Source: Liolophura sinensis (Eukaryota > Mollusca > Polyplacophora > Chitonida > Chitonidae). From it: DNA of 64,000 nt. The stretch covers positions 6,448,001 through 6,512,000 of the forward strand of contig NC_088300.1 in NCBI RefSeq assembly GCF_032854445.1, read 5' to 3'. Of this stretch, positions 1 to 64,000 are shown piece by piece. The translations under genes and the position numbers were made by a program. The number at the start of each line of letters is the position of its first letter. Within the stretch, counting starts at the first letter, position 1. Below the pieces are notes generated by a model. That model was not told the origin of the DNA. It saw only the letters and a list, made by a program, of their open reading frames with translations, and did no database searches.

Positions 1-199
1 ACCCTTCAAGTTCTGGAAAAGGCTCATATTTCTCCTCTTTATTTAGTTGGTGAACAAAAATTTTACCAAAATATACAGCACAGTCATTATTTTCCAACTA
101 GTCCATCAGTTGTCACCACTTGAATGGCTGTCCATTCACACTCAGTAGGTGGAATACACTTTAGAGAAATACAAGTACAAACTTCATTATTTATAATAT
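1..199. other. left-edge non-coding DNA
   Basis: No exon or repeat is recognised before the first SINE. Confidence 0.4.
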
Positions 200-470
200 G
201 GGGATCCTCTGTGGCTCAGTTGGTTAGCATGCTAGTGCAGTGTAATGACCCAGAGGCCTCTCACCAATGCGGTCGTTGTGAGTTCAAGTCCAGCTCATGC
301 TGGCTTCCTCTCCGGCCGTACTTGGGAAGATCTGTCCTCAACCTGCGGATGGCCGTGGGTTTCCCCTGAGCTCTGCCTAGTTTCCTCCCACCATAATGCT
401 GGCCGCCATCGCGTAAGTGAAAAATTCTCGAGTACGTCATAAAACATCAATCAAATAAATAAATAAATCA
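200..470 (+). mobile_element. SINE family A, full-length copy
   Basis: tRNA-derived SINE. A tRNA-like head (A-box-like tggctcagttggttagc, B-box-like gagttcaagtcc) is followed by a body with tggcttcctctccggccgta and ccaccataatgctggcc. The tail is aacatcaatcaaataaataaata. About ten related copies in this window define the family. This copy is moderately diverged. Confidence 0.9.
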
Positions 471-1235
471 AATTTATGATATGTTATGTACATCTATCAC
501 CAACCTTGAGACCTATTCATTTTTTGCCAGACATAGTAAGACCCCAGTAAGAAAGCTAGTTCAGCCACAAAGATTGCTTTAACACCAAATACAAGCTTGG
601 ACTGTAGAGACCTCGAGCTTTTGGGCTCTTTCCGCAACATCTTCCCCCTCTGTTGTTATATAATGTAGTCACTTTTCTCTTCTCCCAAAAACTCTCTCCT
701 GAAAGAAAATATATCAATTAACAGTGACAATAATTCAGCTTGTAAGGAAACAATGTACTTTCACTTCACTTCATTACTCCTAGCGTGCAGACACATACAC
801 TCATGCTTTTATTATCCTGATCTAATGAGTATTACAGAGTGATGTATGGTGTGTGTGAGGCCAGCGAGGTGGATCAGATCTGGTTTATGATAAATTGACA
901 GCTCGTGCATACAAGTTTAACACAGAAACACAGAATATCCTATTCAAACACTTGAATGCGCATCGTATACGATCATAGCTACCGTGTAACTTTTTTGACA
1001 ACAAAACATGCGTCTGTCCAGAACTGTCTGCTACAGGTGGCGCCCCAGTCGCCCCTCGCCTTCCAACTGCCTCTAGTACATTTCTTTTGATTGGCTGAAC
1101 GAAACATTGACCAATTAACTCCCGCCTTACAGACCAAAACAACATGGACAGGGACTGCAACGTGTGATCTGTCACTAACCAGAACTCAAGAAGAACACTG
1201 CAGGTTGCATATTTATTGCAAAACCCGCAGCCATA
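471..1235. promoter_or_regulatory. SLC30A6: upstream region / putative SLC30A6 promoter
   Basis: No coding exon is seen between the SINE and the SLC30A6 start. The last 200 bases hold a GC-richer patch near 1030-1070. An inverted CCAAT box (attgg, 1090-1094) and a direct ccaat (about 1111-1115) lie about 120-150 bases before the ATG. No TATA box is evident. The transcription start is not determined, so the promoter assignment is inference from position and CCAAT motifs. Confidence 0.4.
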
Positions 1236-4200
1236 ATGAGCGCGTTTAACAAAATCCCTGATCTGATTAGCAGCAGTGTAACAACCGGTGTTCAAGGAGG
1301 TGATTTTACTTCAGGAAATTCAGGTAACATATCGTGCAAACTGCAACAACAACAACTGGAGTCTAACTTGTGCTGCTTGTGTTTGTTGGTTTCCCTGTTC
1401 TCAGGTGTTCTCTGTACAAAACAGATTGTTTAATGAAATGAGGTCTTTCTGCGTCGTGATAGCACCTGATCCCTTACCGTAGCCTTTTCCTGCATGACTC
1501 CACCTTTGCTCAAATATTTAGATGTTTAGTTAGGCCTATTTCATTGGAGTTTTACACTGTACTCAACTCAAGAGTACTTGACTTATACGACAGAAGCCAG
1601 AATTAAAATGGGAGGAAACCGACGAGAAGTGGGTGGGGTGAGGAGGGGAGGCGCGGGCTGCTGGCTGACCTTACCACACACAACCAGACCATAAGCCAAC
1701 ATCGGCTGGGCTTGAACTCACAGTGATCTTTATTAATTGGTAAGAGGCAGCACTTGGATGTCAAAGACATCCAAGTATTGGAGCAAAGGTGGAGTCCTGT
1801 AGGACTTACCAATCATTCTATTTTTAATTTAATGTATGTTGCTCAATCAAAAAAAGTATTTATAGACAGTCCTAGTAGATTTTCAGAAATTATGCAGTGA
1901 AAGTAGATGGATTCATCTAGGCCGTTATACTGATTAAACTCTTATCCTGCATCAGACAGAATACCCGGGTTTTTATTAGACAGCAGTGCTTACGTGAGTG
2001 GACATGTATTTTGTCTTATCCCGCATCAGACAAAATACTCCGCTTTCCATTTTACAACAACAGTCACGTGGAGTAGAGATATATTCTTGAATCCTGCAGA
2101 CGTTGTCAAATGTGTCTGTTGAGTAGGTTATCTCCCTTTGTTTGGGTCCAACAGTGGTCACATCACTGAAGCGTTTCACCTATACATCCGTCTTCTGCGC
2201 TGAATTGATGGGTCTTTGCATGATAAATTCATTACATAGTGACTTAGTGATAGCATATGCAAACATAGTGTCAGTAATCTTCATACTGGGCTCGGCTGCT
2301 CGGCTGACGTCTCACCCAATATGTGGATTATTGACACCATATATTTGCGTGTCCTATCACTGAGTCACCATGTAGCTAATAATGTCCTACAACCAATGCC
2401 ATATGCATCTGTTGACTAAGTTATCTCAGCTGAGGCCTTACCAAGTGTGAGAGTTACTGACGCCATATATTTTCATATACTGTCAGTGAGTAATCATGTA
2501 ACTAATAATACGTGAATGTGACAGACTGGTCACTCAGTTGCTCGTCTGATGGTGGAAGGAGATGTTTCTTAAACTACTGACTTGGTTTATTACAGATATG
2601 TGGCATTTTCAGGATATATTTATTTTCCAAGCTTAAGTCTGAAAGTAAGAGATGTGGGCAATGAGTACACAACTGTGGCAGTACCTGGCTGGGGTACTGT
2701 TTAGTGAGGCTTTCTGATTGACTAATATTTAGTGGATGGTGTATCTCTGTATTTCTGGTGTTCCATGAGCTTGGTTTATCTCATTCTCAGCTTCAGCAGA
2801 GGAGGCTGATGTCTTAATGAATCTCTCTAGCCACGTCACGGATATAAACTTGTCAACAGACACATGGCATCGTCTGCAGGATAAGGGAATATACTCCTGC
2901 CCCACATGATTGTTGCTGTCCAATAAAAATGGGAGAATTTTGTCTGATGCGGGATAAAAACATGCAAGTAATTCCTTTGCATGATAATGATTTATGATTT
3001 ACTGCTTTGTAGATCTTCGATTGCGCAGCGGAACTATGGGAGAAAGAACCAAGTATTACACTTCTGTGAGTTTATCTGTGATTGCAAGGTGTATATTTCC
3101 CCTGAAAAATCACTATGGGATTGTGTAGTTATAAAACAGCCTGACTAAAAACAAAAAAGAAGAATTTTCAAAGTTAGTGTTTTTTAATATATATCTGGAG
3201 GTTTTTTCAGTATGCTTTCCCATTTTATTTAAGCATATTTAACCATCTTAGAAACTTATTGTGTGATAATTTATGAATTACCTCTTATAATTCCAGGGCA
3301 CAATATACCCGTTCATGACAACAAGATCATTTCCTCGGTTATTTTGGAGAGAGTTGCGTAATGTTGCCAAGGAGGATGAGGTAAGACACTGGTGTCTTGA
3401 AGATGTCACAGATGCAAAGTTCTTGTACAATAACTGTTTAAAAATACCAAGCAAAGGCTAAATATAGTGGATTAAATTGTCCTTGTGTTTGAAGTCTATC
3501 AATTCTACATCACTCTTTAAATCTAAACTGACTGAACATTTAGTTGTTAACTAACTGTTTTGTTCTTGTGTTCTGCCCAACCTTATTGTTGTACATCAGA
3601 ATTATTCACCTTGTGTAATTGCATGTCAATATCAGTGTTTCCTGATTTTGGGAAGGAACAAGTTCTTCAGAACTTTACTTCCTTCAAAAGCTACCTTATG
3701 TGTTTGTGTATTCTTGTTATGTAGTTATAGTGAGTGAAATGACATGAAATGAAGCAAATGTTTCCATACCTGCAGATGAGTGTTCATTTAAGGCTCGATG
3801 ACTACAAACCAGCTTATATTGATTCTCTGACTCTTGTAATGAAAATAATTATTCATTTATGTGTCTCAAAAGGAACTTGTAGTTTCCTTGGTGATAGATA
3901 CAATATTATGCCCCCCCCCCCCCCCCCAATCTCTTCTTCTATATTATACTTGCTTGGTCCACACCAAGATATGTAAGGCATAAAACTCAGGACTGTAATC
4001 TCTTCCTTGCTTCTGCTTATCAATGTATGGTACTAAAAAGAGTTATTTATTTCAGGCCAAGAAGATATTGATGTTTACCTGTGTGAATGTGATGGGAACA
4101 ATCCTGCTGCTGTTGTGGTGTCACACCTCTGATAGCATGGGTATGTGGTTCTGACTGATGTGGGTATTATTAAATATCTGTAGAGTCTGCATTTCACTTG

Positions 4201-7200
4201 TTGTTGGGGGGATGAGCTGGGATAAGGGTGTATGTCTTCAAGAAAGAAAGTTTTCTTGCGGTCTGGTCTTCGTACATGAAGGAGCAGATTTAGCTGTTAT
4301 TTGTTATAATTTTGCAATTTACATCAGTAAACTGTATATATACTGTCCAATCCCTCATAAAATATGTGTTTGAAATGTGCCAGGCTGGTGCAAAGTCTTA
4401 TTTCTAATTCTACATTGGAAACATATTGAACTGTTACAGGGAGTTCACGCAAAATATAACAGTTATGTATTCAAGCTACATATAATGTAACAGTTACAGG
4501 GTATTCAGATTAAGTTTAATGAAACATGTCCAGGGTGTTCAGTCTGGATCTGATACTCTTTATCTTTCTCTTTTCCAGCACTGACGGCATATACATATCT
4601 CACCATTTTTGACATATTCAGGTAAGACTGTTTGTGATGCTAAAGGATAAAACAGCACCTCGTGGACAATCTTTAAATGATTTTAGTCTAGTACTATCAC
4701 TGAAGGATATTAATCTTTTCAGTACAAATCTTGTTTTGCCACTTTTGCGCTCTCAGCAAGGTTGCAGTCTCAGTGTAGTAAGCTTTAGAAGTCACTCGCT
4801 GTACTGACATGCCCCTGACTAGATTTATAGAAACACCTACCTGTCGACTTAGAGACTGTCTGGTGTTGGTCATAATCCAGTTCTCTTTCTGGAAGCGCAT
4901 TCGTTTCTTCCACTCAGTTGTGTATTGAAGCACATATTGTAATTTCTTCATTCCAAGAGGTATGACCATCAGACCAAGTTAGCCACAGGTCAGGATAAGG
5001 AATTGTACAGTTACTACATCTGACTTTAGATATTTCTATAGGTCTAAAATACAGCGACAGGTCAGAGTGTAGGGATAGGCAGTAGTATAGATTAGCCACA
5101 ATGTGAATTCAGGGTGTCTCGTCTCCACATTTTGTCCATTTACCTTTCTCTCCCATGTTAATTTTATCGCGCAGTAGGTAGTAGTGAGATTGAGCAAGGT
5201 TGCAATGCATGCTCATTGATATTCACAGATTATAGAATGGATTGTTTCCAGTGTGGAAAGGAGCTTGCTTGTTACATGCAGAGTTGTTTAAAGAATACAT
5301 GAAAATGAACTCTAAAACAAAGATCATGTTTCTATGCCAAATGAAGAAAAATTATACCCTGGAATTTTTGTGAAAAGAATTTCATTTTGGTGGTATTTTT
5401 TATACCTGTTAATTACCCCTCTGTAGTATGCATAGTTTCCGTCAGCGATCAAATTTTTTCAGAAGTTATGTCATTGTTGATCTTGCTCGTAAATCGGTGA
5501 CCACCCCTTGAGCCGGGTGAACCGTGTCGCTACAGTTTGGGCAAAGTGACATGTAAACGATGTGCACAGATACTGCATGGCTTCTTCAGGCCAGCTTAGC
5601 GCCCCGTCCGTGTCACTACACCTGTTCCCCACACAATCGCCTGCATTCGGCAAGAGCCTTTTGTTCTGTCCCCCACAGAGTTCTTTTTAAACAGACCAGC
5701 CCAGATAGCACAGTTGGTAGAGCATCCTCTTCAAGAGGCAGTAGATCAAGGGTAAATCTTGGGTCAGGTCACACCTGAGATCTTAAATGAGGAAGTTGTA
5801 ACTTGCTCGCTTGGCCTTCAGCATGAAGGGGATAGTGCAACGACTGGTTGACCAATATCAGTATAATGGCTCGGACGGGGTGGCTTACTTGTAAGTCGTC
5901 TCAGTGAAGCACCACTAGATAAAAACGTGATGGAAATTCGTCCTGCAACAAGGAGGCACATTATATGCACTCTAAGGACTCCTTTGTCATCATATGACTG
6001 AAAAATTGTTAAGTGCGATGTTAAACCTCAAGCACTCACTCACTCACTCTCTCTTTTTAAGCAGGGATCATCATTGATGTCACTGCTGCAAGCTACTTAA
6101 TCTCTAGACTTACTTCTGGGGTGTTAAGAAAACTGTACTTGGAAACCATATTTACCCTCTGAAGTGCTAGTTGAAAAAGTTGTTTGTACTGTTATATGTC
6201 ATTACACATTATAATTTGCGCATTAAGAAATAAAACCAAAGTGTTTCATGTATCCTTTAAGCAGATTGCCACACAGTATATTTCTTCTGACTCTCTGGTA
6301 TACATTTCAGCCTGCTGACATGCCTGTTGTCAGTGTGGGTTCAGAAACAGAAGCCTACTCCACAGTTTTCCTTTGGGTGAGTCAAGTTTGTAAGCCAACA
6401 TGTAAAACTGGCTTTAGGTATTCCATGCATGATTAGGGTAGCTCTTTGATGCAGAAATAGGATTACATATATGCCTTTTTGATTTCATCATTTCATGATT
6501 GACATTTGCCTCTCCGGTAGTATGTGGGAAGGCCTGACAGCAACCTGCACAAATCATTTTTCATAATAATTGTGTGCATAAATTCCTGAAAAAAAAGTTC
6601 TTTTGAGGTCAAAACGGGTGAAGATTTAAAGTAGTTCAATTCAAATGTCAAATAATACCATATCAGAAATCTCTCTCTTATCACCTAGATTATATGCCTT
6701 GTACTTGATCAGGTATGAGAGGTTCGAGGTCCTGGCTGTTTTTGCCAGCACTACTCTATCTCAACTTGGTTCCTTCTTCATTCTCAAAGAAAGGTGAGTC
6801 TGTGGAGAGATAGATCATCGAGCAGGCTTCTTGTATGACTTCAACCCCTGTCTCCCAATGAGTTTTGTAATATCGCTTTAAAGTTGTCAACCAAATTGCA
6901 ACCTGGGAACAGCCTAGATGCATGTACCCCAGTAAATGTTTTACCTTATTAGCATGAGTGGTTCAGGTAACTTGTATAATCGTAAATTGATGTAGATTAT
7001 TGTACATGGTAAGAATTCATGCTAAATATGTGTCTTTATTTTATTACATTGTATCTGTATATTTCATTTTTATGTAAATGTAAATATTGACAGAAATATC
7101 AGTTATAATTTCTGCATTATAACTTTTTCTTGTAGTGTGGAGAGACTCCTGCAACAGCCAGAAGTACACATGTACGTTCTTGTCACAAGCACTCATCGAT

Positions 7201-10200
7201 AATTGAGGCTCTTTAAAGACATAGTTCCTGACCAGTATTCACTATGAGCTGAACTACAGATATTATCTCCTTTCTTTATTTAATATGATTCAGTCATAAA
7301 CAAGCAATCTTTAAGGTCATAATTGACTAATTGATAGATGAAGATGTTTTATGCTGGATGTATGTGGAAGTATTTCTAATAAATTGAATTCTTATTGATT
7401 TTTGACTTTTCTAGACGACACCAAATTTTATCACACTTGTCACTTGTATTTTATCACAAGTTCCACAACCTATGTCATAAACTATTACTCTATACTTGGT
7501 TACAGAGGGCGTTTGTTGGTGGGAACTATCCTGGCCTTTGTGTTACACATGGTACTGACTTACGGGGTGAAGAACCGAGCGATGAACCACGTGATAGCAG
7601 CCTCAGGGTCCAGCTGGCTTCAGGAACACATGACTGATATAAGCGAAAGGTTATTATGTTCTTGTCCATTTGTCATGGAGAAAATAACCCAACCAAAAGA
7701 ATTGGGGCCAAGCAGTGTGCTCAGTGTTCTTTGTTGATGTATATTGTATTCCACCAAAAGTTTGGTATGTACAAAGGCACTTTCAGAAGCACATAAAAAC
7801 ACAAAATGACACTTTTGATGTTGTTCTGATCTGAAGTTAATCAAAGTTCACAAGAAACTGACCCTATAAGGTGGATGAATCATTCTGAATCAAGAAAAAT
7901 GTGGGGGGCCTCCGTGGCTCAGATGGTTAGCGCGCTAGCACAGCGTAATGACCCAGGAGTCTCTCACCAATGCGGTCGCTGTGAGTTCAAGTCCAAGTCC
8001 AGCTCATGCTGGCTTCCTCTCCGGCCGTAAGTGGGAAGGTTTTCCAGCAACCTGTGGATGGGCGTGGGTTTCCCCTGGGCTGTGCCCAGTTTCCACCCAG
8101 CATAATGCTGGCCGCTGTCGTATGAATGAAATATTCTTGAGTACGGCGTAAAACACCAATCAAATAAATAAATAAATACAAGAAAAATGTGTAACTTAAA
8201 AATACGCTCAACCTTATGTGAAATACAGTACTTATACCTGGAAAACTAAGAGATAGTTCAAAAGCATTCGAGCGAAACAGCAGAGAATGAAAGGACTGCT
8301 GTAGGCAGGAAATGGTCCCCATTGGCATAGAATTAGTAACATTTGGATGTGTTACCTGTAAGTAGGAAATGTACAGAAGACAGGCATTTTTCACCTTTGT
8401 GGGGACTAATGTTTGTATATTTATGTGATGGCATTTATAGTCTCATCTAGGTTGTCTGTTTCAGCCTGTGTCATGTGATCCCTGGTCTCAGCAAACTCCT
8501 CCTGCCCCGCATAAACCCATTTGCCCTGATTGCCTTTGCTGGGGGCCTGGCACAGGTTGTGGCCTACATTCTGATTGACAGCAAGTAAGTCCAAACTTTT
8601 ATGGTCACTACAAGCCTAAAAATAGCTGCCTGACATTGTTGAAAACACTTCTATGTAGGCGGTAGGATTTGTCATATATGTTGTATACAGTGTTATATAA
8701 TATTGAGCAGTTAACCGTGGTCCAGTTTAACATGTATAGACAATATGGGTCTTGCGACTTTCACCAAATGGGTAATTTCAAAAGTAGCAGAAATATTTTT
8801 AGGCTTGAGGTGTAATGTGACCTTGAGGTGGTTGTTTGGTGATTTCTCACCTTTTAAGCCTGAGACTCCAAACCTCTGAACGAGGGGGATTACTAATAGT
8901 TTACCAGGTGACGTACTTGTACATGTAGGTGAGTGGTCCAGCGTCCAGCATACATGTAGGTATGGAGGATTTAAGGCAAGTTTCTTTGATCAGATTAACT
9001 CACCATCCAGTGAATGAATAAATATAGAAAGAAATTGTGTGACAGATTTCTAATGAGAATTATTCTCCAGATATTTTCTTTGAACGAAAGTAGCACTTAC
9101 TTAGAAAACCACAATTGGCAGTTGGAGTCATCATTGTAAAAAGAATGTCAGTCATCTGATATATTATTAATTTTCATGATTTGATTAGATAGAAGTGAAG
9201 AGTGAGTACATGATTGAAATTGTTTTGAAATATTGCAGAATTTCTGGATCAGTCTTACTAATCACCATCAGACCATGATATCTGTCAGTATGTGTTTCAG
9301 GAATTACCACGTAGCTGACACATGGGCCGCCATGAGCATTGCCTTCATGATTCTGGGCACCATGTTCCCTATGAGTGTTTACACCGGCAAGATTCTCCTG
9401 CAGGTACTACACCGCTGATTCTATGGACATGCACCATATACCTACCATAGAAATGAGCCATTGTGTGCTGTTAGAGGCGCCATATATGTAATCTGTCCTG
9501 TTTTATAAGGGTCTGGTAAGATTGGAAGACACTGCCAATATTGCTTTGTTGGTCTGTCTGAAAATACCCCAAAATCTTGAAAACAAGTTGCATTTGTTTG
9601 TAAAATTAGATAAAACCATGTATCTCTTGATGAAGATGAAGTTTATAGGAAGAGTAAAGTTTTGTCAGCCAACATTTTTCAAGATAAAAACCCTGAAACT
9701 TGATATACTATTGTAAATTAAATGTACAAAACGATAAGTCATTGCAGCTTGTACATTCATGTTAGTTTGGCTACAGTATAGTAAGTTTATTTCACCCACC
9801 ATGTTTTGTGTGTCTGTTGCAGACAACTCCGGCTCATGTGATTGGTCAGTTGGACAAGTTATTACGAGAAGCCACTACCTTAGACGGTGTCCTGGAGTTC
9901 AGACATGAACATTTCTGGACTCTCTCGTTTGGAACTTTAGTAAGTTTATTCATATTCACATACATGTGTTTCCATATTATGATGATTATAATTTTAGCTC
10001 TAGATCACAATCATCCCTCGAGTGTCACCTCTGTGGGCAAAACTAAGCAGGTCTTGAATAGGGGGCTAAATGTCAGGGCTCAAATGGTACTTCAAATGGA
10101 ATTTTGTCATCGTGATTGTCTTTTACACAATACATGTGTCCAAGCATCAGCTCGGTGAGAGATAAACGAGGCTTGTTCATTTGCCAAGTGTAAATAGCAT

Positions 10201-13200
10201 CTCAAATCCGAGCGGACTTGACCATAGTTCTCGTCCAATGAATAATACGAGACCATTGTGCCCAAAATGTCATCACAAAGGAAAGGAATGAACTACAAAT
10301 GAACCATAAAAGAGGCTAGTTCATTTGCCACAGGTAAATGGCATCTCAAATCCGAGCGGACTTGACCATAGTTCTCGTCCAATGAATAATACGAGACCAT
10401 TGTGCCCAAAATGTCATCACAAAGGAAAGGAATGAACTACAAATGAACAATAAAAAAGGCTAGTTCATTTGCCACAGGTAAATGGCATCTCAAATCCGAG
10501 CGGACTTGACCATAGTTCTCGTCCAATGAATAATACGAGACCATTGTGTCCAAAATATCATCACAAAGGAAAGGAATGAACTACAAATGAACAATAAAAG
10601 AGGCTAGTTCATTTGCCACGGGTAAATGGCATCTCAAATCCAAGCGGACTTGACCATAGTTCTCGTCCAATGAATAATACGAGACCACTGTGCTCAAAAT
10701 ATCATCACAAAGGAAAGGAATGAACTACAAATGAACAATAAAAGAGGCTAGTTCATTTGCCACGGGTAAATGGCATCTCAAATCCAAGCGGACTTGACCA
10801 TAGTTCTCGTCCAATGAATAATACGAGACCACTGTGCTCAAAATATCATCACAAAGGAAAGGAATGAACTACAAATGAACAATAAAAGAGGCTAGTTCAT
10901 TTGCCACGGGTAAATGGCATCTCAAATCCAAGCGGACTTGACCATAGTTCTCGTCCAATGAGTAATACAAGACTAGTGTGCCCAAAATGTCATCACATAG
11001 GAATGGAATGAACAACACATAACATAAATTAGGCCCCGAGTGACGTTAGTGGGAAAGGTTACCCATTCGCAAAATAGTAACTTATGGCTTCCTGATTGGA
11101 TAACCTAGACACCCATGTGAAATGGTGTGCAGAAGTTTGGCAGAGGTTAACCATTACAAAATTCTGAACTCCAGCTCGTTGATACAGTGGCTGTGTGGTT
11201 TGAGAGGTACATGTAAATTCACTTGTTTTCAAGGTTCCCACTTTATATTTGACAGATTGCATTGTCATAGTAGATGAATAGCAAGCTACAAAACTGTTTC
11301 ACCCCTTGTTTACTTATGTGGATTGGATCTTTTCAACACTATTACCATATGTGATATTTTCATACACGACATATTTTGTGGTTTACTGATAACTGACTAG
11401 CAGATGGTTGAGAATAAAAAGGGGTATGATGAAAATGCACAAATTGGTAATTTCCATTGTTGGACAAAATGTTGTACTTGTAGTGCTATATGTAAAGCAG
11501 TTTAATGTTCAAGATATTATTAAAGAGTACTGAATATCAATGCGATTCCTTTGAATGAATGAATCAATGAAACTTTTATTTAAAGAGGGTAGCTCTGTCA
11601 GATTTAACAATTTGCTCCTCCCAGAGGCCGTCTATAACAATACAAGAAGATGAAAGAAGTACTAACAGTGTGTACAATTCCATTTTTTAAAAACTTGAAA
11701 ACAGTCAGTAATACATCATTACATATATCAGTTTATATAAATTTAAGGGTTGAAATAATTTTTCAAAAAACATGACTTACAAGCATAAAGTAATGGTGCT
11801 GTTTTGATAAGACATTCTAAACTGTTTCAAGGATGACAGCCAACTACTGTAAAAAATGTTTTTATAATGGAGTTATGCTTCTCTATGTGAACGTTGTTAA
11901 CAGTTGATGTATTAAGAAACTTTTTGTGTACTGCTGTGTTTTTAAGAAGCAATCCTTTTGGATATAAGGGTGACTCATCATGGTATGGTTCAGAAATAAG
12001 ACAAATCCTAGGATATCTGATGCCATCCTAAACTGACGTCCAGTGTAATGGTAGGAGAATTGGAGCTGTCGAAGTATGTATTTTATAATCTAAAATCTAA
12101 AAAGCTATTTTTTGAAATTTAAATAATCTGTCATTAAGTGACTGTGGACAAGTTCCCCATACTGTACTACAGTAATCTAAATGTGGCAAAATACAGCTAT
12201 GAAAAAAAGTTTTTTGTGTCTTTACGTCTCAATCCAGATAAATCTTGTTCTGCTTTAAAATTCCAAGAACTTTTGAAATTTTTTTGCAAATGAAATCAAT
12301 ATGGCCTTGCCTTGTAAGTATTTTATTTATGAAAACACCTAAAAGTTTTGTTAATGAGACTTGTTTAGTTGAGGAGTCTTCAATTTTTATGTTTAAGGCA
12401 CTGTTTTTTTACTCGTCGGAGACACTGTCGAGAACTTATTAACATAAACTTTGTTTTATCTGGATTTAAATACATTTTATTTTCATAACACCACACAGTG
12501 ACAGCTTTTAGGTTTTGGCTCAAAACTGGCTCAATTTCTGTAACAGGTTTAGCATTATAATGGATAGTTGTGTTATCAGCAAAGTTCTCAACATGAGAAG
12601 TACATGTGTTAATATATTGTGTTACATCTACTTAAAACAAGTACATGTATTAATATATTGTGGAAGGTCATTTATATACATGATGAAAAGTAGTGGTCCC
12701 AATGTTGAGCGTTGTGGAACACCTGTTTCTATTGTCATCTCCCCTGAAGCTTTTCCTGCTACATTAACCACACATTTTCTGTTCTGGAAATAAGACTTAA
12801 AGAATCTCATGTCTGTGTTGTGGAACTTATACACTACTAACTCATCTAGTAGGATTGAGTGATTTACCATATCAAAGGTTTTTTAAAATCAAACTTTATA
12901 GATCCAGATGTATTTCCATTAGCAGTTGATTAACGCCAACATTCAGCAATTTTGATTAAAGCAGTTTCACAGAATGTGACTTACGAACCCAGAATGATTC
13001 TTGTGTAGAGAGAATTATGTAAATGCCTTTCAAATATTTTTGATATTATTGGAAGTATTGATATGGGCCGGATCGTTTTGATGAATGACTTATTTCCTCT
13101 TTTGTGGAGAGGAATGGATGTTTGCTGTTTTCCAAGTATTGGGGTAGGTATTTGTTGTTATGCACGTGTCATTGATTTTGTGATGACTGGTGCAGAATTA

Positions 13201-14324
13201 TGCAGTCAAGGCCACAGGCTTTTGACTCGTCTAATGCACATAATTGTTTACAAACATATTTTTCGGTGGCATTATGAATAGAGAAAGTATAATCTTCTAG
13301 TCCTTTGTCACTGATGACACATTTTAATTTGCTAAGGTATGGCTTTACTCAGGAAGATCTGGATTGTGAATTACTTCTGGTACAATTTTTGAAGAAGTTT
13401 TTGCATAAATTGGGAATCTGGTGAGAATCATCTGTTCTAGTAGAGCTGGGCTGGCTTCCTCTCCAGTTGTACGTGGTAAGGTCTGCCAGTATCCCGCAGA
13501 TGATCGACCAGCATCCCGTAGATGATACGCCAGCATCCCGCAGATGATCTGCCCATCATAATGCTGGCCACTGTCATATAAGTTAAATATTCTGAGTACT
13601 GCATAAGACTTAAATAAATAAATAAAAAAATTATGAAAATTAGAAGGATATGATAACTTGTAAAGTGGAGGATTCTGCTGACATGTTGTGCTTGTTTCTG
13701 TTCATCCAGGCTGGATCTGTTCAAGTCAGAGTCAGAAGGGATGCTGATGAACAGCTCGTCTTGGCTCACGTTCACAATCGCCTCTCAAACCTTGTGGCTG
13801 TTTTAACAATACAAATATTCAAAGACGATTGGTCACGAGGATCAACTTATCAGATGTTTGGCCAATCAAATTTTACCTCCCCACCAGGATCTGGAGTTTC
13901 GTCTCCAAGGGCAACCTCACCATCCCTAGATGCTGATTTCTCTGTACAAGGTCTGTCGCCATACAAAGGCTTCTCACCAGTGCCCTTCCACTCAGGAGCG
14001 CTACAGACCAGTTCAGGCCTGTCAGGGTCAGTCTTATCACAAGCTCCCAGTCTGGCCATGTCAGGGGGAGCTAACTCTGTATATAGAACAGCAGGAGTAA
14101 ACCCTGCTTCATACAAGTCATCCGGATCTTTCTTCCCTGTTGGAGGTGCTAGTTTCTCTCCAGCGTCTCTCCATACTCCATCTGCACCACCCCGGCCAGT
14201 TGACGCGTTTGAGGCCTGGAAAACTGACCACAGTCCTGAAGGTCATAGCCATCAAGATCGCAGCCCATCCAGCCATGGACATAGTCATGATCACTCCCAT
14301 GGAAGCCCTGGACACAGCCATTGA
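1236..14324 (+). CDS. SLC30A6: zinc transporter ZnT6 (SLC30A6), 13 exons, complete
   Basis: ZnT6 is the regulatory, non-transporting subunit that pairs with ZnT5 in the Golgi/early secretory membrane to load zinc into secreted enzymes. Coding exons: 1236-1323, 3013-3065, 3297-3380, 4056-4140, 4579-4621, 6311-6376, 6713-6793, 7136-7171, 7506-7649, 8465-8584, 9301-9403, 9823-9939, 13710-14324. All junctions are GT-AG and in phase, giving 544 codons. The translation follows vertebrate ZnT6 closely, e.g. LTAYTYLTIFDIFS in TM2, FEVLAVFAST, SSWLQEHMTDIS, GTMFPMSVYTGKILLQTTP and QIFKDDW. The C-terminal cytosolic domain (about residues 290-390) is followed by a Ser/Pro/Gly-rich stretch and a His-rich tail. 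About 47 residues from exons 1-2 precede the conserved GTIYPF start region, so the N-terminus is longer than in human ZnT6 (461 aa). An internal Met in exon 2 could also be used. The exon 9 donor (AAAG|gttatt) is weak. Confidence 0.95.
1605..1790 (-). mobile_element. possible decayed tRNA-derived repeat
   Basis: Read on the minus strand, this stretch contains a B-box-like ctgtgagttcaagcccagc, and ggaggaaac-like bases resemble SINE bodies. It is too diverged to assign to a family. It lies in SLC30A6 intron 1. Confidence 0.3.
1937..2962. mobile_element. foldback / MITE-like element with long inverted ends
   Basis: The left arm (about 2028-2135) and right arm (about 2845-2960) are imperfect reverse complements over roughly 110 bp. 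Shared words include atcccgcatcagacaaaat, atcctgcagacg and tgtgtctgttga. A second copy of the left terminus lies at about 1940-1990. The interior holds two related blocks (near 2328-2385 and 2458-2512) sharing ccatatatt and gtaactaataat-type words. No transposase frame is seen, so this is a non-autonomous element in SLC30A6 intron 1. Confidence 0.65.
3911..3927. repeat. poly-C tract (C17)
   Basis: Uninterrupted run of 17 cytosines in SLC30A6 intron 3. Confidence 0.95.
5694..6050 (+). mobile_element. SINE family B, full-length copy
   Basis: This second tRNA-derived family has the head gatagcacagttggtagag and a body with gaggaagttgtaacttgctc, aaggggatagtgcaacgact and caaggaggcacatta. It ends in ttaaacctcaagcactcact repeats. 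It is flanked by a short direct repeat tctttttaa (5682-5690 and 6052-6060), consistent with target-site duplication. It lies in SLC30A6 intron 5. A second copy, in reverse orientation, is nested in a family A SINE at 46974. Confidence 0.85.
7904..8178 (+). mobile_element. SINE family A, full-length, with target-site duplication
   Basis: Complete head, body and (aaat)n tail. A perfect 13-bp direct repeat caagaaaaatgtg flanks it at 7891-7903 and 8179-8191, showing insertion by target-primed reverse transcription. It lies in SLC30A6 intron 9. The close match to the family pattern suggests a fairly young copy. Confidence 0.93.
10171..11034. repeat. 144-bp tandem repeat, six copies
   Basis: Units begin at about 10171, 10315, 10459, 10603, 10747 and 10891, exactly 144 bp apart, with few substitutions between the inner copies. 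Each internal junction carries caaatgaac and gttcatttg, a 9-bp palindrome around a roughly 14-base spacer that could form a hairpin. It lies in SLC30A6 intron 12 and has no coding capacity. Confidence 0.93.
11565..13070 (-). mobile_element. non-LTR retrotransposon remnant (CR1/Jockey-like reverse transcriptase)
   Basis: The minus strand encodes decayed reverse-transcriptase motifs in the expected order. These are an FDMVNHSILLDEL-like block, GVPQ-STLGPLLFIMYINDLP (about 12690), then FADN in place of FADD (about 12580), LNPDKTKFML (about 12450), and the C-terminal LPHLDYCSTVWGTCPQSLND block (about 12170). Frames are broken between blocks, and the second catalytic Asp is Asn, so it is dead. The 3' end lies near the tgaatgaatgaatc string at about 11565. 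It is inserted in SLC30A6 intron 12. Confidence 0.85.
13445..13631 (+). mobile_element. SINE family A, 5'-truncated, with internal duplication
   Basis: It contains the family A body from ggctggcttcctctcc to the aaataaataaata tail. An internal segment of about 25 bp (cccgcagatgat plus ccagcat) is repeated three times at about 13490-13555, which other copies lack. It sits about 80 bases upstream of the last SLC30A6 exon. Confidence 0.8.
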
Positions 14325-14900
14325 CCAGTTGGTGGCAAAGTCAAAGCCATCATCTGGCTAAACTGTCTGAAATCATATGCATCACATGAACATTTGAAGT
14401 GTCATGTAAACAGACAGTAAGTGAAGCAATTACTCTGCTATGGGTGCAACAACATGTAATTATGGTGTCTGCAAAGGTGTTGTAATGGTCTAAGATATCA
14501 TGAGAGTGTGTAGATGATCTCTACTGGAAGCAACACAGTCAATGTCAAGATGATGATTTACAAAATCATGTGAACATGTGGTTGATGTGGTGGTACTTTT
14601 ATGCGGCATTCTTTATGAAAATGTAAAGTATCTCCTGCATTTCAATATGAAAAGTCATTTAGGGGCCTTCTGTAAAGTATGTACGTTCCTAGGTTTGGGA
14701 AGCAGGGGATGTGTGCTATACGTATATAGGGGGAGGGCTGAGTCATCTGTTATTTTGTGTATGAAAATTTGAGCATATGTACTGCATTGGCAGCCTCAAT
14801 GTATTTAAATTAATAGACTGGATCTGTGTTCTGGATTACATTTTTACTCTCGAAAGAACAAATTTATCCAGAAGGAAGAAATAAATATGTGTGAACAAAT
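14325..14900 (+). other. SLC30A6: SLC30A6 3' UTR with polyadenylation signal
   Basis: Non-coding sequence follows the TGA. The first clear AATAAA is at 14880-14885, which gives a 3' UTR of about 575 bases if used. Confidence 0.5.
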
Positions 14901-15049
14901 CATTGTAAAAATTGAATTTTGTACGTTTGCCCTTTTCATATTTATTAACAAAGTGTACAGAATTGGCAACAGAAATCAAAATATCTCTGTTACATGTATG
15001 ATTATGGTTACTGGGATATATATGATGTACAGTGTATATAATACCTGCA

Positions 15050-15308
15050 GGGGGTCGAGGTGGCTAGCACACGTGACACCTAGGAGCCTCTCCATAATGC
15101 GGTGGCTGTGAGTCCGGGTGAGAATTCCAGCTCAAGCTGGCTTCCTCTCCAGCCGTACATGGCTAAGGTCTGCCAGCAACCTACAGATGGTCATGAATTT
15201 CTTCAGGGCTTTGCCCTGTTTCCTCCCACCATAATGCTGGCAGATGCCCTATAGGTGACATATTCTTGTGTACTGCATAAAACACCAGTCAAATAAATTG
15301 AATAAATG
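15050..15308 (+). mobile_element. SINE family A, diverged copy
   Basis: Degenerate tRNA-like head (gaggtggctagcacac) followed by the family A body (agctggcttcctctccagccgta, tcccaccataatgctggc) and the tail aacaccagtcaaataaa. Confidence 0.85.
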
Positions 15309-15850
15309 TAATACTTGAAACTACATATTTCTTGTTATATTGTGATTGTTTTTCTTATGTTCTTGTTTTGAAAATTAGGTAATGTTGTTTTGCTGCTTTT
15401 AAAGAGGTTATACCACAGATTTTTCACAAAAATTTTTATTTGCTAATCAATTGAAATTTCAGTAAATACTTGACTTTTACTAACACTGTTTATAGTGTTA
15501 AAATGATAACAAGGCGTGAAAAAGTTTTTGATTTTGAACGGCAACAAGTGCCGGATAGGGCTGATATATTGAGAAAGGTAATTATTTGCGCTACTGTCAA
15601 ATGACAGCAAAAATTTTACTCGAATGGCACTGATATTGGCCTAAAATCTTAGGTCTAGCGTCTTTAATAGAAATCATTACCCCACCAGAAATCCACCTTA
15701 CCAAAATTAATTTTGTTAAATAAATGTGCAATTATTCTTTATGATCTGCTGCAGAGGGTGATTGTGGAATTTGAAGTCATATAAAGGAAGAATTGTGTCA
15801 TGGCATTTTTAACTTTGGCAGTGGGATATTTTGAAAGAAAGTAATGATGT
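15309..15850. other. intergenic, nothing recognised
   Basis: AT-rich sequence between the SINE and the minisatellite. Short open frames here show no family resemblance. Confidence 0.4.
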
Positions 15851-15854
15851 TTCA

Positions 15855-16925
15855 TCTTGGAGAGCTCTGGCCTGTAGGAGGCATTATTATGGAATTGATT
15901 TGCTGGGATTGTAGAGCTCTGGCATGTAGGAGGCATTATTATGGAATTGATTTGCTGAGATTGTAGAGCTCTGGCCTGTAAGCATTATTATGGAATCGAT
16001 TTGCTGAGATTGTAGAGCTCTGGCCTGTAGGAGGCATTATTATGGAATTGATTTGCTGAGATTGTAGAGCTCTGGCATGTAGGAGGCATTATTATGGAAT
16101 CGATTTGCTGGGATTGTAGAGCTCTGGCATGTAGGAGGCATTATTATGGAATTGATTTGCTGAGATTGTAGAGCTTTGGCCTGTAGGTGGCATTATTATG
16201 GAATTGATTTGCTGAGATTGTAGAGCTCTGGCCTGTAGGAGGCATTATTATGGAATTGATTTGCTGAGATTGTAGAGCTCTGGCCTGTAAGGCATTATTA
16301 TGGAATTGGTTTGCTGAGATTGTAGAGCTCTGGCCTGTAAGGCATTATTATGGAATTGATTTGCTGAGATTGTAGAGCTCTGGCCTGTAGGAGGCATTAT
16401 TATGGAATTGATTTGCTGAGATTGTAGAGCTGTGGGCTGTAGGAGGCATTATTATGGAATTGATTTGCTGGGATTGTAGAGCTCTGGCCTGTAGGAGGCG
16501 TTATTATGGAATTGATTTGCTGGGATTGTAGAGCTCTGGCCTGTAAGGCATTATTATGGAATTGATTTGCTGAGATTGTAGAGCTCTGGCCTGTAGGAGG
16601 CATTGTTATGGAATTGATTTGCTGAGATTGTAGAGCTCTGGCATGTAGGAGGCATTATTATGGAATTCATTTGCTGAGATTTTAGAGCTCTGGCCTGTAA
16701 GGCATTATTATGGAATTGGTTTGCTGAGATTGTAGAGCTTTGGCCTGTAAGGCATTATTATGGAATTGGTTTGCTGAGATTGTAGAGCCCTGGCCTGTAG
16801 GAAGCATTCTTACGGAATTGATTTGCTGAGATTGTACAGCTGTGGGCTGTAGGAGGCATTCTTATGGAATTTACTTGCTGAGATTGTAGCGCAATGGCCT
16901 GTATGAAGCATTATTATGGAATTGA
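15855..16925. repeat. 52-bp minisatellite, about 21 copies
   Basis: The unit is a gagctctggcctgtaggagg block followed by cattattatggaattgatttgctgagattgta. Most copies are 52 bp, and several lack four bases (ctgtaaggcatt). Divergence rises toward the 3' end. It gives short open frames on the minus strand that are only shadows of the repeat. Confidence 0.95.
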
Positions 16926-17600
16926 AATCATATATCATATCCATGGAATTTGAGCAAATTCGTAAGTTTATTTGGTACTAATTCGCAACAAATAAACAGA
17001 CTCGGGAATAAGCCTAATGAAGGAGTTGATTTGGTGCACATATTTCCAAGTATGCGCATTTTCTCTTGCTGTGCGCAATAGTTGCCTTCACATCCCATCT
17101 GTAAGCATATTACCATCACAGTGGTCTCCCCTAACATTGCTCTCCGATACGGACTTGTCCACATACGTGCGTGTGGGTTTTTCCCTTCTTGTTTGGCTCA
17201 GTGCTAAACAGGCGCCTCCATGAATCTAGGCGTTAAAAACCACACAGTGATAATAGAGTGCCAAAGATCCTGGACACTATGTCCATATTTACTTGCAAGA
17301 GAGCTCTCCCCATTGTAGAATTTTAAACAAACTTTGAGAATATAACACAATTAAGACCTACAGCATAGAGAGAAAACACAGATATAGGTTATAATGGAAG
17401 AATAAATTTGCTGTTTCAAATATCAAGCGACTTTCGTGTTAATCTGAATTTCAGGTTGCGAAGGCTTTTGATCATCGAGCTTACTTTTCCAGAATAAATT
17501 ATTGCCAATATGCTGGCACCATCACGCTGACTGGCTGACTGGCCAGTCCATATGCTGGCCCCATCACGCTGACGACTGCAAAATAATGCTAATTAAGATG
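16926..17600. other. intergenic, minor local duplication only
   Basis: No gene is recognised. A short direct duplication of atgctggc-ccatcacgctgac occurs at about 17509-17575. Confidence 0.4.
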
Positions 17601-17604
17601 CGTA

Positions 17605-18113
17605 GGCCTATTTGCCAGCAGTATACAGGTTAAGTAAAATCAAACAGATACAACGTTGGATGAGCAATGTGGTCTGTTTATGAGAAAATAACACACTTTC
17701 AGTTTTAGTGAGACCGTCAAACTCACCAGCCATTGTTTTGCTCAGATCAGAGATCAGTTTGTCAGTTTGGAGATTTTTTTGCACATATATAAAAGCGTCG
17801 GGGAAAAGGCCACTGGTAGACGTAAGAGTGGCAACGATGTCATTTGTATACACGAAAACCACTCTACCCGGTTTCTTCCCACAACAATGATTTTATAATT
17901 GAAATATTCATAAGACACAAATCAAATAAATAAATGTATTGGAGACAAAAGTAACCCGAGAACTGAACCTTGAGGAACGCCAACGTGTTTGAACGATGAA
18001 GATTTAGTACTGATATTTACTGCTTCATATATTTGCCTGGGGCAGCCACTAAACCATTCCATTACCCCACCTCGAACACCGGTAGACCAAAACTTGTCTT
18101 TTCCTTCGTCCAT
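17605..18113 (-). mobile_element. second LINE remnant (reverse transcriptase), split by a SINE tail
   Basis: On the minus strand, 18113-17930 encodes VGVPQGSVLGLLL preceded by a WFSGCPRQ-like block. Then 17862-17608 encodes a YTND...LFPDAFIYV region followed by a LTKTESVLFSHK block, corresponding to the YxDD and downstream motifs of non-LTR reverse transcriptases. The catalytic motif is destroyed (FPDA). The two parts are separated by a decayed family A SINE tail at about 17866-17937. LINE-derived sequence may extend to about 18300 but is unreadable there. Confidence 0.75.
17866..17937 (+). mobile_element. SINE family A tail fragment inside the LINE
   Basis: cggtttcttcccacaacaat, gaaatattcataag and acaaatcaaataaataaatg correspond to the 3' third of family A. 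The 5' portion is missing. Confidence 0.65.
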
Positions 18114-19380
18114 AGCTTCGTATATAAAATTGTAAACATCGATTAGCTGGTAAATAATGAAATCACCAGCAATAAAATTTATCTGAAAACTTGTAAGAAT
18201 TTTGTTCTGGATAAGAAAATTAAATATCTGATTATAAATACATTTTTCTAAGATTTTACAAACAGTACTTGTTAAAGATATGGGACCTTAATTAGAAGAG
18301 CGGTTTTATTGCCTTTCTTATAAATAGGTGTTACCAGTGACTTCTACACTTTATTTACAATTTATGTGAACAGTTTAAATAAAACCCTAACTGACGTAGA
18401 TTGACAGGCAGTATTTCACTGACTTGGTATTATATGCCAACTATCACAGTCGCGCCGCTGCTCTGGTTTTACCCTCCGTGCTTTAGTTTTTTGTATTGCA
18501 TTTTTCCAGGATGAAGGCACAGTACTGGTATTTAAGGGCAATAATAAATAAGGACAATGGCTGAAGTTCATTTGCAAATCATTCTAACATTTATAAAATA
18601 AAAAAAATTAATTTTATTTTAACATTTATATTATTTAGTTTGGGTACTATATGCTGACAGCTAATAGCAATATTCTGAATCTGATAAGGTGGAGGTACAT
18701 GGCTATCAACTGTAGCAGACAAAATATTCATTGAATCAAAAGTTATATCTTCAGAATCAGACTAAATTATATTTTATAACAATTGGAGGAACTCTGTGTT
18801 ATGGCATTCTGCAATTACCCATGCATAGAACATAGATAGAGATACGAGTCTCAACCAGAGGCAGGCGCTCAGGAAACTCTTCCTCCCTCGACAGAAATGA
18901 AATGAGGGGCTTTATATTATTCAAAAATTTCTTAATTTATGTATTTTTGCCCGTAATGATTTACCTCCCACTGAATTGGTCAGTTGAAACGCTTGAAACC
19001 TGAGATGTCACATGCAAGATTGTAGGTTATGTAATGCAGGAAAACAAGCTAGTGCATGCCCATGGCCGAGGACTGAGTAGCTGTTGTGTGGGCGACTCTT
19101 GATACATGCATGGCATGAGAACAAACAGACATGAAGCAGCAGGGGATAAGTCCTAATTACCACTGCAGGTTTCACCTGGCTGCATTTCTGTATACACCTC
19201 TGAGATTCCCAAATGTCATAAAACAGACGTCCTCGCATGGGACCGAGAGATGACGCTACTTGCAGACAAAAGTGGAATCTGTTCGAGCTATTATCGATCC
19301 AGATTATAAACCAACGTCAATCGGCTTGTAAGCATATGATGTGTGCTATCCTCTTGCCGTGTTTTTCGCTATAAGAAGAA
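18114..19380. other. intergenic, nothing firmly recognised
   Basis: AT-rich DNA, possibly including more of the LINE remnant. No convincing exon was found on either strand. Confidence 0.35.
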
Positions 19381-19429
19381 CTCTGCAGTTAGCACTGATT
19401 GGTCATCGTGACACAGGGTTCAATAGTTT

Positions 19430-19507
19430 ATACAGTCAGTTTGATTGGAACGCGCTCATGCCGGTAAGCTGAACATATGGAATTCACATACAGTTAACAG
19501 AAGACAG
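19430..19507 (+). other. putative non-coding first exon of the Patched-like gene
   Basis: A strong donor (GACAG|gtgagt, intron starting 19508) pairs with an acceptor ttccttacag ending at 20650, just before the start codon at 20689. This fits a 5' UTR exon with an intron of about 1.1 kb. The left boundary is unknown, and the call rests on splice-site quality alone. Confidence 0.4.
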
Positions 19508-20688
19508 GTGAGTGCAATATAGCTACATGTATGTATGGAACGCAATGCATGGTTATCTATGTAGACAAGAAATCCATTTCGTATTTCAAACGCACAGCTA
19601 CTTCGATTTATCATCACCAGAAAGGTTCATTTATAGGTCTGCACATATTAGTCTCTAAATTATTTTAAATCTCCTTGGGTTCTGGGCCGCCTAGATTGCC
19701 GTCAGACGTGCCATTTTCTTTACACAGACGGTTGAACTAATTTATTTATTTTAGATGCCTAATGCGCTGTTAATTCACAAGAATATTTGACCGTTAAGTT
19801 ACCCTGGATAATATTGGTCATATTCCATGCGAATAGCTTCATGAAATTCCATCACTTTGGTACTCGTGTGACCATATTTCACTGGGGTTGTGATTTCAGG
19901 GGCTTGTTTTTCGATATGCGAACACACTAGTATAGCCATATTGCAGCTGTGAGAAGCAGAGATGAATTAAGCGCGGTGGAGAAGTAAGAACCTCCAGGGT
20001 GTGGATTGTAAACTTATACCATGTTTCAGAATGTGGGTATTACGTCCATGCCCGACAGAGCCCATTTAGTTTCGATATGTAATGGAAGGAGTAAAGTGTC
20101 ACGCACCACATCGTTTTACGCAGTTTATTACCATTTTAATTATATGTTTATTCGGACAATACATGGCAATGTTAGATCTGATGTAAAGCCAATCCCTACA
20201 GCCAGTCTGGTGCCCGTCTATCATAGCTTTGCTCATGCAGTCTAGGAACTTAAATGTCATCTCTTTCCCTAATTTGTCTACGGAAACAATAATTCTGATA
20301 CGTAGTCAAAAGTTTGACTTCTGCAAGCAATCGGAAGGCCTACATGGGAATGTAGGTTTTAGGCCTATTGAAGATTTAGTTATCGACCCTCATTACCCAA
20401 ACTTAACGAAATCAAAAGGCGACGTCATCATCTCGACGCTGACTGCAGGTTTTGGCTGCAAGGTTAAAAGTCAGTCATGTAAACCTGGACGTCTTCTTCT
20501 TATGTTAACATGTAAACACTCGAAGCGAAAAGTCTACGTTGAGTTTTGATTGCATTCAGATGTGGGGATCATTAAAAGTGCTTTTTCATACCATGTGTAG
20601 GCTAGTTCACCTTAGTTTAGAAATTGCCGTCTATTTTTCATTCCTTACAGATTTTTTTGAGGCAGCGGAACGTTATCGCTTAACAACG

Positions 20689-23600
20689 ATGGGATGTCTG
20701 TTGAAATTCAGAACTAACGTTAATGCGGTGTTCAGTTCGGCGTTTGCTTGGTACGGACGGAGGGTGGGGACTTACCCATGGGTCTTTGTATTGGGTAGTA
20801 TCACAGTGAATGCTTTACTTGGTCTTGGAATCTTGCGACTGACGCCAAAAACTGGGATTGAAGATGTTTACGTGCCAATAGGAAACCAAGCTGCTAACGA
20901 CAGAATCCTGCTAAAAGCGTTGTTTCCGGACAAAAGCAACACCGATTTTTACCAACACCATTTGCCTGATGATGGGAAATACGGTGCGGTTGTATTCCGA
21001 TCCACTGATCTTAAGAATGTGCTCAGAACAGCGGTTCTTGATGAAATAGAAACTGTGTACCAAAGTATCTTGAATATCTCCTTCGCCGACCCTGTCTCTA
21101 ACAGCCAGTTGGACTACAGAAGTGTGTGCGCCAGAAGGTCTGGCAACTGTATCACTGACGGAGATTATGTCTTCTCGGCCGCCTTCAAAACCGATAAGGA
21201 TGCCCAAAATGTGTCCTATCCGAAGTACAATGTACCGGGCTACGGACAGTTGGACTTATCGTCATCCCTAGGACAAGTAGGTACACAGAATGGACTTCTC
21301 CAATCGGCCGGATCCCTAAAAATTAGATTTCACCTTCGCCAGGACTCAGCTAATTCGTCTGAACTCTCCAGTCGCTGGGAGGATGCCTTCATCCGGGCTA
21401 TAGGCCTACCCGCGTTTGGGCAAGGACAGACATTATCAGAGCTGGCGTATGCGACTTCGGACTCCCTAAATGAGGAACTGGAGAAGAACACTGGTGGCGA
21501 TATCAAGTGGTTCTCCCTTACCTTCACCCTCATGATTACGTATGCCTCCATAGCGAGCTCAGGGGGCAACTGGGTGTCGTCCCGAGGGTACCTTGCCTGC
21601 GCGGGGGTTCTGGCGGCCGGCCTTGGCATTGTCTCTGGTATGGGGTTAGTGTCATTATGCGGCATGCCCTTCACAAGTATCGTTGGGGTCATGCCATTTC
21701 TGGTCTTAGGTGAGTATTCTATATTGCAAGTTTAAGAACAAACTGTTTGAAACACCCGACCAACCTTCACGGAGCCAAAACCCGACGTCGAGTTTCTAAG
21801 ATGAGATCAGCCTTCATAACTGAATGAAATCAAACTCTGACGTAGAGTTTTCAAAAAAATGTTTCAGCCCATTTAGGTCTTTTTCCAGGATCTTCCTAAA
21901 TAACTCAGGTTGTATTATTTATTGCCTGTTCCTTTAAAATTTCCTGTAGGCCACATACATGGGGCTTGGTCTTGTAAACGTTTTATCCGTTATTTGTTTT
22001 GTATTTTATAACTGCTTGTTAGATTGTGATATTCGACTTAATTCGGCAAATCATTATCGATAACTGCAGTTCATAAATTGTCATTATATACATAGAATAA
22101 CGGTTAATAATGCCTGCGAAACAATACATACTAAGCGTCAAGTGAAACCAGACGCGCCACTCTTAAATCGGGAGTATCATTTGTTTAGCTTGAATTGGCA
22201 GGGAGATTGCATATGTTTGAAATATTATATTTGGTTCAATTGAACCATTCATGCATGTTAAGCTTGTTGAAGTGAATTAACAACAATTAGTATTAAATAT
22301 ACCAACATTTATTGAGGAACTTTCCCACAATGACGGCTTAGATGCGCGCATGATCGATATTTGTTGTTGAGATTGAAGGATCTGGGAATGGTACTGACGG
22401 CAAACAGAGCCCGACAACTAGACCAATCCATCAGGAATTGTTACCTAGCTGTCACCAGTACTGTACTAAATATAAGCGTCAAGTCCGACATTCATATACC
22501 ATTCGTTGTCCGTAAAAGGCGTTCCAAGTCGATAATCGCAAGATCCATTAAAACCAGTTAAAAGCTTTTGGACTACGAACAAAGATCAGAAGACGACGAC
22601 AAAGCGAATATGACAACAATGTTCATGCACTGAGTGTAACTGGATGGGATAACAGCAAAGGTCCTTGTTAGTGGGATGGCTCAAGCCGAGCTGTTATGTT
22701 GTTTATCCCGAATCACTGGACCGTGTCTCCGAACTTGTGCCATTAATAGGCCTACTACATGTACATATAACAAACACACTTCCCGCTAATTGGCAAGAGT
22801 TTGCGCGATTGTGGAATGTGGAAAAGAATTGTCAAAGCGAAGTGTCATGGTCGTTTATCACAAACCCGTATATGTTGATGTACAAAGTTGTACGCCATTC
22901 GTGAAAACAGATATATCCTTCGTGGCTCATTGGAAATATAAACCAACTGTCCGAAATTTAAGCCGACATATTTTGCGGTGGTTTTAAATACGGTACCCAC
23001 GGTTAGCTCTGTGCTGCCACTAGGGCCATGAAGCTAAAATACTCACACCAGGGAAGTTTTTTGATACGCTTATGGCCAGATAGGTATGCCTTCAGCTGTT
23101 CATGCTCCAAAGTGATAGATCGAGAGCTTGGTACAATTGTCTGAGTGCAGGGCGTGTTGAATGTTTGACAAAAGTGTCCATGTTCTGGACGTGCAAAGTG
23201 TTTGGTATACGTGCCCATATTCTGGACGTCACGTGCAAGTGTTTGATATGTGTTCGTGCTCTGGACGTGCAAAGTGTTTAGCATACGTGTCCATGTTCTG
23301 AATGTAGTGGGGGTTTGATATTAGTGTTCATGTTCTGGGCGTGTTGAGTTTTTGGTATTAGTGTCCATGTTCTGGGCGTGTTGAGTGCTTGATATCAGTG
23401 TCCATGTTGTGGACGTGTTCAGTGTTTGATTTTAGTGTCCATGTTCTGGACGTGTTGAGTGTTTGATATTAGTGTCCATGTTCTGGGCGTGTTGATTGCT
23501 TGACAGAAGTGTCCATGTTAATTCTGGATGTGTTGAGTGTTTGATATTAGTGTCCATGTTCTGCGCGTGTTGAGTGTTTGATATTAGTGTCCATGTTCTG

Positions 23601-26600
23601 CGCGTGTTGAGTGTTTGAAATTAGTGCCCATGTTCTGGGCGTGTTGATTGTTTGACAGAAGTGTCCATATTAATTCTGGGCGTGTTGAGTGTTTGATATC
23701 AGTGTCCATGTTGTGCGCGTGTTGAGTGTTTGAAATTAGTGCCCATATTCTGGGCGTGTTGAATGTTTGATATTAGTGTCCATGTTCTGGGCGTGTTGAG
23801 TGTTTGATATTAGTGTCCATGTTCTGGGCGTGTTGAGTGTTTGATATTAGTGTCCATATTCTGGGCGTGTTGAGTATTTGATATTAGTGTCCATGTTGTG
23901 GAGGTGTTGATTGTTTGACAGAAGTGTCCATGATAATTCTGGATGTGTTGAGTGTTTGATCTAAGTGCACATGTTCTGGACGTGTTGAGTATGTGATATA
24001 AGTGTCCGTATTCTGTCCCAGAAGAGACATGTCCCACAGTCCGAGTTCTGACTTTATTTGATTGGTGTTTTAACGCCATACTCAAAAATATTTCAGTTAT
24101 ATGGCGGCGGCCAACATTATGATGAGGGAAACCCACGACCATCCGCAGGTTGCCGGAGAGGAAGCAAGCATGAACTGGAATTGAACTCAGAGCGACCGCA
24201 TTGGTGGGAGGCTCTATGGTGTCCGTGTTTTGGACGTGTTGAGCGTTTGATATAAGCACCCATGTGCTGGACGTGTTGAGTGTTTGATATAAATGTCCAA
24301 GTTTTGGACGTGTCATGTGTTTGAATGTACTGTAAACATGTGGAGAGTTTTAGGCCTAATGGTTTGGAAAAAGCTGCTCAGTCAATACAACAGGAAGTTT
24401 GCTACCGTTTAAGACAAACCCTTCGTCGAATAACAATCACTCGTAAACTATGACAACTTCGCCACCCTGTGAAATAATGTCGTTTCCGCTGGCCTGGGTT
24501 ATCAGATTTATTTGTTTGTTTGTCTTTTGGCCGATATAACGAAACTATCAATATACAGACTGTGAATTATTTCATACAACACAGACACGTCACGTAATTT
24601 AGATTGTCTACCAGAATATCTAAAAGCTTCCGACAATTATTGTGATCTGTCTTTGTCGGGACAGGTATCGGCGTTGACGACACGTTCGTCATGCTGTCTG
24701 GTTGGTCGGAGACTCACGGAATGTCTGGGATCCCAGAGCGCCTCGCTGTCAGTCTGGCCAGCAGTGGACTCTCTATCACACTCACATCCCTCACCGACGT
24801 CATCGCCTTCTGCATCGGAGCCAGCAGCCCCTTCCTTAGTGTGAGAGCCTTCTGTGTCTATACAGGTAGGACAGTTTCTCCTTACTGAGAGTGAGAACCT
24901 TTTGTGTCTATACAGGTAAGACAGCTACCCCTTCCAGAGTGCGAAAGCCTTCTGTGCCTATACAGGTAAGACAGTGGCCCCTTCCTGAGTGTGAGAACTT
25001 TCTTTGTCTATACAGGTTTCCACATCTCTCAAGATGGCACACACCTTACTTATATGCGTTGAACATGTATAATGTCTCGTACTGTGCATTATAGGGAATG
25101 TTTAAAATTTAAACATCGTTTTTGTTGTCATTTACAGGCGTGGCCATCTTGTTCTGCTATGTCAACCAAATCACCTTATTCGCCGGATGTCTCGCTATAC
25201 ACGCAAGAAGAGTAGAAAGAAATCTCCACATAGTCACCTGTATGAAGGTCCCATCAAAAAGAGAAGTATTGAATGCGGAACAAGCGCCTAAGACACCTGT
25301 AAGCGAAAGTTCCACAATCCCCGGGGACACACAAGCCTTTGAGAGGGATCCAAGTCAAGATCATTCAGCTGGAACCAACCCGAGGACTGATGACGTCACC
25401 AATAATCACAGACGTCCGCCCCCCAAAGTTGTGCAGAGTACAGAATTGGCTCAACCTGGTAGGATGCCAGTTGCAACGAAATGTAAGCTGTGTTTCTGTG
25501 TTGGAGAGCCACCGCAAAACAAATATGAAGACGAAAGTGTTTTTGAAAAAATTCCAAGATACTTCCTCCCCAAAATAATCAGCTCTTCACCTGTGAAGAT
25601 AATTATTTGTCCCCTATACTTCGTGTACATAGGAGTGTCCATTTGGGGAGTGACGGACATGGAACAGGGGCTTGATGTTAAAAACCTGGTCCTTCCAACA
25701 TCTTACTATAGATTCTCACAATGGAATGAAGATTATTTTGACTCTCAATTTATGATAACCTTTATCATCAATGGCGATCTTGCGTATCACGAAAATCCAA
25801 CTCAGGCCAGGCTGGGCGATTTTATCCGTAAAGTTACGCAAGACAAATACATTCGCGACGACTTCCTGTTGTCCTGGATGGAGGCTTATCACGTGACCCC
25901 TTTCCTGAACACTACATCAGAGGCAGACTATATAGCAGGGTTCAAGTCGTTTTTAGCTTACAGGCCCGAATTTCAAAATGACGTTAACTTCAATTTAGAC
26001 TTTTCCAAAATATTGTCATCGAGATTCTACTTAAAGACAGTTGGCATCACAAGCAGCATGCGACAAGGGGATATGATGAGGCAGATGAGAGAACTTGCGA
26101 AGAATTCCGGACTTCCCATCACAGCATTCTCTCCTCCATTCATTTACTTCGAGCAGTTCGTTGTCATTCTATCAAACACCCTTCAAACTGTGGGCATTGC
26201 GGTATGCGCCATGTTTGTTCTCTCCTTTTTCTTCCTACCTTATCCGTTAATAGTCCTACATATTACAATTACTATGACGACCATCATGTTAGGGATTTTC
26301 GGTTTTATGCATTTCTGGGGCCTGAGTCTGAGTTCGGTGACTATGATCCACCTTGTCATGTCGGTGGGATTCTCCATCGACTACTGTGCCCACATTTGTC
26401 ACGCAGTCATGCACTGCCTCCCTGAGGGCACCAGTCGGCAGCACTGCGTGTCTCTGGCTCTGGGGAGAGTCGGGGGACCCATACTCAACGGCGCCTTGTC
26501 ATCCCTCATTGGAGTCATCATGCTGGTTAATTCCGAGTCTTACATCTTTAAGTCATTCTTTAAGATGATGCTCCTGGTGATAGCATTCGGACTGCTTCAT

Positions 26601-26777
26601 TCAATACTCATTTTGCCGGCGTTTCTTTCAGTTTTGGGTCCGCTGCCCTCGGACAATGAAGAACGCGTGACCAATGGGGTCAAAAAGCTAGCAGAGAAAA
26701 ATTTGCCTTTGGGCTTAAAACTTCAGACGGATTCGCAAAATGCAGAGTGTTCAGTACAGTGTCAACCAGTTACATAA
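20689..26777 (+). CDS. PTCHD3: Patched domain-containing protein 3-like (RND family), 3 coding exons
   Basis: Coding exons 20689-21709, 24665-24865 and 25138-26777 join in phase to give 953 codons. The protein has the two-fold RND layout of Patched relatives. TM1 lies near residues 25-45, followed by a large extracellular loop with NISF and NVS glycosylation sequons and paired Cys. A sterol-sensing-type membrane block then runs into the signature GIGVDDTFVML (about residue 341). A cytosolic linker follows, then a second membrane half with the matching signature SVGFSIDYCAHICHAVM and the SSLIGVIMLV/SYIFKSFFKMMLLV block. Such proteins are thought to move or sense sterols or lipophilic ligands. 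The Patched family is certain; assignment to PTCHD3 rather than another PTCHD or PTR relative is likely but not proven. The start MGCLLKF was chosen because it is the family-typical N-terminus and lies just after an acceptor. An in-frame upstream extension to 20539 exists but crosses that acceptor. Confidence 0.9.
21710..23130. other. first part of intron 1 of the Patched-like coding region, unique sequence
   Basis: No repeat or exon is recognised before the 37-bp minisatellite begins. Confidence 0.5.
23135..24335. repeat. 37-bp minisatellite, about 25-28 copies
   Basis: The unit is gtgtccatgttctgggcgtg followed by ttgagtgtttgatatta, with variants such as gacagaag in place of gatatta. The array sits in an intron of the Patched-like gene and is interrupted near 24052-24215 by a reverse-oriented SINE. 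Confidence 0.93.
24052..24215 (-). mobile_element. SINE family A fragment inserted in the 37-bp minisatellite
   Basis: On the minus strand it runs from the head-proximal accaatgcggtcgctctgag to the 3' end aaaacaccaatcaaat. Part of the middle is deleted. Repeat units lie on both sides, so the SINE entered after the array existed. Confidence 0.85.
24816..25015 (+). repeat. 50-bp tandem duplication of an exon end and its 5' splice site
   Basis: The last bases of coding exon 2 plus its donor (ttctgtgtctatacag|gtagga) recur at exact 50-bp intervals, giving GT donors at 24866, 24916, 24966 and 25016. The second and third are followed by gtaaga, a better consensus than the first (gtagga); the fourth is gtttcc. 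Only the first keeps the protein open, because the frame meets a TGA at 24886-24888 immediately downstream. See the matching finding. Confidence 0.92.
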
Positions 26778-27698
26778 CTAGGTTTATTCCTGGCCTGTTT
26801 TAATGTACATAGATTTTAAATAATATTCGGATTACCTTCATGTGAAGACATATAATTCACGTTGCATTCGAAGAGCGTGTCGTCAAAAGTTTGTCTCAAA
26901 ATCGCCTTTCGAAAAAATGAAAGACTGAAAAAAAAAGAACACTTGACATGGAACACATACCGGCATGCCTTTTTTGTATTACTATATTCCTTCTAAGTTG
27001 AGTTTATGGAAATGAATGTATGGGTGTACACCATGGGTTTCAGACTTTCACTACTTGAGCAGTCAACTCTGGAAAGTCTATTTCAGCGATCTCCAACCTC
27101 TTATTGTGGAGAGCACCAACGTTGTTAAGTCTGCATTGTGTTATAATGTGATCCATGATAATGTATGTGTAACCATGGTAACCACAGGTAAGGGAGTTGT
27201 ATTTTTTTGTGATTTATCTGCCTCACATGTTTCCCGAACATTGTCGTGCTGGGGGAGACAATTGAAATTAAATAACATTTCCATTTTACAAGCAAATGAG
27301 GGAAGCAGTGGGATGTTATCAGAAACTGAGTTGTAGCAGTTAGACACGGTATGGAGATCTTCTCCTTGCTCAACAGAACTACTCTGAACCATTAAAAGGA
27401 ACGCGATTTCGAAAAGTGGAACTAACTGGCCATTGGTCCATGCATAGCTAACACTGTAGGCATCGGGTATATCACGGTTTGTTGGTAAAGTACAGTTTAT
27501 TATACGTATCCGTGGTATACCTCACATCAGCTATATATCAGATGAAAACATCCATGTAACATACATCAACTGTAGCACAATCCCAGCAGTAGAGCACAGC
27601 CGCAAGTAGCGGCCTATAACAAATCACATGTATATGAAGCGCCTGAAGTTTGGATGTACATCATATCAAGTGTCACTCGAGAACGAGGCTCGTAGGAC

Positions 27699-27715
27699 TC
27701 CCCCCCCCCCCCCCC
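27699..27715. repeat. poly-C tract (C17)
   Basis: Second uninterrupted run of 17 cytosines in the window. Confidence 0.95.
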
Positions 27716-29662
27716 AAACAGTCAAACAACCTGCATCGAAGTTGTTGCTAACGGTGACTGTTTCGCTGTTTTCACGTTTATTAAATGTGTTGACAACATA
27801 GCATTTGAGCAATTCCACACCAGTAGCAATTGCAATTAACACCACTACCTGTTTTTAACCTGTTGCTGCTTAAGCCATGCTGCTAGAGAGTGTGTATAGG
27901 TTGCTACTTGGAAAGCCTTTAAATGATCACTTGGAATAAACTTCTGAGGTGCATGGACAAAGGCCAGATTTCACGCTTTAGGTGTGACCAGTTACTATCA
28001 CATTGTCGTCTGTACTCTGGATTTACTCTCCGCGCTGCGCAGTCTTTCATATTCTCACACTCATCTGAAGTGGTGAATCACCGGTAAACGGAGAATTATT
28101 ATTTATAAGGATATCAGGGCCTATGTGTATACACCCATAGCTCATCAGTCACGCGTATACGTAAAAATACTTGGCCAGCAGCTAGACGCCAACCCATAAA
28201 ATCTATCCACGTGGACAGATGAAACAGAAACGCAGTGGTGTTTGGGCTGACTGTTTTCACACTGTATATTGTGGTGTATCTGCATGAATAAGTTTGTAAC
28301 TTGAATTAAGTGTTATTTTGGTATTAGCTCTGAGATTGGTTGTCCATGTTCTCAGCTTAATATCCTCATTAACCGCTCTGAATCGTTACATTTACAAACT
28401 TGGAACTCAGTCCTGTGGTCTTTGTTGTCCTCAGAGTGTAAAAGCTGTAGGCCACGAAAACTGGTTTCGGTTGATCTTCAAGTAATTCTGAATAGATATC
28501 ACCTCATTATGCACGATTAAGAAAGACTATTACGTCGTGATAGACACAAACGACAGTGATAATTTTCGAATTGCTACAGGGTGGACTAGGGTGCTTCTTA
28601 TATTTCACATCTTCTGCTTATTCCTTTTGTTCATTATTAGCAGTTAGCGCTAAACCTCTCAAGCAAGTTGTCAATGATTTTAATGGTTAAATCTTCTTGG
28701 TTTCATTCCAACATTCCACGAATGTATCTTTGCTCGGATGATGCCGAGTGCAACCGACTCGTATCGAAAAATGGCGGTTAGAGAAGGTAGGTTTGCTGAA
28801 GATGCAGCAGGTATATATTTGTGTTAATTGTGACGTTACACAAGCTTTATTATTCACGAATGTGAAGTGTGAATTTCTTCAGCATTAAAGGAAACATGAT
28901 TTTGTGGCGTACAGATATGAAATTTTGAGAACAGGACACTCCAAAACACCGACTTCCAGCTGGTTGAGTGGAAGAGTGCAGATGTGTAGCCTATTTATGA
29001 CAGCTAAGGTGGGAAGGGTGAAACAGATGTCAGATACATGTCCGTGTATGCTATGCCTGATATTGGGTGAATATAGGTGAATTACAATTCCCAGAAAACA
29101 CCAAACCCAGCCTTCATTCAGATCAGAAAACAGTGATCTAATCCAGTCAGCCTTTACGCCGTGTTCTGAATCCCAGCCATGGAAACTGCTCGTATTTATA
29201 GTCTTGGTGAACAGTTTTGTGACTGATTTAGGCCTATTTGATTGTTGTTCGATGGATTTTTCAGGTATACAATGACGGCCAGTTAAATGAGCGAGGGAAA
29301 CCCGAGGACACTGCGTAACCCAAGGATCATGATAGAAAGGCACTGACGAACTTTATCAAGTATGACAAAGGGGCATATGTCACATTGCTGGAAGGCAAAC
29401 GGGTCTCCGGAAGAACTTCAAGCAAGATCACACAGGAGTATTTTTTCTTACTTCTTCAATAAGGGAACGCGCTCGTCTTGTAAGCTAGAGACCTGGGGGT
29501 TCATATGCCCGTTCAATCACCCCTCAATTTTAGTGCCTCCCTGGCTCGAGGCTCAACAGAGGTATAGACCAACTGGGTGGTACGTCATGTCTGATGTCTT
29601 CGACTGGCAGCTCTGTAAGCAGGGAGAATGACATGCTGCATGGAGACACCAGCGTGAAATAT

Positions 29663-29690
29663 AAATAATAATAATAATAATAAAATAATA
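29663..29690. repeat. (AAT)n microsatellite
   Basis: A run of about nine aat/ata triplets, slightly interrupted. Confidence 0.85.
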
Positions 29691-30205
29691 ATTGCTTCGA
29701 GAGGCAGCGTGAGGAGGAGGGTGGGTGTCACCCCGAGCTAAAGCCTACCATTAAAATTCCTCCAGTACATTTGTGCAAGAATATATAAATTTCCTTACCT
29801 ACCAATGTTAAACTCTCGATTCAAAACAGGCTACTCGAAGGATAGTCGAGCGTGCGGGTGAGGGGTATTAAGCCTGGTTTGTTGTTCACGTGAAGTTCAG
29901 CATTGATGAAAAGCTACCTGGTGTCATCCATTAGCTATATTTCAGCTACACCTTACGGACGAAAGCTTGTTCAAGTCTGGATAGCTACGTTTTCATACAG
30001 CATTAACAATGTTTTAGATATATACATTATACTGGGGCGACGAAAACGCCGTCAGTATGAACGAATGCTTAGTTATATCCCTTACACGTTATAACTATGT
30101 TTTAATTATATCGTGGCAAAGAAAACATAAAGATAATGGAAGAACGATAATGACTACACCCTAAGCATATCATTATTCCACCCCACGACTATTCAGGGCC
30201 ATGGA

Positions 30206-30440
30206 GAGGCCTCCGTGGCCGAGTGGTTAGCGTGCTACCACAGCACACTAAGAAAACCCTGCACCAATGAAGTCCATGTGACTTCTATCCCAGCTTATGC
30301 TAGCTTTCTCTCTAGGCCGTACGTGGGAAGCTCTGCACGCAACGTGCCGATGGTCGTGGGCTTCCCCACAGTAATGCTAGCTGCCGACGTATAAATGAAA
30401 CATTTTTGAGTGTGGCGCAGATAAATACATAAAAAAAAAG
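30206..30440 (+). mobile_element. SINE family A, diverged copy
   Basis: Head ggcctccgtggccgagtggttagcg, then a body with tctctaggccgtacgtgggaag and cagtaatgctagctgcc, ending in an A-rich tail. Confidence 0.85.
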
Positions 30441-32447
30441 AAATAAGTAAACAAATCGTGACTATGAGGAGGTGATAACTCATCTGAACATCTGATTGAC
30501 CCAATCTCACCTTTATACATGGAACTTTATATATGGCCTAAAACCCACTAGGGGCAAATTTTATCGAATTCTGACACGCTGGTAATCCCAAAACAAAACT
30601 GGTTTATTGTTTTTCCTTGAACAATAAAATGCACTGTAAAAATATATGTGAATATACACTATTGTAACTAGCATCATATTTCCCAATTACGGGATATCCA
30701 AACTCCACGTGGTATTTCAACTGCAAGCCATACCCAAACTGTAAGTGATCTTGTTCAACAAGGTTATGATAAAACTGTTGGCTCACAATAAACGGACAGT
30801 TCTAAAATGAAATTGAAATTTCCAAATGTCAAGAAAACAAAAGAAACTTAACTTGTGACTTGTATATATCCAGAGACACAAGTGACAGTATGACAGTGCA
30901 CCAAAACCACCAACACCATAACCATGAAAGATATATCGCTAAAAAAAAAACTAAATATTTTACAGAAAACCAAATAGGTCTTCAAGAACAATAAACCCTT
31001 CTTGAGTTTAAAGCATTGTATCGAAACATAAAAATATGTAGAGGAAAAGTTAACAAAAGACAACAACATAAACCAATAACACACAAACAACAAAAGAAAC
31101 AAATCCAAATTTTCACGATCAAAGGGTGGGCTAATGTTTGATGGGAACACATCATTTCGTGATATTCACTTTTTAAAGGTACCCAGGACAAGGACGTTAA
31201 AAATTAAATGAACAAAATTAATACCTTATTTAAAACATCATTGATAATATTATTTAAGTACGCTTGTATACGACATGAGCCTATAAAAATGAAACCTGTT
31301 CACTTTGTACTTGGCTTGAATAATGGTCAAGAATTAACAACATTATAGCAGATAACAAATCTTCACAGTAAAATGGACATCTGTAAAACGAGTTAAATAA
31401 GAATGAAAGAAAACGTACTATTGATGACCATATGACTGTAACAAGACTAAACTATGATACATTTTCCAGTGAATTACGCCAACAAAAAAAACGCAACGAT
31501 TCTTTAAAACAGAAAAATGAGCACATAAAAAGTTTGTTTAAGTATATAAGGGTGACTTACAGCTAATTTTCATAATCAGATCTAGCTCCTTGCAAATGTT
31601 TATTTTTCCGGTGAAGAGAAACGGAAAAAAGTAGTCTCTTTATAAAGGACACAACTGACTATGCCGTGGCTTGTAGAAAACACCAGCCCTGACAGTTCTT
31701 GAAATGATTTCAGTTTTAAAAATGTGTGAATGACAGTGAACGGAACTTCACCTCCCTATATATAATGTACTGTTCGAATAGATTAATGTCACTCAAAGAT
31801 GGCACAGAAAAAGAGCAAGAAAAAACAATTAAGTAATTATTGCTGTATAATCAGATGTAACTACGAGCCAGACTTGCCATATGAGACTTCATACTTGGTG
31901 TTGTGAGAACAAACTTATCTACAGCCATCTAAATCTAGCCGTCAAGACCAGTGGTACATATTTCTTAGAAAATCTTGGATTTCGACGGCGCGGAAAGAGG
32001 AATTCTAAACATTTCAGAACCTCAGTTTAACCATGACCATGGGTGCTACGCTAGACCAGCTGTCACCGGGTGCCCAAGGTCCAGCAAGGACGGAACAGAA
32101 CTGCCAAACTTCCTTGCTAGGGTTTGAGAGGCCATCACTTGTACACACATCACAGAAGCAATACTCAAAGTGTGCGCCATTTCGTTAGACTCTGTATGTT
32201 GGTGGACGGAACTCATTATCCTCTGGTAAGTTTAGGAGACATTCAACATGATTTGGTTTTGACATATCCATGGTCAGGTTAAGGGTTCTCCTATGCTGTG
32301 CACCGTAAGAAAGTACACATTAAAGACGGGGATTTTTGTGAAAACGCAGATATTACGAAAGGTACTTGGTTTTTCAGATATCTCAATTGCACAAAGTTCT
32401 GGTATATCACCGGCTTTTCACGAGGCCTTGCACTAACAAGCAGAGAA
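30441..32447. other. intergenic / probable 3' UTR of the minus-strand gene
   Basis: No exon recognised. On the minus strand an AATAAA (TTTATT on the plus strand at 31599-31604) lies about 850 bases past the stop codon at 32448 and could end that transcript. Confidence 0.35.
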
Positions 32448-35400
32448 CTACTGCATGCTGATAGCATTACAGTAAGTGTTGTAGACAGCAAGTGTTGTAG
32501 CCTGGCACATTCCTGTGTTACTGGGTACTGATGTCCCACACACACTGGTATTAGCTAATCTTGGCACCTGGTGCATTCCAGTGTTACTTAACAGTGGAGT
32601 GTGGGACATTCCCGTGTTATTTGGAAGTGATGTCTGGTACATTCCAGTGTTATTCGGAACTGACGTTTGGTACATACTAGCTGGCTTCGGTGCCATGCGC
32701 ATTCCACTGTTGCTTGGCACTGATGTTTGGTACACACCAAAGTAACTGGGTCTTGGAGAATGGTACATTCCAGTACTGCCCGGCAATGATGTTTGGTACA
32801 TATCGGTGCTACTTGGCTTTGGCGCCTGGTACATTCCAGTAAAGTAACTACTTGGCACTGAGGTTTGGTACAAATCCGAGCTACTTGGCCTTGGCGCCCG
32901 GTACATTGCAGTATTGTTTGGCATTAATATTTGATGCATATCGGTACCTCTTGGCCTTGGCGCATGGTACATTCCGGTACTGCTTGCCACTGATGTTTGG
33001 AACATAGCGGTGTTACTTAGCCTTGGCGCCTGGTACATTTCAGTAATGCTTGGCACTGATGTTTGATACATATCGGTGCTACTTGGCCTTGGCGCCTGGT
33101 ACATTCCAGAACTGCTTAGCACTGATGTTTGCTCCATATCAGTATTAATTGGCCTTGAGGCCTGGTACATTTCTATACTGTTTTGCACTGATATTTGGTA
33201 CGTATCAGTGTTGCTTGGTGCCTCGTACATTCCAGTGTTATTTGGCACTGGTGTTTGGTACATACTAGTGTCACTTGATTTTGGTGTCTGGCCCATGCCG
33301 GTGTAGGTGGACAATGGAGTCTGGTATGTATTTGGATTGTTTTGTCTTGGAGTCTGATACATTCCTGGGTTACTTGGAATTGGCGTGTGTAACATACCAG
33401 TGTTACTTAGTCTTGGAGGCTGGTACATTTGACCGGTGTTACGTGGCACTGACGTGTGATACATATTAATGTTACTTGACAATGGAGTTTGGTGCAGATC
33501 ATTTTCAGTCATTGCTGAGACCTGAATTCCCATGCCTGAAGATGGCAGGTTCTGGTATACAGCGGCATTATTGCCCTGAACTAGGTTATGGTACATCACT
33601 GTGCTGTTGGCTTGTTTCGGACACCGGTATCCCAGGTTTATTGCGGGCAGTGAATGCTTGTACGTCGTTGGATACCGAAACATGCTTGTGTTGCTGGTCA
33701 CTGTACTCTCGCACATCACAGGTTCAACAGGAACAGCTAACTCTGGGTTGACATACCAGTTATTGCTGGATTCGCCGACTGAATACTGGTTCTGGTAGAT
33801 CCACTGATCGCTCAGTATATCAGAATCATATGCTGGAGAACGGTTGTTCAGGCCACAATCTATTACCTCAGGAAAGATCTCAGTCGACTCTTGATACGAA
33901 GCAATTAAACAATCATTAAACCTTTGCGATCTGTCATTAGGCGGACTCAGGTCCATGTCAAACCCAACAGTTTGTAAGGCTGGATCCTTGTCAGAATGAC
34001 AGGAACTCGGCCCACCCAATCGACGCAACATCTCATCACTGAGACTTGGCTGAATGCTACACAAGTCATAGTCAAAATGATGAGTATCGATGGGAGAACC
34101 TGTACAAAGCTCGTTCAGCTCCACTTGACGTCGGTCATCTGTGTGTGGAGTCGCGATGATTTTCGCCAGGGTTTTTTCAAAATTCTTCCGCCTTGAACTG
34201 TTTTTCTTACGTCTACATTTTTGACTCCTGATTTTAGGTGAGCCACTTCCATCTGTCTTGAACTGGTTCACACCAAATTCATGTTCTTTTGAAGTTGTAT
34301 GCTTAGTTTTGACTATCTTTTGAACAAGGTTTTGACTCTTTTTCTTTTGTACGACATTCATGGTTTTCCTTCTTAAAGTTTTTCCACCTGTAGAATTCTG
34401 TGGTTTTCCTTTTTGACCTTTGTTTTTCTTGGGGTTAGAACAATTACTTTTAGGTACAGGCTGAGTTTCCATTAATTGATGATCATCAATTTTTCCTCTG
34501 GAAAAGAGTTTCCTTCTCATTTTTCTTTGTTTCATAACAGTTTCCCCAAAGCATGGCGCTTTCTCGGCGTCCAGATGACTACTTCCTGTTTTATTACTTC
34601 TGTAACACCTTTTGGCTCTTCTATGAGATACTTTCACCTTGAATGGACATGATGCTCTCGAAGACGTTTGGGAGTGATAAACTGTGGCTTGAGTATGGTC
34701 CCTTTTTGCGCCGAAGGGCGATACTGCAATACGACAGGGCTTAAGCAGGAACTCGGTGTCAGAATGACAGGGCCCTTTACCCAGTTTGTGGGGGCGCTCC
34801 CTTACATCACTAGTATCAGACTGTGCTGTGGCACCAGGAGAGTCGGCCAAAAGGATGTTATCTGCACTGATCTTCTTTTCAGTCTCTTTACGCCGTTTTT
34901 TTCTGGACTTGCTGGAGCGTTTTCTTGAAGAACTACGAAGTGAGAATAATCTTAGATCTGGATATGCAAAGTCTGTACGTCTATTTGAAGAACATCTTCT
35001 TCTTGACTTTCTTCTCGATGAATTTAGATCATCAACACAAGACACGACCTCATCTCCAACTCTTTGATCAACTGGGGGGCTTGCGTTGACTCTCTTTCTG
35101 GACGTCTTGACACCTTTACCTTCTTGTTCAGTGTCACACTGAATTTCATCTTGTTTTTGAATCATACAGTTCCAACAGGGTTCTTCAGGAATCCAGATGT
35201 AGCTTCTTTGGAGCATTTTTGTGTCAGAATAACACATTCTTTCTGTGACAACATCGGGGCATGGTTGCTCTCCATCCTCATAGGTTGTTTCAGTACTAGA
35301 ATGATTGTCTGTTGGTTTCTGAACTTGCCAGCTCCTGGATGAGCAGTCTGATTTTGGACGTCCACACTCTACCTTTTGTTTCAAGTTAATTGAGAGGCTC

Positions 35401-38400
35401 TTAGAAACGGAGTGATGAACCACAACTTCAGTGTCAGAAAAACTGTGTCTTAGTTTGGTTATGTCCTGGCAAGTCATCAGTTGAACAGGATGAAATGCTC
35501 TAGCTTCACTATCACTGTGACAGTCCCTCACACAATCTAAACCAGATGTTTTTTCAGCATCTAACAGTATGTGATCTAGTTCCTGCTGCTTGAAGCTTGC
35601 ATCAGTTGTAAAACAAGGACTACAGTAATAGAAGAGTGCATCTGTGTCAGAATATGCAGGCCTTTCTTCGTAATCATACACCACTTCCTCATTTGGTTCA
35701 AACAGAGACCTTGCACAAAAGTATTGATCGTCTTCCTTCAAATCACTTGGTCCTCCCTTCCTATCACCGCTAATGTCTGAAGTTAGTTCAGTTTCAACAT
35801 ATTCTGCCTGTGTGTTTCTGATATTATGACACCGTGCCATAGATTTTCTGGGGATCCCAATCTTCTCAGCGGGATCTATCTCGTTATTGCTACTCTGGCT
35901 GTGGTCGCATTCTGCGCCCACACAATGACTTATGGATGACTCTGTTCCAGGATCAAAACTTGCTTCTGACTCTGATTCTCTCAACTTTACCTTTGATCTT
36001 AAAGGGTATACCTGGACTGACTTACTCATGGAATCATTCTCAGAAGCCTGCTTTGACCTTCGTCTTTTAGGCATTTTCTCTGAACGAAGTCTGTTGAGTC
36101 TCCTGCAGATTCTTGCAAGCTTTCTTTTGACTTTTGGCTTTCTAGTTGTATGGCAAGGTTCTAAGGCTGCATCAGAATTTGTATCCCCTCTGCCATCAGT
36201 AGTGGGTAATTTAGTCCAGGTTGAAGATAATCCCAGGAACTCAGCCCAAGCTTTCTTGTCATTTGTGAAAAACACACGCCGATCTTCTGCAATCAGCTTC
36301 TCAGTGTTAAAGGAGAGATGAAAACCATTTTCTTCATCATCCCAACCTACAACAAAAAGCAAAACAAAGATAACACCAAAAATAAAAAAACAGAAGAAAT
36401 TTATAATCCCAAGCCAATTACCATAAATTAATGGAAGCACGAAAGCATTTCTCCAATTGAGTATTTCATTGATTTCAATGTCATACATAAGAATTTTTCA
36501 CTTATATTTATGACAGTCAGACTAACAGTGGAGGAACTTTTAGCATGACACTGGAGAACCTTTCCATTTGTGACATATGCCATATAGGTGGAAGGCAAGA
36601 GGGCTTGCAGCCAAGTCCACATAGAATCCTGTTGCTTTTCTTGTTTCATCAAACCATGCAATGGCGTCAGGTGAAGAGCAGGAAGGCAAAGAGTACTTTC
36701 CACAGTCAGTGTTTACCAGAAGACAAGTCTTCATATAACAAGTACATTTCAGCTCTTTCCTGTATGTGCCTATGTTCTTTGTTCATATCCGAGGTGCTTA
36801 CAAATTGCCTGAATCATCTCACTTAATGCTTCCATAATTTCATAGCTTCCAGGATGAACACATGAATGGGTCTTGAACAACTGCAAAGTATTGTTCGCTA
36901 TGAAGCTGATGTCCATCCAACCAGCACTTATGTACTCTAAAAAAAACAGTAGTTACCAAAGAATTATTCTGACTTTATTTTGACATCATACCTTCAGAAC
37001 GAGTCACTGTAATTTTGTGTATTTTTTTCAGTAAAGTAGTTATTATTTTGTAGGCAATGTTCATATTAATACGTGTAGATAATATAGTATGGCACAAAAT
37101 TACCCCTAGAATATGAACTTTCCCACCAGTCTCTTTGTCTAGCATTCACACTATCAGTAGACCAGTATCCACTGTCTTGTCGCAATGTTGATCTCACGGG
37201 CCCAGCCTCTCGTCCTTCACAGTATGTTCGAGTTTTCTTCACAATTTCCACTTTTCTTCCAAATGGATTTTCGCCTTAAACACAGAAAACAAAGTTTTAT
37301 ATTGTACAGAACATCGTGCTCATAATTATTTTATCATAAGGATAAAGTTCACACTCAAGAAGTTTTCACTTACTTGACGGTGCTCAGTTTCACGAGTTGA
37401 GAAATTCAATGCCCCACTAAACCACAGACCTTTTGCAATTAGGTTACCGTTGAACCGTTTCCTAATACTGTTGAACCATTTCCTGATACCGTTGAACCGT
37501 TTCCTGATTATGATGTACATATATGCCCCTCTTAACGATGGAGGAATATTCGAATTAACATTAGACATACAACAGTTATAGGCTGATTATTATCACGAGG
37601 GCTTCAAGAAGATAGAGAGTTCGGGGAACTGCAATTGTTCAAAACTAAAACTAGGATCTGCCTTACCTTCAGGTGTGGCCCTGGCTGGTCCCTGCCAGCT
37701 GTCGAGAAGTCTGTCAGTCTCACAATTTCTCCTCTGAGAACGGTGGGATAGCAAAAGGTCTGGTGCTAAAACAAGACACATATCACCAACTCAAGTTCCA
37801 CAAGAAATCAGTACAAGATTTTATTTCATCATTGGCCTCAAATACTGTGATAATGTTAAAGTTACTGATATATTTTACTGTGAACTCCAAAAAATTATCT
37901 TCAACCAGTTTAGACAGACAACAATTAATCCAATAAATGACCACTTTTACCAAAGGATCTTGTGGATTTTTTTTTTTTTTAGCTATTTAGGCCCTTTGAT
38001 TTATTTGTTTATTAGATTATCTGTTTAATTGGTATTCATGGGTGGAGGAAACCTGATTGCCAACATTCAATCTCTGTCCTTCAGCAGTTATCTCACATTT
38101 AATCACAATCCTCCATCAGTTATCTAACATTTAACCACCATCGTTCAGCAGGTATCTAACACTTAACAACCATCTTTCAGCAGGTGTCTAACACTTCACC
38201 ATTCTTCAGCAGGTATATAACACTTCACCATTCTTCAGCAGGTATCAAACACTTAAAACACTGTCCTTCAGAAGGCACTGGCCATTTAATCACTGTCCTT
38301 CAGCAGGTATCTAACACTTAAGCCCTGTATCTAAAAACATTTAACCCTGTCCTCATTAAAGCCCCTGTCAAACCAGTGGGAGGTGGATTGGATTTATTTA

Positions 38401-41400
38401 TTTGATTGGTGTTTTATGCTGTACTCAAGAACATTTCACTTATATGACGGCGGCCAGCATTATGGTGGGAGGAAACTAGGCAAAGGCCGTCGAAACCCAT
38501 GACCGCCCGGACTTGAACTCAATCACCACATTGGTGAGAGGTTCCAGGGTCATTGCGTGTGGCTGGCATGCGCGGACACATGGATTTGAGACAGCAACCC
38601 TTCTGGTCAACAGTTAACACTTCAGCCAGAGTGGATCCAAGAAAATTTGGGTCAAGTTACATTTGTCAATATGTCTATAATGACACATACTGAAATCCAT
38701 TGTCACAATATGAAGGCAATCATGGATGAATTAAGGAGGCAAATCATGGATGTTGTGTGAAATCATGCGCACATGCTGATCAAGCCATATTCATGTACTA
38801 GGCTGCTTCATCAGCTTTCCCATTTATCAGGAAAATTGGTGTAAACCTTAATGATAAAATTTAAATTTGAATTCTGTTTCCTAATATTTAGATAATGTTG
38901 CATGGTAATATCTTTCTCAGGTTTTCCTACATCAAATTTGATTTAATACCTACGAAATTATAAAACTATAGCATACAAACCTTAACAAAACTGCTGTATG
39001 TAATTTATATTTTAGAAACAATTCATATCATGGTGATATTAAATATAGGTGAATGCTTGTAAAATGTCCAAGATCATCTTGACCCATGGATTATACATGT
39101 ATCAACATATGATATGTACCATTCCCTGTACGGTTCATTATTTTCTTAACTCAAATATGCATGTACCATTCCCATCCCATCGTTGAGTATCATTCTCTCA
39201 CTGTATATCATTTTCATCACTCTGTATTGTTTCCATCACTGTGTGTCATTCCCATCTCTCTGTATCATTCCTCTCGCTCTGTAATGTTTCCATCTCTCTG
39301 TATCATTCCTCTCACTCTGTATCATTCCCATCACTCTGTATCATTCCCATCACTCTGTATCATTCCTCTCACTCTGTAACATTTCCATCACTCTGTATCA
39401 TTCCCATCACTCTGTATCATTATTCTCACTCTGTATCATTCCTCTCACTTTGTATCATTCCCATCACTCTGTATCATTCCCATTACTCTGTATCATTCCT
39501 CTCACTCTGTAATGTTTCCGTCACTGTGTATCATTCCCATCACTCTGTATCATTCCTCTCACTCGATAACGTTTCCATCACTGTGTATCATTTCCATCCC
39601 TGTCTATCATTACTGTCTGTATCATTCCCCTCACTCTGTATCTTTCCCCTCGCTGTGTACCATTTCCCTCACTCTGTATCATTTCCATCTCTGTCTATCA
39701 TTATTCTGCATCATTCCCCTCACTCTGTATCTTTCCCCTCACTGTGTATCATTTCCAACCCTGTCTATCATTACTCTGTCTGTATCATTCCTCTCACTAT
39801 GTATCGTTTCCATTATTCTGTATCATTCCCCTCACTGTGTATCATTTCCCTCACTCTGTATCATTTCCCTCCCTGTCTATCATTACTCTGCCTGTATCAT
39901 TCCTCTCACTATGTATTGTTTCCATTATTCTGTATCATTCCTCTCACTGTGTATCATTTCCCTCACTCTGTATCATTTCCATCCCTGTCTATCATTACTC
40001 TATCTGTATCATTCCTCTCACTATGTATCATTTCCATTATTCTGTATCATTACCATCTCTGTATATCATCCCCCTCCACTGTGTATCATTCCCTCCACTG
40101 TGTATCATTCCCCTCACTGTTTATCATTCCCCCACTGTGTACCATTCCCTCCACTGTGTATCATTCCCCTCATTGTGTATCCTTCCCCTCACTGTGTATC
40201 ATTCCCTCCACTGTGTATCATTCCCCTCACTGTTTATCATTCCCCTCACTGTGTACCATTCCCTCCACTGTGTATCATTCCCCTCATTGTGTATCCTTCC
40301 CCTCACTGTGCATCATTCCTCTCACTGTGTATCATTCCTCTCACTGCGTCATTCCCATCACTCTGTATCATTCCCCTCATTCTGCATCATTCCCATCACT
40401 ATGTATCATTCCCCTCATTGTCTGTCATTCCCCCCCCCACTAGCTATCACTCCTCTCACTGTCATTCCCCCCACTGTGTATCTTCCCCCCACTGTGTATA
40501 ATTTCCCTCACTCTGCATCATTCCCTCCACTGTGTATCATTCCCCTCATTGTGTATCCTTCCCCTCACTGTGCATCATTCCCCTCACTGTCTATCATTAC
40601 TCTGTCTGTATCATTCCCTCCACTGTGTATCCTTCCCCTCACTGTGTCATTCCCCCCGCTAGGTATCATTCCTCTCACTGTGTCATTCCCCTCACTCTGT
40701 AACGTTTCTATCATTCTGTATCTTAACCATCACTGTGTATCATTCCCCTCCACAGTGTATGATTTCCCTCACTGTGTGTCACTGCCCCCAATCTATCATT
40801 ACCATCACTGTGTATCATTCCCCACACTGTGTATCATTCCTCCCACTGTGTATCATTCCTCCCACTGCATATCATTCCCTTCACTGTGTATCATTTCCCT
40901 CATTGTGTATCATTCCCCTCACTGTGTATCATTCCCCCCACTGTGTATCATTCCTCCCACTGCTTATCATTCCCTTCACTGTGTATCCTTCCCCTCACTG
41001 TGTATCCTTCCCCTCACTGTGTGTCATTCCCCTCACTCTGTATCATTCTCCTCACTGTATCATTTCCATCATTCTGTATCATTCCCCTCACTGTGTATCA
41101 TTCCCCTCACTGTGTATCATTCCCCTTACTGTGTATCATTCCCTCATTGTGTTTCATTCCCCTCACTGTGTATCATTCGCCTCATTGTGTATCATTCCCC
41201 CAGTGTGTATCATTCCCCCCAGTGTGTATCACTCCCCCCCTCTCAGTGTGCATCATTCCCTCCTCTGTGTATCATTCCCCCACTGTGTCATTCCCTCCAC
41301 TGTGCAATATCCCCTCACTGTGAATTATTCCCCCCACTATGTATCATTCCCCCATTGTGGATCATTCCCCCACTGTGCATCATTCCCCCACTGTGCATCA

Positions 41401-44400
41401 TTTCCCCATTGTGTATCATTCCCCCATTATGTATCATTCCCCTCATTGTGTATCATTCCCCCACTGTGTATCATCCCCCACTGTGTAATATCCCCCTCAC
41501 TGTGTATTATTCCCCCCATTGTATATCAGTCCCTCCATTGTGTATCAGTCCCCCCAATGTGTATTATTCCCCCCACTGTGTATCATTCCCCCACTGTGTA
41601 TCATTCCCTCCACTGTGTATCATTCCCCCCACTGTGTAATATCCCCCTCAGTGTATTATTCCCTCATTGTATATCATTCCTCTCATTGTGTATCATTCCT
41701 CTCACTGTGTATCATTCCCCTCACTGTGTATCATTCCCTCCACTGTGTATCATTCCCCCCATTGTGTATCATTCCCCTCATTGTGTAACAGTCCTTTCAT
41801 TATGTACAGTATCATTCCCCAGCTTCTTTTATTCCTCTCCCTTCCATCAATCGAAAACAGTGTAACATTCTTTACTCCATCATTTTCAAGCTTCTAACGG
41901 TCTAATTTCTTTCACAATTCTCATACATTGTAACATTTCTGCATTCAATGTCATTTCCTGGCTTTTATTTTCCCTCCAACTTCCCTCCAAAACACTGAAA
42001 CATTATTCTCTTTGCATTATTTCCCATTCCCATTCAAGGCTGTAGGTAAATACCCAATATTTTGTAAACCATCCCTCTAGAAAAAGTGGTAAGATGCATA
42101 TTGTCCATGTGATATAATATCAGACAAGTTTAGAACTTTGGTCATACAATGGACAAAATTTAGCTGGTCTGAGCCATGTCTCTTTCTCTAAAGGGGTGTT
42201 TTCACATCAGTTTGAAAAAGCCACTGTAAAGCCATATAGGACAGGGTTAAGCATGTTGATCTGCATTTAATGTTTTACTTTGGTACTGAAGGCACATACA
42301 TACAACCATGGTTGTAAGGTTGTCCTCCTTTGGCCTGTAATCTAGATGACCTACATGTACAGGTAACGCTCACCTGAATCACGGGTCACTTTATCTTGTA
42401 ACCTAGATAGCCAGAGTCAATGACTTTCTGGCAGTTGATTTAATGGTTGTATTTAGGACTAATGTAGATAGTTTCCCACATAGGGTTACAATATCATCAC
42501 AATCCTGAGTGATTACTGTGCTTTAGTCTGAAATTGCATTAGCTTTATAGAGAGCCACACCCAGATTTTCTACCGATTTAAATCGATTAACAAAGGATTC
42601 TCTCCATCATGTGAACCTACAAACCCAAGAATATTTACACTTTTTATTTATTTATTTATTTATTTATTTATTTGATTGGTGTTTTACGCTGTATTTAAAG
42701 AGTATTTCACTTATATGACGGCGCCCAGCATTATGGTGGGTGGAAACTGGGCAAAGCCCGTGGGAAACCCACGACCATCCGCAGGTTGCTGAAAGACCTT
42801 CCCACATACGGCTGGAGAGGAAGCCAGCATGAGCTGGACTTGAACTCACAGCGACCGCATTGATGAGAGACTCCTGGGTCATTAGGCTACGCTAGCGCGC
42901 TAACCAACTGAGCCATGGAGGCCCCTTACACTTTTTATTTCACTCATATTGTGGTCAGGTTTATGGGTTGTGCCAAATGGCACTGGATAAAACTTTTTTC
43001 AGGTTTACAACTTTATACTCGAGTGAGACATTATGAAATCTTAAGTATTCAGACTGTACAGACATTATTCTTACAGCTTTACCCAGTAAAAACAAATTCC
43101 AAATGCAACAATGAAAAGACGACAAGATAACATAGCAGTTCCTGGGTCAATCCCTAACACACATGCATGTAACAATGTACATGCAACTAGAGGGCTGCTG
43201 GGGTATGCTGGCAGCATGAGTAATCAACGCAGTGCAATTTGCCAAAAAAAAACCCCAAAAAACACCTATTTAGTGGTAAGTTTCATATCTTTATCACATT
43301 TCTGAAACTTTCGTCCAAGTGTTATCACCAAGTGATTATTTGATGTCCTCCTTGCTGGAAATATTCAAGTGTCAGAACAATTAGTGTGATGCATGCCAGA
43401 TTTTGTAAACTTTGTAGGAATTTTTTGTAAAGATTAAGAATGTCCTCATAATATTGCTAGCTTTTTTTCGGTTATTTATATAACTGCTTAACAATCACAA
43501 CTAATTACCTTATTCAGAATTAAATATTCAGAATAAGGAGGAAGCCGAATATAAGAGAGGATTATACAAAAAAATGCATCCAGTGAAACAAACAAAAGTG
43601 ATGGCCACTGTACACAATTGAATTGTAATCCTTAATCCTTCAAATTTTTGACATCTGATATGCTATTTTTAGCAAAAATATATGTAACTGTAAATGGAAT
43701 ACACAATCTCTTTTTTTCATACGGCTTGTACATTTAACGAATAAAATATACATATATTTATTTTCAAAAAAAAGGTACCGAAAGATGCACTTTTTTGCTT
43801 TCAGTATTACTAATGCCTGTTTAAAAAAATAGAAGAATATACATGTTAGTGAAAGAAAGAATTGCTTACGTGTTGACGGGCTGAATGGCTGTGGGTATTT
43901 CCTGTCATGTGGTAAGTGCATAGAACTAAGCCTACATGTATGCGATTTCATTCCGCGGATTTTTATCGTGCGTCCCGAAGTTCTTGTTGTGAAACGTTGA
44001 TACCAGCTTCTTGGATCAATATCACGTTGGTAAACTAGGTGAACTTTAACTGTTCGACAAACGCCGATTTTCTCGAGCTGTTGGTACACCCACAGGCTCC
44101 GGTTGTTCAGCGTCCAGTACTCATCAAAACGGAAGATGATCAAGAGCGGTTGCCTGTCTTCTATCCTCGCCCGCCCCTCAGCCAAGTCCCAAAGGGTGTC
44201 TACAAGGGAATTACCATCCCTAAAATACGGCCCGATAGAGTCCTGCGAGAACCTTATGTCAGAAGGTTTTAGGAAAAACGTCTTCATGGTCAGTTGAAAC
44301 ACATCTATGTACAACTGTCAATGAACATGTACCAACTTTCGATTCTAAAACCCTAAATCTGCGAACGTTACACCTAACCTCGGCGGGGATTATGTGCCTG

Positions 44401-44418
44401 TGAGACACGTGCTTCCAT
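32448..44418 (-). CDS. large ParB/sulfiredoxin-like, 11-residue-repeat protein, uncharacterised
   Basis: Unnamed gene of about 1662 codons. Exons on the minus strand: 44418-44379, 44304-43870, 37765-37667, 37274-37104, 36936-36802, 36769-36560, 36346-32448. All introns are phase 1. Exon 2 encodes a compact module (FFLKPSDIRFSQDSIGPYF, then LLIIFRFDEYWTLNNRSLWVYQQLE) that resembles ParB/sulfiredoxin-fold domains; this is my reading of the motif, not a search result. Exons 4-6 encode a region I do not recognise (GFYVDLAASPLAFHLYG, AEFLGLSSTW). The last exon (1298 codons) has basic clusters (KMPKRRRSKQ, KRRRK), recurring SDT/SDS-acidic motifs after C, Y, F or H, and about 29 copies of an 11-residue repeat of type MYQTSVPSNTG/MYQAPRPSSTD. 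The basic runs suggest a nuclear protein. Weak points: the start (no upstream in-frame ATG; the frame stays open back to 44625), the 32-nt intron at 36801-36770, and the weak donor AAAG|gttctc after 36560. Confidence 0.72.
32505..33470 (-). repeat. 33-bp coding repeats (11 residues), about 29 copies
   Basis: Each unit follows M-Y-Q-T/A-S/P-V/R-P-S-x-T-G/D. Through the middle, two types alternate (MYQTSVPSSTG and MYQAPRPSSTD), so the higher-order period is 22 residues (66 bp). Units are diverged but lengths are nearly always 11, with one 13-residue unit and 9-residue units. The frame is kept open throughout, as expected for selected coding sequence. Confidence 0.9.
37430..37510. repeat. short tandem repeat, three copies of about 22 bp
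   Basis: ccgttgaaccgtttcctgat-type unit repeated three times, in an intron of the minus-strand gene. Confidence 0.8.
38060..38340. repeat. degenerate minisatellite (about 25-33 bp unit)
   Basis: Repeated cttcagcaggtatctaacac with variable spacers (ttaaccaccat, ttcaccatt), about nine copies, in intron 2 of the minus-strand gene. Confidence 0.8.
38391..38571 (-). mobile_element. SINE family A, internally deleted copy
   Basis: On the minus strand it contains the head-side caatgtggtgattgagttca, the body ccaccataatgctggccgcc and the tail aaacaccaatcaaataaata. The segment around ctccggccgta is missing. Confidence 0.85.
39165..41830. repeat. 19-bp satellite array, about 2.7 kb
   Basis: The unit is tgtatcattcccctcactg (19 bp), with early copies closer to tgtatcattcccatcactc, giving well over 100 units. 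Because 19 is not a multiple of three and the plus-strand unit lacks a stop in any frame, all three plus frames stay open for hundreds of codons with a 19-residue periodicity. The array lies in the large intron 2 of the minus-strand gene, so its transcript would be purine-rich. Confidence 0.96.
41831..42634. other. intronic DNA, nothing recognised
   Basis: The first 200 bases are tatcattc-like and grade out of the satellite; the remainder is unique. Confidence 0.45.
42650..42925 (-). mobile_element. SINE family A, intact copy with 15-bp target-site duplication
   Basis: Complete element on the minus strand, from ggggcctccatggctcagttgg to an (aaat)n tail. A perfect direct repeat ttacactttttattt flanks it at 42635-42649 and 42926-42940. 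It is a good family type copy of about 276 bp. It lies in intron 2 of the minus-strand gene. Confidence 0.95.
42941..43869. other. intronic DNA of the minus-strand gene, nothing recognised
   Basis: Unique AT-rich sequence between the SINE and the ParB-like exon. No additional exon is seen. Confidence 0.45.
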
Positions 44419-44639
44419 CAAGTTCCGATAGTCCCTGAAGCTAGACAGCGGCAGTCTATCATAGTTCCCACCCACGTGGTCAAGGTTGAAAGAGGGCGAA
44501 GTCAAAATGCGCACAGCAGTTGTTTTACGATAGTTTAATGATTTGCGAAGAATATATGGTGAATAATAAGGCCTACCTTTTGTTTTGTAACCAGGATACC
44601 TTTTCCTACTATTTGCTCTTTTCACCTTTGTGGGTCAGT

Positions 44640-45560
44640 CGATATTTTCAAGAAAAATGCGATGGTAATATGAGCCATCAGTTTGCTGCCGTTTATCCGA
44701 ATCTCATCTGCTGTCAACAACAAATTATATACATATGTCTATCACAACAACAGCGTCATCAGCGAAGTCGAGAAACGATTTGGTTGAATAAGCTAATTAT
44801 AGATGATTCACATTATATCATTTGTTTTATTGATGAAGATATTAAAATTATTTATTGGCATAAAAATGATCTTTGTAGTGAATGATCCAATGAGTGGAAG
44901 CAAATGTTGCTTTCACATTTGACGTTTATTCCCGCCAAAACCGTGGCTCTCGCCACAACATCTCATTAAACCTTGACCTTGACCTAACTCATCGAGCTCA
45001 CTGCCCGGCATCAAGTGACTGACAGATGGTTGTACCTGCACATGATATTTCTGCTAACCCGTGGACGTGTTATATCCGATTGATTTGAAAGTAAGTTGAT
45101 GTACACATTACGCTCATTTACTGAAGAGTTGATGTTGGTTTTGGACGCGAAACGAAACACATCAACATGTTGTTGTTGTTTTTGATGATTAGCCAACCGC
45201 AGATCGACGATTAAGGGTTTTAGCCTCTTAACATGGACATGTTAACATTAACATGGAAATTGTTAAAGGTTGGAACGGTCCGATTGCTGTGTATTCCTGA
45301 CGATTTATCCATAAATGTACAGTCTATTTTTTACAAAGATTACGGATAAACAAGAATTCCAACATAACCCAACCATATTTTCAGTAGTACAAGATTGCGT
45401 TCACCCTTGATGACTATGCTTGGCTCTTTTATATTTGTATTGTCGATTGCATACTCATATCTCACTCCCATTCACTACTAAAGGATGGATTGTAAATTTT
45501 CGGAAAATAGTCCATTACTAACCTCCCACACCTGCCCAATTCACTCATTTACAATGTGTA
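44640..45560. promoter_or_regulatory. 5' flank of the minus-strand gene
   Basis: Likely 5' UTR or promoter of the minus-strand gene by position. No specific motif can be defended, and no coding exon is recognised. Confidence 0.3.
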
Positions 45561-45561
45561 G

Positions 45562-46215
45562 GGTCCTAGGTAGCTCTAATTAAGAGGCTATGTTTATGTA
45601 GAAACATAGCCCTATATGCAAGTATTGACTTACCCTGCGCTCCTCGGTCCTCAGTGCTCTCTCTCAACATACTGTTGTAACGTGTTGTCCACTGTTTGAC
45701 GTGATATGCTTCACCTTGCAAGCGTGCACTGGACCACAACTTCTCCGTGTACTTGACGTGCGACCATCATCAGTTATTCATGTGCCATGTTTGAAATTCC
45801 GGTATAATTGAGCATCAAAACTTGAAACTTCTCTACTTAAAAAATCCAGAGGCGCAGTTGGCTGCCTCCGAGTATTGCCAAGCGAATATTTGTGGAGCAT
45901 CCACGAGATGTCAAAAATGGCAGATGAGCTGTGTTAGCCATGTAGTTTTGGGCAGCGTCATACAGTGGACAACAAGTTACAACCGTATGTTGAGAGAGCG
46001 CACGTTTGCAAGGTGAAACATATCATTAAATTGACATACATTGGATGCAGAAATAGGGATTACGGACAACCATGTCATGCAGCGGACAACAACAGTATGT
46101 TGAGGATAGCGCACTGAGAACTGAGGAGTCCAAGGCAAGTCATTGCTTACATCTATGGCTGTGTTTCTACATAAACATACCCCCATAGAGCTAGGAACTA
46201 GGACACCTGACTTAA
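45562..46215. mobile_element. foldback element with long inverted repeats
   Basis: The left arm (about 45567-45690) matches the reverse complement of 46204-46081. Shared words include tatgtttatgtagaaaca, tcctc-gttctcagtgcgct and ctcaacatactgttgt. A second inverted pair links 45655-45735 with 46020-45945 (ttgttgtccact, gatatg-ttcaccttgcaa). No transposase frame is seen. Confidence 0.7.
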
Positions 46216-46925
46216 AATCTCGAGATGTCGATCTATTTGAGCTGCCATCTACATGATGCGGATGCACAGCCAGGCAACTGGGTATGAAGCTATCCCTCCC
46301 TTAAGTTATGCTGGTTTATGAAGTCCTTTTGTTGTTTTTTCAAAATAAAAGGTATGTTGAGGACTTAGTGTACTTTATCAGTCATTTTCTGTAGCGTATT
46401 CATGATTACAGCTGGCATATGGTTTTTGTCCCCTTGACTAAAACATCTGCTGTTGTTTTGACATGAGTGACATGCGTCCAGAAATGAGGCTGGTAGTCAG
46501 CCGTTTCAAATCCAGCTGCCTGGCCGCGCAAATGCACTGTTTAGATGGCAGCCATGTAGTAAATGGGAAGTGAGCGAAGAGATGGAACTTTAATAAATGT
46601 GGATGGATATTTACCTTTGGTAAAGTGCAGTCCCCTTGGATGAAGATCGCTGATTGACAAAAATGTCAGGTAGGAAACGCAATGGAGGTTCTAATTGTGG
46701 ATAGGAAAATACCCAGCGTTTTGGGAAGAGACCTCTGACATTTTATCGCTAGCATGCAATGTCTAATTCAAAAAGCTAGACCTACTATACCTTTATTGTG
46801 CGCATTAGTTGGAGTTGATGCTTTTTACCTCAGACTAGTGCACATCATGGGATCCCTTTTCGGCACAGTTCACCCTAAGCTTATACATGTCTGTGTGGTA
46901 TTATACATTGAGCATCAAAGGCTGT
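46216..46925. other. intergenic, nothing recognised
   Basis: No exon, RNA gene or repeat can be supported here. Confidence 0.4.
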
Positions 46926-47576
46926 GGGGGCCTCCGTGGCTCAGTGGGTTAGCGCGCTAGCACAGCGTAATGAGTGAGTGAGTGAGTGCTTGGGGTTTAA
47001 CGTCGTACTCAACAATTTTTCAGTCATATGACAACGAAGGAATCATTAGGGTGCATGCACGTGTAATGTGCCTCCTTGTTGCAGGACGGATTTCCACCGC
47101 TCTTTTATTTAGTGCTGCATCACTGAGACGACTTACCGAAGGCAAGTAAGCCGCCCTGCCCGAGCCATTATACTGATACGGGTCAACCAGTCATTGCACT
47201 ATCCCCTTCATGCTGAACGCCAAGCGAGGAAGTTACAACTTCCTCTTTTAAAGTCTTAGGTGTGACTCGACCAAGGATTGATCCTGGATCTACCGATCCC
47301 GAAACGGACGCTCTACCAACTGTGCTATCCGGGCCGGTCACACACAGCGTAATGACCCAGGAGCCTCTCACCAATGCGGTCGATGTGAGTTCAAGTCCAG
47401 CTCATGCTGGCTTCCTCTCCGGCCGTAAGTGGGAAGGTCTGGCAGCAACCTGTGGATGGTCGTGGGTTTCCCCCGGGCTGTGCCCAGTTTCCACCCACCG
47501 TAATGCTGGTTGCCGTCGTATAAGTGAAATATTCTTGAGTACGGCGTAAAACACCAATCCGAAAAAAAAAAAAAAA
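46926..47576 (+). mobile_element. SINE family A split by a nested SINE B
   Basis: The family A head (ggggcctccgtggctcagtg to cacagcgtaatga) ends at 46973 and resumes at 47343 with the same cacagcgtaatga, running to a poly-A tail at about 47576. The interruption is a reverse-oriented family B SINE. The 13-bp duplication is its target-site duplication. Confidence 0.93.
46974..47342 (-). mobile_element. SINE family B nested in SINE A
   Basis: On the minus strand it runs from ggcccggatagcacagttgg through gaggaagttgtaacttcctc and aaggaggcacattacacgtg to a (cact)n tail at 46974. It has the same architecture as the copy at 5694. It is about 369 bp long. Confidence 0.92.
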
Positions 47577-48597
47577 AATCAAAGGCTGTGTGACCACGGG
47601 AGGTTTCATTCAGAAAGGTCCAGCAGGTTACATATCTGGTTGATAGCTTAGTTCCTAGACTGCATGTGTCTAAGATACTCAAGGAATTCTCAGTAAAATT
47701 TTGGCATTAAAATACTGTGTCACTAATACTGGAAATTCATGAAATTGTTTGATTTCTAGCATTTACATTTGTTTTGTTTTTTTTAATTTAATTCATGGGA
47801 AATGAAATAAAGATGTACTAAGACCTTTCTCATTGTGATCTACGAAAGAGTCTGAGTGATTGTCATGATAAAAATGAAAAATTTTTGAGCGTAGCATTAA
47901 ATGCCAGTCAGTTAAGTAAAATGATTCTCAGTCCTACAACTTTTCTCAATATTGTTATGCAGCATTAAGAACACTACTGGACATATTGGGTAATAATGCT
48001 CAGTTTGGGGTTCAAAACCACATTCTTCTGCCAAATCCCAGTGGCCCTGAATAGTTGATTATTATTGTGTTATTGTCAACATCTCAAATTATCACTTTGT
48101 GCATTATTTATTTTGATGCGTGTGCATATTGTATGTAACCAATCAGAGTACTGTTTGGCTTTGTTCCAATTGCATGCACAAATATGCTCAAGTAGCTGAT
48201 GACCATACAATACCTGGAGATCATCACTTCTTTCGTGGTTTTACTACATCATACCACATCACATACATGTAACTACATGCCCAGAACTTTCTTTGTCAAA
48301 TAATAATGTTGTGTTCTTTTGGGATTTACCATGCAGAGTGCAAAGAAATTAGATATAAATAATAAAATTATTAGGTATTTTCAGATATTCTGTAATCTTG
48401 TGCTAACCTTGAGGATTTGATTTTCCATGGACAGTCTTGATACTTCCCAAAGCCAAAAGGCACACAATTTGGGTTTAAGTGCAAACATAATTAAGTGATT
48501 CAGAGTTTCAAGAGTTAAAAGTACAAGTCTAACTGAATTGTAGTTTATCATAAAGATAATTTGGATGTACATGTAAGGTGAGATGACCATGACTTCA
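47577..48597. other. intergenic, nothing recognised
   Basis: AT-rich sequence between two SINEs, with no supportable feature. Confidence 0.4.
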
Positions 48598-48610
48598 ACC
48601 ACATCTAGAT

Positions 48611-48712
48611 TGTTGTGGGTTTCCCCAAGCTCTGGCCGGTTTCCTTCCACCATATAAGTGAAATATTCTTGCGCACGGTGTAAAACACCAATCAAATAAA
48701 TCAAATAAATAA
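48611..48712 (+). mobile_element. SINE family A, severely 5'-truncated, with target-site duplication
   Basis: Only the 3' third of family A is present (gtgggtttccccaagctctg to the aaataaa tail). A 13-bp direct repeat accacatctagat flanks it at 48598-48610 and 48713-48725, so the truncation happened at insertion rather than by later deletion. Confidence 0.9.
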
Positions 48713-50038
48713 ACCACATCTAGATATAATGGTAACAAACCATCATGGAAAGAAACATTTTTGAAATTTTTTGAGGTTGTGTCTAAAAAAATTATTTTAT
48801 GCATAACATAGTTGCATCATATTAATTTTACTGGTCACAGTTTTGGCCAGGTAAAGTATGGATCAGTGTACATGTATCACTTCAAAGTGAATTGTATAAA
48901 TGACCAAAAGTTTCATAGAAAAAAAATTAAATTTCCAGAGAAAAATGTCAAAATATTGTTATAGGTCCAGAAACTTTATTTTTCATTTTTATCATCTTAC
49001 CTTCTAAACAAGCCTCAAAACACGTACTCATTGTGTAGTATTCATAATGTATTACATAAATGTAGTAAATGCATGTATAGACATGTATATGTATTTTTTT
49101 TTGCCTCTACGTTTGATGTGGTACAGGTATGATAAACATTTTTTATGTCATCATGGAACTTGACTTTTATTGGCCTTATTGAGATAATGTCTCTTTGTTC
49201 TCACCTAATCAGTTGGTCCATATGTTTTGTACATGTAGCCTTAACATGATTACGGTGGGTTATTCCCCTTGCTTGATCTGCAGTGGGTGATATAGAGATA
49301 TCTGACATCTGGTTACTACATGTATGCCTGACTGCCAGCACTGGCTGAGATGGTATGTGTATACATGGCCATTGATTATTGCCGAGTGGCTGCAGTCGTT
49401 GATTCACTCAACTGCTCTCGCCATTCCGGAGTCTCCTGAGACAGTCTCCTTGGAGGCTGAAAATTCCAACTGGATTGTAACCAGATGGTGGTCTACAGTA
49501 GCCTTTTGCTACGTCCAGTGACATTGTAAGGAAGGTGAGAGCTGACAGTAGTGATACAGTAGGGAAATGCTTCTATGTACATGTATCTCCAACACTGCTG
49601 TGTCAATATGATTGAGACCATGTTTAGGGTTGTACATATACACTTGTATGTCCGCATGCCTTCACAGGTTCCCAGATAGTACATGTCCCCTTAGAGTGAA
49701 GTAGAGAGGTGGGTGGGTCACAATTATTGGGTGCAATGCAGGCTAAATATTATGTAGTTATGACTTTGATGAGAGGGAGACACAGGATAGCCAGCCACCT
49801 GGACAGGTGAAACAGAAAATTAGTGCTATTTAGACTTCCTGTTTTCTGTTACCCTTCTGGTTTCTATTTCTCCCTGTACTTTGCCAACTGGTGTTGGAAC
49901 AAAACAGCTGCATGCCTGTTCTCATCCGGCAGATTTAACTGCATGTTTTCAGCACTTAGAAGAGATAAGAAAAATGAAATCTGAAAGGTGACCTGTTTAC
50001 TTTACATGCAGTTATGTCAGTGTGAATCAAATGTCCCT

Positions 50039-50093
50039 AACCCCCCCACCCCCCCCACACACACACGCGCGCACATGCACGCACACACACACA
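50039..50093. repeat. C-rich / (AC)n-(GC)n microsatellite
   Basis: Poly-C with single A interruptions passes into acacac and gcgcgc steps, an alternating purine-pyrimidine tract. Confidence 0.9.
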
Positions 50094-52484
50094 GAGCTGT
50101 CGGTACAATAAAACAACTGTGTTATATCTGCGTCTAGTTGAAAGACCATGTGTGACCCCATAGAACACACCCTTAACCTGATATTCATCTTACCCATGGT
50201 TAACTGTGTATGTCGGCTGTTTCAGATGCCCTGGCTCTTAAGCCCAGACAGCCTATTGTTCTCACATGAACTATATGCAACCCACAGTCTTTTATAAGTG
50301 TTTCTCTGAAGAACGGTTGCTTAGCAACTGATTAGGGATGTGGCTATCCCCAGGATCAGGTGATAGTTGAATGTTCCATTTTTCCGGGGTCCTAGTGACA
50401 TATTGGAACTGGTTGTATGGTATACTTACTTGTAACTCTTGTTTTTTATGTGTTTTCTGGACTTTCACATTCACCCTGGAGATGCATAAATTGTGTAAGT
50501 GTTCGTAATCACATAATCTAATAATGTATTTTTTCTGGATTTGTTTTTCGATATCTTTGTCTAATTATAGATCTGTTAAAAACTTATGAATATACAGGTA
50601 TACTTTGAGAACATCAGATAAGTACACAAGTCTTGCGCACACAGTAGAAAGGCTGAGTAATACATGTGTTTAACATTATAGTGTGCATGTACATTCTCTC
50701 TCAGATTTAGACACAAGTACTTCAGCTCCATTGGATTTAAGCATCATAATTGCTCCGCGTCTTAACTGGAATTGAACCTATTACTCGTCAATTTCAGATT
50801 TTTTTTTCCGTTACCAGATTCGTGGACATCAAAACTAGCCATATTAATACAGACCTAAGAAATCCTCTCTTAATCTGCTGATGCCTCTCAAAATATGGCA
50901 GGTAAAGTGCTCTAGTATTCAGGTGTCAACTTCACTTCATTAATATGCAGTTCAGGATGTTGACAGATGCTGTAGTATAATTTAATATACATGCACTGTA
51001 CAGTACACATGACTATAACTACATATAACTACGTTTTACCTAAATGATCATGTATGGATTGTTACTACATACTTGCAATACGTGGACATGTATTATGATT
51101 CAGTATATGTGTCATATTTGGGTATTATAAAGTCAAATGAAGTGCATGTAGTCAGCCAAGCTTATCAGTGTACTCCTGACTCATCTATTTTAAATACGCT
51201 ACATGGAGGTTATTTGAAACCCATAAATGTGCAACTTCAGTCGATAAAAAGTTCAAAACTACCCTGAATTGATAAGTATAGTTGGGGTGGAACAGGTGTT
51301 AAGAGATAATGAAGCTGGTAAAAGTAAGGTACAGCTCTATACAAGTACATGTACCATCTATTGCAGCTTTTAATGATTGTTTTCTTTGTTGACTTGTGTA
51401 AATTGGATGCCTGTCAGCTGTCAGAATACTGCAATTCAAGTGCATGTAGTGTAGCTGTGTTACTTAGCATGTGAACTTGTGGTAGTCAACTAATGGAGTG
51501 AAAACAGAACAAGCTGAATTCCATACGGTGCGTTCATATGGTACAATTTATCAATTTCTACAAATCATATAAATTCGCGTCCATCTCATTTTCAATCGAC
51601 AAGTCAGGACAACAAATTACGCTGTGTGAATGTGGCTTTAAAAATACATTTTACCAGAAATGTACCTGAATCTAATTGTGAGTGGCACATTCTTTCTGCA
51701 AACCTTTAACCTTTTCAAATGCTAGAGCACTTTTATTCACTGGAATTTAAACGTACAGTTATTAGAAACTGCTAAAGTTATATGTTTGTGTGACTTAAGA
51801 TGCAAGCTTTATAAGTGCAAATTAGCTCTCTACACCCCAAAGCTCTCAAAACGTTTGAAAATATTGCAGTAGTGGTTAAAATGGTTGAAGAATTAGGGCT
51901 TTAAAAGGCAACTCTGTTTTTGAGGTATAATTAGTATCTCCAAGGACAAGTATGGACAAGAGTACTGAAAAATATAAATTAGGAAAATTCTTTATACATG
52001 TGCATGTTTTCCACATTTTTTAAAGAACAAAATTAAACGCATTTTACATTGGTATGTTTGAATTTTAAAGTTTTAAAGTAAAAACTGGATGAATTAGTTG
52101 ATTATTAAAGTCAGACTCATTCAGTGAGAATGAGACTATTTTGTAGAGCTACTTGGCTACTTTCATGTTACTTAGACAATTGTTGTTTTCAAACAAAGTT
52201 GTTTGGCTGTGCCATGAATGGTGTGAGTGTACTAGTTGTGTGTACATTCCACAAGAGTCTTGTGAGAGAAGAGTAATGGGAGTGTCTCTGGATATTAAGC
52301 TCCTTGTATCTTGTTTATTGATTATTATTAAATGTATGTATGCAAACTGTCCTCTTATAGCTTTACACAAAAAAGGGTGATATTGAAACTGGGATTGACA
52401 GTACACTTGTTTTTTTGGGATGTACATTTTGTGATGCTTCTGGTTCAGCCCACATGTACATGGTTGCTTTGTACATGCCATCAA

Positions 52485-52553
52485 GAGGATGAGGAACTGA
52501 GTGCATATGGTGAGGAACTGAGTGCATATGGTGAGGAACTGAGTGCATATGGT
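52485..52553. repeat. 21-bp tandem repeat, three copies
   Basis: gaggaactgagtgcatatggt repeated three times exactly, then a T-rich run. Confidence 0.95.
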
Positions 52554-53851
52554 GAAATCCATTTTTTTTTTTTTTGATATCACTAATTTTGAATTTCACC
52601 TAACAGCTAGTGTAATTTTTCAAACTTTTAGCATGTTTGTAAGTTGTTTATTCAAGCATATTCTGAAGGCATTATTCTGTGTAGACTGATAAAGTCATAC
52701 TTTTTGTGAAGCTCTGGAATTGGCCAACCTAATAATGGAGTTTTGTCTCTAAAATCAAATTAAGATGTGCATAAATTGCACTGAAAGTTGCTCATTCATA
52801 AGCGGAAAGGTTGAGGGATTACATGTAGGGTATATGGGTTGAGACAACAAGCAGCCTGCAGATCTGTGTTAATAAGGGTAATAGGTAATGTTTGTACTGA
52901 ACACGTGTCCTATGATATGAAGTTGTTTCAAACCTATTTACTTGTACAAATCAGTGAAGCATAAAACTGCATCTCAGACATTCTTGGTTAGTTTAATTTG
53001 CATCATGCATAATTTTCGTCTTGCTCATAAACCCATGTGTTCTGTGCAAAGTCTGTTGATTTGTTGTTTGTTTTTGTGATGTTTGTAGAAAAAAAAAGTT
53101 TATTTTTTTTCCTGTTGAAAGTTAGACTATACATTTTATGCATCAGTACAGATTGCATAAACCTGGGACTAATATATTAGCTATGTTAGTCCCAGTATAA
53201 ACATACAGTCCACAGGAATTTTGATGCCTGCAACGATGTGAGTGTTGAGTCATACTGTACCTGTATGGGAGATCACAATAACACTATCACCTCACCATAC
53301 ACTGTACATCTATCAGAAGACAGGTGTTGTTTAGTAATCATGTACAGATATGGGTAAGCCAGCCAACCATGCTGTATGGTGTGTAATGTGATTATCTCCC
53401 CTTCCACCCAGCAGATGTTACACCCATCACATGTACATGCAATATTCATCACCATTGAAGGTGACATGTATGTGATCTATCAATAAATATGGGATAACAG
53501 ACGAGGATTCCTCAGTGTTTTATGTTGAGCTGATACAGGTGATTTCTTCATCTGGTGTAATACAGGTTGAAATTCTTCCACTTCTTCGGGTAATATACAG
53601 CCTGTTCAAGACAGTATGCTTTTGACATGTAAGCTTTGTTAGGCTGACAGAACATTTCTTTGTGTATCATAACTGGTTATAATTCTGTTTTCTGGTATGC
53701 ATGGCTTCAGTGCACCAGTTGACAAGCTCGCATAATATTACTGTATTTTTATTTTTGGCTAAACATGTGCAGGATGTAAAGGTATACTCTAAAACATGTG
53801 CTGTTTGTGTTTACAGATTTGTTATGCTATGAGTGAGTGATCAAGCCCACC

Positions 53852-56800
53852 ATGTCTACCATGACAACTCTAGGAGCAGCCAATCGTTCAGTGGTTACCA
53901 TGACACCTCCAGGAACAACCAATCGTTTGATGGTTTCCAATCCACCGATGGCCAATCACTCGCCCCCTACCTGTGACCGATACTACTTTGAGAACAGAAC
54001 CTACTTCCTGTACAATGGGTATGAAGGTGTTCCAGAAACCCTCCTAATTAACGTCATCGGTTGGCTGGTAAGTATGCCATCATACATGCGGTTAAGAGTA
54101 AGACAAAGCCAACATCCATGTTTGTGTATTACAATTTACTTACAGTGGTGTGGATCAAAATCATGAGCCATTTTCACAAAATTTCGTTAAGAAAATTTCG
54201 TGTATTTTTTGTACATGACGTTCGGATTAGTATCGTGCTATAAGGCTTCAATAAAATGTGATTTGTGATAAAACTCACAATAAATTGATTTACAGAGTTT
54301 TAAGAAAGTGATTGTTTGACAAAAGTGTTGTTCTCACTGCATCAGAATGACCATGACTAGATCACACAGCGTCTTGAACATAAGCCTCATTATGGCTTAA
54401 AGTCAAAAAGGGTTTCTCGAATCTCTGACAGTAGGCAGGGTTTATACCAAGCTCGTGTAAATAATGAAATGCTGATTTTGAAAATGTTTTACACTCCAGT
54501 TTAGCTTTTTTCAAGTCACACATTTTCATCTCAAACATGCCAAGTTCTGGTACTTTATTGGACCTACAGTTTAACAGTCTTCAGGTGAGACGTTTGGCTT
54601 GATTCTGATTGATTCAGCCATCTTATGTGGCCACTGAAGTTTCATGAAGTTTGCTTAATTTCTCATTAGAAAAACTTCAGTGTTGACGTCAAAAGTATCA
54701 TTTTAAGGCAGTTATGTGTCTCGGAAAGTGCATGTTTGCTGGTCAAACTTTAGGTTATATGCAGTATTTAGTTGTGATTAGTTGCTGTTGTTGTTATATA
54801 TAAATTCTGTTTGATTTGTTCCAGGCCTTGCTGATCTTGTTCACATTCTTGAGGAAGATTGCCTGGGACTATGGCCGTATTGCTCTTGTCAGCAGGACAG
54901 AGGAGAAGTAAGTCCATGTGCAGTGTAGGGCAGAGCTAGAATAGGTAGGGCATATAAGCCAGGACTTATCTGTTTAGTGTCATGAGATTTGCATTTTGAT
55001 ATTACATTTGTCACACCTGTACATATTTGCCTGAGATCAGGTCAGGTATAGTTTTCCATAAGAACTGTGTCAGTCCTCAGCCAGCATTATTTCCTAGTCT
55101 GTAGCTCTATAAAACCATTCTTATTCACCCTCTATTATCTTTTGGGGGAAATTGATGCCAAACAGCAGGCTCTATAAATATTTAGTATGATGACCTTTTG
55201 ATAGGTTAAAACTTACCAACTTTTATTAAGAGGCCGGCGATGTAATATTTCAAAAACTGGTATTAGAGTATTTTGGACTGAGTGTTCTTTATAGGTGTAT
55301 GAAGTTTGGACATTTGTTGACGTAACTGTAAAAGTAGCCAGTGTAAACCTTTGTCACAGCCATGAAGTAGAGTTGAAGGAAAGAGAGTTTTATTTCAGGA
55401 GTTGGAGAGATCAATACTGTGAAAGGTAGGCTGATGTTACTTTGCATGGAAAATCAACCTGAATTGCAGAACCAAAATTATTTCCTCCAAGAATGAATGT
55501 CGACTTCTCTCCCCAACTTTGCTGCCCATGGATATTTTTCAATGTGTGGATCTGCCGGTGTGTTTTAGGAGTAAATCTGCAATTTAATGCTGTCCTTTGC
55601 ATTTTGTGCGTTATAATATACCTTGAAGGTAACATTAGGTACATGTATAAGTGTCCTTTGTGGTGCGTCTGGCACAATATACCTCAAACATAATTCTCTT
55701 AATATTCCATAAATGTGTCACTTCAGCTGTCAGTTGATGTGGAGAAGTTGTGAGTGACAGGATGTGTGAATGAGAGATCTTCCGGGAAGATCAGCTGTTC
55801 GTTGACTGAGTTCAAGAACTATAATCCTACAGCTTTAACAGAAGCCTTATCAATCAGTTAGACTATTTAGTACATGTGTCCTTGTAATTTGTCCATCCTA
55901 ATCTTCTTTAAAGATAATCTGACGTTAGGTACATGCAGGTGTCGCTAATCTGTGTACGTAATCTGAGTTCTGGGATTTGATTTTTGGTGGTACATGTGTA
56001 TTACAGCAGAAGGAAGATGAGATCAGGGGGTGCTCAAAGGAATGTCCAGGTCAACAGGTAGCTAGAGCTTGACTGGTCACTCCATCATAATGTACAGTAG
56101 TTTATGGCTTTTGAGGTTGGGGTTTTGGTGCCAGGTGGTAGCTTGTATGGGCATCAGCACAGGGCTCTGTTGAGTGTTACCTGTACATATCTGTAGACCC
56201 ATTTCTGGAGATGTGTTCATCTTTAGCTTTTGTTTGGCATGCTAAGGTCAGCAAGTAAACATTTTGATCACCTGTGTAACCTGTTAATGCAGTGTGGTGA
56301 ATGCATGAACCTGACGATCGCTGCAAAATAGGCTTCGCATGGCAACCAAAACCTTAGATAAGATCAAAGAAATCACTGATAAATTACCTTACCATAACAA
56401 ATGTTGGAGCAGTTCTTTTGGAATGTTACATGTACTGGCACATACACTGCTGCTAAAAGCTGACCTGTTCACCTCCGTGGCAGCGGTGCATTTTGTCAGT
56501 AATCTGTAAAGGTGGCATTACCTGGTGTCAAAATTACCTGAGCATTACCTTTCAGAGATATGACTGTAAATATGTCTGTAGCTAATACATTTGTGGCATT
56601 ACTAACCCCTTCCTGCCTTACTGCATGTGTTATATAAATAGCCAAGAGGTCAACAACTTTCTTATTAATAGAATATTCCCCACATTTCAAATCACCATGG
56701 TTATCCAGCGGGATTAGATTCTGGAAAAGATCAAGTACCAGTAGTTGAATCTCAAAATGATCTTGGTGTTATGTTTTTTGTTTTGGTACTTCTATTACAT

Positions 56801-59800
56801 ATACTTTTGGGACCAAAACTAGTTTTGAGAATAGATTACATAAACTATGTATAAAGTTATACATCTCTCAAAGCACCATTTATTCTGTCTCAAAAATAGA
56901 TAATATGCATAATTAAAATTTACATAGTTCGTCCAGATTTTGTTAATAAGTTAATGCCATGGCATTTCACAGAAGTCAAGAACAAAATTACAAACCAATC
57001 ATCATCTAAATTTTATCTTCACATGTCAACACTTTGAAGTCAGGACACTAAGAATTGATTACTGTAATTATGTTAATTAATGTTTACAGAGAATATGGTG
57101 TATAATTTCTTGGAACATGTTAGTTTTTTTTTATTTAGTTTGACATTTTTCACGCATGTATTACCGATACGTAAGATAACATTGTATTACCCATATTTGA
57201 GATAACATTGTATTACTGATACATAAGATAACAATGTAATACCAGTATATAAGATAACAATGTAATACCAGTATATAAGATAACAATGTAATACCATTAT
57301 ATAAGATAACACACACATATGCAGTAGTTTTATCGGACAAATTGATTACACAAGACTGTTTGACAATAGGCTAATGCAGCCACAGCTCAAACCCTCCCTG
57401 TACATTAACACATTAGCTCTAACATGACTGTGGAAACAAATACAGTGTTTATCCATAGGAAAACTGAATACATACTGACCTTGAAATACTCACAGTATGA
57501 TACTGCTATATTGTGACAAATAATTGATTGTCAAGTAAAAACCAAACTTGATAACTTATGTATTAAAAGTCTGGCAGACATTATACAGGTTATTTATTGC
57601 TGGACGTAGTATCTACCAGCCATGTCCATATGTAATCCATGTACATGTATGTAAATTAGATCCTCATTAACTTTCATGAGAAAGTAGCTATATGTAGAAC
57701 AAGTTTCTGAAAGCACTAGTGTATACAGTAGACATATTGTGTTGGTGGTGGGTGACCTGTGAGGTCAGTACATTATTAATACATTATTATGAGGGTACCC
57801 TGCCTTAGCAGGTGATCTCTTCATCTGTATTTTATAAATCATGGCTACAGTTTTGTAAATGCAATTAATTTCCATCATGTTTTGTAAATGTGATGGTGTT
57901 CCATGTCATGCGTTATTTTGAGCTCTTTAACAGTAGTTATAGTGTGTTGCATGTTTTTCTCTTATTAATCCCCATTTCTTCCTATTTTAGGTTTGACTGT
58001 AGATTTTAGATTGACGTCAGATGAATATCATATAGATATAAGATACACAACCTGATTCCTCTTGTTATATGGGACACATTTTAATTTTAGCTGTTTGCAA
58101 AATTCAGGTCTATCAGTTTGACACATTTACATGTGTTTTTTAAAAAGTGCTTATATGAGAAAGATAAAGTTGTATTCTAGGCATTGATGTGTTGCTACAT
58201 GTAAATTATAACACAATTATTTGTTTTAGAGTTGAATTTTAAGTTTGGTGTCCATTATGAAATTAGAGGAATTAATTCATGCTGTGTTTAATGGGGTGCT
58301 AGTGGATTTCCCTCTCACAACAGATGGTGCTGTGGTGAATGAGGACATCTTGTTGTGTGACATCATACACGTTGCATGTTGTGGTTTCTTCTTTGGCGTA
58401 AGTAGTCAAATCAATGTGACGTCACGCTGTGGAAGCAGTAAAATGCTCAGTGTCACTATTATGCGTCCCATTATTCGTAATACGTCCCAATTGGGACTTC
58501 CGCTGGTATCCCATTATGATTAGCATGTCTGTGAACCTTGTCTTTGTCATGTGTCTCGAGTCCACCTTGTATTGATGTGCTTCCTCCTTACTTTCTGTTT
58601 GTGTCTGGAATCATCATTGTGCATGTAGTAAACAACATGACTCATCTGTCGATCACAAGAGACGTGACAACACAGTGCATACTGGGAATGACGACTCAGA
58701 GGACGTTCTCATAGTGGACAGGTATCAGCTGCCATGGCGACCTTGAGTGCTGTGTCCTTGATGTTGTAGGGGCACATGCAAAGGGCATTGGTTACTTATT
58801 GGGTTGATTGATTTCTCTGCACATGACCATACACAAAAGTTCATTGTCCAGTACCTCATCACCTACATATCATCTTTGTGTACATTTTCTCCCAGTTTGT
58901 AGACTCACTTTATATGCACAGTGTGTAGTGTTAAATTTTGTTGCCGCTGTCTTGCACTTGTTTTTCATTGCACCTATGGAAGACTATCAAATGCTTTCGG
59001 TACTGTTAAGAGGTACTACCAGTAATTCAAAAAAATAAGACATTTTCATCTCCTAAGTATTCAAGTTTTATGGTTGTTAAAGCATTTTTGTGGACAAAGT
59101 CTCTCAAAATTAAGAATGCCCTAAATGTTATGAATATTTCATGTTACAAAAACCTCCTACGTCCATTCTGCTGCTTCAGATATTTGTTAGATCAGTTGTA
59201 TATATAGCTTCAGAGGCACCATTGACATGTTGTGTATGTACAGAACATAAATGCCAGAGGCCATTCCTTAATACATGTAGTGTATGTCAGGGACATAAAA
59301 GCCAGAGGCCATTCCTTAATACATGTAATGTATGTCTAGGACACAAGGCCAGAGGCCATTCCTTAATACATGTAGTGTTTGTCGAGGACACAAGGCCAGA
59401 GGCCATTCCGTAATACATGTAATGTATGTTTAGGGCATAATAGCCGTATGTCTAGAGCATAAATGCCAGAGACCATTGCTTAATACACGTAGTGTATGTA
59501 TAGAGCATAAATGCCAGAGACCATTGCTTAATACACGTAGTGTATGTCTAGGACACAAAGGCCAGAGACCATTGCTTAATACATGTAGTGTATGTCTAGG
59601 ACACAAAAGCCAGAGACCATTGCTTAATACATGTAGTGTATGTCTAGGGCATAAAGGCCAGAGACCATTGCTTAATACATGTAGTGTATGTCTAGGACAC
59701 AAGGCCAGAGGCCATTCCTTAATAGATGTAGTGTATGTCTAGGACACAAAAGCCAGAGACCATTGCTTAATACATGTAGTGTATGTCTAGGGCATAAAGG

Positions 59801-62800
59801 CCAGAGACCATTGCTTAATACATGTAGTGTATGTCTAGGACACAAGGCCAGAGGCCATTCCTTAATAGATGTAGTGTATGTCTAGGACACAAAAGCCAAA
59901 GACCATTGCTTAATACATGTAGTGTATGTCTAGGACACAAAAAGCCAGAGACCATTGCTTAATACATGTAGTGTATGTCTAGGGCATAAAGGCCAGAGAC
60001 CATTGCGTAATACATGTAGTGTATGTCTAGGGCATAAAGGCCAGAGGCCAGTCCTTAATATATGTACTGTATGCCTAGAACATAAACGCAGAAGGTCATT
60101 CCTTATGTCAAGTAAATTCAACTATGTATTAAGAAATGCATCTTTTTTATGTGTAGTATAAATATTCTCTGAATGATGCTCAGTGTGCACTTGATTAAAG
60201 TATCTCAAGGAAGAACATCAATAGTTTTTACATCTACCTGTTACATAAATCTGTTACATAAACACACATAATGAACAAATACTGAAATAAGAAATTTAGA
60301 TGTCTGCAAATAAAGTATCCATTTCCACTTTTCTGCCACCTTGTAAGTTCATGTTTTAATGTACAAGTTTTGTCTGTGAAAGGATTCAGTGCAGTGCTTC
60401 TTTTCAAGATATTTTAAAGGATTCAATACTGCTTCTTCTCAAGGATTCAATGCTCTGATCCTTCAGAAGGATTCAGTATTGCTTCTTCTCATGGATTTAA
60501 TGCACTTATCCTTCAGAAGGATTCAGTATTGCTTCTTCTCAAGGATTCAATGCACTGATCCTTCAGAAGGATTCAGTATTGCTTCTTCTCAAGGATTCAA
60601 TGCACTGATCCTTCAGAAGGATTCAGTATTGCTTCTTCTCAAGAATTTAATGCACTGATCCTTTTAAAAAATTCAGTGTACAGGTTCTTGTAAGGATTTA
60701 GCATACTGATTCATTGCATTAATCCTTATCAAGTGTTCAGTTTACAGATTCCTTCATCTAATCTAAATTACCTGGATGCTCTATCACTGGTTAAAAGTTC
60801 AGAAATATGAGAAAAATCAGAACTTTGTAATGAAACTATAAGTAGTACACAAGTACACCAGGTATGATTTTTGTCTCTGGCAACACATTACTCTGACACT
60901 GTGAGTTGGTGCGCAGAATCGCACCATGAGAATAGGGCTTCTTGGTATTTCGTCTGAATGTTTGCTCAGCATGTTTTAATACTTGTGGGTGAGTGTTTAT
61001 GTTGAATCCCCCCTTGGTGTTGGAATTGACCTGTGAGCCTTGTACTACATGTATTATAATTTATGTATGTGCGGGTATGTGAGTAGTTATCGGTTTATCA
61101 GCATCCTAGTTCGCTAGGCTGTTCACTTACCGTAAACATTTTTACAGTCTACCTATTGGGATATACGTATACTCACAGCTTCAGTATTTATGTATTTCTT
61201 GTTTCTGTTTTCCAAGTTTACCTGAGTTTTCTTCCTTTATGTTTCAAAACTCAGGACAATTAAAAATTGAAAACTTTATAACCTTCAAAAATTGCATGTA
61301 ATCTACTCCTAAATGTAGCTTGTACTGTACTGTAAACATAGTGCTATGTTATGTTCTTTTCTCTGTTTTGTTTTATTGTGTTCATCATATTTTATTTTTC
61401 AGAAATCTGTTAACTGAAGGAGAGAACCGATACAATGTGTATGATTTCATTTTTTCACAATGGCATGGGGTTTATATGATCATAGTGTAGAAGCTCATGT
61501 CTAAGTATAATATTCAGCCTGCCTGTCTTAACACTAAGCCTGTCAGAGTGAAAGTAAAGTTGAACTTCTTCATAGTATAGCAGTAAAATAAGTTGTCACA
61601 ATTAGTTGTGAGGATTAAAACTGCGGAGTCCTTCACTTAGCTGTGTTTTAATTTTGCTTTAATTTTGGCTTGTTTTTTGTTCCATTTAATCGCACTCTCA
61701 GACAGTTTTAATGTGTTCACATACGTAAAGCTAAATGGGTTATGTACTACATTTTACATGTATACATGTAATTAGGTATAATTTACCAGACTAGAGAACA
61801 GTAGTGTAACCTTAGCAACCAGTATAACAGCCTGCTTCATGACTACCTATACTCCCCAGTACTAACTGCTGCTCATGTAGATCTCCTCCCTCTGCGATTA
61901 GTTACCCACAGATAAATATTGGGAATTTATAATTATGCCTCATACCTAATAAATGACTATGCCCCTTACCTAAATGATTATGGACTTACCTAAATGATTA
62001 TATCCCTTACCTACTTGTAAATGATTGTATGCCTTACCTAAATGATCATATCCCTTACCTAAATGATTATGAGTGGCCTTCGTAGCCGAGGGGGGGTACC
62101 AAGCCAGCATGGTGCAATGATCTAGGATCCTCTGACCAATACGGTCGCTGTGAGTTCAAGACCAGGTCATGCTGGCTTCCTCTCTGGTGCGGATGGTTGC
62201 TAGTTTCTTTTGGGCTCTATCCGGTTTCCACCCACCATAAAGATGGCTGCCGTCGTATAAGTGAAATATATACCAATCAAATAAATAAATAAATCAATGA
62301 TTATGCCTGAATCTAACTGATTTGGCCCTTTTTGCCCCATATTCAAATGGTTTTGACCCTTATCCAATTTGTTTGGCCCTTATCCAAATGGTTATTCCCC
62401 TTACCTAAATGGCTATGCATGTCCATTACCTAAATGATTATGCCTCTTACCTAAACATGCCTCTTACCTAAATGACTGCACCCTTTACGTAAATGGTTAT
62501 GCTCTTTATTCAAAAAGTTAAGGTAATAAAATACACCTTACATAAATATTATGCCCTTTACCTAAATGACTATGTCCCTTACCTAAATTATTATGCTCCT
62601 TACCTAAATGATTATGCCCTTTACCTAAATGGTTATGCTCCTTATCCAAAAAGTTATGCTCCTTATCTGAATGGCTGTACCCCTTACCTAAATGACTATG
62701 CCCTCCACTTAACTGACCATGCCCCTTACCTAAATGATTTTGCCCCCTACTTAAATGATTTTGCCCTTACTTAAATGATTATGCCCTACTTAAATGATTA

Positions 62801-64000
62801 TGCCCTTTACATAAATGATTATGCCCCATACCTAATTATGACGTTATTCCTAGCTTGTCCATCATTATCTACTTTTATATACTCTTTTCCACCAGACTAA
62901 TGTATACATTGGTGTTACCAAATTCTTCCATTTACCTGCTTCATCCATGTTCCGACTTTAGTTAGTTCGCAAGTTAATTAGCCAGAAGTATGCAACTGTG
63001 ATGGTCTCAAAGGTTAGTCATGTACACGTAAATTGAAGTACAAGCTTTTCCGTATAAATAGGGTATATCTGTGTAAACTGGGCATTATACCCATAATACC
63101 CACTTACTAACATCGAAAAAAATGATGAAATAAAGCTCACTATTTGATGGTTTGGGAAGTAATTTTACAACTGAAGATATTATCACTGGTTGTAAATTTT
63201 GTGTTTTGTACAGGTATCTATGAAATGCAGGTTACAGGATAGATATATTGAACTATTGCCACAGTCTGCATGTTCTCGCTGCACTTGAAACATTCTACAC
63301 AGATTTACCAGGCCATGTACTTCTCTTGTACAAGTCATAACTTACCCATTCCTGAATTGGTGTACAAAGTGAAATATTTGTTCTCAAACTTTGGACATTG
63401 CTTGTGCTCTTGCAAGAAAGTGTTAGGCTAATCCTTTTGGAACTTATCTATCAATCACGTCCGTCGTGTTGTAATATGAAGCATATAGAGTTCGAGTATG
63501 CATGACTGCAAAGAAGTTGTATTCCATGATATACTCTTTCCTTGTCCGCTGACATTTAGTTTATGTAAAAATAAAGCAATATGTTCATGAGTACAAACAT
63601 TTGTAGCTATTACTGCATACCTGTTCTTTAGAAAGTCACTTCTTGCTGCAGAGATCTACATTTATGTTAATGTCGTGATTGCCTCTCATTTTGTGGGATG
63701 TCTTTTTGTTATCAGGATTCTTTCACTGTATAGAGCAATTTGGAATTGGATGAGGAGTTTTCTTTTGAGATCAAGTCACAACTGCATGCTTACATTTGAT
63801 ATAGTGGTCTTTTGGGGAAATGAAACTCTGGTACAATGAAACACTGAGTAAAGTCAGACCACCTGACTGGTTGTGAAGTTTTAACCTGCTAATTCTCAGA
63901 GGGAAATGCGGCAATATTTGGCTTTGGTGAAGGGGGTGAGGGCGTGGTATGTTATTGCCTCCCATCCCCAAGAACAATGTCACTCACACACCACTTATCA
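53852..64000 (+). CDS. TMEM63: TMEM63 (OSCA/CSC1-like cation channel), 5' part, truncated by window edge
   Basis: TMEM63 proteins are mechanically or osmotically gated cation channels with about 11 membrane segments. Exons 53852-54067 and 54825-54907 encode an N-terminal Thr/Pro-rich stretch with NHS/NRS/NRT sequons. The first membrane segment follows (GYEGVPETLLINVIGWL joined to ALLILFTFLRKIAWDYGR), closely matching the GVP...RK-AWDYGRLALV block of vertebrate TMEM63A-C. Probable further exons in the same phase are 58629-58721 (93 nt, hydrophilic and acidic, symmetric, perhaps a cassette) and 61403-61438 (36 nt, encoding NLLTEGENRYN). A doubtful one starts at 63716. The start ATG has a good context (cccaccatgt) and follows an acceptor (gtgtttacag, ending near 53816), so at least one 5' UTR exon lies upstream. 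Most of the channel lies beyond the window. Which TMEM63 paralogue it is cannot be told. Confidence 0.85.
54908..57170. other. TMEM63 intron, unique part
   Basis: No exon or repeat recognised. Short open frames here lack family similarity. Confidence 0.45.
57172..57312. repeat. 25-26-bp tandem repeat, about six copies
   Basis: Unit of type gataacaatgtaataccagt plus atataa, more diverged at the 5' end, in a TMEM63 intron. Confidence 0.85.
58629..58721 (+). other. TMEM63: probable cassette exon of TMEM63
   Basis: 93 nt between a gcatgtag acceptor and a GACAG|gtatca donor. It starts and ends in phase 2, so including or skipping it keeps the frame. It encodes a hydrophilic segment ending DDSEDVLIVD. 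It sits where vertebrate TMEM63 proteins have a variable cytosolic loop after the first membrane segment. Confidence 0.5.
59235..60095. repeat. 48-bp minisatellite, about 17 copies
   Basis: The unit is gtgtatgtctaggacacaaa, ggccagagaccattgcttaa, tacatgta. Because 48 is a multiple of three, several frames on both strands stay open and mimic 16-residue protein repeats. It is intronic in TMEM63 and lacks any exon context. Confidence 0.95.
60385..60690. repeat. 50-bp tandem repeat, about five to six copies
   Basis: Unit attcagtattgcttcttctc plus aaggattcaatgcactgatccttcagaagg, with gcttcttctc at 60431, 60481, 60531, 60581 and 60631. Confidence 0.93.
61403..61438 (+). other. TMEM63: probable 36-nt microexon of TMEM63
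   Basis: A strong acceptor tttatttttcag precedes an in-phase short exon encoding NLLTEGENRYN. It is followed by a modest donor (GT|gtatga). The phase matches both exon 54825-54907 and the 93-nt candidate. Confidence 0.5.
61935..62845. repeat. 21-bp minisatellite, interrupted by a SINE
   Basis: Unit of type atgattatgccccttaccta, with many variants (tggttatgctccttatccaa). Copies lie on both sides of the SINE at 62072-62295. Confidence 0.9.
62072..62295 (+). mobile_element. SINE family A inserted in the 21-bp minisatellite
   Basis: Diverged head (gtggccttcgtagccgag) and family A body, ending accaatcaaataaataaataaatc. The direct repeat aatgattatg at 62062-62071 and 62296-62305 fits a target-site duplication, although it is also part of the host repeat unit. 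Confidence 0.85.
62846..63715. other. TMEM63 intron, nothing recognised
   Basis: Unique AT-rich sequence before the doubtful exon at 63716. Confidence 0.4.

What the first reader, a model, noticed from the sequence alone, without database searches (positions are those of the whole stretch)
32448..44418. Unnamed animal gene fusing a ParB/sulfiredoxin-like module to a long repeat protein
The phase-1 exon chain joins a compact N-terminal module, whose LNNRSLWVYQQLE resembles the GGCHRYAAYQQL-type motif of sulfiredoxin/ParB folds, to an unrecognised middle domain and a 1298-codon last exon with basic clusters and 11-residue repeats. ParB-like folds are mainly known as bacterial CTPase/nuclease or sulfiredoxin domains. 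I know of no named animal protein with this architecture.
Basis: partly seen in the sequence, partly recalled or inferred. Interest (0 to 1): 0.72.

Follow-up and report, generated by a model that had tools for sequence, protein, structure and literature searches.

The report
Animal gene carrying a toxin-type ParB-fold domain
An unnamed animal gene begins with a small domain that is clearly related to the tip of certain bacterial toxins and is predicted to fold like the bacterial DNA-partition protein ParB; the family was already known from animals, but this copy has a changed binding motif and is probably attached to a long basic, repetitive tail.

Summary
Exon 1 (44287-43870, minus) encodes a compact domain (residues 3-115) with no Pfam, PHROGs or NCBIfam match. 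Fifteen loci encode relatives. A profile made from 13 of them, without the animal, scores it 50.4 bits against 8.8 for the best of 1000 shuffles. AlphaFold2 plus Foldseek place the domain in the ParB/sulfiredoxin fold, nearest nucleotide-bound ParB. In all 15 loci the domain ends its reading frame; 4 of 8 long frames scanned carry RHS or PT-HINT toxin parts, and 13 of 15 loci have a DUF7660 gene right after it, a likely immunity protein. This fits Tox-ParBL1, described in 2012 and already listed from metazoa (PMC3482391). The animal keeps RFSQ but reads NNRS where 15 of 15 relatives read DNRR, which aligns with ParB's GERR. Four further phase-1 exons extend it to 1573 residues; the join to exon 1 lacks transcript proof. 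Best reading: a domesticated toxin domain, probably altered, in a nuclear protein.

The parts
43870..44287 (-). Exon 1: ATG start, ParB-fold (Tox-ParBL1-like) domain, phase-1 donor
43943..44287 (-). Residues 1-115: the ParB-fold domain as aligned with bacterial relatives
44243..44254 (-). RFSQ motif (residues 12-15); RF[ST]Q in 13 of 13 aligned relatives
44096..44107 (-). NNRS (residues 61-64); DNRR in 15 of 15 relatives, aligned with ParB GERR
37766..43869 (-). Proposed intron 1 (6.1 kb)
   Evidence: join not shown by transcripts
39187..41787 (.). 19-bp minisatellite, about 139 copies, inside proposed intron 1
37667..37765 (-). Exon 2 (99 bases, phase 1)
37104..37274 (-). Exon 3 (171 bases, phase 1)
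36802..36936 (-). Exon 4 (135 bases, phase 1; weaker donor)
32448..36346 (-). Exon 5 with stop: basic low-complexity region and repeat tail
36057..36146 (-). Basic cluster, residues 342-371 (NLS-like by eye)
34893..34940 (-). Basic cluster, residues 744-759
34188..34235 (-). Basic cluster, residues 979-994
32480..33464 (-). 11/22-residue repeat tail (MYQTSVPNNTG type)

Best explanation
An animal gene whose first exon encodes a ParB-fold domain of the Tox-ParBL1 kind, ultimately shared with the C-terminal tips of bacterial polymorphic toxins. Shown: homology to the bacterial tips; predicted ParB fold; the toxin context of the bacterial copies; the changed motif. Inferred: the domain opens a 1573-residue protein made of a short middle region, a long basic region and a repeat tail, which works in the nucleus or on nucleic acid. 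Inferred: the domain no longer acts as a free toxin; with part of the phosphate-binding motif changed and no immunity-gene relative in the window, it most likely serves as a nucleotide- or nucleic-acid-binding (or purely structural) module.
For: tblastn E 2e-7 and 2e-2 in plasmids; 12 relatives confirmed among 78 pattern matches in 84,980 prokaryote species, and 1 among 113 in viral contigs. Leave-one-out profile 50.4 bits, best of 1000 shuffles 8.8; hhalign of animal against bacterial profile 98.4%, E 4.5e-15. AF2 of the animal domain pTM 0.74, blocks of residues 11-40 and 61-70 above pLDDT 90; Foldseek ranks 1-16 are ParB, Noc, SbnI, sulfiredoxin and Atu1540. AF2 of a bacterial relative pLDDT 91.5, pTM 0.84; ranks 1-42 are ParB, Noc, KorB, sulfiredoxin and Atu1540, best E 2.6e-4. 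RHS/PT-HINT parts in 4 of 8 long frames, DUF7660 next door in 13 of 15 loci. DNRR in 15 of 15 relatives, NNRS in the animal. Basic clusters. No DUF7660 relative in the window (best E 2.9).
Against: The exon 1 to exon 2 join rests on phase and splice signals only. The animal model alone gives no Foldseek hit at E <= 0.001 (best 0.029), and the single animal sequence against a ParB profile gives E 0.58. Sequence searches of solved structures found no ParB. Four of 8 long bacterial frames show no toxin family in Pfam. Nuclear location and loss of activity are guesses from composition and two residues; the remaining Asn-Arg is kept. One animal sequence only.
Confidence: 0.62

Rival explanations
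1. An active enzyme: the domain is still an NTP-dependent nuclease or phosphotransferase, used against invading DNA or in cell death.
For: Toxin origin and fold; R63, N62, RFSQ and the FTT block are kept. PMC3482391 (section 25) argues a nuclease role for ParB-type toxins; PMC5512222 (passages) cites DNase or NTPase reports for ParB domains.
Against: The arginine aligned with ParB's GxxR is Ser and the preceding Asp is Asn; PMC12704722 (section 8) reports that changing the GxxR arginine to Ala abolished nucleotide binding in its controls.
Confidence: 0.2
2. Two genes: exon 1 ends a short protein of its own or splices elsewhere, and 37765-32448 belongs to a separate gene.
For: 6.1 kb gap with a 2.6 kb minisatellite; exon 1's frame stays open to 43640; exon 2 coding score favours another frame.
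Against: Good donor at 43869 (10 stronger of 454) and acceptor at 37765 (15 stronger of 594), matching phase, uninterrupted 1573-residue frame.
Confidence: 0.22
3. A chance resemblance, or a recent bacterial insert or contaminant.
For: Only one animal sequence was available.
Against: 50.4 bits against 8.8 for the best shuffle; the exon lies in an intron-bearing animal locus with a splice donor; closest relatives are only 26-35% identical.
Confidence: 0.03

Closest known systems
Tox-ParBL1 (Zhang et al. 2012, PMC3482391)
   Same: ParB-related toxin tip with conserved [ST] and an [NT][RT][RT] motif, bacterial RHS/HINT context, reported in metazoa and other eukaryotes.
   Different: Here motif reads N-R-S; bacterial partners here are DUF7660, where the 2012 table lists Imm-SUKH and Imm44. 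Their alignment was not available to compare.
Canonical ParB/Noc CTPase (PF02195)
   Same: Predicted fold; DNRR of the family aligns with GERR.
   Different: No PF02195 match; no HTH or dimerisation domain matched; animal gene.
Sulfiredoxin (animal Srx)
   Same: Same superfamily fold, lower in the structure ranking.
   Different: Separate lineage according to PMC3482391; no sequence match found.
DdrB-like ParB domains (PMC5512222)
   Same: Another conflict-related ParB/Srx branch (passages).
   Different: Phage polyvalent proteins; no PHROGs match here.

Membership tests
ParB/sulfiredoxin fold | Structural match to solved ParB/Srx domains | tested here: met
   (animal model best E 0.029; bacterial relative best E 2.6e-4)
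ParB/sulfiredoxin fold | PF02195 sequence match | tested here: not met
   no family at E <= 10
Canonical ParB CTPase | GxxR arginine of the P motif | tested here: not met
   aligned residue is Ser64; alignment-based
Canonical ParB CTPase | HTH and C-terminal dimerisation domains, ParA partner | tested here: not met
   no Pfam match in residues 1-139, 140-365 or exon 5 apart from a sub-cut-off Toxin_5 at E 0.025; ParA not searched beyond nine neighbouring frames
Tox-ParBL1 | Homology to bacterial polymorphic-toxin tips of ParB type | tested here: met
   with toxin context
Tox-ParBL1 | N-terminal conserved [ST] | tested here: met
   Ser14, S or T in 13 of 13 relatives; that this is the published position is my inference
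Tox-ParBL1 | [NT][RT][RT] motif, last two mostly R | tested here: inconclusive
   animal N-R-S: two of three positions fit; relatives N-R-R in 15 of 15
Tox-ParBL1 | Direct alignment to the published type sequence | not tested
   type sequence and supplementary alignment not fetched
Sulfiredoxin | Active-site cysteine and peroxiredoxin repair | not tested
   no sulfiredoxin alignment was made
Tox-ParBL1 or ParB enzymes | NTP binding or nuclease activity | not testable with these tools
   needs purified protein

The most novel reading that the evidence does not exclude
An animal lineage turned a bacterial killing domain into the N-terminal nucleotide-sensing or DNA-associated head of a large nuclear repeat protein, changing the toxin motif so that no immunity protein is needed. 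This would be a second animal ParB-fold line beside sulfiredoxin, one that a 2025 survey by PF02195 would not have found.
Probability: 0.3. Interest if true: 0.65.

Novelty: new member of a known kind. Interest (0 to 1): 0.42.

Why it matters
Eukaryotic Tox-ParBL1 proteins have been a table entry and a few sentences since 2012; the searches here for the name found that paper and two others whose titles are unrelated and which I did not open. This locus gives a concrete animal gene model, a predicted structure, a bacterial context and a specific motif change that can be tested. The 2025 ParB-fold survey (PMC12704722) searched eukaryotes with PF02195 at its curated cut-off, which this domain does not reach, so such proteins may be overlooked. 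A side result, DUF7660 as the likely immunity partner, gives a function to a family of unknown function.

Tried and rejected
Sequence routes that found nothing useful: Pfam, PHROGs and NCBIfam on exon 1; phage records gave 10 Gordonia phage hits at E 0.3-0.8 over 35% of the query, taken as chance; viral contigs with the single sequence, 12 pattern matches and no relative; solved-structure sequences, Poz1 and GldN at E 0.25 or worse, taken as chance. Middle region residues 140-365: only a sub-cut-off PHD_5 match (E 0.023), rejected. Exon 5: sub-cut-off Toxin_5 (E 0.025), rejected. An extra exon at about 36769-36557, open in the right phase, was rejected for very poor splice scores and a 33-base intron. 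A second copy of the domain in the window: none found. Codon-position test of the repeat tail: not significant on disjoint pairs. Breadth in bacteria: of 396 genomes drawn from the phylum of G010, 1 matched, G010 itself; at most 11 candidates per genome were scored. A short-sequence literature search for the SINE tail found no paper. In the ParB comparison I used 9 of 10 fetched loci; L035 was dropped because my motif filter found no segment in it. In one search the neighbour genes were picked by a filter on their ends; the 13 were all tested against Pfam separately.

Full report
The gene. On the minus strand, five exons (44287-43870, 37765-37667, 37274-37104, 36936-36802, 36346-32448) read through without a stop for 1573 residues; every junction is phase 1 and GT-AG. 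Most of the splice sites are among the strongest of the region, two of them the strongest; the exon 4 donor is middling. No transcript was available, so the join of exon 1 to exon 2 over 6.1 kb, which holds a 2.6 kb minisatellite, is inferred. In-frame coding scores exceed the other forward frames for exons 1, 3, 4 and each third of exon 5, but not for exon 2.

The N-terminal domain has bacterial relatives. No curated family matched exon 1. tblastn in plasmid records found a Sinorhizobium chiapasense place (E 2e-7, residues 1-114) and a Streptomyces globisporus place (E 2e-2). An alignment of the three found 12 relatives among 78 pattern matches in 84,980 prokaryote genomes, from Planctomycetes-type, Bacteroidia, Actinomycetes, Clostridia-type and Alphaproteobacteria records by their titles, and one viral-collection contig whose copy is nearly identical to the Acetivibrio one. 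The scan works by short patterns, so 12 is a lower bound. A profile from the 13 non-plasmid relatives, without the animal, scores the animal 50.4 bits; the best of 1000 shuffles scores 8.8.

Fold. AlphaFold2 on the animal domain with 14 sequences gave pTM 0.74 and mean pLDDT 77.3, with a poor stretch around residues 81-90 and beyond 111. Foldseek against the PDB gave no hit at E <= 0.001, but ranks 1-16 are ParB, Noc, SbnI, sulfiredoxin and Atu1540 (recalled as a member of the same superfamily); best 6sdk, E 0.029, probability 0.96. A bacterial relative modelled with the same set gave pLDDT 91.5 and pTM 0.84, and its ranks 1-42 are ParB, Noc, KorB, sulfiredoxin and Atu1540, three at E <= 0.001, best 7bnr with E 2.6e-4. 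In viral models the named top hits include ParB-like and ParB/sulfiredoxin proteins, none at E <= 0.001. hhalign of the bacterial profile against nine ParB sequences gave E 4.4e-4 (probability 33.6%) and put DNRR on GERR; the single animal sequence against the same ParB profile gave E 0.58. The fold thus rests on the animal-bacterial homology plus the structure comparison, not on direct animal-ParB sequence similarity.

Bacterial context. In 15 of 15 loci the domain is the end of its reading frame. Eight long frames were scanned: PT-HINT or RHS families above cut-off in four (L002, L005, L010, L013), nothing in four (L003, L004, L008, L009). Directly downstream lies a DUF7660 gene in 13 of 15 loci, each Pfam-confirmed; the two exceptions, L008 and L015, are nearly identical to each other and carry another small gene without a Pfam match. 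A toxin tip followed by a small partner is the standard polymorphic-toxin layout (PMC3482391). No paper in the library names DUF7660.

What it is called. [quoted passage not shown] The present family fits: RF[ST]Q and DNRR. I could not compare directly with the type sequence or the supplementary alignment.

What changed in the animal. At residues 61-64 the animal reads NNRS; all 15 relatives read DNRR. By the hhalign register the last residue corresponds to the ParB GxxR arginine, whose change to alanine abolished nucleotide binding in the tested proteins of PMC12704722 (abstract, sections 6-8 and passages seen). This suggests loss or change of activity; the preceding Asn-Arg and the FTT block remain. 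Whether other animals share it is unknown here.

The rest of the protein. Residues 140-365 and exon 5 match no family above cut-off. The middle is acidic (pI 5.6), the long region after it basic (pI 9.2) with Lys/Arg clusters that look like nuclear localisation signals, and the tail carries 11/22-residue repeats. From this I infer a nuclear, nucleic-acid-associated protein; this is inference.

Verdict. The kind of system is known; this is a new member with a notable motif change.

Noticed in passing
window 20509-26777 (+): Exons of a Patched/NPC1-like sterol-sensing RND protein (Patched SSD E 1.1e-11; best solved match Patched-1, E 9.5e-30).
   Followed up: partly
L001-L007 and L009-L014, directly downstream of the toxin domain: DUF7660 (PF24693) genes adjoin the ParB-type toxin tip in 13 of 15 loci: a likely cognate immunity family.
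   Followed up: yes
window 39187-41787: A 19-bp minisatellite of about 139 copies creates spurious long open frames (up to 689 codons) on the plus strand.
   Followed up: partly
window about 42640-42930 and 38390-38600 (minus): Two related interspersed repeats ending in AATAAATAAA-type tails, the first with a tRNA-like start; recalled as resembling mollusc-type SINEs. ARAGORN called no tRNA in the window.
   Followed up: no
L008 1719-2430 and L015 2992-3704: A variant toxin tip followed by a different small gene with no Pfam match, possibly another immunity family.
   Followed up: partly
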